Shown here piece after piece: positions 1 through 45,517 of a stretch of 45,517 bases of DNA; the first letter of the stretch is position 1; each line of letters opens with the position of its first letter. Both the position numbers and the translations under genes were made by a program. Below the pieces are notes generated by a model. It did no database searches and was not told where the DNA came from. It worked only from the letters and a program-made list of their open reading frames with translations. Where the stretch lies: positions 1 to 45,517 of the forward strand of contig JAJYNJ010000049.1 in the NCBI GenBank assembly GCA_021786385.1. Reading direction: 5' to 3'. This DNA comes from Chloroflexota bacterium. GTDB taxonomy: Bacteria; Chloroflexota; Limnocylindria; Limnocylindrales; CSP1-4.

Positions 1-188
1 CGGGGTCCTGATCCGGGCGGCCGGCCGCGTCCGGGCCACCACCGGGCCGGCCTCCCCAATCTGGCGTCCGCGCGCAGCCCGGGCCCATGTCGCGCTACAG
101 TGAGAGCGACATGGGAGCGCGGGGCGCCACGCGGGGCGACGATGATCGCCGCCGGCGAGGCAACCCAGCCGACGCTCGGGAGGGACGC
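1..188. other. Window edge, non-coding leader region
   Basis: No gene can be assigned to the first 188 bases. A TGA at 9-11 could end a gene lying off the left edge. A TACAGT at 96-101 resembles a -10 box and sits 9 nt before an in-frame ATG at 111, so transcription of the next gene may start near 108. No convincing -35 box is visible. Confidence 0.3.
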
Positions 189-659
189 ATGCGGGCCGCA
201 GGGACACTCGAGATCGCCGCGTCACGCGGCAGCACCTGGGACGCCCTGACCGACCCCCTGGTGCTCGCCGCTTGCGTGCCCGGCGGCACGTCCCTGGCGA
301 TCGAGCCGGTCGGGCCCGGCGAACTCGCGCTCCGCGGCCGCATCGGCCAGGGGCTCTTCAGCCTGCCCGCCGAAGGACGGCTCCAGCTCAGCGACCTGAG
401 CCGGCCCGCTGCTGCTGCTGCCACGCTCCGCGGGTCCGTGGCGGGGACGGCGCTCGAGGCGAGCGCCCGGGTGACACTCGAAGAGACCGCGCCCGACCGC
501 ACGCTGTTGCACTGGGCCGCCGACGCATCGATCGCCGGGCCGCTGGCAGGGATGGCCGGGCCCTACCTCGACCGCGAAGGACCTGGCATTGTCGAACGCA
601 CGCTGGGCTGCCTGCGCACCCGCCTCGAGACCGAACCCGCGTCTGGGACGGCAGCGTGA
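189..659 (+). CDS. CoxG-like SRPBCC family protein
   Basis: The product is about 156 residues and has the pattern of the CO dehydrogenase subunit G (CoxG)/SRPBCC ligand-binding fold. It opens with a short strand ending in a Trp-containing helix (STWDALTDP), has the 'LAACVPGG' turn, a central strand-rich stretch and a C-terminal helix (LAGMAGPYLDREGPGIVERT). CoxG-type proteins assist assembly or membrane attachment of molybdenum hydroxylases, but no cox genes are visible here, so the role is open. I chose ATG 189 because GGGAGGG lies just upstream and the fold begins there. In-frame ATGs at 87 and 111 would add a low-complexity Arg/Asp-rich tail. The stop overlaps the next start (GTGA), which suggests co-translation with the MscS gene. 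Confidence 0.65.
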   Translation: MRAAGTLEIAASRGSTWDALTDPLVLAACVPGGTSLAIEPVGPGELALRGRIGQGLFSLPAEGRLQLSDLSRPAAAAATLRGSVAGTALEASARVTLEETAPDRTLLHWAADASIAGPLAGMAGPYLDREGPGIVERTLGCLRTRLETEPASGTAA

Positions 660-1585
660 TCAAGCTCGCGAGCCTGCCGGGCTACGACCTCGTCTTTGGC
701 CCGCACGCCGTCGTCGGCGACCTACTGCTGCTCGTCGTCGCTACACTGCTGGCGCTCTGGCTGTCGGGCCGTCTCGTCCGCGGCGCGATCGCCGCGCTGG
801 TCAATCGGGAGGCCACGGAGGGGACCGCGCAGGAGCTCTCGGCGATCGAGGTGCGCAAGCGGAGCGAGACCCTGCAGGGCTTAGCCGACGGGCTCGTCCG
901 CGCGCTGATCCTCGTGGTCGCCTTCGTCATGGCGCTCGACAAGTTCGGGCTGAACATCGGTCCGGCCATCGCGGGGCTCGGGATCGCCGGCGTCGCGCTC
1001 GGGCTCGGGGCCCAGAGCTTGGTGCGCGACTACCTCGCGGGCATGTTCGTGTTGATCGAGAACCACTACTCGAAGGGCGACGTGGTCAAGATCGCCGATG
1101 TCTCGGGCACTGTCGAGGACTTCACGTTGCGGCGCACCACGCTGCGTGACCTGGATGGCACCGTGCACATCGTGCCCAACGGGCTGATCGGCGTGACCAG
1201 CAACATGACGCGGGTCTGGGCCCGCATCAACCTGGACGTCACGGTTGCCTATGGCTCGGACATCGACCGCGTGATCGAGGTGGTGAACGCGCTCGGCCGG
1301 ACGATGGCCGAGGAGCCGGCGTGGAAACGGCGCATCCTGGAGGCGCCGCAGGTGGCCCGGGTCGAGGCGCTGGGCGAGTACGGGGTCACGCTCAAGATTC
1401 TGGGGTCGGTGCGGGCTGCGGACCGCTGGTCGGCGGCGGGTGAACTGCGCAAGCGCGTGCTGGCCGCGTTCAGGGCGCACAACATCGAGATCCCGCGCGC
1501 GCAGCGGGTCTTCACCGCCGCGCCCGGCTCGGAACCCGCCGCGACCGCTCCCACCGATGAGGACTTGGCCGCTGGCGCGGACTGA
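656..1585 (+). CDS. Small-conductance mechanosensitive channel, MscS family
   Basis: The 309-residue product is an MscS-type channel of the inner membrane that would release solutes on hypo-osmotic shock. Hydrophobic segments lie near residues 18-38, 79-95 and 101-125. The third is the Gly/Ala-rich pore helix (IAGLGIAGVALGLGAQSLVRD), the family hallmark, followed by the beta domain (GDVVKIADVSGTVEDFTLRRT and the VPNG motif) and an alpha/beta C-terminal domain. The GTG start at 656 overlaps the TGA of the upstream gene by 3 nt. An upstream extension in this frame overlaps the CoxG-like gene and does not resemble protein, so I rejected it. Length is typical of short MscS proteins. The C-terminal tail is acidic and probably disordered. 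Confidence 0.9.
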   Translation: MIKLASLPGYDLVFGPHAVVGDLLLLVVATLLALWLSGRLVRGAIAALVNREATEGTAQELSAIEVRKRSETLQGLADGLVRALILVVAFVMALDKFGLNIGPAIAGLGIAGVALGLGAQSLVRDYLAGMFVLIENHYSKGDVVKIADVSGTVEDFTLRRTTLRDLDGTVHIVPNGLIGVTSNMTRVWARINLDVTVAYGSDIDRVIEVVNALGRTMAEEPAWKRRILEAPQVARVEALGEYGVTLKILGSVRAADRWSAAGELRKRVLAAFRAHNIEIPRAQRVFTAAPGSEPAATAPTDEDLAAGAD

Positions 1586-1646
1586 ACCCGTGGCGCGGCC
1601 GCAGCGCCCCGGAGGCCGGTGTTCGTCCGCCGCCGCCATCTGATGG

Positions 1647-1674
1647 TTCGACTGTAAGGCTCGATCCCTACAAT
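1647..1674 (+). promoter_or_regulatory. Candidate promoter for a leaderless mRNA
   Basis: TTCGAC at 1647-1652 is followed after 16 bp by TACAAT at 1669-1674. The GTG start of the next gene is 7 nt after the -10 box, so transcription would start at or next to the start codon. The same arrangement recurs at several other genes in this window. Confidence 0.5.
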
Positions 1675-1681
1675 CACTGAC

Positions 1682-2422
1682 GTGCCGTTCCAGCTGTTCC
1701 ATCATCGCGACCGCGCGGCGTCGACACCGCCGAGCGCGGCCGACTCGGCCGTGAGCGCCGCGACACCGCCGAGCGCGGCCGACTCGGCCGTGAGCTCCGC
1801 GGGCGGGGCCACGATCCACGCGTTCACCGAGGAGCGCAGGATCATCGGACGGGTGCAGGTGACCGGCCGCCTCTCCGATGCGCTGAACCGCCGAGAACCG
1901 CTGCCGGTGTTCGGCGTGCAGACGGCGCCGCTCGCCGCGCCCGATCAGCTAGAGGATGCGCCCGACGTGCGCCAGCTCGACCCGTACGAGCTCGTGGTGG
2001 TCGCGGCCGGCCCCGACAGCCAGCCGGCGCTGACGGCCGAACAGCGTGCCGCCATACGCTCCCGCAAACTCCGCTACGCGGTCTGCTGCGAGCTGACCGG
2101 CGCGTCCGTATGGGGCACGGTGCATCTCCATCCGGGCGTCGACCCCAGCCAGCTGGTCGGGCACCGGCTCGAGCTGTTCGTGCCGGTGACGGACGCAGTG
2201 GTCCGGGTGGGTGGCACGGTGGTCGACGAGCCGCAGTTCGACGTCGCGTTCGTGAACCGGGCGTATCTGCGGGCGGTCGTGCCGATCGATCCGTCGGTGC
2301 TCGACCTGGTCGCGGTGCCGGTCGATGGCGTAGGGCGCGGTCCCGTCGCGGTGCCGGTCCAGGCGACGCCCGACGCGGCCCCGTCGACGGCGCACGCGCA
2401 GCCCCCGGCGCGGCCGGGGTGA
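1682..2422 (+). CDS. Hypothetical protein with N-terminal repeat
   Basis: The 246-residue product was not recognised. Residues about 13-40 consist of two near-identical 13-residue repeats (TPPSAADSAVS-type) and look disordered. Residues 45-105 (TIHAFTEERRIIGRVQV onward) and 115-215 look like compact alpha/beta or beta-rich domains, including a strand-like RYAVCCELTGASVWGTVHL stretch and DVAFVNRAYLRAVVPID. The tail is rich in Pro/Ala. No signal peptide or membrane segment is seen, so it is probably cytoplasmic. The GTG start is supported by the -10 box seven bases upstream. It could be a Chloroflexota-restricted domain of unknown function, but no family can be named from sequence alone. Confidence 0.6.
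   Translation: MPFQLFHHRDRAASTPPSAADSAVSAATPPSAADSAVSSAGGATIHAFTEERRIIGRVQVTGRLSDALNRREPLPVFGVQTAPLAAPDQLEDAPDVRQLDPYELVVVAAGPDSQPALTAEQRAAIRSRKLRYAVCCELTGASVWGTVHLHPGVDPSQLVGHRLELFVPVTDAVVRVGGTVVDEPQFDVAFVNRAYLRAVVPIDPSVLDLVAVPVDGVGRGPVAVPVQATPDAAPSTAHAQPPARPG
1722..1795 (+). repeat. 39-bp in-frame tandem repeat
   Basis: A unit beginning CGACACCGCCGAGCGCGGCC occurs twice with a 39-bp period (13 codons), inside the N-terminal coding region of the unknown protein. The period is a multiple of three, so copy-number change would keep the frame. Confidence 0.85.
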
Positions 2423-2455
2423 GCGAGCCCCGGTCGCGGTGCCGGTTCCGGCGCG

Positions 2456-3301
2456 GTGGGGTACCGTGGTGCCGATGTCGTCGACCTGCGGAGCATCCTC
2501 GGCCACTCGCCGATCGCCTGGCGCGACCTTCGCGGGTCCTGCCGCACGGCGGTACCCGCACGTGCCCGAACAGCACCCGCACGGCCCCGCCCGGTGACGG
2601 GATCACCGTCCCGGCGCGACGACACACCAAGCGATCCGCCCCGGTCCGCCGCCGGGCAGTCGGGGGTCGAGTCGACCGAGGACGCTGCTGGGGGCGCCCC
2701 GCCCCTCGGCAGCGGCGACGCGGAGCCCTCCTCGGGCCCCCTCAGGTCGACCGTCGTCGGACCGCGCGTCGCCCGCGTCGGGCTGCTGCGGCGATCGGTC
2801 GCCACCCTCGTGGACGCAGTGATCGTGGCCATCGTCTGGTTCGTCGCCATCTGGCTCTTCTTGGTGCTGCTCACGCTCACCGGCGCGCTCGATCCCGCGA
2901 GCCTCCAGTCGCCCCCGCTGAGTACGTTGACGCTGACCGACCGGCAGTACGCGCTGGTTCTGTTTGCAGCGGCCATGTTCCTGGTGCTGCGAGGTGCGTA
3001 TCTCGTCTACGCGTGGGCGGGCTTAGGCGCGACCCCGGGCCAGCAGCTGGTGCACCTGGCCGTCGCCGACGGACGGACCGGCGGGCGGCTCCCCCCGGGA
3101 CGGGCGGCCGTGCGCTGGTTCGTCAGCGAGCTGCCCGGCCTCGGACTGTTGCTGGGGGTGGGTATGCTGCTCTGGTATGGGGCCGTGGCGCTCTCGATCG
3201 CTCGCAGCGCATCTGGTCGAGGGTTCCACGACCTTGCTGCGGGGTCGGTCGTCGTGTGGCGGCCGGACGGGCTCAGGAGGGAAGGAGGCACGCACGGATG
3301 A
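2456..3301 (+). CDS. RDD family membrane protein
   Basis: The C-terminal 175 residues form an RDD domain. A basic segment (VGLLRRSVATLVDAVIV, with the Arg/Asp signature) leads into a first membrane helix, a second helix follows around LVLFAAAMFLVLRGAYLVYAW, then the ATPGQQLVHLAVAD motif and a third helix (GLGLLLGVGMLLWYG). RDD proteins are small inner-membrane proteins, some proposed to act in Na+/H+ exchange; the substrate here is unknown. The first 100 residues are Arg/Pro/Ser-rich and may not all be translated. GTG 2456 is the longest start and GTG 2594 an alternative; neither has a clear ribosome-binding site. The stop overlaps the next start (ATGA), and the neighbour is also an RDD protein, so the two may form a complex. 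Confidence 0.7.
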   Translation: MGYRGADVVDLRSILGHSPIAWRDLRGSCRTAVPARARTAPARPRPVTGSPSRRDDTPSDPPRSAAGQSGVESTEDAAGGAPPLGSGDAEPSSGPLRSTVVGPRVARVGLLRRSVATLVDAVIVAIVWFVAIWLFLVLLTLTGALDPASLQSPPLSTLTLTDRQYALVLFAAAMFLVLRGAYLVYAWAGLGATPGQQLVHLAVADGRTGGRLPPGRAAVRWFVSELPGLGLLLGVGMLLWYGAVALSIARSASGRGFHDLAAGSVVVWRPDGLRREGGTHG

Positions 3302-3990
3302 CCGGTTCCACCGATCCGGCCGGCCAGGCGCCGGCACCTCAGCCAGAGGGCGGTCCGCCCGGGGCCGGGGCGTGGCAGGCGCCGCCTCCACCACCGTCGG
3401 GCGGGTGGCAGCAGCAACCGCCTGCGCCGTCGAACTGGGGCGCGCCGGGCGCGGCCCCGTCGAGCTGGAGTCCGCCGCCGGTCGAGGCCGGACCCGCGGC
3501 GGGGATCGCCTACGCCGGGTTCGGGGTGCGCCTCGTCGCGTACATCGTCGACGGCATCTTGCTCGGCATCGTCGAGACGATCCTGGGCTCGCTCATCTTG
3601 GGCGCCTCGCTCGCGACGGGGACGCTCAACTACGGCCTACTGCTCGTGCTCGCGTTGATCGACCTGGCGCTGTCCGCGGCCTACTTCATCTACACCTGGA
3701 CCCGCATGCGGGCATCTCCCGGTGACCGACTGTTTGGCCTGATGGTGTTGAACGCCGCCGACGGAAGCCCGCTGACCACCAACCAGGCAACCATGCGCTG
3801 GCTGCTGCTGGCAGGGCCGGGCGCGCTGGCCACTCTCGGGACGTTTGGGGCGGGGATCGGCATCCTGATCTCGCTGCTGGTCTTCCTCTGGTACATCTAT
3901 CTTGCGTGGACCACCGCCACCGATCCGAAGCGGCAGGGGTTCCACGACAAGTACGTCAGTTCGGTGGTCGTCAAAGCGACCCTGAGGTAG
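3298..3990 (+). CDS. RDD family membrane protein with proline-rich N terminus
   Basis: The 230-residue protein has a Pro/Gln/Gly-rich cytosolic N terminus (residues 1-70) followed by an RDD domain: FGVRLVAYIVDGILLGIV, a second hydrophobic segment, then RASPGDRLFGLMVLNAADG and a last helix pair ending HDKYVSSVVV. The start is well supported by GGAGGGAAGGAGG ending 7-8 nt before ATG 3298. It overlaps the preceding RDD gene by 4 nt, so the two are probably translationally coupled. Pro-rich tails of this kind are common on actinobacterial and chloroflexal RDD proteins. No enzymatic function can be assigned. A hairpin with an 8-bp stem follows the stop, ending the operon. Confidence 0.85.
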   Translation: MTGSTDPAGQAPAPQPEGGPPGAGAWQAPPPPPSGGWQQQPPAPSNWGAPGAAPSSWSPPPVEAGPAAGIAYAGFGVRLVAYIVDGILLGIVETILGSLILGASLATGTLNYGLLLVLALIDLALSAAYFIYTWTRMRASPGDRLFGLMVLNAADGSPLTTNQATMRWLLLAGPGALATLGTFGAGIGILISLLVFLWYIYLAWTTATDPKRQGFHDKYVSSVVVKATLR

Positions 3991-4014
3991 GAGCATCCGC
4001 GGTCGAAGGTCGCG

Positions 4015-4041
4015 CGGCCCCGTCGGTCTCCGGCGGGGCCG
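4015..4041 (+). terminator. Candidate terminator after the RDD pair
   Basis: An 8-bp perfect stem CGGCCCCG/CGGGGCCG (4015-4022 with 4034-4041) with an 11-nt loop lies 25 nt after the RDD stop. No T-run follows, as is common in this GC-rich sequence. Confidence 0.5.
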
Positions 4042-4205
4042 TGTGGTGTCTTGGCAGGGGCGGCGCTGGGAGCGGGTCGCGAGGGCCGGTGCGGTGCGGG
4101 ACTCGTGGCCGCGGCCCGGCCGGCGCGTTTTCCACCGGCCGTCCACAGGGGCCGCCGATCGTGGACGAATCGCGAGCCCGGGGCCGAAGTTGGTGGATAA
4201 GCCCG

Positions 4206-4234
4206 TTGACCGGCGCGGATCGGGGCCCTATCGT
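4206..4234 (+). promoter_or_regulatory. Sigma70-like promoter with no adjacent protein start
   Basis: TTGACC at 4206-4211 and TATCGT at 4229-4234 are separated by exactly 17 bp, which places a start near 4241. No credible protein start follows for more than 500 nt. What follows directly is a series of hairpins, so this looks like the promoter of a structured leader or an independent RNA. Confidence 0.5.
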
Positions 4235-4240
4235 TCGATC

Positions 4241-4460
4241 TGCCCGAAGGGGCCGTCAAAGATCACCGGCACCGCAAGGTGTCGCCGGCATCGCAAGGTG
4301 CCGATCCAGAGCCGCGAGGTTTTGGATCGCCGGGAGCAATCCCGGAGGACCACTGAGATCACATCAAGGTGGTGCGAAGCGAGCGAGCAATCGCCACGCG
4401 CGCCGGGTGGTGTTACAGCGGTTCCTTCGGGCGCTTCCGTGTGCGGCGTGGTGCGGCAGG
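4241..4460 (+). ncRNA. Candidate structured RNA (hairpin array)
   Basis: Directly after the promoter at 4206-4234 come successive hairpins. Stem 4268-4273/4278-4283 has a GCAA loop, as does 4287-4292/4297-4302. Stem 4302-4307/4324-4329 is larger. Stem 4330-4335/4340-4345 has a third GCAA loop. Stem 4349-4356/4364-4373 is a long hairpin with a 2-nt bulge, and 4374-4377/4391-4394 closes the series. GTGG at 4369-4372 could pair instead with CCAC at 4394-4397, which gives two exclusive folds. Three 6-bp stems with identical GNRA loops are unlikely in plain spacer. The 3' part holds GGGTGGTGTTACAGCGG, vaguely like a T-box bulge but not matching the consensus. No known RNA class was recognised. The end coordinate is arbitrary, and the RNA may be the long leader of the phosphorylase gene at 4802. 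Confidence 0.4.
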
Positions 4461-4549
4461 TTGCGACCGACCAACGCTGGCCCGACGTGACCCGCCGACG
4501 GCCGACGCGATGCCGTGCCGCGATCGCCTGACCCCGTCGGTCGGGTGCC

Positions 4550-4690
4550 CCGTCGGGCGGGTACTTGTGGCGGCGACGACGGGCGGCCGGTGGGGGCGAC
4601 GACCGGCGGCCGAGTGCTCCCGTCGGGCGGCCGGTGCTGGCGACGACGGGCGGCCGAGTACCTGTGGCGACGACGACTCGCGGCCGACCG
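4550..4690 (+). repeat. Imperfect GC-rich repeats upstream of punA
   Basis: Four degenerate copies of a GGCGACGAC(g/c)GGCGGCCG unit lie near 4571-4590, 4595-4612, 4639-4656 and 4666-4686, and CCGTCGGGCGG occurs twice. No open frame through this stretch looks like a protein. The wider 4042-4801 interval otherwise holds only the candidate RNA. Confidence 0.6.
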
Positions 4691-4801
4691 CGAGTGCCGT
4701 GGAGCTGCGTGAGGAGGGCCATGAGGTCCTACGATCTCCCGTGCGCTCACGACTCGTTCGCCGGGCCCGCCGCCACTCCAGTTCAACGCCGAGGTGATCA
4801 C

Positions 4802-5683
4802 GTGGGCGACGATCCAGACCGCATCCCTCTCCTTCCGCCTGCCGCATGGCCCGCTCGGCTCGATGTGCTCGAGTCGGCGGTGCGGACGCGGACGACCCTC
4901 GCGCCCCGGCTCGGGATCGTCCTCGGGTCCGGCCTGGGCGGGCTCGCCGACGAGCTCGAGAGCCCCGTCGCCATCCCGTTCGCCGAGCTCCCCGGCTGGC
5001 CGGCGGCGACCGCTCCAGGACATGCGGGGCGACTCGTCCTGGGTCGTCTGGCGGGAGTGCCGGTGGTGGCCCTGCAGGGGCGTTTCCACCTGTACGAGGG
5101 GCATCCAGTCGGGCTCGTGGTGCAGCCCGTCCTGTTGATGGCGCGGCTCGGAGCGCCCGTCGTACTGCTCACCAACGCCGCGGGCGGCGTGGACCCGGCC
5201 TACCGTGCCGGTACGCTGATGCTGATTGCGGACCACCTCAACCTGACCGGGGTCAACCCGCTGATCGGACCGAACGACGACGCGCTGGGTCCGCGCTTCC
5301 CCGATATGGTCGACGCTTGGGACCCGGCGCTCCGTGCGTTGCTGCGGCGTGCCGCCGGCGAGGTGAGCGTCTCGCTCGAAGAGGGGGTCTACGCGCAGTT
5401 GCTGGGCCCCAACTACGAGACCCCGGCCGAGGTGCGGATGCTGCAGGTGTTGGGCGCCTCGGCGGTTGGGATGAGCACGGTGGTGGAGGCGGTCGCGGCG
5501 CGCTGGGCGGGCCTCCGCCTCGCCGGCATCTCGCTGATCACGAACCCGGGGGCAGGCATCACGGGAGAGCCGCTGGTCCACGAAGAGGTGCTCGCCGCGG
5601 GCGAGGCAGCGGGGCCGCAGATGCGAGCGCTGGTGCGTCGCTTCGCCGAGCTGCTGGACGGCGCCTCGGTGTCGGTGCCCTGA
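4802..5683 (+). CDS. punA: Purine nucleoside phosphorylase (trimeric class)
   Basis: The 293-residue enzyme should split purine (deoxy)nucleosides with phosphate to give the free base and (deoxy)ribose-1-phosphate in the cytoplasm. Family motifs are complete: phosphate loop IVLGSGLGGL (Ser43), GRFHLYEGH with Arg94/His96, NAAGGVDPAYRAG, base-pocket Glu194 (LEEGVYAQLLGPNYET), VGMSTV with Met224, and Asn248 (SLITNPGAG). Asn rather than Asp at that place suggests 6-oxopurine specificity rather than methylthioadenosine. GTG 4802 is preceded by GAGGTGATC, a perfect match to the 16S tail, at good spacing; ATG 4721 would add 27 unrelated residues. It stands alone between repeat-rich regions, and an 8-bp hairpin follows. 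It might supply ribose-1-phosphates to the MtnA/aldolase pair at 21-23 kb, but that link is inference. Confidence 0.93.
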   Translation: MGDDPDRIPLLPPAAWPARLDVLESAVRTRTTLAPRLGIVLGSGLGGLADELESPVAIPFAELPGWPAATAPGHAGRLVLGRLAGVPVVALQGRFHLYEGHPVGLVVQPVLLMARLGAPVVLLTNAAGGVDPAYRAGTLMLIADHLNLTGVNPLIGPNDDALGPRFPDMVDAWDPALRALLRRAAGEVSVSLEEGVYAQLLGPNYETPAEVRMLQVLGASAVGMSTVVEAVAARWAGLRLAGISLITNPGAGITGEPLVHEEVLAAGEAAGPQMRALVRRFAELLDGASVSVP

Positions 5684-5688
5684 CGGAG

Positions 5689-5712
5689 CGTCGCCGGCGG
5701 TGGTCGGCGACG
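5689..5712 (+). terminator. Candidate terminator after punA
   Basis: An 8-bp perfect stem CGTCGCCG/CGGCGACG (5689-5696 with 5705-5712) with an 8-nt loop begins 5 nt after the punA stop. No T-run follows. Confidence 0.55.
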
Positions 5713-5892
5713 GTGGCACTTCGCCGGGTCACCATGGCAGCGCGCTGACGGGCGAGCGTGACGGCCGCGACCGGCGGGGCAGCGAGGGCCGGGCGACTAC
5801 GCGAGCGAGAACTTGGTGGGCAGCGCGTCCGGCGTTACCGGCGTGCGAGCGGCCCAGTCGGGCTTGGTTGGCCACGTCCGGCCAGTCGCCTT

Positions 5893-6047
5893 GGCCGGCG
5901 CCGTTCGTGCGAGTGGCCCGGTCGGGCCTGGTCGGCGGCGTTCGTGCGGCCGGCGCCGTTCGTGCGAGTGGCCCGGTCGGGCCTGGTCGGCGGCGTTCGT
6001 GCGGCCGGCGCCGTTCGTGCGAGTGGCCCGGTCGGGCCTGGTCGGCG
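5893..6047 (+). repeat. 55-bp tandem repeat, three copies
   Basis: Units starting GGCCGGCGCCGTTCGTGCGA begin at 5893, 5948 and 6003, giving an exact 55-bp period. The copies are nearly identical, and a more diverged copy precedes them from about 5840. The array abuts the left end of the inverted-repeat element at 6050. The 5713-5892 stretch before it contains no gene I can support. Confidence 0.9.
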
Positions 6048-6049
6048 CC

Positions 6050-6281
6050 TTTCGACGATGAGTGAACAGCCGCGGGACGACGCGCCGGTTTCCCGCCATG
6101 GCACGGCCGTCCGGCCGGGTTGATCTCCGGTCGGCGGCCCGTCCCCACCGACTCGGCGCGACTGGGCAGGTCGTCGCCCAGCTTCGACACGAAGAAACTG
6201 CGCGCCTGGCATCGTGTTCCCTAAGGGTGGTGAGGAGGTGAACCACACCGTGCCCGGCGTCGTGTTCACTGATCGTGGAAA
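6050..6281 (+). mobile_element. Dispersed inverted-repeat element, copy A (232 bp)
   Basis: The left end TTTCGACGATGAGTGAACA (6050-6068) is matched in inverse orientation by TGTTCACTGATCGTGGAAA (6263-6281); 17 of 19 positions agree. Two more such pairs occur at 7274-7699 and 39632-39860. In all three, the left end has TCGACGAT and the right end, read on the minus strand, has TCCACGAT, so the ends are distinct and polarity is kept. No transposase or clear open frame lies inside. A decayed extra right-end copy is visible near 6208-6233. It resembles a non-autonomous MITE-like element, but target duplications were not identified and a paired protein-binding site is an alternative. Confidence 0.55.
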
Positions 6282-6319
6282 GCAGCCCTGCCACGGTGCA
6301 GCGGGCACCGGTCGCGTGG

Positions 6320-7168
6320 TCAGGCGAGGCCGGCGGCACGCAGCGCGGCGAGCGCGGCCGCATAGTCGCGGTGCCGCGCCCGCGCACCGCCCGCTTCAGC
6401 GAGGCAGATCCAAGCGCGCTGCCGGCCGCTTGCCAGAGGGTCTAGGACGACGATCGCAGACGTTCGACCGGCGCTCGGCGGTCGAACGGCGCGCCACGCG
6501 GCGAAGGCGTCAGGCGGGTCGGGACAGGCAGCGTCGAACGTGGCGCGGCGGAGTCGGAGTACGTGCAGTATTTCCGCCGACCAGAGCGCCACGATCACAT
6601 GAGTTTCGCTCCGCCACTGGCCGACTCTCAGGCGTTTTGCCAGAACAGGGCCGAGGTATGCGCGCTTGGCGGCGAACGACCCGAGGGCCTCCTGGACGTT
6701 TGGCAGCCGCGTCTTGTTCTCGATGTGGAGCAGGGCACGGCGCTGGCGGTCCCAAGCCACGAGGTCCGCGCGACCTGCGAACTGGAAGTGTTGATACGGT
6801 TCGTCGAGGGCGAGTTCGAAGCCGTGACCGCGGAGAATCCGAGCCTCAAGTTCACCCATCGCGGCGTGGACAAGGTCCTCATCGTGGCGCTGGGCCGTGG
6901 CGCGAGATCGGTCGCTGGCGAGGTTCACATCCAGCTGCACAGCAAAGGCATGCGCGATCCGCGCGTAGCTGTCGAGGCTCGCTGCACGCCCGGCCTCGAT
7001 CGCGTGTATGGCAGCGGCGGACAGCCCGGCTCGGTCGCCGAGTTCGCGAAGCGTCCAGCGATGGCGGACGCGCTCCTCGTGGATCGCCATGCCAAGTTGC
7101 ACAGCGATGCGGGCGACGGCCGCAACGGCGCCGGGTGCGGCGCGGGTGCGCGGGCGAGTAGGGCTCAC
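6320..7168 (-). CDS. XRE-type HTH protein fused to a PD-(D/E)XK-like nuclease domain
   Basis: The 282-residue protein has an XRE/Cro helix-turn-helix at residues 36-76 (WTLRELGDRAGLSAAAIHAI followed by EAGRAASLDSYARIAHAF). A second domain at about 100-205 looks like a restriction-endonuclease fold: helix LVHAAMGELEARILRG, then GRADLVAWD (Asp135) and LLHIENK (Glu150-x-Lys152), the D...ExK pattern of PD-(D/E)XK enzymes. It may bind and cut DNA, or use a dead nuclease fold for regulation. It has no methyltransferase or obvious antitoxin neighbour. The GTG start at 7168 lies inside the first unit of a 53-bp tandem repeat; ATG 7090 (residue 27) is an alternative. The gene lies between two dispersed inverted-repeat elements in an otherwise non-coding island, which suggests a mobile or selfish origin. 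Confidence 0.7.
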   Translation of the reverse strand: MSPTRPRTRAAPGAVAAVARIAVQLGMAIHEERVRHRWTLRELGDRAGLSAAAIHAIEAGRAASLDSYARIAHAFAVQLDVNLASDRSRATAQRHDEDLVHAAMGELEARILRGHGFELALDEPYQHFQFAGRADLVAWDRQRRALLHIENKTRLPNVQEALGSFAAKRAYLGPVLAKRLRVGQWRSETHVIVALWSAEILHVLRLRRATFDAACPDPPDAFAAWRAVRPPSAGRTSAIVVLDPLASGRQRAWICLAEAGGARARHRDYAAALAALRAAGLA

Positions 7169-7275
7169 GTCGCGGCCATGACGCCGGGTGTGGCGCGGGT
7201 GCGCGGGCGAGTAGGGCTCACGTCGCGGCCATGACGCCGGGTGTGGCGCGGGTGCGCGGGCGAGTAGGGCTCATC
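7129..7275 (-). repeat. 53-bp tandem repeat over the start of the HTH-nuclease gene
   Basis: The GAGTAGGGCTCA core recurs at 7156, 7209 and 7262, an exact 53-bp period. On the minus strand every unit contains a GTG or ATG codon followed by the first codons of the HTH-nuclease protein (SPTRPRTRA). Since 53 is not a multiple of three, the upstream copies give only short truncated frames. Confidence 0.85.
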
Positions 7276-7699
7276 TCGACGATCAGTGAACAGCACGGGG
7301 CTCTGCGGTTCCTCATCCCCGACTCACCGCCGACTCATCGGCGGCTCGACGGCGGCTCGGGTCGGGCTGGGGCGTCGAGTCGGGCCGGGGCGTCGAGCGC
7401 CGCTGGAGACTGGCGGCGACCCGAACGGCTCGAGTCGGGCGCGCGCAATAACGCGTTAGCTGGCCGCAACAGCGGCGCGTTACGACGGCCGGCGGTACGT
7501 CGGGGCGGCGGGCGGCGCGTTACGACGGCCGGCGGCGCGTTACGACGGCCGGCGACCATGTGCCACACAGGCGGCGAGCCCACCAGCAGGCCAATGCCGA
7601 TCGTCTCGGCGTGGCCCGTGGCCCGTCGCCCGTGGCCCGTCGCCCGTGGCCCGTGGCACGCGTCCCACAACCCCGCCGCGTGTTCACTCATCGTGGAAA
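7274..7699 (+). mobile_element. Dispersed inverted-repeat element, copy B (426 bp)
   Basis: The left end TCTCGACGATCAGTGAACA (7274-7292) pairs with the inverse right end TGTTCACTCATCGTGGAAA (7681-7699). The interior differs from copies A and C and is filled with short tandem repeats (20-bp units at 7474-7553, a 14-bp periodic stretch at 7611-7657), which may explain its greater length. No protein-like frame was found inside. Confidence 0.5.
7474..7553 (+). repeat. 20-bp repeats inside element B
   Basis: GGCGCGTTACGACGGCCGGC occurs exactly at 7474-7493, 7514-7533 and 7534-7553, the last two directly adjacent. A 14-bp periodic GTGGCCCGTCGCCC-like stretch follows at 7611-7657. Confidence 0.9.
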
Positions 7700-7735
7700 C
7701 TGGCCCGGCTCCGATGTCGGCGGCCTGCCCCGCCA

Positions 7736-7838
7736 CTCCGTGGCAACGAGGACCCGTTCTCGTGCGGCGTGCGCGGCGCGTGAGGTGCGCGCGGCGATGC
7801 CGCTGCCATGGCTCCGTGGCAACGAGGACCCGTTCTCG
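7736..7838 (+). repeat. 27-bp direct repeat pair
   Basis: A 27-bp sequence beginning CTCCGTGGCAACGAGGACCC is found at 7736-7762 and again, identical, at 7812-7838, 76 bp apart. It lies just outside the right end of element B. The remaining 7839-8100 stretch shows no gene I can support. Confidence 0.85.
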
Positions 7839-8100
7839 CCCGAGTCAGGCAGCAGAACTCGACCCCGTGTGACTGGCAGGCCCCGATCCACCGGAATCTT
7901 CCTGATCGCGGGGCACGGATAGGCGTGACGAAAGGTCGAGCGCGAGGTGAGGGTGCCCGTTGTGCGCGTGGCGGCCCGGTTCCTGATGGCGCCGGTTCTT
8001 GGGCGGGCGCTGGTGCGCCGGTTCGTGCGTGGTGCTAACGGACCGCCTGGCCAGCAACCCTGGCGCCTGCATCGGTTGGTCCCCGGCCGCAGTCTCTTCG

Positions 8101-9147
8101 CTACAGCGTCGGCAGCCCCCGTCCGAGACGCCGGGCATCGTCGCGCTTCTCTGCCCACGCCGCCAGCACCACGTCCTTGTGCGGACGGATCGGGCAATGG
8201 CCGTCGCGGTTGCCGGCCTCGTCGCAGTACCCGAGCGGCACGCACTTCGGCGCTAGGAACGAGCCGAGGAACGGGCTCACGGCGAAGACCTCGTGACGGA
8301 TCAGCTGGAAGAGGCGGCGGATCTCCCATTGCGCCATGGTGCAGAGTCGCAGGCCGCTGACGTGGATCAGCGCGCGCAGGTTGATCGTCATGAGCAGGTT
8401 GGTGCGCGTCGCGTTCGGCATCACGAAGCGGGCGTCCTCGCCGGGGATGCCGGCCGTCAGGAGCTCGCCATAGAAGCGGAGCGCGTCGTCCATCTCCTCC
8501 ACGTAGCGCTCCCGCAGCGCGGGCTCGGCACCCTCGAGCGTGCCAGGCACCATGTACGCGGGCCGCTTGTAGTTCACGTAACGCTGCGACTGCTGATCGA
8601 AGGCGACGCCCACCCGATGGCGGACCAGCTGGTGACTGAGGGTGCGGGTGACGCCGGAGATCGCGAACGTGAAGACGACATGCTCGATGGTGGAGCCGTG
8701 CCCCGATTCGATGACGCGCTTGACGAGCTCCTGCTGTTTGGCGGTGGCCACCTGCCCAGAGGCCGCGCGCCGGAAGATCTCGTCGGGTTCGAGCTCCGAG
8801 TAGCAGGTCCGGCACGCCGTGTAGATGATGGGGACGTAGAACTCGCGGGCGATCTCGGGGGTCGGGAAGAGGAGCCGTACGCGCATGCCGAGGTCTCGGC
8901 GGTCGGACGCGGGACGCCTGTCGCCGGTCGCTTCGGTCACGGGATGGCCAGCAGGGCGCGCGTCCGCGCCGGTCGTCGGGGCGGCAGCAGATGGGGCGGG
9001 AGCGGACCGGTCAGCAGGGCGCGCGTCCGCGCCGGTCGTCGGGGCTGTCGCTTGTTGGGCGCCAGCAGGCCGCGCGTCCGCGCCGGTCGTCGGGGCGGCA
9101 GCAGATGGGGCGGGAGCAACTCGATCGGGTCCGATCTCGGAGGTCAT
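8101..9147 (-). CDS. thyX: FAD-dependent thymidylate synthase ThyX
   Basis: ThyX makes dTMP from dUMP with methylene-tetrahydrofolate, FAD and NADPH. The core begins at the internal methionine encoded at 8886 (MRVRLLFPTPEIAREFYVPI), and the 261 residues from there match the family's usual length. The dUMP/FAD motif reads RHRVGVAFDQQSQRY: eight residues lie between RHR and Ser instead of the canonical seven, checked on the nucleotides. Downstream LLMTINLRALIHV, QWEIRRL and RHEVFAVSPFL are typical. ATG 9147 has GGTGGAGAG upstream and adds 87 residues of TTGADARPA-type repeats; ATG 8886 has a weak ribosome site but would give a normal protein. The true start is therefore uncertain. The gene is divergent from rpiB across a palindrome. 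Confidence 0.9.
   Translation of the reverse strand: MTSEIGPDRVAPAPSAAAPTTGADARPAGAQQATAPTTGADARPADRSAPAPSAAAPTTGADARPAGHPVTEATGDRRPASDRRDLGMRVRLLFPTPEIAREFYVPIIYTACRTCYSELEPDEIFRRAASGQVATAKQQELVKRVIESGHGSTIEHVVFTFAISGVTRTLSHQLVRHRVGVAFDQQSQRYVNYKRPAYMVPGTLEGAEPALRERYVEEMDDALRFYGELLTAGIPGEDARFVMPNATRTNLLMTINLRALIHVSGLRLCTMAQWEIRRLFQLIRHEVFAVSPFLGSFLAPKCVPLGYCDEAGNRDGHCPIRPHKDVVLAAWAEKRDDARRLGRGLPTL
8949..9096 (-). repeat. 34-bp direct repeats in the thyX 5' extension
   Basis: CAGCAGGGCGCGCGTCCGCG and the bases after it (34 bp) occur at 8949-8982, 9012-9045 and 9063-9096 with spacings of 63 and 51 bp, both multiples of three. On the coding strand they encode repeated TTGADARPA segments. A longer unit including GCAGCAGATGGGGCGGGAGC is shared by the first and third copies. 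Confidence 0.85.
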
Positions 9148-9214
9148 GCACTCTCCACCGTGGGCGCGGGCGGCCGGGCGCACGTGCGGGACACGGGCCG
9201 CGAGGCCATCGAGT

Positions 9215-9236
9215 CTAGCACCGGGTCCCGTGCTAG
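9215..9236. promoter_or_regulatory. Palindrome between thyX and rpiB
   Basis: CTAGCAC (9215-9221) and GTGCTAG (9230-9236) form a perfect 7-bp inverted repeat with an 8-nt centre, in the divergent promoter region. The half-site resembles that of CIRCE, but the spacing does not fit. It may be an operator or a hairpin in the rpiB leader. Confidence 0.45.
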
Positions 9237-9295
9237 CCTCTCGCCATCGCGCGGTCGATCCCGACCCTGCCGGCCGCTCGAGAGGGGAGATCTCC

Positions 9296-9751
9296 ATGCG
9301 CGTCGCGATCGCCACCGACCACGCCGGTTTCGTCCTGAAGGCGCCCGTCATCGACGAAGTGCGCGCGCTAGGCCACGAGCCAGTCGACTTCGGCACTTGG
9401 GACACGCGGCCGGTCGACTATCCCGACGTGATCGCGCCCGCGGCGCGGGCGGTCGCGGCCGGCGAATGCGAGCGGGCGATCGTGCTGGGGGGCAGCGGCA
9501 CCGGCGAGGCGATCGTTGCGAACAAGATCCCCGGGGTCCGCTGCGTGGAGGCGTCGGACCCTGTGGTGGCGCGCCTGGGGCGGCTCCACAACGACTGCAA
9601 TGCGCTCGCGATGGGCGGCCGGATCGTGGGTGTGGAGGTCGCGCGGGCGTGCGTGGCGGCGTTCCTCACGACCGACTTCGAGGGCGGCCGACATGTGCCC
9701 CGGGTGGCGAAGATCGCGGCGCTGGAGACCGAGGGGCGCGCTGCCGGATAG
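9296..9751 (+). CDS. rpiB: Ribose-5-phosphate isomerase B
   Basis: The 151-residue enzyme interconverts ribose-5-phosphate and ribulose-5-phosphate in the pentose phosphate pathway. It opens with MRVAIATDHAGF, has the phosphate loop GGSGTGEAIVANK and the HNDCNALAMGGR motif (His98-Asn-Asp). The Cys of the E. coli-type CGTG motif is Ser67, and a Glu (Glu71) stands where the mycobacterial-type enzyme carries its catalytic base, so this is the Ser/Glu subtype. ATG 9296 has AGGGGAGA upstream. It is convergent with the sugar permeases; its 3' flank is a 12-bp tandem repeat. The nearby sugar-acid operon would produce its substrate through 6-phosphogluconate decarboxylation. Confidence 0.93.
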   Translation: MRVAIATDHAGFVLKAPVIDEVRALGHEPVDFGTWDTRPVDYPDVIAPAARAVAAGECERAIVLGGSGTGEAIVANKIPGVRCVEASDPVVARLGRLHNDCNALAMGGRIVGVEVARACVAAFLTTDFEGGRHVPRVAKIAALETEGRAAG

Positions 9752-9803
9752 GCCGCGCAAGCGGGCACGCTCAGACGGGCGGCACCCGAAAGGCCGCCGC
9801 AAA

Positions 9804-9846
9804 GGCCGTGCAATCGGCCGTGCAATCGGCCGTGCAATCGGCCGTG
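9804..9846. repeat. 12-bp tandem repeat between convergent genes
   Basis: GGCCGTGCAATC is repeated three times exactly (9804, 9816, 9828) plus a partial fourth copy. It lies between the 3' ends of rpiB and the permease gene. Confidence 0.9.
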
Positions 9847-9847
9847 C

Positions 9848-10744
9848 TCAGCCCTTCAGCGAACCCGCGAGCAGGCCCCGGATGAAGTACCGCCCCAGGA
9901 AGATGAAGGCGAGCAGCGTGGGGATCGCGGTGATGATCGCGCCGGCCATCTGGACGTTGTAGAGGGCGGCGAAGGAACCGGCCAGGTTCTGCAGAGAGAC
10001 CGTGACGGGCTGCACGCTCGGGTCGTTGGTCAACGTCACCCCGAACAGGAACTCGTTCCAGATGTTCGTGAACTGCCAGATGCCGACGACCACGAAGCCC
10101 GGCACCGAGAGCGGCAGGATCACCCGCAGATAGGCGCCGATCACTCCGGCGCCATCGACGTTGGCGGCCTCCACCAGCTCGGTCGGGATCGCCGAGTAGT
10201 AGTTGCGGAAGATCAGCGTGGTGATCGGGATGCCGTAGATGATGTGGGTCAGCGCGAGGCCGGCCAGCGTGCCGTAGAGGTGCAACTTCTCGAGGAACTG
10301 CACCAGCGGGATCAAGATCGCCTGGTACGGGATGAACATCCCGAAGAGGAGGAAGGCGAAGACGAGGTCGGCGCCGCGGAAGCGCCACTTGCTGAGCAAG
10401 TAGCCGTTGATGGAGCCCCAGATCGACGAGATGACGACTGCGGGCACGGTCATGATGACGCTGTTGACGAGCCCCGGGCCGATGCCGCCGGAGCCGACGA
10501 GCGGCGGTGTGAGTGCACTCGCCCAGGCCCCGAAATCCAGGCCGGCGGGCGGCTGCCAGATGCTCGTGGTGTTGACCTCGCGGAGCGTCTTGAAGCTGTC
10601 GGCGACGACCACGTAGACGGGCAGCAGGTAGAAGATCGTGAAGAGGAACAAGAGCGCGTAGATCGCGAGACGCGGCCAACGGAGCGCGAAGCCCCGGCCG
10701 GCACGGCGCCCGGCAGAGGACCGGGTCGCGGCGACCCCGTTCAT
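9848..10744 (-). CDS. Carbohydrate ABC transporter permease, MalG type
   Basis: The 298-residue inner-membrane protein has six predicted helices, the first at residues 25-48 (LAIYALLFLFTIFYLLPVYVV). The cytoplasmic EAA loop that contacts the ATPase reads ELVEAANVDGAGVIGAYLRV. The C terminus RYFIRGLLAGSLKG is typical of MalG/CUT1 permeases. ATG 10744 overlaps the stop of the partner permease by 4 nt (ATGA). Together with that permease and the binding protein at 12944 it should form a sugar or sugar-acid importer. No ATPase gene is present, so a shared MsmK/UgpC-type ATPase encoded elsewhere is likely. The substrate is suggested only by the neighbouring gluconate/ketogluconate-type enzymes. Confidence 0.92.
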   Translation of the reverse strand: MNGVAATRSSAGRRAGRGFALRWPRLAIYALLFLFTIFYLLPVYVVVADSFKTLREVNTTSIWQPPAGLDFGAWASALTPPLVGSGGIGPGLVNSVIMTVPAVVISSIWGSINGYLLSKWRFRGADLVFAFLLFGMFIPYQAILIPLVQFLEKLHLYGTLAGLALTHIIYGIPITTLIFRNYYSAIPTELVEAANVDGAGVIGAYLRVILPLSVPGFVVVGIWQFTNIWNEFLFGVTLTNDPSVQPVTVSLQNLAGSFAALYNVQMAGAIITAIPTLLAFIFLGRYFIRGLLAGSLKG

Positions 10745-11706
10745 GCCTGCGTCTCCGTGCGCAGCTGCGACCACATGTAGGGGATCACCACGATCGCACT
10801 CAACACGAGCATCACGATTGCGATCGCCGCCGCCTGGCCCCACAGCTGGCTCTGGAACGCGCTCACGAAGAGGTAGATCGAGGGGAAGTCGGTGGCCGTG
10901 CCGGGACCGCCGCGCGTCATCACGAAGACGAGGTCGAAGATCTTCAGCGAGATGTATCCGAGGATCACGACGACGCTGACCAGCACCGGTCGCAGCTGCG
11001 GGATCAGCACGTGCAGGTAGATCTGCCGCTCCGAGGCGCCGTCTACCCGCGCCGCCTCGCGCAGCTCTTCGGAGATCCCGCGTAGCCCTGCCAAGAACAT
11101 CGCCATGACGAAGCCGGACATCTGCCAGGTGGCGGCCACGACCACGGCCCCCAAGGCCGAGCGGGAGTCGGTCGTGAGGCCGGGCCGCAGCAGGTCGATA
11201 CGCAGGAAATCGAGCACGTCCCAGAGCGGCTTCAACGGCGCCAGCGAGAGGAGCCAGTCGCGTGCCGCGTTGATCCCGAGCGGGTCGAGCAGCTGGTTGA
11301 TCCCCGTGTTCGGGTTGAAGATCCAGGCCCAGATCGTCCCCGTGACCACAAACGAGAGCGCCATCGGCAGCAGAAAGACGTTGCGGAAGAGCGTCTCGCC
11401 GCGGATGTGCTGATCGAGCAGGATCGCGAGGAGCAGGCCGATCGCCACGCTGAGCACGATGAAGGTGACCGTGAAGACGGCGGTGTTGAAGATGTCGTTG
11501 GGCCAGAAGCGCTGCGTGGCGAAGAGCGCCTGGTAGTTGGCGAGGCCGACCAGCGGGAAGTCCGGGAGGATGCCGTTGAGCGGACGGATCGAGTTCCACC
11601 CCGTCAGCGAGGCATAAAGGGTCCAGACGATGAAGAGGTAGACGAAGACCAGACTGGCCAGGATCGCCGGTCCCAGTAGGAGGATCGTCAACAGTCGTCC
11701 GCGCAC
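10741..11706 (-). CDS. Carbohydrate ABC transporter permease, MalF type
   Basis: The 321-residue protein begins with a membrane helix (LLTILLLGPAILASLVFVYL). It carries the EAA loop ELREAARVDGASERQIYLHV and the usual MalF tail. The GTG start at 11706 is preceded by AAAGGAGAG at good spacing. The region around residues 120-165 (INAARDWLLSLAPLKPLWDV onward) is a larger periplasmic loop than in the partner. It lies 148 nt downstream of the GntR-family gene on the same strand and could be read from that promoter or from its own. Confidence 0.92.
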   Translation of the reverse strand: MRGRLLTILLLGPAILASLVFVYLFIVWTLYASLTGWNSIRPLNGILPDFPLVGLANYQALFATQRFWPNDIFNTAVFTVTFIVLSVAIGLLLAILLDQHIRGETLFRNVFLLPMALSFVVTGTIWAWIFNPNTGINQLLDPLGINAARDWLLSLAPLKPLWDVLDFLRIDLLRPGLTTDSRSALGAVVVAATWQMSGFVMAMFLAGLRGISEELREAARVDGASERQIYLHVLIPQLRPVLVSVVVILGYISLKIFDLVFVMTRGGPGTATDFPSIYLFVSAFQSQLWGQAAAIAIVMLVLSAIVVIPYMWSQLRTETQA

Positions 11707-11732
11707 TGCCTCTCCTTTGTCCCTCCGCCTGG

Positions 11733-11767
11733 CGCGGCCGTTCCACTTGACGCGGCCGTTCCACTTG
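11733..11767 (-). repeat. 18-bp direct repeat upstream of the permeases
   Basis: CGCGGCCGTTCCACTTG occurs at 11733-11749 and 11751-11767 in the gap between the GntR gene and the permease start. Tandem sites in this position could bind a regulator; no known operator matches. Confidence 0.5.
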
Positions 11768-11854
11768 GCGCGGAGCGGCGCCCGGCGGTGCGCGGGCTCA
11801 CGGCCCGGTGCCCCACAGCACGGCCATCACACACGGGCCTCAGCGCGCGGCGCA

Positions 11855-12649
11855 TCACCGTTCCGTCGCGCCGGGCTCGGTCGGGAGGACCGCCCGCAGG
11901 AACGTCTGTAGGCTGTCCGAGAGTCCGAGGCGACGCAGCGCCCGCTCCGCCATCACGTCGAGGTCGTCGTCGTAGTCGCGCCCGTACGTCGCGGACGCGA
12001 CGCTCAGATGGTCGCGCATCGCCATCCGCGCACGGTCAGGATCTCGCGCCGCGATCGCCTCATAGACCTCGCGATGATAGGGTGCGCTCCGCCGATAGAT
12101 GTCGGGGTCGCCCAGGCTGCGCACCATCAGTTCAGCGGCCAGCAGGGAGAGCGACGCCAGCATCGCCTCGACGACCCGGTTGTGCGCCGCGCGGGCGACC
12201 CGGAGGTGGAATGCGAGGTCGTTGCGCACCGTTTCCTGGGGGGTGCCGCCGGCCTCGAGCGCGGCCAAGCGGGCGCCGATCTCGCGTACGTCGTCGAGCC
12301 CGGCACGCTGCGCGGCGAGGGACGCCGACTCGCACTCCAGGAGCAGGCGCGCCTCGCTGAGCTCGCGTGCCGTGGTGTGGCCGCGCCGGTAGAGGACGTC
12401 GAGTGGGCGCACACCGGCCAGTGGAGAGGGGCGGCGGACGAACGCGCCACGGCCAGGCACGATCTGCACCAGGCCGCGCTCGGCCACGATGCGGAGTGCC
12501 TCCCGCACGATGGGCCGGCTGACGCCGTGCCGCTCGGCGAGGCCGCGCTCCGAGAGCAGGCGGTCTCCCGGTGCGAGCCTCCCAGAGAGGATCTCGGCCT
12601 CCAGCTCGGCTGCTACCGTGTCGCGGGTTTTGCCCAACAGCGTGGTCAT
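11855..12649 (-). CDS. GntR/FadR-family transcriptional regulator (FCD)
   Basis: The 264-residue protein has a winged-helix GntR domain at residues 8-75 (VAAELEAEILSGRLAPGDRL, then HGVSRPIVREALRI) and an all-helical FCD ligand domain with the expected metal-type histidines (ATG-proximal FHLRVARAAHN, then YHREVYEAI and MRDHL). Such regulators commonly sense sugar acids or other carboxylates. ATG 12649 is supported by a strong promoter whose -10 box ends 6 nt upstream, so the mRNA is probably leaderless. A 12-bp operator-like site overlaps that start, and an identical inverse copy sits at the divergent binding-protein promoter. Autoregulation and control of the transport operon are therefore likely. 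Confidence 0.92.
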   Translation of the reverse strand: MTTLLGKTRDTVAAELEAEILSGRLAPGDRLLSERGLAERHGVSRPIVREALRIVAERGLVQIVPGRGAFVRRPSPLAGVRPLDVLYRRGHTTARELSEARLLLECESASLAAQRAGLDDVREIGARLAALEAGGTPQETVRNDLAFHLRVARAAHNRVVEAMLASLSLLAAELMVRSLGDPDIYRRSAPYHREVYEAIAARDPDRARMAMRDHLSVASATYGRDYDDDLDVMAERALRRLGLSDSLQTFLRAVLPTEPGATER

Positions 12650-12684
12650 ACCGCGACCATACCCGCGCCACGGCCGATCGTCAA
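12643..12684 (-). promoter_or_regulatory. GntR-gene promoter with overlapping operator
   Basis: On the minus strand, TTGACG (12684-12679) and TATGGT (12661-12656) are 17 bp apart, and ATG 12649 follows the -10 box after 6 nt. The site TGGTCATACCGC (12643-12654), with a GGTNNNACC core as in FadR-type operators, covers the predicted transcription start and start codon. Confidence 0.65.
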
Positions 12685-12818
12685 GCCATCCGCGCCTGGT
12701 CATCGATCTGACGCATTCCTGGTGTGTCGACGGCCGACCAGGGGCGGGTTTCACGCTCGCGACGCGCACGAAACACCGGTCTGCGGCGATGCAAGCCCGT
12801 CGTGACGCGGCCGATCGA

Positions 12819-12871
12819 TTGACAGGGACTGCGGGCTGAACTACCGTGGACGGCGTCTGGCGGTATGACCA
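12819..12871 (+). promoter_or_regulatory. Binding-protein promoter with GntR operator
   Basis: TTGACA (12819-12824) and TACCGT (12842-12847) are separated by exactly 17 bp, giving a start near 12854. GCGGTATGACCA (12860-12871) lies just downstream and is the exact inverse complement of the 12-bp site at 12643-12654. It is also flanked by TCTGG/CCAGA. A repressor bound here would block initiation or early elongation. Confidence 0.7.
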
Positions 12872-12943
12872 GAGGAGGAAGATCTGCCTGAAACGTCGCC
12901 GGATCACCGTAGAGCGTCAGCACATCGATTGGGGAGATGGCAC

Positions 12944-14281
12944 ATGAAGGTCGGCAACGTCACGGCGCGAACCGGGGTCCTGGTCGCGGCCGCAATGATC
13001 GTCTTTGGCGCCTGTAGTGGCGCCGCCACGAGCGCCCCGGCGTCGAACGCGCCGGCGGGCAGCGCCGCGGCCGGCGCACTGCCCACGGCGGCCACCAGCG
13101 GGAAGCTCGAGATCTTCAGCTACTGGACGGCTGGCGGCGAGGCGCAGGCGCTTGCGGCCGTCGAGAAGGTCTTCAGCCAGCAGTATCCGAACATTGCGAT
13201 CACCAACGCGGTGGTCGCCGGCGGCGCCGGGTCCAATGCGAACGCCGTCCTGGCGCAGCGCATGCAGGCCAATAACCCGCCCGACACGTTCCAGATCCAC
13301 GGCGGCGCTGAGCTGATCGACAACTGGGTCAAGACGGGGTACATGCAGCCGCTGACCCAGCTCTTCCAGCAGCAGGGCTGGATGGACAAGTTCCCCAAGC
13401 AGCTGATCGACCTGGTCAGCTACAACGGTGCGCCGTACGCCGTCCCGCTCGACGTCCACCGCAACGGCGTGCTCTGGTACAACAAGCAGATCTTCACGCA
13501 GAACAACCTGCAGCCCCCCACGACCTGGGACCAGTTCTTCCAGGTCGCCGACCAACTGAAGGCCAAGGGGATCACGCCGCTGGCCCTCGGCGACAAGGAC
13601 AAGTGGGAGTCACTGCAGCTCTTCGAGGACATCCTGCTCTCCACCCTCGGCCCCGCCGACTACCGCGCCATCTGGACCGGCGGCTTCTCGTGGAGCGACC
13701 CAAAGGTCACGCAGGCGCTGCAGACCATGGCCAAGGTGATCGGTTACGTCAACAACGACCACGCTACCCTCACCTGGGACCAGGCCGACGGCCTGGTGAT
13801 GCAGGGCAAGGCTGCCATGAACCTGATGGGCGACTGGGCCAAGGGGTACTTCGAGGCCAACGGCTGGAAGCCCGGCCAGGACTTCGGATGGGCCCCGGCG
13901 CCAGGCACGCAGGGTGACTTCATCGTGGTCACCGATACGTTCGGGATGCCCAAGAACATCAAGGACCCGGGCCAGACGATCGCCTGGCTGCAGACCCTCG
14001 GGTCCGTGAAAGCACAGGAGGCCTTCAACCCGATCAAGGGTTCAGTCTGCGCACGGCTCGACTGCAGCCCCAGCGTCTTCGACGCCTACTCGCAGTCGTC
14101 CATGCAGGACTTCGCGAAGGCCCAGCTGGTCCCGAGCGAGGCGAACGGGCCGGCCAGCATCCCGGCGTTCCTGACGCCGATCACGGACGCGATCGCGCAG
14201 TTCGTCAACGACCAGAACGTCCAGAATGCGCAGAGCACCATCGCGGCGGCCTGCAAGAGCAGCGGGGCCTGCACGCAGTAG
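12944..14281 (+). CDS. Sugar ABC transporter substrate-binding lipoprotein
   Basis: The 445-residue protein has a lipoprotein signal ending FGAC (Cys24), then an Ala/Ser-rich linker to about residue 50, and the periplasmic-binding fold of the extracellular solute-binding family 1. Motifs include KLEIFSYWTAGGEAQAL, a PDTFQIHGGAEL stretch, PYAVPLDVHRNGVLWYNKQI and GKAAMNLMGDWAKGYF. Tryptophans and aromatics suggest a sugar ligand. ATG 12944 has GGGGAG 7 nt upstream. It is the first gene of a plus-strand operon with 6-phosphogluconate dehydrogenase, kinase and reductase genes and is divergent from its regulator. A strong hairpin follows and probably lowers read-through, so the binding protein would be made in excess over the enzymes. 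Confidence 0.95.
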   Translation: MKVGNVTARTGVLVAAAMIVFGACSGAATSAPASNAPAGSAAAGALPTAATSGKLEIFSYWTAGGEAQALAAVEKVFSQQYPNIAITNAVVAGGAGSNANAVLAQRMQANNPPDTFQIHGGAELIDNWVKTGYMQPLTQLFQQQGWMDKFPKQLIDLVSYNGAPYAVPLDVHRNGVLWYNKQIFTQNNLQPPTTWDQFFQVADQLKAKGITPLALGDKDKWESLQLFEDILLSTLGPADYRAIWTGGFSWSDPKVTQALQTMAKVIGYVNNDHATLTWDQADGLVMQGKAAMNLMGDWAKGYFEANGWKPGQDFGWAPAPGTQGDFIVVTDTFGMPKNIKDPGQTIAWLQTLGSVKAQEAFNPIKGSVCARLDCSPSVFDAYSQSSMQDFAKAQLVPSEANGPASIPAFLTPITDAIAQFVNDQNVQNAQSTIAAACKSSGACTQ

Positions 14282-14320
14282 GCTCTGCGGCAACGCAGCA
14301 GGCTTCACGGAAGCTGGAGC

Positions 14321-14354
14321 GTCGGGGGCGGCGGGCAGGCCTGTCGCCCCCGAC
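14321..14354 (+). terminator. Hairpin between the binding-protein and gnd genes
   Basis: A 10-bp perfect stem GTCGGGGGCG/CGCCCCCGAC (14321-14330 with 14345-14354) with a 14-nt loop lies 40 nt after the stop. No T-run follows. In its operon position it could be a partial terminator or an mRNA-stabilising hairpin. Confidence 0.65.
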
Positions 14355-14396
14355 TCGTATGCTGCGGCCGCGTCGTGAAAGGAGGCAGTTGCCGAT

Positions 14397-15416
14397 ATGA
14401 AGCTCGGGCTGATCGGACTGGGGCGCATGGGCGCCAACATGGCCCGCCGCTGGGGAGGCGCCGGGCACACTGTGGTGGGCTACGCCCGCCATGCCGAAAC
14501 GGTCCAGGCGCTCGTCGCGGACGGCACGCTCACCGCCGGGGCGACCTCGCTCGCCGATCTCGTGGCACAGCTCGAGCCGCCGCGCGTCCTCTGGCTGATG
14601 GTGCCCGCTGCAGCGGTCGACGATACCCTGGCGCAGTTGACGCCGCTCCTGCAGTCGGGCGATGTCGTGGTCGACGGCGGCAACTCCTACTATCGCGACG
14701 ACATTCGCCGCGCCAGGGAACTGGCGGCAGCGGGGATCCGCTACCTCGACTGCGGCACGAGCGGCGGAGTCTGGGGCCTGGAGCGTGGCTACTGCCTGAT
14801 GATCGGCGGCCCTAAGGACGCGGTGGCGCTCCTCGAGCCGCTCTTCGCGGCCCTCGCCCCGGGGGTCGCGGCGGCGCCGCGCACGCCGGGGCGCGACGGA
14901 CCCCCGAGTCCGGCCGAGCAGGGCTACCTACACTGCGGCCCCGCGGGCGCCGGGCACTTCGTGAAGATGGTCCACAACGGTATCGAGTACGGCGTGATGG
15001 CGGCCTACGCCGAGGGGTTGAACATCCTCGCCCACGCCGATGCCGGGCGCGAGGGGCGCGCGGTCGACGCCGAGACCGCGCCGCTACGCGAGCCCGAGCT
15101 CTACCGGTACCAATTCGATCTGCCTGCGGTGGCCGAGGTCTGGCGTCGCGGCAGCGTCATCGCCTCCTGGCTGCTCGATCTCACCGCCCAGGCACTCGCC
15201 CAGAGCCCGGACCTCGCGGGCTTCTCGGGCCGCGTCTCGGACTCGGGCGAAGGCCGCTGGACGAGCATCGCGGCGATCGACGTCAGCGCGCCGGCCCCGG
15301 TGCTCACCACCGCGCTCTATGCGCGCTTCAGCTCGCGCGGCGAGGCGGACTTCGCCGACAAGGTCCTCTCGGCGATGCGCTATGCCTTCGGCGGGCACCT
15401 GGAGAAGCCGGCATAG
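14397..15416 (+). CDS. 6-phosphogluconate dehydrogenase, decarboxylating (short YqeC/GntZ type)
   Basis: The 339-residue enzyme should oxidise and decarboxylate 6-phosphogluconate to ribulose-5-phosphate. The N-terminal Rossmann motif GLIGLGRMGANMARR, the DGGNSYYRDD motif, the substrate loop DCGTSGGVWGLERGY and the catalytic segment GHFVKMVHNGIEYG are all present. The length of about 300-340 residues fits the short, usually NAD-preferring class rather than the 470-residue Gnd. ATG 14397 has AAAGGAGG upstream. In this operon with a KDG-type kinase and a 2-ketoacid reductase it points to gluconate or 2-ketogluconate breakdown. Confidence 0.9.
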   Translation: MKLGLIGLGRMGANMARRWGGAGHTVVGYARHAETVQALVADGTLTAGATSLADLVAQLEPPRVLWLMVPAAAVDDTLAQLTPLLQSGDVVVDGGNSYYRDDIRRARELAAAGIRYLDCGTSGGVWGLERGYCLMIGGPKDAVALLEPLFAALAPGVAAAPRTPGRDGPPSPAEQGYLHCGPAGAGHFVKMVHNGIEYGVMAAYAEGLNILAHADAGREGRAVDAETAPLREPELYRYQFDLPAVAEVWRRGSVIASWLLDLTAQALAQSPDLAGFSGRVSDSGEGRWTSIAAIDVSAPAPVLTTALYARFSSRGEADFADKVLSAMRYAFGGHLEKPA

Positions 15417-15450
15417 GCCGGCACGGACGGGCTCGCACCAGGAGAACGCG

Positions 15451-16533
15451 ATGGTGCACGGCGTCGGGACACCGCACCGCGGCGGGCTCGATTTCCTGTC
15501 GCTGGGCGGCGTGGTGATCCGCCTCGATCCGGGGATCGTCCCGTTCCGCAAGGCGCGCGAGTGCCGGATCCACGTCTCCGGCGGCGAGTACAACGTGGCG
15601 GCGGACCTCGCCGACTGCTTCGGCCTGCGCACCGCCATCGCCACGGCCATGGTCGACTACCCCCTCGGCGAGCTCGTCGACGAACGGATCCGGGCGATGG
15701 GCGTGCGCCCCATCTACCGGCGCTTCGCCCACGACGGCGTGCGCGGGCCCAACATCGCGACCGTCTACGGCGATCGCGGCTTCGGCGTGCGGGCCCCCGT
15801 CGTCTTCTACAACCGTGCCGACGAGGCGGCCGCGCGCCTCGTCCCGGGCGACTTCGACTGGGCGGCGATCTTCGCGGAGGGGGTGCGCTGGTTTCATTCG
15901 GGCGGCATCTTCGCCGCGCTCTCGTCGGAGACCGCGGCGCTGATCATCGAGGGGATGGTGGCAGCCCACGCGGCGGGCGCGACCGTCTCGTTCGACCTCA
16001 ACTACCGGCAGAAGATCTGGGCCCCCGAGGGGGGCCAGGCGCGGGCGCAGGCGGTCATGGCGCGCATCGTCGAGCACGTCGACGTGCTGGTGGGGAACGA
16101 GGAGGACCTGCAGGAGGGGCTGGGCATCCCCGGTCCTGCGGTGGCCGCGACCTCGGGCCTCGATCCGAGCGCCTTCCTCGGGATGATCGAAGCGGTGGTC
16201 GCGCGCTTCCCGAGCGTGAAGGTCGTCGCGACGACGCTGCGCGAGGTGCGCTCGGCGAACCGGCACGCCTGGAGCGCCGTGGCCTGGGCGGACGGCGCGG
16301 CGCACGTCGCCCCGACGATGGAGCTGGAGGTCTACGATCGCGTTGGCGGCGGCGATGGGTTCGCTGCGGGCTTCTTCTACGGGTTGCTGACGGGCGCTGA
16401 CGTCGCCGCGGCGCTGCGCCTGGGCTGGGCCCACGGCGCGCTGGTGGCGACCTTCCCTGGCGACACCACGATGGCCACCCTCGAGCAGGTGCAGGCGCTC
16501 GCTGCGGGCGGGTCGGCGCGGATCCAGCGATGA
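15451..16533 (+). CDS. PfkB-family sugar kinase, probably 2-keto-3-deoxygluconate kinase-like
   Basis: The 360-residue protein has the ribokinase fold. Substrate-binding GGEYNVAADLAD lies near residue 45, DLNYRQKIWAPEGG in the middle, and the ATP/catalytic motif YDRVGGGDGFAAGFFYG near the C terminus, with Asp as base. The GGGD version of the usual GAGD motif is common in KdgK-like enzymes. It would phosphorylate a keto-sugar acid. ATG 15451 has CAGGAG upstream. The stop overlaps the next start by 4 nt (ATGA). Exact substrate cannot be read from sequence; 2-ketogluconate kinase is an equally good fit to the operon. Confidence 0.85.
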   Translation: MVHGVGTPHRGGLDFLSLGGVVIRLDPGIVPFRKARECRIHVSGGEYNVAADLADCFGLRTAIATAMVDYPLGELVDERIRAMGVRPIYRRFAHDGVRGPNIATVYGDRGFGVRAPVVFYNRADEAAARLVPGDFDWAAIFAEGVRWFHSGGIFAALSSETAALIIEGMVAAHAAGATVSFDLNYRQKIWAPEGGQARAQAVMARIVEHVDVLVGNEEDLQEGLGIPGPAVAATSGLDPSAFLGMIEAVVARFPSVKVVATTLREVRSANRHAWSAVAWADGAAHVAPTMELEVYDRVGGGDGFAAGFFYGLLTGADVAAALRLGWAHGALVATFPGDTTMATLEQVQALAAGGSARIQR

Positions 16534-17528
16534 GGAAGACACGCCCGATCGTCGTGGTGACCCGGCGGACACTGCCGGGCGGCGGACTCGAGCGCCTGGC
16601 CGAGCAGGTCGAGCTGGTGCGGTGCGAGACGGACGTCGCCCCGCGCGTTGACCAGCTCGTGCCGCTGCTCGCCCGTGCCGCGGGGCTCCTCTCGCTGACC
16701 ACTGACCGGGTCGACGCAGCGCTCCTGGACGCCGCCCCGCATCTGCGGGTGGTCTCGAACGCCGGCGTCGGGACGGACAACCTCGACTTGGCCGAGCTGA
16801 CCGCACGGGGCATTCCCGCCGGTAACACCCCGGGCGTGCTGGTCGAAACGACGGCCGACCTGGCGTTCGCGCTCATCCTCGCCGCGAGTCGGCGCCTGGT
16901 AGAGGCGGATCGATACGTGCGCGAGGGTCGCTGGACGGGCGTGCCGTTCGACCTGCTGCTCGGCCAGGACGTGCACCGCGCGACGCTCGGGATCGTGGGC
17001 TACGGTGCGATCGGCCGCGCGGTCGCCCGCCGCGCGCTCGGGTTCGACATGACCGTGATTCACCATTCCCGCACGCGGCGCGACGACGAGCTGTCGCGCT
17101 GGGTCCCGCTCGACGAACTGCTGCGGACCGCCGACATCGTCTCGGTGCACACGCCGCTCACACCGGAGACGCGCGGGCTGATCGGCGCGCGAGAGCTCGC
17201 GCTGATGAAACCGACGGCGGTGCTGGTGAACACGTCGCGGGGCCCGGTCGTGGACCAGGCGGCGCTGACCGCCGCGCTCGCGGAACGGCGGATCTTCGCC
17301 GCGGGGCTCGACGTGACCGCGGTCGAGCCGATCTCGTCCGACGATCCGCTCTTGCGGCTGCCGAACTGCATCGTGCTGCCGCACATCGGCTCGGCCTCGC
17401 TGGCGACTCGCTCCCGGATGGTCGAGCTCGCCGTCGACAACATCCTGGCGGGGCTGGCTGGCACGCGGCTGCCGCACTGCGCGAACCCGGAGGTCTACAC
17501 CGCGACGGGCGGGACTCCGTCGACTTGA
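16530..17528 (+). CDS. D-2-hydroxyacid dehydrogenase, glyoxylate/2-ketogluconate reductase type
   Basis: The 332-residue NAD(P)-dependent enzyme has the family layout: N-terminal half of the catalytic domain, VVSNAGVGTDNLDL, then the nucleotide-binding loop LGIVGYGAIGRAVARR. Catalytic Arg is in NTSRGPVVD, Glu in DVTAVEPISSDDPLL and His in LPHIGSAS. It should reduce 2-ketogluconate or glyoxylate/hydroxypyruvate, or run in reverse. It overlaps the kinase by 4 nt. Its 3' end overlaps the convergent ClC gene by 34 bp, so both coding ends are under double constraint. The first 5-15 residues are basic and variable. Confidence 0.88.
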   Translation: MRKTRPIVVVTRRTLPGGGLERLAEQVELVRCETDVAPRVDQLVPLLARAAGLLSLTTDRVDAALLDAAPHLRVVSNAGVGTDNLDLAELTARGIPAGNTPGVLVETTADLAFALILAASRRLVEADRYVREGRWTGVPFDLLLGQDVHRATLGIVGYGAIGRAVARRALGFDMTVIHHSRTRRDDELSRWVPLDELLRTADIVSVHTPLTPETRGLIGARELALMKPTAVLVNTSRGPVVDQAALTAALAERRIFAAGLDVTAVEPISSDDPLLRLPNCIVLPHIGSASLATRSRMVELAVDNILAGLAGTRLPHCANPEVYTATGGTPST

Positions 17529-19627
17529 TGCGGCACCGCCTCGCCCGCGGCCCCCGTGCCCCCATCCGAAGAGGTGTCAGCCCGCGCTAGCAACGCTTGC
17601 ACGTCCGGCACCGCCGCCGGTGTGGCGAAGACGCTGAGCCGATCGCCGCCTGCGAGCACCACGTCGCCCCGCGGGACGATCAGCGCGTCGCCCCGCTGAA
17701 CGGCGACCAGGACGGCATCGCGAGGCCAGGGTACCTCGGCCACGCGCGAGCCGACCAGCGGCGATTGTGGTGCCAGGTCGGCTTCCACGATCGTGCCGCC
17801 TGGGCTCGGACCGCGCAGCACCCGGGTGTTGCCCTTGAGTGCGCGGCGGTAGGCGCTCATCACGTCGCGCACGCTCAGCACGCCCACCAGACGGCCACCG
17901 TCGACCACCGGCAACCAATTGACCCCGGCGTCGCTCATCGCCTCGAGCGCGCGATCGAGGCCGGCGTCGCTGCCGACCGATGGGTGCGCCGTATCCATGA
18001 CGGCACCGACCGCCGTCGCTGGGTTCGTCTTCTGCAGCGTGGCGAGCGAAACGATGCCGGCGATCTGCCCGTTCGCGTCGAGGACCGGCGCGCCCGGGAC
18101 GCCGGTGAGCTTGGCGCGCTCCAGGACGCGGCCCGCCGGCTCGTCGGTGCTCGCGACGCAGCGGAGCGCCCGTAGCGCGTTCCCGGCGCTGATCGAGGCC
18201 ATCAGCGGCATCGCGGTGCGGTACTGGTGGGCCGGCGACTCGGTCCGGTCGCGCAGCTGGCTCTCGTAGATCGAGGCATCGCCGACCACGAAGGTGGCCA
18301 GCCCGACGGCGACCATGGCGGGGGCCAGCATCGAGAGATTGCCGGTCATCTCGGCGACCATCAGCATGACGGCCAGCGGGGCGTGGGCGATGCTCCCGAA
18401 GAGTGCCATCATCGCCACGATGGTGAACGGCGCAGGATCGAGGGGCAGCCCTGGAGCGATCGGCTGGAGGAGCCGCCAGATGGCGGCGCCCAACAGCCCG
18501 CCGATCACCATGCCGGGCCCGAAGACACCGCCCGATCCGCCCGAACCGATGCTGAGCGACGTGGCTAGGATCTTGGCAAACGGCAGCAGCAACAGGACCC
18601 AAAGGGGCAGCCCGAGCACAGCCGTGCTGAAGCCAGTCTGCAGCCACCCGTACCCTGTGCCGAGCGCCCCGGGCAGCAGCATCCCGAGCGTGCCCACGGC
18701 GACGCCCGCGATGGCTGGGCGCAGCGTGCGAGGGATCGTCCAGCCGCGGAACCAGTGGGTCAGACCGTAGAAGCTGCGCACGTACAGCAGGCCGACGAGA
18801 CCGGCCGCGATCCCGATCCCCGCGTAGTAGAGGAGCTGGCCTGGATTGGTGAACGTGGCGTGCGTCTGGAACCCGAAGATGGGAGCGAAGCCCTCCACGC
18901 TGCCATAGATCGAATACCCCACGATCGAGGCGATGAACGAGGGGACCAGCGCTTCGGCCTCCACGTCGTCTCGGTAGAGGATCTCCGCGCCAAGCACGGC
19001 ACCGCCGAGCGGTGCGCGAAAGATCGAGCCGATGCCCGACCCGATTCCGACAGCCACGGCAATCCGGGCGTCTCGCGCGTCGAGATCGAGGAGACGGGCC
19101 AGGAACGAGCCAAAGCCCGCGCTGATCTGGGCCGTGGGGCCCTCGCGGCCTCCGGAGCCGCCGGAGCCGATGGTGATCGCGGACGCGACGATCTTGATCA
19201 GGGGGATGCGGGCACGGATCCGCCGTGGGCCGTGGTGGTATGCAGCGATCGCGGCGTCCGTGCCGTGGCCCTCTGCCTCGGGGGCGAAGCGGTACACGAT
19301 CCAGCCCGAGATGAGCCCGCCGAGTCCGACCACGGCTGGTAGCAGCCACGGTCGCGCGATGGCGGTGATCGACGCGTTGCCTTCGCCAGCCGGCGTGGGC
19401 GGGTTGTAGCCGGCGATCAGCCCAAGGAAGAACCGTGTCCCGAGCTGCAGCGAGGTGAAGAAGACGATCGCCCCCACACCCGCGACGACGCCGATCAGCG
19501 CGCCCAGGACCACCCACTTGCGCAGGTATGGGGCGGCACGGATCCGGCGCCGGAGGCCCGGCAGCCAGGCGGCCGCGCGCAGGCGCAGCAGCGCGAGATC
19601 TGCGGTGCGGGGCGACGGGCGGCTCAT
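17495..19627 (-). CDS. ClC-type chloride channel/antiporter with CBS and TrkA-C-like domains
   Basis: The 710-residue membrane protein carries the three ClC selectivity motifs: GSGGSGGREGP with the gating glutamate, a second GSGGSGGVFGP segment, and further helices to about residue 440. A CBS pair follows (RCVASTDEPAGRVLERAK to DVMSAYRRALKG), then a C-terminal TrkA-C/RCK-C-like domain (VGSRVAEVPWPRDAVLVAVQ with GDVVLAGGDRLSVFA). The regulatory domains suggest control by nucleotide or another small ligand. ATG 19627 overlaps the stop of the MarR gene (ATGA). The C-terminal coding end overlaps the convergent dehydrogenase by 34 bp. Confidence 0.93.
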   Translation of the reverse strand: MSRPSPRTADLALLRLRAAAWLPGLRRRIRAAPYLRKWVVLGALIGVVAGVGAIVFFTSLQLGTRFFLGLIAGYNPPTPAGEGNASITAIARPWLLPAVVGLGGLISGWIVYRFAPEAEGHGTDAAIAAYHHGPRRIRARIPLIKIVASAITIGSGGSGGREGPTAQISAGFGSFLARLLDLDARDARIAVAVGIGSGIGSIFRAPLGGAVLGAEILYRDDVEAEALVPSFIASIVGYSIYGSVEGFAPIFGFQTHATFTNPGQLLYYAGIGIAAGLVGLLYVRSFYGLTHWFRGWTIPRTLRPAIAGVAVGTLGMLLPGALGTGYGWLQTGFSTAVLGLPLWVLLLLPFAKILATSLSIGSGGSGGVFGPGMVIGGLLGAAIWRLLQPIAPGLPLDPAPFTIVAMMALFGSIAHAPLAVMLMVAEMTGNLSMLAPAMVAVGLATFVVGDASIYESQLRDRTESPAHQYRTAMPLMASISAGNALRALRCVASTDEPAGRVLERAKLTGVPGAPVLDANGQIAGIVSLATLQKTNPATAVGAVMDTAHPSVGSDAGLDRALEAMSDAGVNWLPVVDGGRLVGVLSVRDVMSAYRRALKGNTRVLRGPSPGGTIVEADLAPQSPLVGSRVAEVPWPRDAVLVAVQRGDALIVPRGDVVLAGGDRLSVFATPAAVPDVQALLARADTSSDGGTGAAGEAVPHQVDGVPPVAV

Positions 19628-20073
19628 CGGATCGTCTCGAGCGTGGCGCCGAGCTCGCTCAGCTGGCGCAGGATGGGCGGCGGCAGGGGCTCCAGTCCTT
19701 GGACCGCTGCGTACAGCAGCTCACGCCGCCGCGCCATGACCCGGTCCCGCACGGCTCGTCCCTGGTCGCTGAGGCGCACCCGGGTGGCGCGATGGTCATG
19801 CGCGTCCTTCTCGGTGACGACCAGACCGCGTCTGCGCATGCGGGTGATCAGACGGCTGGCCGGGGAGATCGCGGAACCGATGCGGGTAGCCACTTCGCCG
19901 ACCGTGGCGCCGTCGTCGTGCTGAGACACCACCATCAGCACGCGCCACTGCGCGAAGGTCAACTCGACGCCTGCCCGGGCGAGCGCCAGCGAGGTGACGG
20001 CGACCAGCCCGACCGCCAGGGACTCGAGCGCGTCCGTCGGCGTGGGTGTCTGCGGCGAGCTACTGGTCTGCAT
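19624..20073 (-). CDS. MarR-family transcriptional regulator
   Basis: The 149-residue protein has the MarR winged helix: LTFAQWRVLMVVSQHDDGAT, then VGEVATRIGSAISPASRLITRMRRRGLV (split here in two motifs), and the wing DAHDHRATRVRLSDQG. It ends in a dimerisation helix. It is translationally coupled to the ClC channel, so it may respond to an anion or acid stress and control that gene. ATG 20073 lies 6 nt after a -10 box, indicating a leaderless mRNA. Confidence 0.9.
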   Translation of the reverse strand: MQTSSSPQTPTPTDALESLAVGLVAVTSLALARAGVELTFAQWRVLMVVSQHDDGATVGEVATRIGSAISPASRLITRMRRRGLVVTEKDAHDHRATRVRLSDQGRAVRDRVMARRRELLYAAVQGLEPLPPPILRQLSELGATLETIR

Positions 20074-20079
20074 GCGGCC

Positions 20080-20107
20080 AGGATAGCAGATGCATTCCAT
20101 GTGACAA
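20080..20107 (-). promoter_or_regulatory. marR-clc promoter, leaderless
   Basis: On the minus strand TTGTCA (20107-20102) and TATCCT (20085-20080) are 16 bp apart, and the ATG at 20073 follows the -10 box after 6 nt. No ribosome-binding site is needed or seen. Confidence 0.55.
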
Positions 20108-20262
20108 GCAATGGCGCGACCCGTGAGCAGCGACCTCCGCTCGACGACGGCGTGGGTCCTACGCCGGAGCCCGACGCCGGAGCCCGACGCCGGTATGCGT
20201 TCGACGAGCAGAAAGGCCGCGGTGGGTCCATATTCGTGATAGGCGGTACGTATTCCAACGGC

Positions 20263-20268
20263 TACAAT
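20263..20268 (+). promoter_or_regulatory. -10 box of the toxin-antitoxin operon
   Basis: TACAAT ends 6 nt before ATG 20275, again placing the start of transcription at the start codon. A -35 box is not obvious. The 20074-20262 gap otherwise contains a short CGGAGCCCGACGC repeat. Confidence 0.5.
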
Positions 20269-20274
20269 ACGTCC

Positions 20275-20577
20275 ATGGGCGGTCGGGTTGGCGAGCGCGG
20301 CCAGATCACGATCACGAAGGCGATCCGCGAGCAGCTGGGGATCTACGCCGGCGACGAGGTGGTCCAGCGAATCGACGACGGGCGGGTCATCGTGGAGATC
20401 GTCCCTGCACGCCACCGCCGGTCGCTGGCCGGGATTCTTGCTGGTGCGGTCACGCGCCATCCAGCGGACGAATCCTGGGAGGCTCTGCGCGCGGCCGCGG
20501 CTGCTACCCCTGACCCGGACCGCCCGATCTTCCCCGCGCCACCCGCCACGGATGAGGAAGCGCAAGGATCTCCGTGA
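20275..20577 (+). CDS. AbrB/MazE-type antitoxin
   Basis: The 100-residue protein starts with a SpoVT-AbrB swapped-hairpin DNA-binding domain (VGERGQITITKAIREQLGI, GDEVVQRIDDGRVIVEIVP). It continues into a flexible Pro/Ala-rich tail that should wrap the toxin. It would bind the PIN toxin encoded next and repress the operon. ATG 20275 directly follows a -10 box. The stop and the GTG start of the toxin overlap by 4 nt. Confidence 0.88.
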   Translation: MGGRVGERGQITITKAIREQLGIYAGDEVVQRIDDGRVIVEIVPARHRRSLAGILAGAVTRHPADESWEALRAAAAATPDPDRPIFPAPPATDEEAQGSP

Positions 20578-20969
20578 TCTCCGCGGACACATCGGTGCTG
20601 GTGCGCTACCTGGTCGGCTCTCCGCCCGACCAGGCCTCGCGAGCCGCACGGCTGATCGACGAGTCGGAAGGTCTCGGCGTCTCGCTGCTCGCCCTGGTCG
20701 AGTGCGCACACGTGCTGCGGACCCAATACGGCGTGAGTCGCACCGAGGTGGTCAACGCGCTGATCGGGCTCGTGCGGCGCGCAAACATCCAGGTCCTGGG
20801 CTTGGATACGGACGACGTCACCGATGCCCTGCTACGCGCCCGAGCCATCGTCTCATGCTCCATCCCGGACGCCCTGATCGCCATACAAGCGCGCGCGGCG
20901 CGCGCCTTGCCGCTGTACACGTTCGACCACGGCCTCTCGCGCATCGGGGTTCCCGTCGCGGAACCGTAA
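20574..20969 (+). CDS. PIN-domain ribonuclease toxin, VapC-like
   Basis: The 131-residue protein has the four acidic residues of the PIN site: Asp5 (SADTSVLVRYL), Glu43 (LVECAHVL), Asp99 (SIPDALIAI) and Asp118 (TFDHGLSR). It would cleave RNA with Mg2+ when released from its antitoxin. The GTG start at 20574 overlaps the antitoxin stop, the usual arrangement for coupled synthesis. All catalytic residues are intact, so the module should be active. Confidence 0.9.
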   Translation: MISADTSVLVRYLVGSPPDQASRAARLIDESEGLGVSLLALVECAHVLRTQYGVSRTEVVNALIGLVRRANIQVLGLDTDDVTDALLRARAIVSCSIPDALIAIQARAARALPLYTFDHGLSRIGVPVAEP

Positions 20970-21119
20970 CGTGCACCGCGCGCGAGCCGGGCCGTGCATA
21001 CTGGGCGGCTGGACGCAGTGGCCCGACCGCACCCGCCTGCGGGCGAGGGGATGGGCACCTCCGTCAGCCGCGCGGCCACCCGGCCGCGCTCGACTGGCAG
21101 CTCGCGAGGCAAAGACGGC

Positions 21120-22172
21120 ATGAATGCACTGGCGCACGCGCCGACCGTGGCCTGGGCCGGCGACGCGATCGAGATCGTCGACCAGACGAAGCTTCCCGAT
21201 GCGCTCGAGATCCTCCGCCTGACGAACGTCGACGCGGTGGTCGATGCGATCTGCAGGCTGGCGGTGCGCGGCGCCCCGGCCATCGGTGGCTGCGGTGCGC
21301 TGGGCATGGTGGTGGGATTGGACGAAGCGCGCCCCTCGTCGGCGGAGCAGGCGCGGGCCGCCCTCGATGCGCTGGCGGCACGCCTCGGGGGCGCACGACC
21401 CACGGCCGTGAACCTTTCCTGGGCCGTGCGGCGCGTGCGGGACGCGGCCGCTGGGGAGCCGACGCCCACCGCCATCCGCGAACGGGCGCTCCGGGAAGCT
21501 CAGCGGATCGTCGATGAGGACCGGGAGGCGTGCCGGCGGATCGGCGAGTTCGGCCGAGTGGAGCTGCCGACCGCGACCACGATCCTGACCCACTGCAATA
21601 CCGGCCGACTCGCGACGCTTGGCTGGGGGACCGCGCTCGGGGTCGTCTACGCCAAGGCGGCGGCCGGCGAGCCCGTTCGCGTCTTCGCCTGCGAGGCTCG
21701 CCCACTGCTCCAGGGTGCACGGCTCACGGCCTGGGAGTTGATGGACGCCGGGATCGACGTGACCTTGATCGTCGACAGCGCGGCGGCGGCGTTGCTCCAT
21801 TCCGGAGCCGTGGACGCGGTTGTCCTGGGAGCGGATCGCGTCGCGGCCAACGGCGACACGGCCAACAAGGTCGGCACGTTCGCGCTGGCGGTGGCCGCGC
21901 GCCACGCCGGCGTCCCGTTCTACGTGGCTGCCCCGACGTCGAGCTTCGATCCAGCGACGCCGTCGGGAGATCAGATCGTGATCGAGGAGCGCCCGGCCGA
22001 CGAGGTGCGTGCCTGGCGGGGCCACTACGCCGCCCCCACGGGCGTCAAGGTCTGGAACCCTGCGTTCGACGTCACGCCGCACGAGCTGATCACTGGGTTC
22101 ATCACGGAGGTCGGGGTGATCCATCCACCTTTCTCGGCGCTGGCATCCGTCCGCACCGGGGCCCACCCATGA
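21120..22172 (+). CDS. mtnA: Methylthioribose-1-phosphate isomerase (MtnA family)
   Basis: The 350-residue enzyme converts 5-methylthioribose-1-phosphate (or 5-deoxyribose-1-phosphate) to the ribulose-1-phosphate form. Signature residues are present: VRGAPAIGGCGALGM, catalytic Cys159 in THCNTGRLATLGWGT and Asp239 in LGADRVAANGD, matching the Cys160/Asp240 pair of the B. subtilis enzyme. ATG 21120 gives the family length; an in-frame ATG at 21051 would add a basic, repeat-like leader. The stop overlaps the class II aldolase start (ATGA). mtnB/C/D/K are absent, so with the aldolase this looks like the DHAP-shunt version of salvage rather than the full methionine cycle. Confidence 0.92.
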   Translation: MNALAHAPTVAWAGDAIEIVDQTKLPDALEILRLTNVDAVVDAICRLAVRGAPAIGGCGALGMVVGLDEARPSSAEQARAALDALAARLGGARPTAVNLSWAVRRVRDAAAGEPTPTAIRERALREAQRIVDEDREACRRIGEFGRVELPTATTILTHCNTGRLATLGWGTALGVVYAKAAAGEPVRVFACEARPLLQGARLTAWELMDAGIDVTLIVDSAAAALLHSGAVDAVVLGADRVAANGDTANKVGTFALAVAARHAGVPFYVAAPTSSFDPATPSGDQIVIEERPADEVRAWRGHYAAPTGVKVWNPAFDVTPHELITGFITEVGVIHPPFSALASVRTGAHP

Positions 22173-22858
22173 CCGGGCCCGCCAGCTGGCTTGCTGCGCG
22201 CGAGCAGCTCGTCCTCTTCGGCCGACGGCTGCTGGCCGAGCGCCTGGTCTACTTCACGGCCGGCAACTTGAGCGTGCGCATTGCGGACGACCCGGAGCTC
22301 GTTGCGGTCACGCCAGCGAGCACGCCGTACGACACGATGCGGCCAGACGACATCGTGATCGTGCGCACCGACGGGCGAGTAGTGGATGGCGCGCGTCGGC
22401 CGACGAGCGAGCTCCCGTTGCATACCCTGGTCTACGCGCGGCGCGATGACGTCGGCGGGGTCGTCCATACACACAGCCCAGCGGCGATGGCCGTCGCGGC
22501 GATGGGGATCGGGATCCCGCCGATCCTGCACGGCCTGATCTCGGCCTGCGGCGGCGGGATCGTCACCGCGCCCTACGCGCGAGGCGGCACGGCCGAGGTC
22601 GCTGACTTCACCACCGCGGCCCTCCGCGACCGGAGCGCCTGCCTGTTGCGCAACCACGGCGTCTTGGCGATCGGGCCGGGCCTCGAGCATGCCTACAACG
22701 CGGCCTCCGTGGTGGAGGGAGCCGCCGACGCGTACCTCCGGGCGCTCGCGTTTCGGCCCGTGCCCCAGATCGCTCCCGACGAGGTCGAGCGGATCCGGCG
22801 CGAGCAGTGGGCGCCGGCCTGGTCCCGGCGGGCCGGGGCGCCCACGCACGGTGGCTAG
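22169..22858 (+). CDS. Class II aldolase (fuculose-phosphate/MtnB-like)
   Basis: The 229-residue Zn-dependent aldolase has GNLSVR, the TPASTPYDTM phosphate loop, Glu81 (TSELPLH), the metal histidines His100 and His102 (VVHTHSP) and His163 (LLRNHGV). It would cleave a ribulose-1-phosphate derivative to dihydroxyacetone phosphate and an aldehyde (acetaldehyde from 5-deoxyribulose-1-phosphate, or methylthioacetaldehyde). FucA and MtnB dehydratase are close relatives, so the reaction is inferred from its translational coupling to mtnA. The complete metal set indicates an active enzyme. Confidence 0.87.
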   Translation: MTGPASWLAAREQLVLFGRRLLAERLVYFTAGNLSVRIADDPELVAVTPASTPYDTMRPDDIVIVRTDGRVVDGARRPTSELPLHTLVYARRDDVGGVVHTHSPAAMAVAAMGIGIPPILHGLISACGGGIVTAPYARGGTAEVADFTTAALRDRSACLLRNHGVLAIGPGLEHAYNAASVVEGAADAYLRALAFRPVPQIAPDEVERIRREQWAPAWSRRAGAPTHGG

Positions 22859-22868
22859 GACCGGCTGG

Positions 22869-24206
22869 ATGGACCTCCTCGACGCCGCCGGCGCAGTACT
22901 CGACGCCAACTGGACGGGGCGCTACACGCGGCCTTCGCAGGCGCTCTACCCGCACCAGTGGAGCTGGGACTCGGCGTTCATCGCGGTGGGCCGTGCGTGG
23001 TACGACGCTGAGCGTGCTCGCCTCGAGCTCGAGACGCTCTTCGAGGCGCAGTGGGCGACCGGGATGGTCCCTTCCATCGTCTTCGACCCGGCGGCTCCGG
23101 CGGACGCCTATTTCCCCGGCCCGGACGTCTGGCAGGCCGAGCGTTCGCCCGCGGCTCCGCGCGGTCGCGCGACCTCCGGTATCACCCAGCCGCCGATGCA
23201 TGCCCGTGCGGCCCTCGAAGTCCATCGGCACGCACCTCCGGATCAGCGCGCCGCGTCCCTTGCCTGGCTGGAACGGCTCTACCCGCGCCTGGTGGCCCAA
23301 CAGCGCTACCTGGCCACCGCCCGGGATCCGCGCGGCACCGGCCTGGCGGCGATCGTCCATCCCTGGGAATCCGGACTCGACGACTCGCCGGCCTGGGACC
23401 GCGATTTCGACCGCATCGCGGTCCCGCCCGGTGCGCTCCCGCCCTACCGACGCCGCGACCTCGACCGAGCTCCGGCGGCAGACCGTCCCACCGATGCGGA
23501 CTACGACCGGTTCCTCTACCTGCTGACGCTCGCACGGGCGGTCGACTACGACGACGCCCAGGTGGTGGGCAGCGCACCGTTCCTGATCGTCGACCCTCTC
23601 TTCAACGCGATATGGCTCTGGTCGGAGCACGCACTTGCCGAGATCGCCGGGCTGGTTGGCGCGGACCCAGCCCCGCACCGCGCTGCGGCACGGCACATCC
23701 ACGATGGGCTGGTCCGCGAGCTGTGGGTCGAGCGGCGCGCACGCTTCTGCGCCTGGGACCTACGCCGGGACCAGCGCGAGCCGGAGGACACGATCGTCTC
23801 GTTCGGGCCGCTCCTCGACCCGGATCTGCCGCCGCCGATCGTTGCGGCGATCTGCCGCGAACTCGAGTCGCCCTCGTTCCACCCGCGTCGAGGCGGCGTC
23901 CGCTACCTGGTCCCCACCTACGACGAGCGCGCAGCCGACTTCGACCCGGACCGCTATTGGCGCGGACCGGTCTGGTTGAACACGAACTGGCTCCTCTGGC
24001 ACGGCCTCCGTCAGCACGGCCGGACCGACCTGGCCGACGAGATCGTGGCCAGCTCGGTCGAACTGGTGCGCCGCTCGGGCTTCCGCGAGTATTTCGACCC
24101 ACTGGACGGCTCGGGACACGGCAGCGACCGGTTCAGCTGGAGCGCGGCGCTCTTCATCGACATGGTGCAGGCCAGTCGTGACTCGGCGGGTCCTGCCCTG
24201 CGGTAG
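22869..24206 (+). CDS. GH63-like glycosidase (mannosylglycerate hydrolase-like)
   Basis: The 445-residue protein resembles bacterial GH63 (alpha/alpha)6-barrel hydrolases, notably mannosyl/glucosylglycerate hydrolases. It has YTRPSQALYPHQWSWDSAFI near the N terminus, with the Asp of WSWDSAF, and FDPDRYWRGPVWLNTNWLLW near the C terminus. There is no signal peptide, so it should act on a cytoplasmic solute. ATG 22869 has TAGGA 8 nt upstream; GTG 22851 is an in-frame alternative overlapping the aldolase stop. It sits tightly between the aldolase and a methyltransferase gene, although no shared pathway is known to me. It could supply sugar from a stored compatible solute. Confidence 0.8.
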   Translation: MDLLDAAGAVLDANWTGRYTRPSQALYPHQWSWDSAFIAVGRAWYDAERARLELETLFEAQWATGMVPSIVFDPAAPADAYFPGPDVWQAERSPAAPRGRATSGITQPPMHARAALEVHRHAPPDQRAASLAWLERLYPRLVAQQRYLATARDPRGTGLAAIVHPWESGLDDSPAWDRDFDRIAVPPGALPPYRRRDLDRAPAADRPTDADYDRFLYLLTLARAVDYDDAQVVGSAPFLIVDPLFNAIWLWSEHALAEIAGLVGADPAPHRAAARHIHDGLVRELWVERRARFCAWDLRRDQREPEDTIVSFGPLLDPDLPPPIVAAICRELESPSFHPRRGGVRYLVPTYDERAADFDPDRYWRGPVWLNTNWLLWHGLRQHGRTDLADEIVASSVELVRRSGFREYFDPLDGSGHGSDRFSWSAALFIDMVQASRDSAGPALR

Positions 24207-24216
24207 GGTTGGGGCG

Positions 24217-24957
24217 ATGCCACGCGAATGGGATGCCGCCACATACGATCGGGTCGCCGATCCGCAGGCGCGTTGGGGCGCCGAGGTGATCGGGCGGGTT
24301 GACCCGGCGGGTGTGACCCGCGTCCTCGATGCGGGCTGCGGGACGGGGCGCGTCACCGAGCGGTTGCTCGAGCGGTTGCCCGACGCCGCGTGCGTCGCGC
24401 TCGATGCGTCCGAACAAATGCTGGCGGAGGCGGGTCGGCGACTTACCCGATTCGGGGGACGCGTGACGTTCGTCTGCGCCGACCTCCGAGATCCGCTCCC
24501 GCTGGACCGCCCGGTCGACGCGATCGTCTCGACCGCGACCTTCCACTGGGTGCCCGACCACGCGGGGCTCTTCCGGCGCCTGGCGCAGGCGCTCCGCCCC
24601 GGCGGCCAGCTGGTCGCCCAGTACGGCGGGGTCGGGAACATCGCGAGCGTGGTCCGAGCGCTCGCGGAGATCGGCGATCCGCTCCCGGGGCGCTGGACGT
24701 ACCCCACGCCTGAGGAAGAGCGTCGGCGGCTGGCGGCGGCGGGGTTCGTCGACGTGCAAGTGTGGCTCCACCCTGAACCGACCGCCTTCGAGCCGGGTGG
24801 GCCGTTCGAGACGTTTCTCGCGACGGTGATCCTGCGCGAGCACCTCGCGCTGCTGCCAGAGCCGGAACGGGCGGGGTTCGTGCGGGCCGTGGCCGCCCGG
24901 CTGCCGGGGGCGTGTCTCGACTATGTGCGGCTGAACGTGGTGGCGCGGCGGGCCTGA
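24217..24957 (+). CDS. SAM-dependent methyltransferase, trans-aconitate methyltransferase-like
   Basis: The 246-residue class I methyltransferase has motif I VLDAGCGTGRVTERLL, an acidic residue at the end of strand 2 (CVALDASEQML), motif with CADLRDPLPL, and STATFHWVPDHAGLF. The ATFHW element is typical of Tam-type and related enzymes. Substrate unknown. ATG 24217 follows the previous stop by 10 nt; a TAGGGT resembling a -10 box overlaps that stop, so it may also be transcribed separately as a leaderless mRNA. Confidence 0.85.
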   Translation: MPREWDAATYDRVADPQARWGAEVIGRVDPAGVTRVLDAGCGTGRVTERLLERLPDAACVALDASEQMLAEAGRRLTRFGGRVTFVCADLRDPLPLDRPVDAIVSTATFHWVPDHAGLFRRLAQALRPGGQLVAQYGGVGNIASVVRALAEIGDPLPGRWTYPTPEEERRRLAAAGFVDVQVWLHPEPTAFEPGGPFETFLATVILREHLALLPEPERAGFVRAVAARLPGACLDYVRLNVVARRA

Positions 24958-25189
24958 ACTGCTGCTGGCGCCACCAGGTCCTGCTCGAAGAGGTCGCCGC
25001 CGCAGGTGATCAGATCGGCGCGTTCGGCGGCCGCTCGCTCGCCGCCGTGGCCGCTCGCTCGCCGCGTCCCGCCGACGCTCGCCTTGACCCGATCTTCACG
25101 CGCGGTGCCGAAGCTGTGTCTCGAGAGCGCACCGCCGGCTGGGAGATCCCGCCCGGCGAGCGATCGAACCACACTGGAGGCTCGACGCT

Positions 25190-25756
25190 ATGAACGGCAT
25201 TGGGACACGGACGTTTCGGATCATCGCCGCGCTAGTCGGGGTCGCGTTGCTCGCGACGATCGGCGTCGGCGCGGCGACAGCGACGAGCGGGGCCACGGGG
25301 ACGAGCGGCACGGGCGGTGCCGCGCTCCTCTCGCCGGCCGGCAGCACAGGCGCCGCGGCCATCACCACGGTGGCCGGCACGACGTCGGTGACCGCGAGCG
25401 GCCCCGGCCCGCGGCTGGTCCTGCGCGGCCTGATCCGCCGCGCCGTCAGCGCCGACGTGACGCTGAAGACGAAGGCGGGCTTCCGGACGTTCCGCTATGA
25501 GCGCGGGGAGATCACCGCCGTCGGCACATCGAGCGTGACGGTACAGACCGCGGACGGCACCGCGACGACCTTCGCAGTGACGGCGCAGACGCGGATCCGT
25601 TCGAAGGGACATGCGATCACCCTTTCGCAGCTGCGAGCGGGTGACCGCGCGATGGTCTTCGCAAGCGAGAGCAACGGCACCTTCACCGCGTACCTCGTGC
25701 GCTGCGTGCGGTCTGTCGAGCCCACCGCCACGCCCACGGTGCCAAGCAACTCCTGA
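25190..25756 (+). CDS. Secreted protein of unknown function (DUF5666-like)
   Basis: The 188-residue protein has an N-terminal signal segment (RIIAALVGVALLATIGVGAA). A Gly/Ala/Thr-rich linker follows, then a small beta-rich domain, residues about 80-175: EITAVGTSSVTVQTADGTAT, FAVTAQTRI and AGDRAMVFA. That pattern resembles OB-like DUF5666 domains of cell-surface proteins. ATG 25190 has GGAGG upstream. The 232-bp gap before it contains a CCGCTCGCTCGCCGC direct repeat but no gene. The tail is Pro/Thr-rich. Function cannot be assigned. Confidence 0.7.
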   Translation: MNGIGTRTFRIIAALVGVALLATIGVGAATATSGATGTSGTGGAALLSPAGSTGAAAITTVAGTTSVTASGPGPRLVLRGLIRRAVSADVTLKTKAGFRTFRYERGEITAVGTSSVTVQTADGTATTFAVTAQTRIRSKGHAITLSQLRAGDRAMVFASESNGTFTAYLVRCVRSVEPTATPTVPSNS

Positions 25757-25789
25757 GGGGCGAGCCCCGTGGGACCGTGCCCGACGGGG
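25757..25789. terminator. Bidirectional terminator between convergent genes
   Basis: GGGG-CGAG-CCCC (25757-25768) forms a tight hairpin, and CCCCGT (25765-25770) can alternatively pair with ACGGGG (25784-25789). It occupies the whole gap between the two convergent stops. There is no T-run. Confidence 0.5.
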
Positions 25790-27016
25790 TCAATCGAACT
25801 CGAGCGGCGCGGCCCGCACGATCCGGCGCAAGACGCGGAAGCCATCCGCGTAGGTGCCGGCGGCGTGGGCCGTGCCGCGCGCCAGTTGCTGCAGGCGCAA
25901 TGTGGCCCCCAGCAGGCTCGCCGCCGTGCCAGAACTCAGGCCGGAGAGCGTCGGCGGCGGCGGGAGCGGGACCGTGAGGGCGAGCGCGTGTCGGCTCGGC
26001 GCCAGTGCCCCCAGCCAGACGGACGGCGTGCCGAGCTGGGCCAACTCGTCGTCGAGCAGCCTCAGGTACGCGGCGAGGCCGGGCGACCCGTCCGGCGGGA
26101 CCAGCACGACCACGGCATCCCGTGGCCCCGCGGCTTCGATCGGACCGTGGCGAAACTCGCTGATGGTGACGCCCACGGCCTGGCGGTGGACCTTCTCGTG
26201 CCAGAGGAGCGACCCGGCATGGGCGAGGCCGGCGGTCGACCCGAGCCCCGCGATCCAGAGGCGACGCGCGGCGGTGAGGCAACCGACGGGAGCCGCGAGA
26301 TCGACCCACGCGTCGGCGATCGCCGAGAGCCACGTGCGGAGCGCCTCGATCTCGGCTGCGGCCATGGGCAGCGCGTCGGCGAGCGCGAGCAGCGCGGCGA
26401 GCGTCGCCAGCTCGGACTTGGTCGCGGCCCCGCGTTCCTCTCCGATGGGCGTCACGACCGCGCCGGCGGCAAGCTTGGCCAGGGGCGATGCTTCGTGGGC
26501 CGTGACGGCCACCACGCGCGCACCCGCCGCGTCCGCGAGCCTGGCGGCAGCGAGTGTCTCGGGGCTGACCCCTGACTGGGAGATCGCGAAGACGAGATCA
26601 TCAGGCCGGAAGCACTCGCCGTCTGCAGCATCGAAGACCGCCTCGGCGGACTCGCGCACGAGCACCGCGGGGCGCTGGGCAGCGCTCGGCCACGATGCGC
26701 GCCACACCGGGGCCGCGGAGCGCGCCACCGCAAGCGAGGCGCCGGTGCCGAGCAGGATCAGCCGTTCAGCTGGGCCGAGCAGCACGTCCCGTCTGGCACC
26801 CGCGTCGCCCGCGCGGAGCAGCGTGGCGGCGACGGCATCCGGCCCCTCGGCCAGCTCCCGGCCCATCTCGTCGGGTCCGTCGGGGCCGAGCCGGCGGAGG
26901 CGTGCCAGCGCGGCAGGGGAGAGGCGCGCCACCCAGCCAGCGGCCCGCGACGCGCCGCGAGCATCCTCGCCGCCCGGACCCGGTCCAGCGGCGGCCTTGC
27001 GGCGCCCGCCGCTCAC
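25790..27016 (-). CDS. SIS-domain sugar isomerase/deaminase (GlmS C-terminal/AgaS-like)
   Basis: The 408-residue protein has two sugar-isomerase (SIS) domains without a glutaminase domain. The first has LILLGTGASLAVARSA, ISQSGVSPETLAAAR and ATKSELATLAALLALA. The second has WIAGLGSTAGLAHAGSLLWHEK and ISEFRHGPIEA. Such proteins isomerise or deaminate amino-sugar phosphates. The GTG start at 27016 overlaps the permease stop (GTGA), so it belongs to the ABC operon and probably acts on the imported sugar. That would make an N-acetylated or amino sugar a reasonable substrate guess. The N-terminal 25 residues are Gly/Arg-rich and dispensable-looking. Confidence 0.85.
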   Translation of the reverse strand: MSGGRRKAAAGPGPGGEDARGASRAAGWVARLSPAALARLRRLGPDGPDEMGRELAEGPDAVAATLLRAGDAGARRDVLLGPAERLILLGTGASLAVARSAAPVWRASWPSAAQRPAVLVRESAEAVFDAADGECFRPDDLVFAISQSGVSPETLAAARLADAAGARVVAVTAHEASPLAKLAAGAVVTPIGEERGAATKSELATLAALLALADALPMAAAEIEALRTWLSAIADAWVDLAAPVGCLTAARRLWIAGLGSTAGLAHAGSLLWHEKVHRQAVGVTISEFRHGPIEAAGPRDAVVVLVPPDGSPGLAAYLRLLDDELAQLGTPSVWLGALAPSRHALALTVPLPPPPTLSGLSSGTAASLLGATLRLQQLARGTAHAAGTYADGFRVLRRIVRAAPLEFD

Positions 27017-27915
27017 CCCTTGACGCTCCCTGCAGTCAGCCCCGCCACGATGTAGCGCTGGAAGACGAAGGCGATGATCACGGGCGGCAGGGCCGCGATC
27101 ACGCCACCGGTCGCCAACAGCCCGAAGTCGACGCCGTGCCGCCCGATGAAGTCGTTGATCGCCACCGGGAGCGTCTTGGACGCGTTGGTCTGCGTGATGA
27201 TCAGCGCGTAGAGGAACTCGTCCCACGCCATCAGGAACGCGAGGAGCGCGGTCGACACGAGCCCCGGCGCCGCGACCGGCACGATCACGCGCACGAGGAC
27301 CGCGAGTCGCGAACAGCCGTCGACCCGCGCCGCGTCATCGAGCTCGGAGGAGATCGTCTCGATGTAGCCGCGCATGATCCAGATCACGAACGGGGTCACG
27401 AACGAGGCGTAGATGATGATGAGCGCGAGCGGTGTGTCGCGCAGGTGGAGCGCGCTCATGATCTGGTAGAGCGGCAGGATCAGGGCGATCGGCGGCAGCA
27501 TGTAGGTCGCCATGAACGCCAAGATCAACCAGCTACGGCCGGGGAACCGAAGTCGCGCGAAGGCATAGGCGGCGAGCGTGCCGACGGCCATCGAGAGGAG
27601 CGTCACGCTCGACGCGATGATCGAGCTGTTGACCAGCGCCGCGCGGAAGCTCTGGGCGCTGTCGTCGGGCGAGCTGCCGACCGTGAGCGCGGCGAACCGG
27701 TCGAACTCGATGTGCGCGGGGATCCAGCGCAGCGGCCGCGCCAGCAGGTCGACCGGGGCGGCCACGCTCGAGATCAGGAGCCAGGCGAACGGCGCAAGGA
27801 TCACCACGAGCGCGACGACCATCGCCCCGTAGAGGAATGCGGCGCGCCCGAGGCGCCGAGCCCGAACGGCGATGCCCGGGCGGCGGCGAGACGCGGTCGG
27901 CATCGCTGCGACCAC
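27013..27915 (-). CDS. Carbohydrate ABC transporter permease, MalG type (second system)
   Basis: The 300-residue protein has six predicted helices, the EAA loop ELDDAARVDGCSRLAVLVRV and the tail RYIVAGLTAGSVKG. GTG 27915 lies 2 nt after the partner permease stop and has GGGGAGGG upstream at the right spacing; ATG 27903 is possible but too far from that site. The permease pair, binding protein, SIS isomerase and ROK regulator are co-directional. No ATPase gene is present. Confidence 0.92.
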   Translation of the reverse strand: MVAAMPTASRRRPGIAVRARRLGRAAFLYGAMVVALVVILAPFAWLLISSVAAPVDLLARPLRWIPAHIEFDRFAALTVGSSPDDSAQSFRAALVNSSIIASSVTLLSMAVGTLAAYAFARLRFPGRSWLILAFMATYMLPPIALILPLYQIMSALHLRDTPLALIIIYASFVTPFVIWIMRGYIETISSELDDAARVDGCSRLAVLVRVIVPVAAPGLVSTALLAFLMAWDEFLYALIITQTNASKTLPVAINDFIGRHGVDFGLLATGGVIAALPPVIIAFVFQRYIVAGLTAGSVKG

Positions 27916-27917
27916 GA

Positions 27918-28850
27918 TCAGGCCCTCCCCAGCCGGCCGAGCAGCCGCAGATAGATCGCGGCCAGGACCATGATCACGAGCGCGATCAGGTAACCGAGCG
28001 CCGCGCCTCGCCCGAAGTCGTACCCCTGGTAGGCGGTCTGATAGGCGTAGATCGCGATCGTCTGGGTGGCGTTCGCCGGGCCACCGCCCGTCATGATCCA
28101 GACGATGTCGAAGACCTTGAACGCCTCCATCGTACGCAGCACCAGCACGATCAGGATCACCGGCATGATCAGCGGCAGCAGCACGTGCCGGAAGGCCTGG
28201 ATCGTACTCGCGCCGTCGACTTTGGCCGCCTCTACCAGCTCAGGCGAGACCGATTGCAGCCCGGCCAGCAGCAGGATCGCCACGAGCGGCGTCATCTTCC
28301 AGACGTCGGCGAGGATCACCATCCACATGGCGAGGTCGCTGTTCGAGAGCCAGACCTGGTAGCTGTGCAGAATGCCCACCTGGGTGAGCAACGCGTTGAG
28401 GGCGCCGTATTCGGCGTTGTCGATCCAGCGCCACATCAGCGCGTTGACGATGGTCGGGAGCGCCCAGGGCAGGATCACGAGCGTGCGGAGGAGCCAGCGG
28501 AAGCGCAGAGGCTGGTCCATCAGCAGCGCCAGCGCCAGACCGAGGCCGAGCTCGAGCGCCGTCGACACGACGGTGAACCAGAGCGCGCGCCAGGTCGCCG
28601 CCCAGAAGTCCGCGCTGGTCAGCTGTTCGATGTAGTTGCCGAGACCCACGAAGGGCTCGTCGCCCGGACGGACCAGGCTGATGTCGAATAGGCTCATCCA
28701 GGCCGCCCGGGCGAGCGGGACCACGACGACGAGCAGGATCACGAGGGCGGCGGGGGCGATGAACGCCGCCGCCACCCACGACTCGGGCCAGGGCTTCCGG
28801 ACGCGCGTCTGGCCGATCACCGGCGTGCGCGTCCGGATTCCCTGGCTCAT
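27918..28850 (-). CDS. Carbohydrate ABC transporter permease, MalF type (second system)
   Basis: The 310-residue membrane protein starts with a basic segment and a first helix (WVAAAFIAPAALVILLVVVV). It carries the EAA loop ELVEAAKVDGASTIQAFRHV, followed by MEAFKVFDIVWIMTGGGP, typical of sugar permeases. ATG 28850 has GGAGG upstream. It lies 21 nt after the binding-protein stop. Confidence 0.93.
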   Translation of the reverse strand: MSQGIRTRTPVIGQTRVRKPWPESWVAAAFIAPAALVILLVVVVPLARAAWMSLFDISLVRPGDEPFVGLGNYIEQLTSADFWAATWRALWFTVVSTALELGLGLALALLMDQPLRFRWLLRTLVILPWALPTIVNALMWRWIDNAEYGALNALLTQVGILHSYQVWLSNSDLAMWMVILADVWKMTPLVAILLLAGLQSVSPELVEAAKVDGASTIQAFRHVLLPLIMPVILIVLVLRTMEAFKVFDIVWIMTGGGPANATQTIAIYAYQTAYQGYDFGRGAALGYLIALVIMVLAAIYLRLLGRLGRA

Positions 28851-28871
28851 GGCGGCTACCCTCCGGGGCCG

Positions 28872-30152
28872 CTACTTCTGGAGGTCGGGCAGCTTCGCTG
28901 CCACGTCGTTCAATGCCTGCTCGGGCGTTTCTTTGCCCTGGAGCGCCAGCTGGATGGCCACCTGCAGCGCGTTCGAGAGCTTCGTGTAGTACGGCACCAC
29001 GGGCCGCGCGACGAGGTTCGCGAACTGCACCTTCGCAGCGGCGAAGAAGTCAGGATTGGCCTTCGTCACCTCCGGATTGTCGAACGAGGCCTTCCACATC
29101 GGGAACGCGAGCGAGGTGTCCATCTCCTGGCTCTTCTCGCTCGCGATCCAGAGTGCGTACTTGAGAGCCTCGTCGGGATGCTTGCTGCTCTTGGTGACCG
29201 CCAGGCTCATCCCGCCGTTGACGCCACTCGTGGCCACGCTCCCTTCGCCCGGGCTCGCGACCACGGCGATCTGGCCGGCCACCTTCGACTGTTTGGGGTC
29301 GTTCATGACCGCGTACCCGTACGTCCAGTTCAGCGCCATCGCCGCCTGGCCGGCCGCCATGGTGCTGTTGACATCGTCCTCGATGAACCCGAGCGAGGCT
29401 GGGTTCACCAATCCATCGTCGAGGAGTTGCTTCATGAACTTGAGCGCGTCGAGGCCGCCGCCGGTGTTGAAGGTGGCGTTCCCCTGCGCGTCGATGAAGT
29501 TGGCCCCTCCAAAGACCGCCGCCAGTTGCGTCCAGTCGCAGATCACGGCCTCGACCTGCTTCCAGCTCGCCACGATCGGGTATTGGACGATCCCCTTCGC
29601 CTTGATCGCCTTGGCGTCAGCCACCACGTCGTCCCAGGTCTTCGGTGCGCTGGTGATGCCGGCCTGGGCGAACATCTGCTTGTTGTAGAAGAAGAACTTC
29701 GTGTCGTTGATCCACGGCACGCCGTAGTAGCGGCCGTTGTACGTCGCGGCGGTCCACGCCGAGGGGAAGACGCCGTTCTTGAAGTCGGCCGGGATCTTGT
29801 CGGTGATGTCGGTGACGATGCCGGCCTTGACGAACTCTGCCGGCCACGGCGTGTCCATCAGCACGATGTCGTACAGCCCGGAGCCGCCGACCTGATCGGT
29901 GACGATCTTGTCGTGGAGCGCGTCGTACCCGACGTATTCGGGCACGACGGTGATGTTCGGATTGGCGGCCGTGAAGGCGTCCGTCATCGCTTTCACGTCG
30001 GCGTCGCTGTAGGCAGCTTGCTTCATGAACAGGGCGTGCAGCGTGATCTGCCCGCCACCTGCGGGTGCTTGGCTCGCCGCGCCGGAGCACGCTCCGAGCA
30101 GCGTGGCCACGGTCAGCAGTACGAGCACGGTTCGTCCTCGCGGACGTCGCAT
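28872..30152 (-). CDS. Sugar ABC transporter substrate-binding lipoprotein (second system)
   Basis: The 426-residue protein has a lipoprotein signal ending LLGAC (Cys22) and the family 1 solute-binding fold (ITLHALFMKQAAYSDADV, YDIVLMDTPWPAEFVKAG, YYGVPWINDTKFFFYNKQMF, GQAAMALNWTYGYAVM). The acidic/aromatic PWINDTKFF region is typical of trehalose/maltose-type binding proteins. ATG 30152 has GAGGAGG upstream. It is the first transport gene after the ROK regulator on the same strand, with 28 nt between them. Confidence 0.94.
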   Translation of the reverse strand: MRRPRGRTVLVLLTVATLLGACSGAASQAPAGGGQITLHALFMKQAAYSDADVKAMTDAFTAANPNITVVPEYVGYDALHDKIVTDQVGGSGLYDIVLMDTPWPAEFVKAGIVTDITDKIPADFKNGVFPSAWTAATYNGRYYGVPWINDTKFFFYNKQMFAQAGITSAPKTWDDVVADAKAIKAKGIVQYPIVASWKQVEAVICDWTQLAAVFGGANFIDAQGNATFNTGGGLDALKFMKQLLDDGLVNPASLGFIEDDVNSTMAAGQAAMALNWTYGYAVMNDPKQSKVAGQIAVVASPGEGSVATSGVNGGMSLAVTKSSKHPDEALKYALWIASEKSQEMDTSLAFPMWKASFDNPEVTKANPDFFAAAKVQFANLVARPVVPYYTKLSNALQVAIQLALQGKETPEQALNDVAAKLPDLQK

Positions 30153-30180
30153 TTCGAGCCTCCTCTGCGTTGCGGTTGCC

Positions 30181-31443
30181 CTACCTCATGGCCGCTAGGG
30201 CGGCCCCCTGGTCCACTCCCTGCACCACCTCCGTGCGACCTCCCACGTCGAACACGCCGAACAGGGACGCGGGTGCCGCCTTGCGCCGGACGCTCTGCAG
30301 CGCCGCGGCCACGGCCCCGATGACGGTGGCATCCGATCCGAGCGACGAGATGACGAGCCTTGGTGCCGACCAGAGGCGCGTCTGGATGCGCTCGGACAGC
30401 TGGCCGAGGTAGGGCGCCAAGGAGCGCCCGACGCTGCCGTCCAGCACGATCAGCTCGGGGTCGAGCAGGGCTCCGATCGCCACGAGCGCCAGCGCCACGT
30501 TATCGAGCGTCTCGTCGATCACGGCTCGGGCAAGCGCATCGCCGCCGCTGGCGGCGCGGAAGACCGCGGCCGGCGTCACCTCGGCTCCGCGCAGCAGCGA
30601 GGGCGCGTCGGAGGCCCTGAGCAGCTCGGTCGCGCGTCGGGCGATGCCGGGCCCCGAAGCGCGCTCCTCGAAGTCGCCGACGCCGTTCTCGAGCGGCCGT
30701 CGCAGGCGGTCGGCGGAGAGGGTCAGGTAGCCGATCTCTCCGGCCCCGTTGCGGTGTCCCTTGACGAGCCGGCCGTTGGCCACCACGGCGGCGCCGATCC
30801 CGGTGCCGATCGAGATCGTCACGAAGTCGTCGACGCGGCGGCCGTCGCCGCGCCAGGCGTGGGCAAGCGCCGCCAAGTTCACGTCGTTCTCCACGATGAC
30901 CGGCACGTCCACATCGGCCGCGAGGCGCGGGACGATGGCGAACTCCTCCCACTGGACGTTGGGGCCGCTCACCGCGACGCCCGTCTCGGGCTCCAGGATG
31001 GCGGGCACGCCGACCGCGACCGACAAGACGGGCAGGGACCGACGGCTGGCCTCGGCGCGCAGGTCGGCGATCGCTCCGAGGAGCGTGGGGTACGGCTCGG
31101 TCTCGCCGTGGGTCGGTCGGCGCAGTTCGTGGAGGATCGCCCCGCTCAGGTCGGCGAGCGCCGCCTGGCACTTCGTGCCACCGAGGTCCACGCCGATGAC
31201 GCAGCCGGCGCGCCGGTTGAAGGCGATGCGCGCGCGGGGCCGCCCGGGCGCCTCGGTCGATCCGGCCGACTCGACGATCAGCCCCGCGCGGATGAGCCGT
31301 CCCACGATGCGGCTGACCGAGGATGCCGAGAGACCGAGGGCACGGGCGATTTCGGGCCGAGTCGTGTGCCCCTGGTCGCGGATGAAGTCCAGCACGAGGA
31401 ACTCGTTGACCTCGAGCATCGCCGCGTGACGGAGACCTGGCAT
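30181..31443 (-). CDS. ROK-family transcriptional regulator
   Basis: The 420-residue protein has an N-terminal winged helix (HTTRPEIARALGLSASSVSR, residues about 26-60) and a ROK sugar-kinase-like domain with the phosphate loop GVDLGGTKCQAAL. It continues with VENDVNLAALAH, ISIGTGIGAAVV and EIGYLTL. The Cys cluster that binds zinc in Mlc/NagC and glucokinase-type ROK proteins is missing, and the usual EIGH is EIGY. Sugar binding and zinc use may therefore be altered. It would sense the imported sugar and repress the operon. ATG 31443 has no strong ribosome site; an inverted repeat overlaps its upstream edge. Confidence 0.88.
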   Translation of the reverse strand: MPGLRHAAMLEVNEFLVLDFIRDQGHTTRPEIARALGLSASSVSRIVGRLIRAGLIVESAGSTEAPGRPRARIAFNRRAGCVIGVDLGGTKCQAALADLSGAILHELRRPTHGETEPYPTLLGAIADLRAEASRRSLPVLSVAVGVPAILEPETGVAVSGPNVQWEEFAIVPRLAADVDVPVIVENDVNLAALAHAWRGDGRRVDDFVTISIGTGIGAAVVANGRLVKGHRNGAGEIGYLTLSADRLRRPLENGVGDFEERASGPGIARRATELLRASDAPSLLRGAEVTPAAVFRAASGGDALARAVIDETLDNVALALVAIGALLDPELIVLDGSVGRSLAPYLGQLSERIQTRLWSAPRLVISSLGSDATVIGAVAAALQSVRRKAAPASLFGVFDVGGRTEVVQGVDQGAALAAMR

Positions 31444-31468
31444 AGTTCCTGCCTGTTAGAAATGAACT
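31444..31468 (-). promoter_or_regulatory. Inverted repeat upstream of the ROK gene
   Basis: AGTTC (31444-31448) and GAACT (31464-31468) are inverted around an AT-richer centre (CTGTTAGAAATG), which is unusual in this GC-rich sequence and marks a likely promoter/operator directly before the ROK start. Confidence 0.45.
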
Positions 31469-31611
31469 CTCTCGGGCGGGACCATACCAGGGCCACGCGC
31501 CAGAATCAAGGGCCGAGCGCGATCTGCGGCCGCTCGACCGATCCGAACTGGACGCCGCTCATCGCGACAGAGTCGCGTGTTCGTAGCTGGCGTGGCAGGA
31601 TGGTCTCGGCG

Positions 31612-32253
31612 ATGCGGTCGATCAGGATCCCGAAGGGGGCGTTCGTAGCCGCACTCGTCGTGCCGCTGGCGGCAGCCTGCGGCTCGACCGGAGGCGCGGC
31701 GACAGGTTCGGCGGCTGCCGCGCCGCAGGGCGCGTCGGCCGGTGGCCCAGGCCCGTCCCCGGCGGTGATCTTCCCAGCGGGAAGCGAGGTGGCAGCGATG
31801 TCCGAGCCGTTCATACTCACGAGCCCGGCCTTCCACGATGGCGGGGCCATCCCCTCCCGGTTCGCCTGCGACGGCGCCGACCACTCGCCGCCCCTCGCCT
31901 GGAGTGCTGCCCCGGCGGGCACCGCCGCGTTCGCCCTCCTCGTCAGCGATCCGGACGCCCGCGGCTTCGTGCACTGGGTCGCCACCGATATCCCGGGGTC
32001 GACCGCCAGCCTTGCGGAGGGCGCGTCGGGTTCGGGCCGCGCGGGGCGCGAGGGCCGCAACGACTTCGGTCGCAGCGGCTGGGCCGGCCCGTGTCCACCG
32101 TCGGGGACACATCGCTACGTGTTCGAGCTCTACGCGCTCTCGGCGCCGCTGGCGTTGGCGGGTACACCGACAGCGGCCGCCGTTCGCGCCGTGCTGGCGG
32201 GGCGGGTGCTCGGTCAGGCCCGACTCACCGGCACGTACCGTCGCGGCGGCTGA
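31612..32253 (+). CDS. PEBP/YbhB-family lipoprotein (Raf-kinase-inhibitor-like)
   Basis: The 213-residue protein has a lipoprotein signal ending AAAC (Cys23), a Gly/Ala-rich linker, and a phosphatidylethanolamine-binding fold: FILTSPAFHDGGAIPSRFAC, SPPLAWSAAPAGTAAFALLV, the ligand motif DPDARGFVHW and GTHRYVFELYALS. Bacterial members have no settled role. ATG 31612 has GGCAGGA upstream; the in-frame ATG at 31600 would add only four residues. It is divergent from the ROK operon. Confidence 0.88.
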   Translation: MRSIRIPKGAFVAALVVPLAAACGSTGGAATGSAAAAPQGASAGGPGPSPAVIFPAGSEVAAMSEPFILTSPAFHDGGAIPSRFACDGADHSPPLAWSAAPAGTAAFALLVSDPDARGFVHWVATDIPGSTASLAEGASGSGRAGREGRNDFGRSGWAGPCPPSGTHRYVFELYALSAPLALAGTPTAAAVRAVLAGRVLGQARLTGTYRRGG

Positions 32254-32284
32254 GATTCGGTAGGCGCAAGGCGGCGCTCTCCTG

Positions 32285-32290
32285 TAGAGT
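32285..32290 (+). promoter_or_regulatory. -10 box before the lactate dehydrogenase gene
   Basis: TAGAGT lies 9 nt before ATG 32300, so the leader would be only about 3 nt. No -35 consensus is seen. Confidence 0.35.
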
Positions 32291-32299
32291 CACGGCCTG

Positions 32300-33256
32300 A
32301 TGAGCGGACACCTGCAGCCCAGCCGGGTCGCGATCGTCGGAGTCGGGAACGTCGGCGCGACGTTCGCGTACACGCTCCTCCTCAGCGGCCTCGCCACCGA
32401 GATCGTCCTGATCGACGTCAACCGCGAGCGTGCCGAGGGCGAGGCGATGGACCTCGTCCACGGCGTGCCGTTCGCCCCACCGGTGCGCGTCTGGGCTGGC
32501 GATTACGCCGACTGCGCCGGAGCCGCGGTGACCGTGATCACCGCGGGTGCCGCCCAGCGTCCCGGCGAGACCCGCCTCGAGCTGTCGCGGCGCAACACCG
32601 CGATCTTTCGGCAGATCGTCCCGGAGGTCGCCCGCGCCAACCCCGAGGGGATCATCGTGGTCGCCACGAACCCCGTGGACGTGCTCACGTACGAGACGTG
32701 GCGCGTCTCAGGGCTGCCGCCGGAGCGGGTGATCGGCTCGGGCACGATCTTGGACACCGCGCGGTTCCGCTACCTCCTCAGCGAGTACTTCGCGGTCGAC
32801 CCGCGCAGCGTGCACGCCTACATCATCGGCGAGCACGGCGACAGCGAAGTGCCGGTCTGGTCGCTCGCGAACATCGCCGGGATGCGGTTGCCCGCATACT
32901 GCGCGGCGCAGGGCCGCCCGTACGAGCCGGCCGCGATGGAGGAGATCTTCCGCCAGACGCGCGACGCAGCCTACGAGATCATCGAGCGCAAGGGCGCCAC
33001 CTACTACGCGATCGGCGCCGGGTTGCTGCGCCTGGTCGAGGCGATCGTGCGCGACCAGCGGACGGTGCTCTCGGTCTCGAGCCGGATCGACGGCTACTAC
33101 GGGATCCGCGACGTCGCGTTCAGCCTGCCGACCGTGGTCGACCGGACCGGCGTCCTCGAGTCACTCCGTTTGGAGCTGGACGAGCAGGAGCGGATCGGGC
33201 TCTTGCGCTCGGCGGAGATCCTGCAGACGACGATCCGCGACGTCGAGGGCGCGTAG
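32300..33256 (+). CDS. ldh: L-lactate dehydrogenase
   Basis: The 318-residue enzyme interconverts pyruvate and L-lactate with NADH. It has the Rossmann motif VGVGNVGATFAYTLL and Gln86 in TAGAAQRPGETRLEL; Gln at that place marks lactate rather than malate dehydrogenase, which has Arg. Catalytic Asp152/Arg155 (LDTARFRYLL) and His179 (IGEHGDSEVP) are present. Length is normal. It has its own promoter-like sequence and a hairpin after the stop, so it is probably a single-gene unit. Confidence 0.93.
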   Translation: MSGHLQPSRVAIVGVGNVGATFAYTLLLSGLATEIVLIDVNRERAEGEAMDLVHGVPFAPPVRVWAGDYADCAGAAVTVITAGAAQRPGETRLELSRRNTAIFRQIVPEVARANPEGIIVVATNPVDVLTYETWRVSGLPPERVIGSGTILDTARFRYLLSEYFAVDPRSVHAYIIGEHGDSEVPVWSLANIAGMRLPAYCAAQGRPYEPAAMEEIFRQTRDAAYEIIERKGATYYAIGAGLLRLVEAIVRDQRTVLSVSSRIDGYYGIRDVAFSLPTVVDRTGVLESLRLELDEQERIGLLRSAEILQTTIRDVEGA

Positions 33257-33269
33257 GAGACGCGTCGAG

Positions 33270-33291
33270 CGTGCGGCGGCAGGCCCGCACG
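33270..33291. terminator. Terminator between ldh and the DsbA-like gene
   Basis: A 7-bp perfect stem CGTGCGG/CCGCACG (33270-33276 with 33285-33291) with an 8-nt loop sits between two convergent genes. No T-run is present. Confidence 0.5.
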
Positions 33292-33323
33292 TCGAGCGCC
33301 CCAGCCGCGGCGGGGTCGTGCCC

Positions 33324-34187
33324 TCAGCGAGCCGCCGAGGCCACAGGGGAGGTGCGCGGGGCCGGTGTCGGGGTGATCACGGGCGTTGGCATAGAGATCG
33401 GCGTCGGTGCGGGCAGGCCGTGCGCCAGTCGATCGATCGTCGCGACCAGTGTGGGGAGGCGCGGCAAGCTGGCGAGCTGCACGGTCTGTCGCGGACCGAT
33501 GATGCGCAGCGTCGGTGTGCCGGCGATGCCCAGCCGCTCGCCCTCCGCCCGGCTGGCCTCGACCGCCCGTGCGATGCCCGGGTCACGGACGCAGGACGAA
33601 AAGGCGGTGGCGTCGAGCTGGAGGTAGCGCGCCAGCTGCGCCATCAGCGCGTCGCTGAACGTCCCCTGGTTCTCGCCGTTCTGGCTGGCGAAGAGGAGGT
33701 CGTGGAAGCGCCAGAACGCGCCCTGCTGTCCCGCACAACGTGCCGCCACCGCCGCGGTCATCGACTCCGGGCCGAGGAACGGGAAGTCGCGGAAGACGAG
33801 CCGAGCGGTGCCGGCAAGCACGAACTCCCGCACGATCGTCGGCTCGAGGCCGTGGGTGAAGACCCCACAGAAGGGGCACTGGAAGTCGGCCCAGACCTCG
33901 ACCACGACCGGCGCATCCGCGTCGCCGAGCGACTGCGGGTCGGAGGCCGGAAGCGTGGCAACCGCATGGGCCGTCCCCGGCGGCACCGTGCTGCCCGACG
34001 AGATGGCACCGCCCGACGCGGCGGCACGGTTGCCGGACCCGGTCGGGGCCGCCGTGCCCTGCGCGATCGGCGAGCCAGTCGGCGCTGCGCCCAAACCGAG
34101 CGCGAGGAGCGCGCCACCGACCAGCAGCACGCTCGCCGCTCCGACCGCGGCGGCCGCCACATAGCCCCGGAGCTTGCCCCACTGCAC
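33324..34187 (-). CDS. Membrane-anchored DsbA-like thioredoxin-fold oxidoreductase
   Basis: The 287-residue protein has one N-terminal membrane segment (AAAAVGAASVLLVGGALLAL), a Ser/Gly/Ala-rich linker, and a DsbA/thioredoxin domain with active-site Cys104-Pro-Phe-Cys107 (WADFQCPFCGVF) and cis-Pro loop GIAGTPTLRIIG. It should form or shuffle disulfides outside the membrane. GTG 34187 has GAGGAGG 9 nt upstream, which decides the start over the longer frame. The C terminus is Pro/Thr-rich. Confidence 0.9.
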   Translation of the reverse strand: MQWGKLRGYVAAAAVGAASVLLVGGALLALGLGAAPTGSPIAQGTAAPTGSGNRAAASGGAISSGSTVPPGTAHAVATLPASDPQSLGDADAPVVVEVWADFQCPFCGVFTHGLEPTIVREFVLAGTARLVFRDFPFLGPESMTAAVAARCAGQQGAFWRFHDLLFASQNGENQGTFSDALMAQLARYLQLDATAFSSCVRDPGIARAVEASRAEGERLGIAGTPTLRIIGPRQTVQLASLPRLPTLVATIDRLAHGLPAPTPISMPTPVITPTPAPRTSPVASAAR

Positions 34188-34282
34188 GTCCGCGCGCCTC
34201 CTCGCCCAGATCCGTTGCGCACATCCGACGCGGGACGCGACCGAGCGCCATTGTCGCACCCTCCGGGCAGCTTCCGCCGCTG

Positions 34283-34681
34283 TTACGCGCGCAGCAGCCA
34301 GGTCGCGAGCCAACCGATCCGCCCCGTCGGGGCGTGGACCTCGTCCCAGAGGCGGCCAAGTCGATCGCGGGTCGAGCGCAAGACGACGACCCGCGTCCCC
34401 ATCGGCAGGACGGCGAGGCGGGTGCCGGCGATGCTCGCGGTGGCACGGAGGACCACCGCCGTGCGCGTGTAGCGCGTCCGTGACCTGGCGATCGTGCGCC
34501 CCGCCGAGGCGTAGGCGACCGGCCGGGCGCTGATCACCCGCCCGTCGCCCAGGTAGATGCCGATGTGCGACCCGTACCCGAAGACGACGAGGTCGCCGGG
34601 CCGGCCGCCGCTGCGGCTCGCGAGGCCTCGGTTACGGAAGATGGCGTACTGCGTGTATGCGCTGTGCGAGCCGCCGAGCAT
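34283..34681 (-). CDS. Short NlpC/P60-like protein with SH3-like tail, catalytic Cys not visible
   Basis: The 132-residue product shows the second half of an NlpC/P60 peptidase: GGRPGDLVVFGYGSHIGIYLGDGRVISA, with the catalytic His region. An SH3-like tail follows (LPMGTRVVVLRSTRDRLGRL, DEVHAPTGRIGWLATWLL). The N-terminal part SHSAYTQYAIF aligns with the usual DCSGFTQYVY box, but the nucleophilic Cys is replaced. The frame stays open upstream to 34861 and reads like protein (LADRVFADNG), yet has no start codon there. GGAG near 34692 supports ATG 34681. It may be an inactive cell-wall-binding protein, or the remnant of a longer secreted peptidase that lost its start and signal peptide. Confidence 0.55.
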   Translation of the reverse strand: MLGGSHSAYTQYAIFRNRGLASRSGGRPGDLVVFGYGSHIGIYLGDGRVISARPVAYASAGRTIARSRTRYTRTAVVLRATASIAGTRLAVLPMGTRVVVLRSTRDRLGRLWDEVHAPTGRIGWLATWLLRA

Positions 34682-34978
34682 CCCGGCGACTCCGTTGTCG
34701 GCGAAGACGCGGTCGGCGAGGGTGGGGGTAGCTGCTGCGGTCGGCGGTGGGATGGGCCGCTCGCGGGCAGATCTCGAGCCTGGGGAGGCACCGGAAGGGC
34801 GCGGCCCACGTGTGGGCTGACCGCCGGGGACCGGCGGCGGGACGACGACGACACGAGGTCAGCCGTGGAGGCGGCGATCTTCGGTTGTCGAGGCTCCAGC
34901 GGTGAGGTTTCCTTCCGAACCGTGACAGACCCTACTACGGATCGCCGCAGGGCGCCACGCGCGTCGGGATGGCGCCGG

Positions 34979-36415
34979 TCAACGCAGCTCCACGATCCGG
35001 AAGTGGCGGTCGCCGACGGGCGCGCGCACCACCACGTCGTCACCGGCCCGCCGGCCGAGCAGCGCCTGGCCGAGCGGCGATGTGTTCGAGATACGCCCTT
35101 CGTCGGGCCGCGCTTCGCTCGACCCGACGATCGTGTAGGTCTCCTGCCCGTCGGATGACTCGACGACGACGGTCGAGCCGAGCACGACCGCGTCGTTCTG
35201 CGCTGGCGCCTCGATGATCGAGGCATTGCGGATCATGGCCTCGAGCTGCGCGATGCGTCCTTCGGCGAAGGATTGTTCCTTGCGCGCGGCTTCGTAGTCG
35301 GCGTTCTCGCTCAGGTCGCCGAGCTCGCGGGCTGCCCGAACACGCGCGATGATCTCGGGCCGCCGCACCTGCACGAGCTCGGTGAGTTCCTCCTTGAGGC
35401 GCGCGAGACCCTCGGCGGTCACGTGGGTCGGTGGCGCTTGGCGGGGCGAGGTCGGCAGCGGTGTGCCAGTACGGCGCGGGCGGGCCGGCGCTACGACGGA
35501 ACTCGACGTGAGGTGGGACCGGGCGCCGCTGGACGGCATCGGCCGTCGGCGCGATGGTGGGGATGCGGCGCCACCGCGCGCCTGGTCGGAGGCCGCGCGC
35601 GCCTGGCCTGAGGCCGCGCTCGTGCGGCCCGCGGCTCCGGTCGTCCCGTCCGTGATCCCGCTGGTGCGGCTCGGGCTGGTCGTGCTGCCTGTCGTCCGGC
35701 TCGCCCCGCCCGTCGCTCGGCTGCGCGGTGCCATCGGATGCTCGCTGGCGACGGCCTTGCCCGGCGGCAGCGTGACGACCCGCCGGTCTTCCGGCTGTGC
35801 GGGCTCGGAGGGCGCGGTCCGCAGGTCGCCGGTGATCCCGTGTTCCTTGGGAAGGCCGGTCGGTATCGCCATGTTGGCGAACGGGACGACGACGGTCGGG
35901 TCGTGGAGCGCCTCGACGGAGGCCGGATCGACCGCCTCGGCAAAGGCCTCCAGGAGGGCGTCCTCGTACTCCTCGGGAGCGTCCGTCTCGGCCCACCAGA
36001 CGCGCGCCTGCTCGAGCCCGCGCAGCGTCTTGAGCCAGCGGCCTCCGGGGTAGGGCGCCGGATCGCCGAGGGGCGTGCGCACCAGTTCGTCGATGCGACG
36101 CCCGATCGACCCGTCGGTCGAGCCGACATACAGCACCACCTGGTCGGGCAACCAGAAGCCGCCGAGGCGCTGGGCGAGCTCCTTGCCGGTCGGTCGGTGG
36201 CCGTCGAGCTCGAGTGTGGGAACTCGCTCGATCCAGGTGCCGACCGGCGAGAGATCGATGGGGGCCCGGAGCACGGGCCCGGGCAGCTCGATCAGGTAGA
36301 CGCCCGGGCGCGCGCTGCGGACCGGCGAGCCCCAGCGCACAGGGCCATCCGCCAGGAGACCGACGCTGCGCAGGAGATCGACCGCGCCTGCCGTCCGCCT
36401 CGTCCCGTCTGCCAC
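34979..36415 (-). CDS. GIY-YIG nuclease-like domain fused to transcript cleavage factor GreA
   Basis: One uninterrupted 478-residue frame joins two domains. Residues 36-165 look like GIY-YIG: RPGVYLIELPG, VVLYVGST (YVG 96-98), Arg107 in RRIDEL and a Glu-rich helix EEYEDALLEAFAEAV with a candidate catalytic Glu. Residues 200-325 are a Ser/Thr/Arg/Ala-rich linker. Residues 326-478 are a full-length GreA: a coiled coil with the acidic tip GDLSENADYEAARKEQ, then the FKBP-like domain (NDAVVLGSTVVVE to RISNTSPLGQALLG). GreA rescues backtracked RNA polymerase by RNA cleavage. GTG 36415 has GAGGTGG upstream, and no internal start is better supported, although separate initiation near HVTAEG cannot be excluded. 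The fusion suggests a DNA- or RNA-processing activity carried to stalled polymerase. Confidence 0.85.
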   Translation of the reverse strand: MADGTRRTAGAVDLLRSVGLLADGPVRWGSPVRSARPGVYLIELPGPVLRAPIDLSPVGTWIERVPTLELDGHRPTGKELAQRLGGFWLPDQVVLYVGSTDGSIGRRIDELVRTPLGDPAPYPGGRWLKTLRGLEQARVWWAETDAPEEYEDALLEAFAEAVDPASVEALHDPTVVVPFANMAIPTGLPKEHGITGDLRTAPSEPAQPEDRRVVTLPPGKAVASEHPMAPRSRATGGASRTTGSTTSPSRTSGITDGTTGAAGRTSAASGQARAASDQARGGAASPPSRRRPMPSSGARSHLTSSSVVAPARPRRTGTPLPTSPRQAPPTHVTAEGLARLKEELTELVQVRRPEIIARVRAARELGDLSENADYEAARKEQSFAEGRIAQLEAMIRNASIIEAPAQNDAVVLGSTVVVESSDGQETYTIVGSSEARPDEGRISNTSPLGQALLGRRAGDDVVVRAPVGDRHFRIVELR

Positions 36416-36565
36416 ACTGCCACCTCGTGCTGTCGCTGCGCCGCCCCGCGCCGCCGATCGTCCTCACTGTCGCAGCGCGGCCAGCACGCAGCGCGGTGCT
36501 GCAAGTTGCCGCGCCGCCTCGTTCGGCCGAGCAGCCCTCACCCTACGCGACCGGCGCGTCCTTGT

Positions 36566-36593
36566 CATGCCGGCGGCAGGTGATGCCGGCATG
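36566..36593 (-). terminator. Hairpin downstream of the S49 peptidase gene
   Basis: A 9-bp perfect stem CATGCCGGC/GCCGGCATG (36566-36574 with 36585-36593) with a 10-nt loop lies 65 nt past the S49 peptidase stop and 150 nt before the GreA-fusion start. The rest of 36416-36657 holds no gene I can support. Confidence 0.55.
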
Positions 36594-36657
36594 GCGGCGG
36601 CTGCCACGCCGGTGCGCAGGGACCGCCGAGCACGTGGGTGCACGTGATGGACCCTGC

Positions 36658-37590
36658 TTACAGCCCACGGTAGCGGTCGGTCAGCCGTGCCTCGAACTCG
36701 TCGGCGATCGCCTCGGCCGTGCGCGTCACGAAACGGTCGACGAGCCGATCCAACAGCGGCTGCCGGAGCCTGACGCGCGACGCCTTCGCCGGGACCCCCG
36801 CGAACGCGGCGGCGACCTCGACCGCGCGCTCCAGATCGCCGATCTCGTCGACCAGGCCGAGCTCCAACGCCCGGCGGCCGAGCCAGACCTCGCCCGTGGC
36901 CAGTTCGCGGACGCGTTCCACGGGCATCTCCCGGGCGGCTGCCACGCGCGCGAGGAACGCGTCGTAGATCGCGTCGACGAGCTCCTGTTCCTTGGCGCGT
37001 TCCTCGTCCGACTCGTCGCGCCAGGGCGCGCCCATATCCTTCAGCCGACCGGCTTTCTGGACGCTCACGGTGACCCCGGCCCGATCGAGCAGTCGTGGCA
37101 CGCGCGGCCCGGCGGAGATGACGCCGATCGAGCCGACGATGGCGTTGGGGTTGGCCAGGATGCGGCGCGCCGCGAGCGCGGCCAGGTAGGCGCCCGAGGC
37201 GCCGGTGCCCCGGATCGCGGCCACCAGCGGCTTGGCCCGCGCGAGCCGCTCGAACGCGAGGAACAGGTCGTCCGAGGCGGAGGCCGAACCGCCGGGCGAA
37301 TCGATGTCGAGCACGACCGCCGGGACACGGCGCGACTCGCGGAGACGGGCTGCGAGCTCCACGAGGACGCTGCTCCGACCGCCCCCGGCGATCGGCCCGT
37401 AGAGGCGTACCACGGCCACCCGGCCGAACGGGAAGCGTACGTGCAGACCGGGGAGGCGCCTCGCGAGCCGCTCGCGCAGGGTCGTGAGGCCCACCCCGGG
37501 GGACGCGTCGTCCCTGGCGGAGTGCTCGGACCGGAACGCGGACGGTTCGGCACCGCCGGGCTGGTCGGGCTGGAGCGACCTGACGCGCAT
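36658..37590 (-). CDS. sppA: Peptidase S49 (SppA-like signal peptide peptidase)
   Basis: The 310-residue serine protease should degrade cleaved signal peptides at the membrane. The Ser/Lys dyad is intact: Ser132 in IRGTGASGAYLAA and Lys184 in KAGRLKDMGAPWR, 52 residues apart as in B. subtilis SppA. SPGGSA and VGSIGVI motifs are present. No N-terminal membrane anchor is visible, which is unusual for SppA. ATG 37590 follows a TAGGCT -10-like box after 8 nt (leaderless pattern). GTG 37656 would overlap the upstream permease gene by 11 nt and add 22 residues. Confidence 0.87.
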   Translation of the reverse strand: MRVRSLQPDQPGGAEPSAFRSEHSARDDASPGVGLTTLRERLARRLPGLHVRFPFGRVAVVRLYGPIAGGGRSSVLVELAARLRESRRVPAVVLDIDSPGGSASASDDLFLAFERLARAKPLVAAIRGTGASGAYLAALAARRILANPNAIVGSIGVISAGPRVPRLLDRAGVTVSVQKAGRLKDMGAPWRDESDEERAKEQELVDAIYDAFLARVAAAREMPVERVRELATGEVWLGRRALELGLVDEIGDLERAVEVAAAFAGVPAKASRVRLRQPLLDRLVDRFVTRTAEAIADEFEARLTDRYRGL

Positions 37591-37645
37591 CGTGCAGGAG
37601 CCTACCGCATCCGCGCCGCGGGGTGCCTGCCCGGGCAACGATCGC

Positions 37646-38701
37646 TCAGGGTTCACCGCCGCGGGGCGCGTCGGGGTAGAGCTCGGCCAGCGTGACGTTC
37701 AGCGCGGCGGCAACCGGGACCGCCAACAGGCCGCCCAGCACGCCCCAGGCGGAGAGGCCGACCAGCACCGCAAAGATCGTCACGACCGGGTGGAGGTGCA
37801 CGGCCCGCCCGATCACCACCGGCATCACCAGCTGATCCTCGACCTCGCGCACCACCAGGTAGACGCCCAGCACCACGAGCGCGAGTTCGGTGCCGCCATG
37901 CGAGAAGGCGACCGTGCCGGCGATCGCCGCCGCCGCCACGGGCCCCACCAACGGGATGATCTCGAGCACGCCGCTGACGAGCGACAGCGCCAAGGCGTAC
38001 GGCACGTGGAGTACGGGTCCCAGCACGGCGTAGAGCGCCAGCGCGACCAGCAGGATCAGCGCGAGCTGGCCGCGCAGCCAGCGCCCCAGGACGAGGTGGA
38101 TCCGCGCCGTGAGCGTCGCGGCGCGGGTCCGCTGGTCGGGCTGCAGGAAGCGCAGCGCGAAGGCCCAGAAGCGCTCGCCGTCGAGCAGGAGGTAGAACGA
38201 GACGATCACCACCAGGACGCTCTGCACGGCGGCGTCGCCCACGAGGGCCGCGATGTGCAGCGCGTCACGCGGCGTGGCCAGCGATTGCGCGATCGCGTCG
38301 TTCAGTTGGCGCGCGATTTCGCCGACGGTGATCCGCCGCGTCCCGATCTGGATGGCATCGTGGCCGAGGACCGCGCGCAGCGTTTCCGCCAGCGCTGCGG
38401 CACCGCCCGTGGCGAGTTCCTCGAGCTCGCCGATGAGTTGGCCCGAGACGATCCACACCGCGACCCCGATCACGACCAGGGTGACGCCGTAGAGGGCCAG
38501 CAGGACGAGCACACGCGGCAGGCGCGTGCGCACCTCGAGTGCGTCGATCAGCGGGCTGAAGGCATACGCGAGGACCGCGGCGATCACGAACGGCGCGAGG
38601 ACGTCGCGGGCCAGCCACAGCACGACCAGTGTCGCGATCGCCAGCCAGACGAGTCGGCGGCGCTGACCGCCCGGAAGGGGAGCTGCGGGATCCAGCATCA
38701 C
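37646..38701 (-). CDS. AI-2E family transporter (UPF0118)
   Basis: The 351-residue membrane protein has the AI-2E/UPF0118 pattern: an N-terminal helix pair (LVWLAIATLVVLWLARDVLA, FVIAAVLAYAFSPLIDALE), a long amphipathic central region, and the C-terminal signature IIPLVGPVAAAAIA with VVREVEDQLVMPVVIG. Relatives export autoinducer-2 or exchange Na+/H+; which applies here is unknown. GTG 38701 and ATG 38698 are consecutive codons, and a TAAGCT -10-like box 6 nt before the GTG favours a leaderless start there. It probably shares an mRNA with the S49 peptidase gene downstream. Confidence 0.9.
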   Translation of the reverse strand: MMLDPAAPLPGGQRRRLVWLAIATLVVLWLARDVLAPFVIAAVLAYAFSPLIDALEVRTRLPRVLVLLALYGVTLVVIGVAVWIVSGQLIGELEELATGGAAALAETLRAVLGHDAIQIGTRRITVGEIARQLNDAIAQSLATPRDALHIAALVGDAAVQSVLVVIVSFYLLLDGERFWAFALRFLQPDQRTRAATLTARIHLVLGRWLRGQLALILLVALALYAVLGPVLHVPYALALSLVSGVLEIIPLVGPVAAAAIAGTVAFSHGGTELALVVLGVYLVVREVEDQLVMPVVIGRAVHLHPVVTIFAVLVGLSAWGVLGGLLAVPVAAALNVTLAELYPDAPRGGEP

Positions 38702-38707
38702 CCACAG

Positions 38708-38713
38708 AGCTTA
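38708..38713 (-). promoter_or_regulatory. -10 box of the AI-2E-type transporter gene
   Basis: TAAGCT on the minus strand ends 6 nt before the GTG start at 38701, the same spacing as at the MarR, GntR and antitoxin genes. Confidence 0.4.
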
Positions 38714-38831
38714 GTGGACGGGGAGCGGGCCGATGAGGAACGCTTGCTGCCCGCTGGCTCCGCGACGCGGTACCCTTGAGATGTCCCGCCGGGTCCCGGC
38801 GGCCCGGCCGCACGTCGAACGAGACCTTGTC

Positions 38832-39491
38832 ATGTTGACCGTCGATCCGCGCAAGCTGCGCATGCCCACCCCGCAGGAGGCGCTGCCGGGGCGGCCCGAC
38901 CCGCTACCCGTGCCCGTCGCCCACTTCGTCAACGGCGCGCCGCTCCAACCGCCCTATCCCGAGGGTACCGAGGTGGCGACCTTCGGGATGGGCTGCTTTT
39001 GGGGAGCGGAACGACTGTTCTGGCAGACGCCGGGCGTCGTGGTCACGGCGGTCGGCTATGCCGGTGGTGTGACGCCGAATCCCACCTACCGGGAGGTTTG
39101 CACCGGGCTCACCGGCCACGCCGAGGTGGTCCGTGTCGTCTTCGATCCGCACGCCGTCACGTATGACGAGCTGTTGCGGCTCTTCTGGGAGAACCACGAT
39201 CCGACGCAGGGCCACCGCCAGGGCGCCGACGTGGGCACGCAGTATCGCTCGGCGATCTACACGCACTCCGAGGCGCAGCGCCAAGCCGCCGAGGCGTCGC
39301 GCGACGCCTTTGCCCGTGAACTGGCCGCCGCCGGCTACGGGCCGATCACGACCGAGATCCGTCCCGCGCCGCCCTTCTACTTCGCCGAAGCGTATCACCA
39401 GCAATATCTCGCCAAGAACCCGGACGGCTACTGCGGGCTCGGCGGGACGGGCGTGGCTTGCCCTGTGGGACTGGGGGTCGACGCCCGCTAG
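38832..39491 (+). CDS. msrA: Peptide methionine sulfoxide reductase MsrA
   Basis: The 219-residue enzyme reduces methionine-S-sulfoxide in proteins. It has catalytic Cys55 in [20 protein letters not shown], the [13 protein letters not shown] and GTQYRSAIY motifs, and resolving cysteines Cys201 and Cys210 in the Gly-rich tail ([12 protein letters not shown]), as in the E. coli-type enzyme. The N terminus ([19 protein letters not shown]) aligns with the E. coli start, favouring ATG 38832 over ATG 38781. The gene is divergent from the AI-2E-type gene and is followed by an inverted-repeat element. Confidence 0.93.
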
Positions 39492-39631
39492 GGTGGCTCG
39501 GTGACCAGTCGGTCGCCGAGCCGAGCGCTGCCCGGTCCACCGGCGCTCCGCGGCGATGAGCCAGAGCGGCCGAGGGCGCCTGAGGGCGTCCATCCCTGCT
39601 GCGGGACGCGGTGCCGGCGCGTCGACGCAGG

Positions 39632-39860
39632 TTTCGACGATCGATGAACAGCCGTGGGGCGCGCGGGGGGGCGTCTGGCGTCGGGTTTCCGTGGCAGGGG
39701 TGCGACCGACCTCCCTCCCTCGTTCGCCGCCTCGGGGCTTCCGGTCTGGTCGCTCGATTCGGTCAAGCGGGCCGTGCCGGCGCTCCGGTTGGGCGGCGTG
39801 CCGACGCTTACGGTGCGGGCAGAAGCCCTGTCGCGGTCGACCTGTTCACCGATCGTGGAA
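39632..39860 (+). mobile_element. Dispersed inverted-repeat element, copy C (229 bp)
   Basis: The left end TTTCGACGATCGATGAACA (39632-39650) pairs with the inverse right end TGTTCACCGATCGTGGAA (39843-39860). Size is within 3 bp of copy A, and the interior next to the left end (CAGCCGTGGGGCG) resembles copy A (CAGCCGCGGGACG). It occupies most of the 402-bp gap between msrA and the heme cluster; no protein-coding frame is convincing there. Confidence 0.55.
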
Positions 39861-39893
39861 CGGATGACGGACGCGGCGCGACCCGGCGCGTGA

Positions 39894-41312
39894 TCAGGAC
39901 GCCACCGGCACGACCGGGCGCGTGGCACGTGCGGTCCCCAGCAGCTCCTGCGCGCGTGTCGCCGCGGCGCGGCCCTGGGCCACGCAGTCGGGGATCCCGA
40001 CGCCCTGGTAGGGCGCCCCTGCCAGGATCAGACTGGGTGTGTCGGCCAACCCCGCGAAGACGGCCGCCACGCGGTCCAGATGTCCCACCGTGTACTGCGG
40101 CATCTGGCTCGTCCAGCGCGCGAGCCGGACGAGCAACGGGTCCCCACGCGCCCCCAGCGTGGTCGCGACGTCTCGGATCGCGGCCGCGACCAACGCCGCG
40201 TCCGACATGCTGGCCGCGCGGCCGCTCCGCGAGCCGACGAACGCGCGCACCAGCACCGTCTCCTCGGGCGCTCGCCCCGGCCACTTCGCCGAGCTGATCG
40301 TGCAGGCGTCGATCGAGAGCGGCTCGCCGGCGGCGACCAAGAAGCCGTGGTCGGCCGGTGGAGCGGCGAACTGCGCCGTGCGGTAGCCGAGCGAGACGAC
40401 CGCGGTGGTGCCGTGGGGGATGGTACGCAGGGTCGTGGCCACGTTCGTTGCCACGCCCTCGATCAGCCGCGCCGCCTCCGGCCCGGGCGCGGTCAGGATG
40501 ACGACGTCGGGGCGGAGCCGTTCCCCGGTGGCGAGCAGGGCTTCGAGCGGGCGATCGGGACGCCGCCGCTCGAGGGCGCGCAGCGCCGTCCGCGGGCGGA
40601 TCTCGACATCCGCCGCCTGCTGGAGCGCGCCCACCAGTGCGTCGACCAGCTGGCCCATGCCGCCGGCGAGCGTCACGAACGGTGAGCCATCGCCGTGGCG
40701 ACGCGCCCGGCCCGCGGCGAGGCTCGCCAGCAAGAGGCTGCGGTGGGCGCGTTCCGCGTCGCGTAGCTGGGGCACGACCGCGAGCAGGCTCAATTCGTCG
40801 ATCGACGTGCCGTAGACTCCGCCGAGCAACGGGCCGGCCAACCGATCGACCAGTGCGGCGCCGAGTCGACGCCGCAGGTGGGCGCCCACGCCGACATCGC
40901 AGGTCAGATCGTCGCGGGGCAGGACCAGGTCCAGCCCCATGCGGAGCTTTTCGCGCGGCGCAAAGAGCGGGGTCGTGACGAAGGGCCGCAACCGGGTCGG
41001 CAGCACCAGCCCCATCTCCTGCGGCAGCGGCACGAAACGGCCGCCGGTCCGGATCTGCACGACACGCGGTTCGCGGGGCCGGACGATCGCATCGCGGAGT
41101 CCGAGCTCGTGGGCGAGCTCGAGCGCCGCCGGTCGGTAGCTGACGAACGAGTCGGGGCCCGCCTCGACGAGGAAGCCGTCGACCCGCTCGGTGCGGAGTT
41201 TGCCGCCCAGCCGGCCGGATGCTTCGAGCAGGGTCGTCGGGATGCCGGCCCGCCCGAGCGTGTAGGCGGCCGTCAGCCCGGTGATGCCACCGCCGACGAC
41301 GAGGACGCGCAT
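39894..41312 (-). CDS. hemG: Protoporphyrinogen/coproporphyrinogen oxidase (HemY/CgoX type)
   Basis: The 472-residue flavoprotein oxidises the porphyrinogen to the porphyrin in late heme synthesis. The FAD dinucleotide motif VLVVGGGITGLTAAYTLGRAG opens the protein, followed by ASGRLGGKLRTERVDGFLVE and EAGPDSFVS. The C-terminal FAD motif is ILAGAPYQGVGIPDCVAQGR. ATG 41312 marks the family start; the longer frame upstream belongs to the radical-SAM gene's complement. It is the last gene of the cluster, 10 nt after the radical-SAM gene. In a HemH-type cluster it may be the coproporphyrinogen III oxidase of the monoderm pathway; the symbol follows current HemG usage. Confidence 0.93.
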   Translation of the reverse strand: MRVLVVGGGITGLTAAYTLGRAGIPTTLLEASGRLGGKLRTERVDGFLVEAGPDSFVSYRPAALELAHELGLRDAIVRPREPRVVQIRTGGRFVPLPQEMGLVLPTRLRPFVTTPLFAPREKLRMGLDLVLPRDDLTCDVGVGAHLRRRLGAALVDRLAGPLLGGVYGTSIDELSLLAVVPQLRDAERAHRSLLLASLAAGRARRHGDGSPFVTLAGGMGQLVDALVGALQQAADVEIRPRTALRALERRRPDRPLEALLATGERLRPDVVILTAPGPEAARLIEGVATNVATTLRTIPHGTTAVVSLGYRTAQFAAPPADHGFLVAAGEPLSIDACTISSAKWPGRAPEETVLVRAFVGSRSGRAASMSDAALVAAAIRDVATTLGARGDPLLVRLARWTSQMPQYTVGHLDRVAAVFAGLADTPSLILAGAPYQGVGIPDCVAQGRAAATRAQELLGTARATRPVVPVAS

Positions 41313-41322
41313 GGGGCCCAGG

Positions 41323-42528
41323 TCAGGCCTGGGTGGACTCGACGGGCGGCACGTACGGACAGAGCGGATCCGCCTCCAGGTAGTCGCCCGTCGCGGCGAA
41401 CGCCCGCGCCCGCGAGCCGCCGCAGACCGCCGCGTACGAGCAGCGCCCACAGCGCCCCCGCAACGCCGAGAGATCGCGCAGGCTCGTGAAGACGGGGTGG
41501 GTCCGGTAGATGGTCGCAATCGGTTGGCGGCGCACGTTGCCGGTCGCGTACGGCAAGAACCCGGACGGGAAGACGGTGCCGTCGTGGGCGACGAACATGA
41601 TCCCGTTCCCGTCGCGCACGCCAAAGCCGCGGCCGACCGAGGTCGCCGCGATCGCCGCGTCGTCCAACCCTTCCTCGCGCATGCGCCGGATCGCGACGCG
41701 CCGATAGTGGGTCGCCTCGGTGGTCTTGATGGCGAAGGGCGCCTCGCGCGAGAGGTCGTAGAGCCAGTGGTTGAGCCGTTCCGATTCGCCGGGGGAGATC
41801 TCCCGCAGCGCCGACCCACGGCCCACTGCGATCAAGAAGAAGAGGCTCCAGCGGAGGATCCCGAGGCGGCCCATCAGCGTGTAGATGGCAGGCAGGTCGG
41901 CGAGCGTCTCGTCGGTGACCAGCGTGTTGATCTGCAGCGGGAGCCCGACCTGGTGCGCCCACTCGACGGCGCGCATGGTCATCGCGAACGTCCCAGGGAC
42001 GCCGCGGAAGCCGTCGTGGCGTGCCGCGTCGGACCCATCGATGCTGAGCGAGATCGTCTGGACCCCCGCGGCGCGCAGCGCACCCAGCCGCTCCAGCGTC
42101 ATGTCCGGGGTCACGGCCGGGGCGAGCGAGGTGCCGATGCCCCGTTCGGTGGCGGCCACCACCAGCACCTCTAGGTCAGGCCGGCGGAGCGGGTCGCCGC
42201 CGGTGAGGACCAGGTGGGGGTACGGCCGGCCGAACGCGGTGATCTCGTCGAGCAGGCGCAGGCCCTCGGCCGTGCTGAGTTCCGCAGGACTGCGCTCCGG
42301 GCGGGCGGTCGCCCGGCAGTGGCGGCAGGCGAGGCCACAGGCCTGCGTCAGCTCCCAGTACACGAGCATCGGCGCGCGAGCGAAGACGTACCCGTCGGGG
42401 CGGACCGCGCCGACGGCCGGCGCACGCCCCGGGACGGCTCGGTCTGTCTGCGCGGCGACGGGGCCGCTGGATTCGGCTGGGCCGCCGGGTCCGCCGGCGG
42501 GAGCGCGTCGAGCGTACGGCATGGGCAT
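41323..42528 (-). CDS. Radical SAM/SPASM protein in the heme cluster
   Basis: The 401-residue protein has the radical-SAM cluster motif Cys64-x3-Cys68-x2-Cys71 (TQACGLACRHC), the GGDPLRRPDL SAM motif, and a C-terminal SPASM-like set Cys360, Cys363, Cys369 and Cys390 for a second FeS cluster. It resembles the AhbD/NirJ-like family seen next to heme genes, so it could act on heme propionates or on a heme-related side product. AhbD-like coproheme decarboxylation would substitute for HemQ or HemN, neither of which is visible here. ATG 42528 has GAGG upstream. It lies between hemH (7 nt before) and hemG (10 nt after). Residues 1-45 are Pro/Ala-rich and disordered-looking. Confidence 0.88.
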   Translation of the reverse strand: MPMPYARRAPAGGPGGPAESSGPVAAQTDRAVPGRAPAVGAVRPDGYVFARAPMLVYWELTQACGLACRHCRATARPERSPAELSTAEGLRLLDEITAFGRPYPHLVLTGGDPLRRPDLEVLVVAATERGIGTSLAPAVTPDMTLERLGALRAAGVQTISLSIDGSDAARHDGFRGVPGTFAMTMRAVEWAHQVGLPLQINTLVTDETLADLPAIYTLMGRLGILRWSLFFLIAVGRGSALREISPGESERLNHWLYDLSREAPFAIKTTEATHYRRVAIRRMREEGLDDAAIAATSVGRGFGVRDGNGIMFVAHDGTVFPSGFLPYATGNVRRQPIATIYRTHPVFTSLRDLSALRGRCGRCSYAAVCGGSRARAFAATGDYLEADPLCPYVPPVESTQA

Positions 42529-42535
42529 GGCAACC

Positions 42536-43495
42536 TCACTGCGAGTCGCGCGGTCGGGCGGGGGCCGACCACAGATGGGATGGACCGGCGAGCGCGTCGA
42601 CCACGAGGTCGGCCAGCCCGGCGATGAAGACGGGGTCATCGTTCATCGAGCGCGCCCGCTCCAGCCGGACGCCGACCTCGGCGGCGACGGCACGGGCCTC
42701 GATGTCGATGTCGTAGAGCACTTCGAGGTGGTCGGCTACGAACCCGACCGGGCAGACCACGAGGTCCGTCACGCCCGCCGCCGCGAGCCGGCGGATCTCG
42801 TCGCGGATCTCGGGACCCAACCAGGGCTCGCCGGTTCGACCGGCGCTCTGGAACGCCACGCTGTGGCGCGCCAGGCCCAGCTGCGCGGCGACGAGGCCGG
42901 CCGTCCGGGCGACCTCATGGGGGTAGCGATCGCCCTCGGCGACGACCCGTGACGGCAGGCTGTGCGCGGTGAAGAGGACCGCGACGCGGGTCGGGTCCGG
43001 GAAGCGGGCGAGCGCCTCGGCCGTCGCCGTGGCCAGCGCCGCGATGAAACGCGGTTGATCGTGCCAGGACTCGACGAAGAGGGGCCGCGGCGCCGCGGTG
43101 CCGAGGGCGGCGATGGCGCGTTCGACCGCCTCGCGGTACCCGGCGGTGCTCGTCGACCGCTGCGGCGCCAGGGCGATGGCGACCAGCCGCTCCGCCCCGT
43201 CGGCCGCCATCTGCGCCACGACCTGTCCGATCCGCGGCTCGATGTGGCGCATCCCAGCGTAGACCGACAGCGCCATGCCACGTTCGGCGAGCTCGCGCTG
43301 CAGGCCGGCCCGCTGTCGCTCCACGATCCCCGAGAGGGGCGACGCGCCGCCGATCGCCCGGTAGCGGCCGAGCAGCTCTTCGAGGAGCGCGGGCGGCGGG
43401 GGATTGCCGTGCCGGATGTCGGTGTAATAGGCCTCGACCTGCGCCAACCGCTGGGGGCCGCCGTACGCCATCAGCAGCACGGCGTCGTGGGTCAT
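42536..43495 (-). CDS. hemH: Ferrochelatase
   Basis: The 319-residue enzyme inserts Fe(II) into proto- or coproporphyrin. It has the metal-site His178 in FTAHSLP and Glu258 in DHLEVLYDID, matching the His183/Glu264 pair of the B. subtilis enzyme, and the LLMAYGGP opening. The monomeric, unanchored length fits the monoderm type that may use coproporphyrin III. ATG 43495 overlaps the stop of the upstream regulator gene (ATGA), so the two are co-translated. Confidence 0.93.
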   Translation of the reverse strand: MTHDAVLLMAYGGPQRLAQVEAYYTDIRHGNPPPPALLEELLGRYRAIGGASPLSGIVERQRAGLQRELAERGMALSVYAGMRHIEPRIGQVVAQMAADGAERLVAIALAPQRSTSTAGYREAVERAIAALGTAAPRPLFVESWHDQPRFIAALATATAEALARFPDPTRVAVLFTAHSLPSRVVAEGDRYPHEVARTAGLVAAQLGLARHSVAFQSAGRTGEPWLGPEIRDEIRRLAAAGVTDLVVCPVGFVADHLEVLYDIDIEARAVAAEVGVRLERARSMNDDPVFIAGLADLVVDALAGPSHLWSAPARPRDSQ

Positions 43496-44199
43496 CTGGG
43501 TGGCCCTTCCGCGGACCCATGACCCCGGATCGTCGCGACGAGCAGGCGGTCGAGCGCCTCCGTCGTCCGGGCGAGCAGGTCCGTGGCCGCGTCGGTGTCG
43601 AGCCCGGTCCGTCGGCACAACGCGGCGAGCTCGCGCGTGAACGGCGCACGGAAGCGCAGGAAGAGCTCCACGGTCGCGGACAGCGAGAGTCCGTGGCGCC
43701 GGGCGATCGCGCCGTACCCACGGGCATCCGCCTCGGCGGCCGCCATCCACGCCTCGCGCTCCTCGCGGGCCGGCGCGTCGATGGCGCGGAGCAGCGAAGC
43801 GGCGAGTCGCCGTCCGTGGTCGCGGAGCACGGCGCGCTCCGGCTCCGGTAGCGCGCCGAGCGAGGACGGCGGCGGGGTCGTTCCCGCTGCGTCGCGCCGG
43901 TAGCCGCGCATCATCCGGCTCGGTGTCTCCCCGAGGTCGGCGAGGCGAGGTCGGCCGGGCCGCGCAGCAGGGAGGAGCCGACGCAGGCTGCTGCGGGAGA
44001 AGCGGCGGTGTCCGCCCGGCGTCGTGAACGCGGTGATCTGCCCCGCGTCGCCCCAGCGGCGCAAGGTCGCGGCCGAGACGCCGAGCAGTCGGCTCGCCTC
44101 GCGAGGGCTGAGCCACTCCTCGGCGCGCGGCTCCTCACGGCGCGACGATGGCGCTGCGCGGGCAGCGTCTCGTCCGAGCCGGCGCTGAGCGGGGGACAC
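43492..44199 (-). CDS. MerR/BldC-type HTH regulator of the heme cluster
   Basis: The 235-residue protein has a MerR/excisionase-type winged helix (EWLSPREASRLLGVSAATLR, RRWGDAGQITAFTTPGGHRR). A helical C-terminal domain of about 130 residues follows (RLAASLLRAIDAPAREEREA, YGAIARRHGLSLSATVELFL, TDAATDLLARTTEALDRLLV), which recalls RsbRD-like N-terminal modules but is not certain. As first gene of the heme operon, coupled to hemH, it probably senses heme, metal or redox state. GTG 44199 has GGGGAGG 8 nt upstream; the longer frame to 44283 would run into the terminator hairpin of the preceding gene and is rejected. Confidence 0.82.
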   Translation of the reverse strand: MSPAQRRLGRDAARAAPSSRREEPRAEEWLSPREASRLLGVSAATLRRWGDAGQITAFTTPGGHRRFSRSSLRRLLPAARPGRPRLADLGETPSRMMRGYRRDAAGTTPPPSSLGALPEPERAVLRDHGRRLAASLLRAIDAPAREEREAWMAAAEADARGYGAIARRHGLSLSATVELFLRFRAPFTRELAALCRRTGLDTDAATDLLARTTEALDRLLVATIRGHGSAEGPPR

Positions 44200-44278
44200 G
44201 ACGGCCACCTCCCCGGAGAATCGATCGAACGTGCTGGAAACGATCAAATCTTCCAGCCACGTCGGCCGCCTTGCAGGC

Positions 44279-44311
44279 GCCATCCGGCCCGCTCGGAATG
44301 GGCCAGATGGC
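44279..44311 (-). terminator. Terminator of the 44.3-45.3 kb gene
   Basis: GCCATCCGGCCC (44279-44290) and GGGCCAGATGGC (44300-44311) form a 12-bp stem with one G-U pair and a 9-nt loop. It begins directly after the stop of the gene at 44312 and separates it from the heme operon. Confidence 0.65.
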
Positions 44312-45271
44312 CTATCGTCGCGCGCGTGCAGCCGGGCCGACCCCCCCAGCTTCCGCCACGAGCTCGGCCGCGGCCGACGCGAGCTCAGCTCCCGTGCGCA
44401 GCGCCCGTTCCACCCCGCTCGAGCGCACCAGCAGCCGATCGTCCATCGGACGGACCAGCTGCAACGTGCGCCGGGGGACCGCGAGCAGGTCCGGCACGTC
44501 GGGCGTCGGGCAGGCGTCGGCAGACTCGGCCAGGACGATCAGCTCCTCGGCCGTGAGCGCGACCAGCGCCCCGCGCGGTCGCTCGTCCGGCCCCGTCGGT
44601 GGTGCCACGCCGTACAGGGCCACCGCGCCGCCCTCGCCGGCCTGCCGCATGATCGCCTCCGCGGCCGCCCGCCAGACCGCAGGCACCGCTCCGGTTCCCA
44701 CGCTGCGCAGCCCTGGTGACGGGACCTCGCCGCGCAGCTCGCCCGCGATCCTCCGACGCAGCCAGGCGACCGGCGGCCCAACGGCGGAGCGGGACCCGCT
44801 GGCGTAGCGGACCGAGAGCCGCGCGTCCGCCGCGCGCACGGAGAAGCGCCGGTACCGCAGCAACCGGATATCCTCGATGGCGCCGATCCGCTCGAGCGGG
44901 ACCACGACGGCGGGGTCCCGCATGTGCCACTCCACCCAGAGACCCGCCGCGCGCTCACCCAGCCCGAGGACCTGCCGGGGTGTCGTCACGAAGCGACGGC
45001 ACGACCGGTCGATCGGCCGGACCGCCGGCGGAAAGAGCAGCGTCCGCTCGAGCGGCAGGGACCCGCAGGTGAAGCGCAGCACACGCAGCACCCCGGGCGG
45101 CAGGTCGGCCTCGGAGGAGGGGCGCGTGGGCCGCGCGGCCTCTGCCTGTGGATCGAGCCGCGCGGCGGCCGCGCGCGGCAGCGGCGTCTCCCACGGTTCC
45201 GCGGGGTCCACGATCTCGTGCGCCGCTGACGCCGCGGAACGGCGGGCGTCACGTCCGGGCGGTCGACTCAT
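44312..45271 (-). CDS. Hypothetical protein
   Basis: The 319-residue product was not recognised. Residues 1-55 are Ala/Pro/Arg-rich. Residues 58-165 (LPPGVLRVLRFTCGSLPLER, RSCRRFVTTPRQVLGLGERA, WHMRDPAVVVPLERIGAIED) and 225-290 (RGALVALTAEELIVLAESAD, VPRRTLQLVRPMDDRLLVRS) each contain short strands resembling a PH-like or beta-barrel pattern. These may be two copies of a similar fold: 'LTxxELIV', '...RTLQLV'. No signal peptide or membrane segment is seen. ATG 45271 has GGTGGATGAGAG upstream. Function cannot be assigned. Confidence 0.6.
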   Translation of the reverse strand: MSRPPGRDARRSAASAAHEIVDPAEPWETPLPRAAAARLDPQAEAARPTRPSSEADLPPGVLRVLRFTCGSLPLERTLLFPPAVRPIDRSCRRFVTTPRQVLGLGERAAGLWVEWHMRDPAVVVPLERIGAIEDIRLLRYRRFSVRAADARLSVRYASGSRSAVGPPVAWLRRRIAGELRGEVPSPGLRSVGTGAVPAVWRAAAEAIMRQAGEGGAVALYGVAPPTGPDERPRGALVALTAEELIVLAESADACPTPDVPDLLAVPRRTLQLVRPMDDRLLVRSSGVERALRTGAELASAAAELVAEAGGVGPAARARR

Positions 45272-45308
45272 CTCTCATCCACCATGGCCCCTGTTGCGGG
45301 AGGGCGAG

Positions 45309-45331
45309 ACCCCGCGGGTCCCCCGCGGGGG
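45309..45331. other. GC hairpin
   Basis: CCCCGCGGG (45310-45318) is followed after a 3-nt loop by CCCGCGGGG (within 45322-45331). It could be a terminator for a gene off the right edge or part of the leader of the gene at 45271. Confidence 0.35.
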
Positions 45332-45418
45332 TACGGTCGCACGGCGGCGAGGCGTGCCGCTCGTGTCGGTCGGGACGATCCCGAGGGCCGAATGGCCCGC
45401 CGCGCGTCGCCCGCCCAC

Positions 45419-45517
45419 GGCCGCTGCGGGCTCCGCCGCGCCTGGCCTACCCGCGGCCGCTGCGGGCTCCGCCGCGCCTGGCCTACCCGCGGCCGCTGCG
45501 GGCTCCGCCGCGCCTGG
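45419..45517. repeat. 36-bp tandem repeat running off the window
   Basis: Units starting GGCCGCTGCGGGCTCCGCCG begin at 45419, 45455 and 45491, an exact 36-bp period; the third copy is cut by the window end. A period of 12 codons would allow it to be coding, but no frame can be confirmed. Confidence 0.9.

Follow-up and report, generated by a model that had tools for sequence, protein, structure and literature searches.

The window, the whole 45,517-nucleotide stretch of Chloroflexota DNA analysed here, carries on its reverse strand, at positions 34979 to 36415, a single open frame encoding a 478-residue protein that joins a GIY-YIG-derived domain, a linker and a GreA; homologous fused frames occur in 64 loci. 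The gene starts with GTG, a ribosome-binding GAGG lies about 8 nt upstream, and GC3 stays at 0.82-0.93 along the entire 478-codon frame, coding-like through the linker too. The N-terminal domain (N-domain) of about 200 residues spans residues 11-200 (35816 to 36385) and includes an insertion of roughly 49 residues between its GVY strand and its YVG strand (36140 to 36286), delimited in alignments A1 and A3. It is followed by a low-complexity linker of about 128 residues (residues 201-328; 35432 to 35815), with a net charge of about +12 and a GC3 of 0.82-0.87, and by the GreA part (34988 to 35422). The original prediction, that one frame runs from a GIY-YIG-like domain through a low-complexity linker to a complete GreA with its acidic tip, is borne out by the frame itself, by the Pfam and NCBIfam matches and by the positions of the motifs: GVY at 38-40, YVG at 96-98, R107 and a Glu-rich helix are all found in the translation where it had placed them. 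The likely metal-binding Glu of this helix is E151, and N181 lies within the motif PFAN.

Gre factors are usually regarded as small stand-alone proteins, and compared with GreA the fusion has about 330 extra N-terminal residues. Its C-terminal part is otherwise a full-length GreA (TIGR01462; PF03449 and PF01272) with the same two domains, all above curated cut-offs. The coiled-coil domain at residues 332-400 matches Pfam GreA_GreB_N with E 4e-27 (94.6 bits against a cut-off of 24.5), the globular domain at 406-476 matches GreA_GreB with E 1e-23 (83.1 bits against 26.9), and the C-terminal part as a whole scores 169.6 bits with TIGR01462 greA (cut-off 139). The closest solved structure is that of GreA, PDB 1grj (E 8e-32). 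Both acidic residues at the tip of the coiled coil are present, in the motif D367-L-S-E370 (35306 to 35317); their equivalents in E. coli GreA, D41 and E44, act on the Mg ion of the polymerase (PMC7527559). Larger proteins that end in a GreA are already known from NCBIfam PRK06330 (718 aa) and PRK14720 (906 aa), but these match only the GreA part of the window protein, and the N-terminal part described here is not among theirs.

An in-frame fusion conserved across one family

Using residues 1-198 of the N-domain as the query, we found it in 93 of the 107 genomes in the GTDB family to which the window belongs, that of 'Chloroflexi bacterium CSP1-4' (the 93 include genome G099, whose sole copy is a distant paralogue). 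It is present in 33 of the 34 near-complete genomes and in 25 of 27 genera, with identities of 43-86% across the family, a few distant paralogues excepted. The order's other family and the remainder of the class gave no N-domain, and when 400 genomes sampled from the phylum were searched, the matches outside the family were only weak ones, to stand-alone relatives.

Relatives in which the two halves are always separate genes, a prospect raised by the original prediction, are not what a search of related genomes returned. Reading the loci in all frames, we found the N-domain and GreA in one open frame in 64 of 64 distinct loci having both parts intact. The linkers range from 49 to 140 residues across these loci and are rich in Ala, Pro, Arg, Gly, Thr and Ser. 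Because the frame has been kept 64 times despite such varied linkers, a chance long frame in GC-rich DNA can be ruled out, and so can an assembly chimera, given the N-domain's presence in 93 genomes. An internal start yielding free GreA is likewise disfavoured: a start codon with at least four Shine-Dalgarno bases lies near the junction in only 5 of the 64 loci, at scattered positions, and none is conserved before GreA. Three further copies (L007, L032 and L040) are cut off by the ends of their contigs, and an apparent frameshift in L079 proved to be a stretch of N in the assembled sequence. As judged from these reading frames, the fusion is confirmed as real and conserved.

Fold, ancestry and active site of the N-domain

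AlphaFold2, run on 74 family members, returned a model with a mean pLDDT of 94.4 for the N-domain. The model places strands at residues 38-43 and 94-100, helices at 104-113 and 126-130, a strand at 138-143 and a helix at 147-161, with the insertion, which holds helices 55-64 and 77-85, between the two half-motif strands. The canonical GIY-YIG core runs beta-beta-alpha-alpha-beta-alpha, and the N-domain model matches it as beta1-beta2-alpha1-alpha2-beta3-alpha3, with GIY and YIG on two strands and R107 as the Arg of helix 1. The domain shares with the GIY-YIG superfamily (UvrC N-domain, R.Eco29kI, T4 EndoII, AtGRXS16) the core order, the GVY/YVG strands, the Arg in the first helix, the Glu helix and the terminal Asn. 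It differs from the superfamily in its insertion, in an active site that is eroded in most members, and in giving no direct match to Pfam or UvrC; NCBIfam, PHROGs and PADLOC gave no match either.

The link to known GIY-YIG proteins runs through an intermediate family. Sequence searching uncovered distant stand-alone proteins of about 160 residues (L073-L075), which have no Pfam or NCBIfam model of their own and belong to a stand-alone GIY-YIG-like family (with L173-L182) that is widespread on chromosomes and on plasmids, actinobacterial and other, and is annotated 'hypothetical protein'. A reverse search from one of them recovers the fusion N-domain with E 6e-7, and hhalign gives 99.0% (P 5e-18) between the N-domain and this family, its closest relative by profile, with the same GVY...YIG...R...E...PFAN plan and a shorter insertion. 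The stand-alone family in turn aligns with the UvrC GIY-YIG domain at 95.8% (P 7e-9), compared with 77% for a control pairing of UvrC with another GIY-YIG group and at most 4.4% for 40 column-shuffled decoys per profile pair. Since a direct comparison of the N-domain and UvrC profiles reached a non-significant 8%, membership of the superfamily rests on the intermediate family.

Structural comparison agrees with this chain, though weakly. Searched against the viral library BFVD, the N-domain model gave hits at prob 0.97, one of which (E 0.019) is named 'GIY-YIG domain-containing protein', and a PDB structure search gave no match. For the stand-alone family (model pLDDT 88.4), the best PDB matches were 2lwf (prob 0.54), the GIY-YIG domain of AtGRXS16 (PMC9071465), and T4 EndoII (0.20), neither significant alone. 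The GIY-YIG call that had been made for residues 30-170 was not refuted by these weak structural matches, and it is carried by the predicted fold in canonical order and by the two-step profile chain. We take the N-domain, on sequence profiles and the predicted model, to be GIY-YIG-derived. UvrC itself is a different protein: the fusion has no Pfam match to the UvrB-binding or RNase H/HhH domains after its GIY-YIG part, and a separate 621-aa frame with a GIY-YIG match in the same genome is probably UvrC.

The five catalytic residues tell a more divided story. All of them (Y40, Y96, R107, E151 and N181) are retained in the window protein and in 11 of 75 N-domains overall, the window protein included. 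R107 is kept in 74 of the 75, E151 in 47, N181 in 52 (lost in about 22), Y40 in 49 (Phe in 24) and Y96 in 44 (Phe in 29). Even within the window's genus, position 151 reads Ala, Gln, Ala and Ala in the four other readable members, and the tree calls for about seven changes at E151 and about seven at N181. Across the same 75 members, structural Trp, Gly and Glu positions of the N-domain are invariant, among them E43, W61, W88 and W140, and E148, E149 and D152 are nearly so. Unlike the fusions, the stand-alone family keeps its Glu, with which E151 aligns, and its Asn, with which N181 aligns, in 16 of 16 relatives read. For R.Hpy188I, the corresponding Glu has been proposed to coordinate the metal and the Arg to bind phosphate; this enzyme has Lys in place of the YIG Tyr, an example of the motif changes that are tolerated in some GIY-YIG enzymes (PMC2630997). 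Taken together, the alignments indicate that the fold is under constraint and nuclease chemistry mostly is not.

This pattern bears directly on the original proposal of a nuclease-like domain that brings cleavage to stalled polymerase, which is not supported as a function of the whole family. In such a scheme GreA would dock in the secondary channel while the GIY-YIG domain cleaves extruded RNA or DNA close by; the complete site of the window protein, the near-universal R107 and the stand-alone relatives with intact residues are all in keeping with it. Yet 28 of 75 members, those four congeners among them, lack the metal-binding Glu, 31 have another residue for the YIG Tyr and the Asn is missing as noted above, which makes an active nuclease an unlikely account of the fusion as a whole. 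Nuclease activity in some lineages is possible, given the window protein and the ten others with all five residues, and the nearly invariant E148, E149 and D152 could in principle replace E151.

Paralogy, tail variants and gene neighbourhood

The erosion of the GIY-YIG site has no counterpart in GreA, whose GDLxEN tip is kept in 60 of 60 fusions inspected; by these alignments the catalytically conserved half is GreA and not GIY-YIG. A second, stand-alone greA, whose existence the original prediction had left as a question, is present in the window's genome on contig C49, and most genomes of the family hold two GreA copies. In the GreA tree the fusion copies form a single clade (support 99/99) beside stand-alone GreA, and the family's stand-alone GreA groups outside it, with relatives from the class. 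Gre paralogues have changed role elsewhere, as Gfh1 and archaeal TFS4 did, and a second GreA clade that has diverged further and coexists with the housekeeping GreA would suit a regulatory or inhibitory paralogue whose N-domain controls or blocks access of GreA to the polymerase. The full conservation of the acidic tip is, however, not expected of a factor whose cleavage function is gone, and we hold this reading to be more doubtful still than a polymerase-delivered nuclease.

GreA is not the only C-terminal partner of the N-domain. Proteins from genera g3 and g11 carry, after the N-domain, a tail of about 70-80 residues in place of GreA (observed in L080, L081, L084-L087 and L034), which bears a weak resemblance to a winged helix (Pfam E 0.1-0.2), a call drawn from these weak matches and the tail's position and not from a structure. 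Seven of seven members with this tail keep E151 and N181 (Fisher p 0.04 and 0.09, respectively, against the rest, not corrected for relatedness). A paralogue in genome G016 (L064:1-615, reverse-complement coordinates) combines a GIY-YIG-like domain with a similar tail and is cut by the contig end. When the N-domain tree is rooted on the stand-alone family, L064 and then g11 fall outside the fusion group and g3 falls inside it, with support of 93/81 at the key fork. The tree suggests an ancestor with a GIY-YIG domain and a winged-helix-like tail that was replaced by GreA. As g3 lies inside the fusion group, where it represents either a reversal or a misplacement, this order of events is moderately supported.

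No partner gene accompanies the fusion in every genus. A recurrent neighbour is a same-strand DEAD-box RNA helicase, seen in about 20 genomes of 10 genera (for example L131:2006-3616, L071, L047 and L078): nine of these genera have it about 1-4 kb upstream of the fusion, the tenth immediately downstream. In genus g23 (L131) the order on one strand is helicase, fusion, SbcD-like and SbcC-like, the last two being SbcD-like and SbcC/YhaN-like genes directly after the fusion at L131:4601-8272, named from sequence only. Upstream of the window's fusion, at 36658-38701 on the reverse strand, lie an S49 (SppA-type) peptidase and an AI-2E family transporter, which accompany the fusion in the same genus only. 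The recurrent gene order could reflect an RNA-processing partnership in which fusion and helicase act together on nascent RNA, but the helicase is absent near the window's copy and not adjacent in many other genera, and a common gene order may be inherited without function; we consider this partnership quite improbable. A role in defence or restriction, with GreA serving to locate transcribed foreign DNA, might be evoked by the plasmid-borne stand-alone relatives but is highly improbable given the core-genome distribution within one family and the lack of any PADLOC match, conserved partner gene or N-domain relative on viral contigs.

Proposed role of the tethered GreA

The reading that we prefer, and to which we give an even chance, is that of a transcript-cleavage factor tethered by a docking domain that derives from GIY-YIG and is for the most part non-catalytic. 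The features that can be read from the sequences are the fusion, its conservation, its single clade, the GIY-YIG ancestry, the erosion of the active site and the retention of the GreA tip. In the proposed scheme the protein would be a GreA paralogue apart from the housekeeping GreA, its C-terminal half an active and otherwise normal secondary-channel transcript-cleavage factor. The N-terminal half, no longer cutting in most members, would dock a nucleic acid or a protein partner, and the flexible basic linker would join it to GreA, so that tethering keeps the fusion GreA close to particular sites or complexes. The gene would most likely have a single origin, in which GreA took over the place of the winged-helix-like tail in an older protein. 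We favour docking over a polymerase-delivered nuclease because the conserved catalytic residues are those of GreA.

That the N-domain binds something we infer from its fold, the linker and its descent. Its net charge (-8 in the window protein, with a family median of +1) is unlike that of a strong nucleic-acid binder and counts against docking on nucleic acid. In a broader version, the fusion would serve the whole lineage as a transcript-cleavage factor and, through its nuclease-derived domain, physically connect backtracked polymerase with nucleic-acid processing or repair, cutting nucleic acid at stalled polymerase in members whose active site is intact; this strikes us as improbable. If true, it would be a mechanism without precedent among described Gre factors. 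A search of the open-access literature, as a limited negative, found no paper with both GIY-YIG and GreA and nothing relevant on GreA domain fusions, in agreement with the original statement that no described system of this architecture was known.

One whole bacterial family has retained a GreA paralogue that is permanently joined to a domain descended from nucleases. The nuclease site has mostly decayed while the fold and the GreA tip were kept, a natural example of how a polymerase accessory could be recruited from a repair-type fold. The comparison also makes visible a putative domain swap, from winged-helix-like tail to GreA, and brings to light a GIY-YIG-like family that lacks annotation. 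If the N-domain binds DNA, RNA or a repair protein, the fusion would provide a direct bacterial link from the rescue of backtracked polymerase to nucleic-acid processing.
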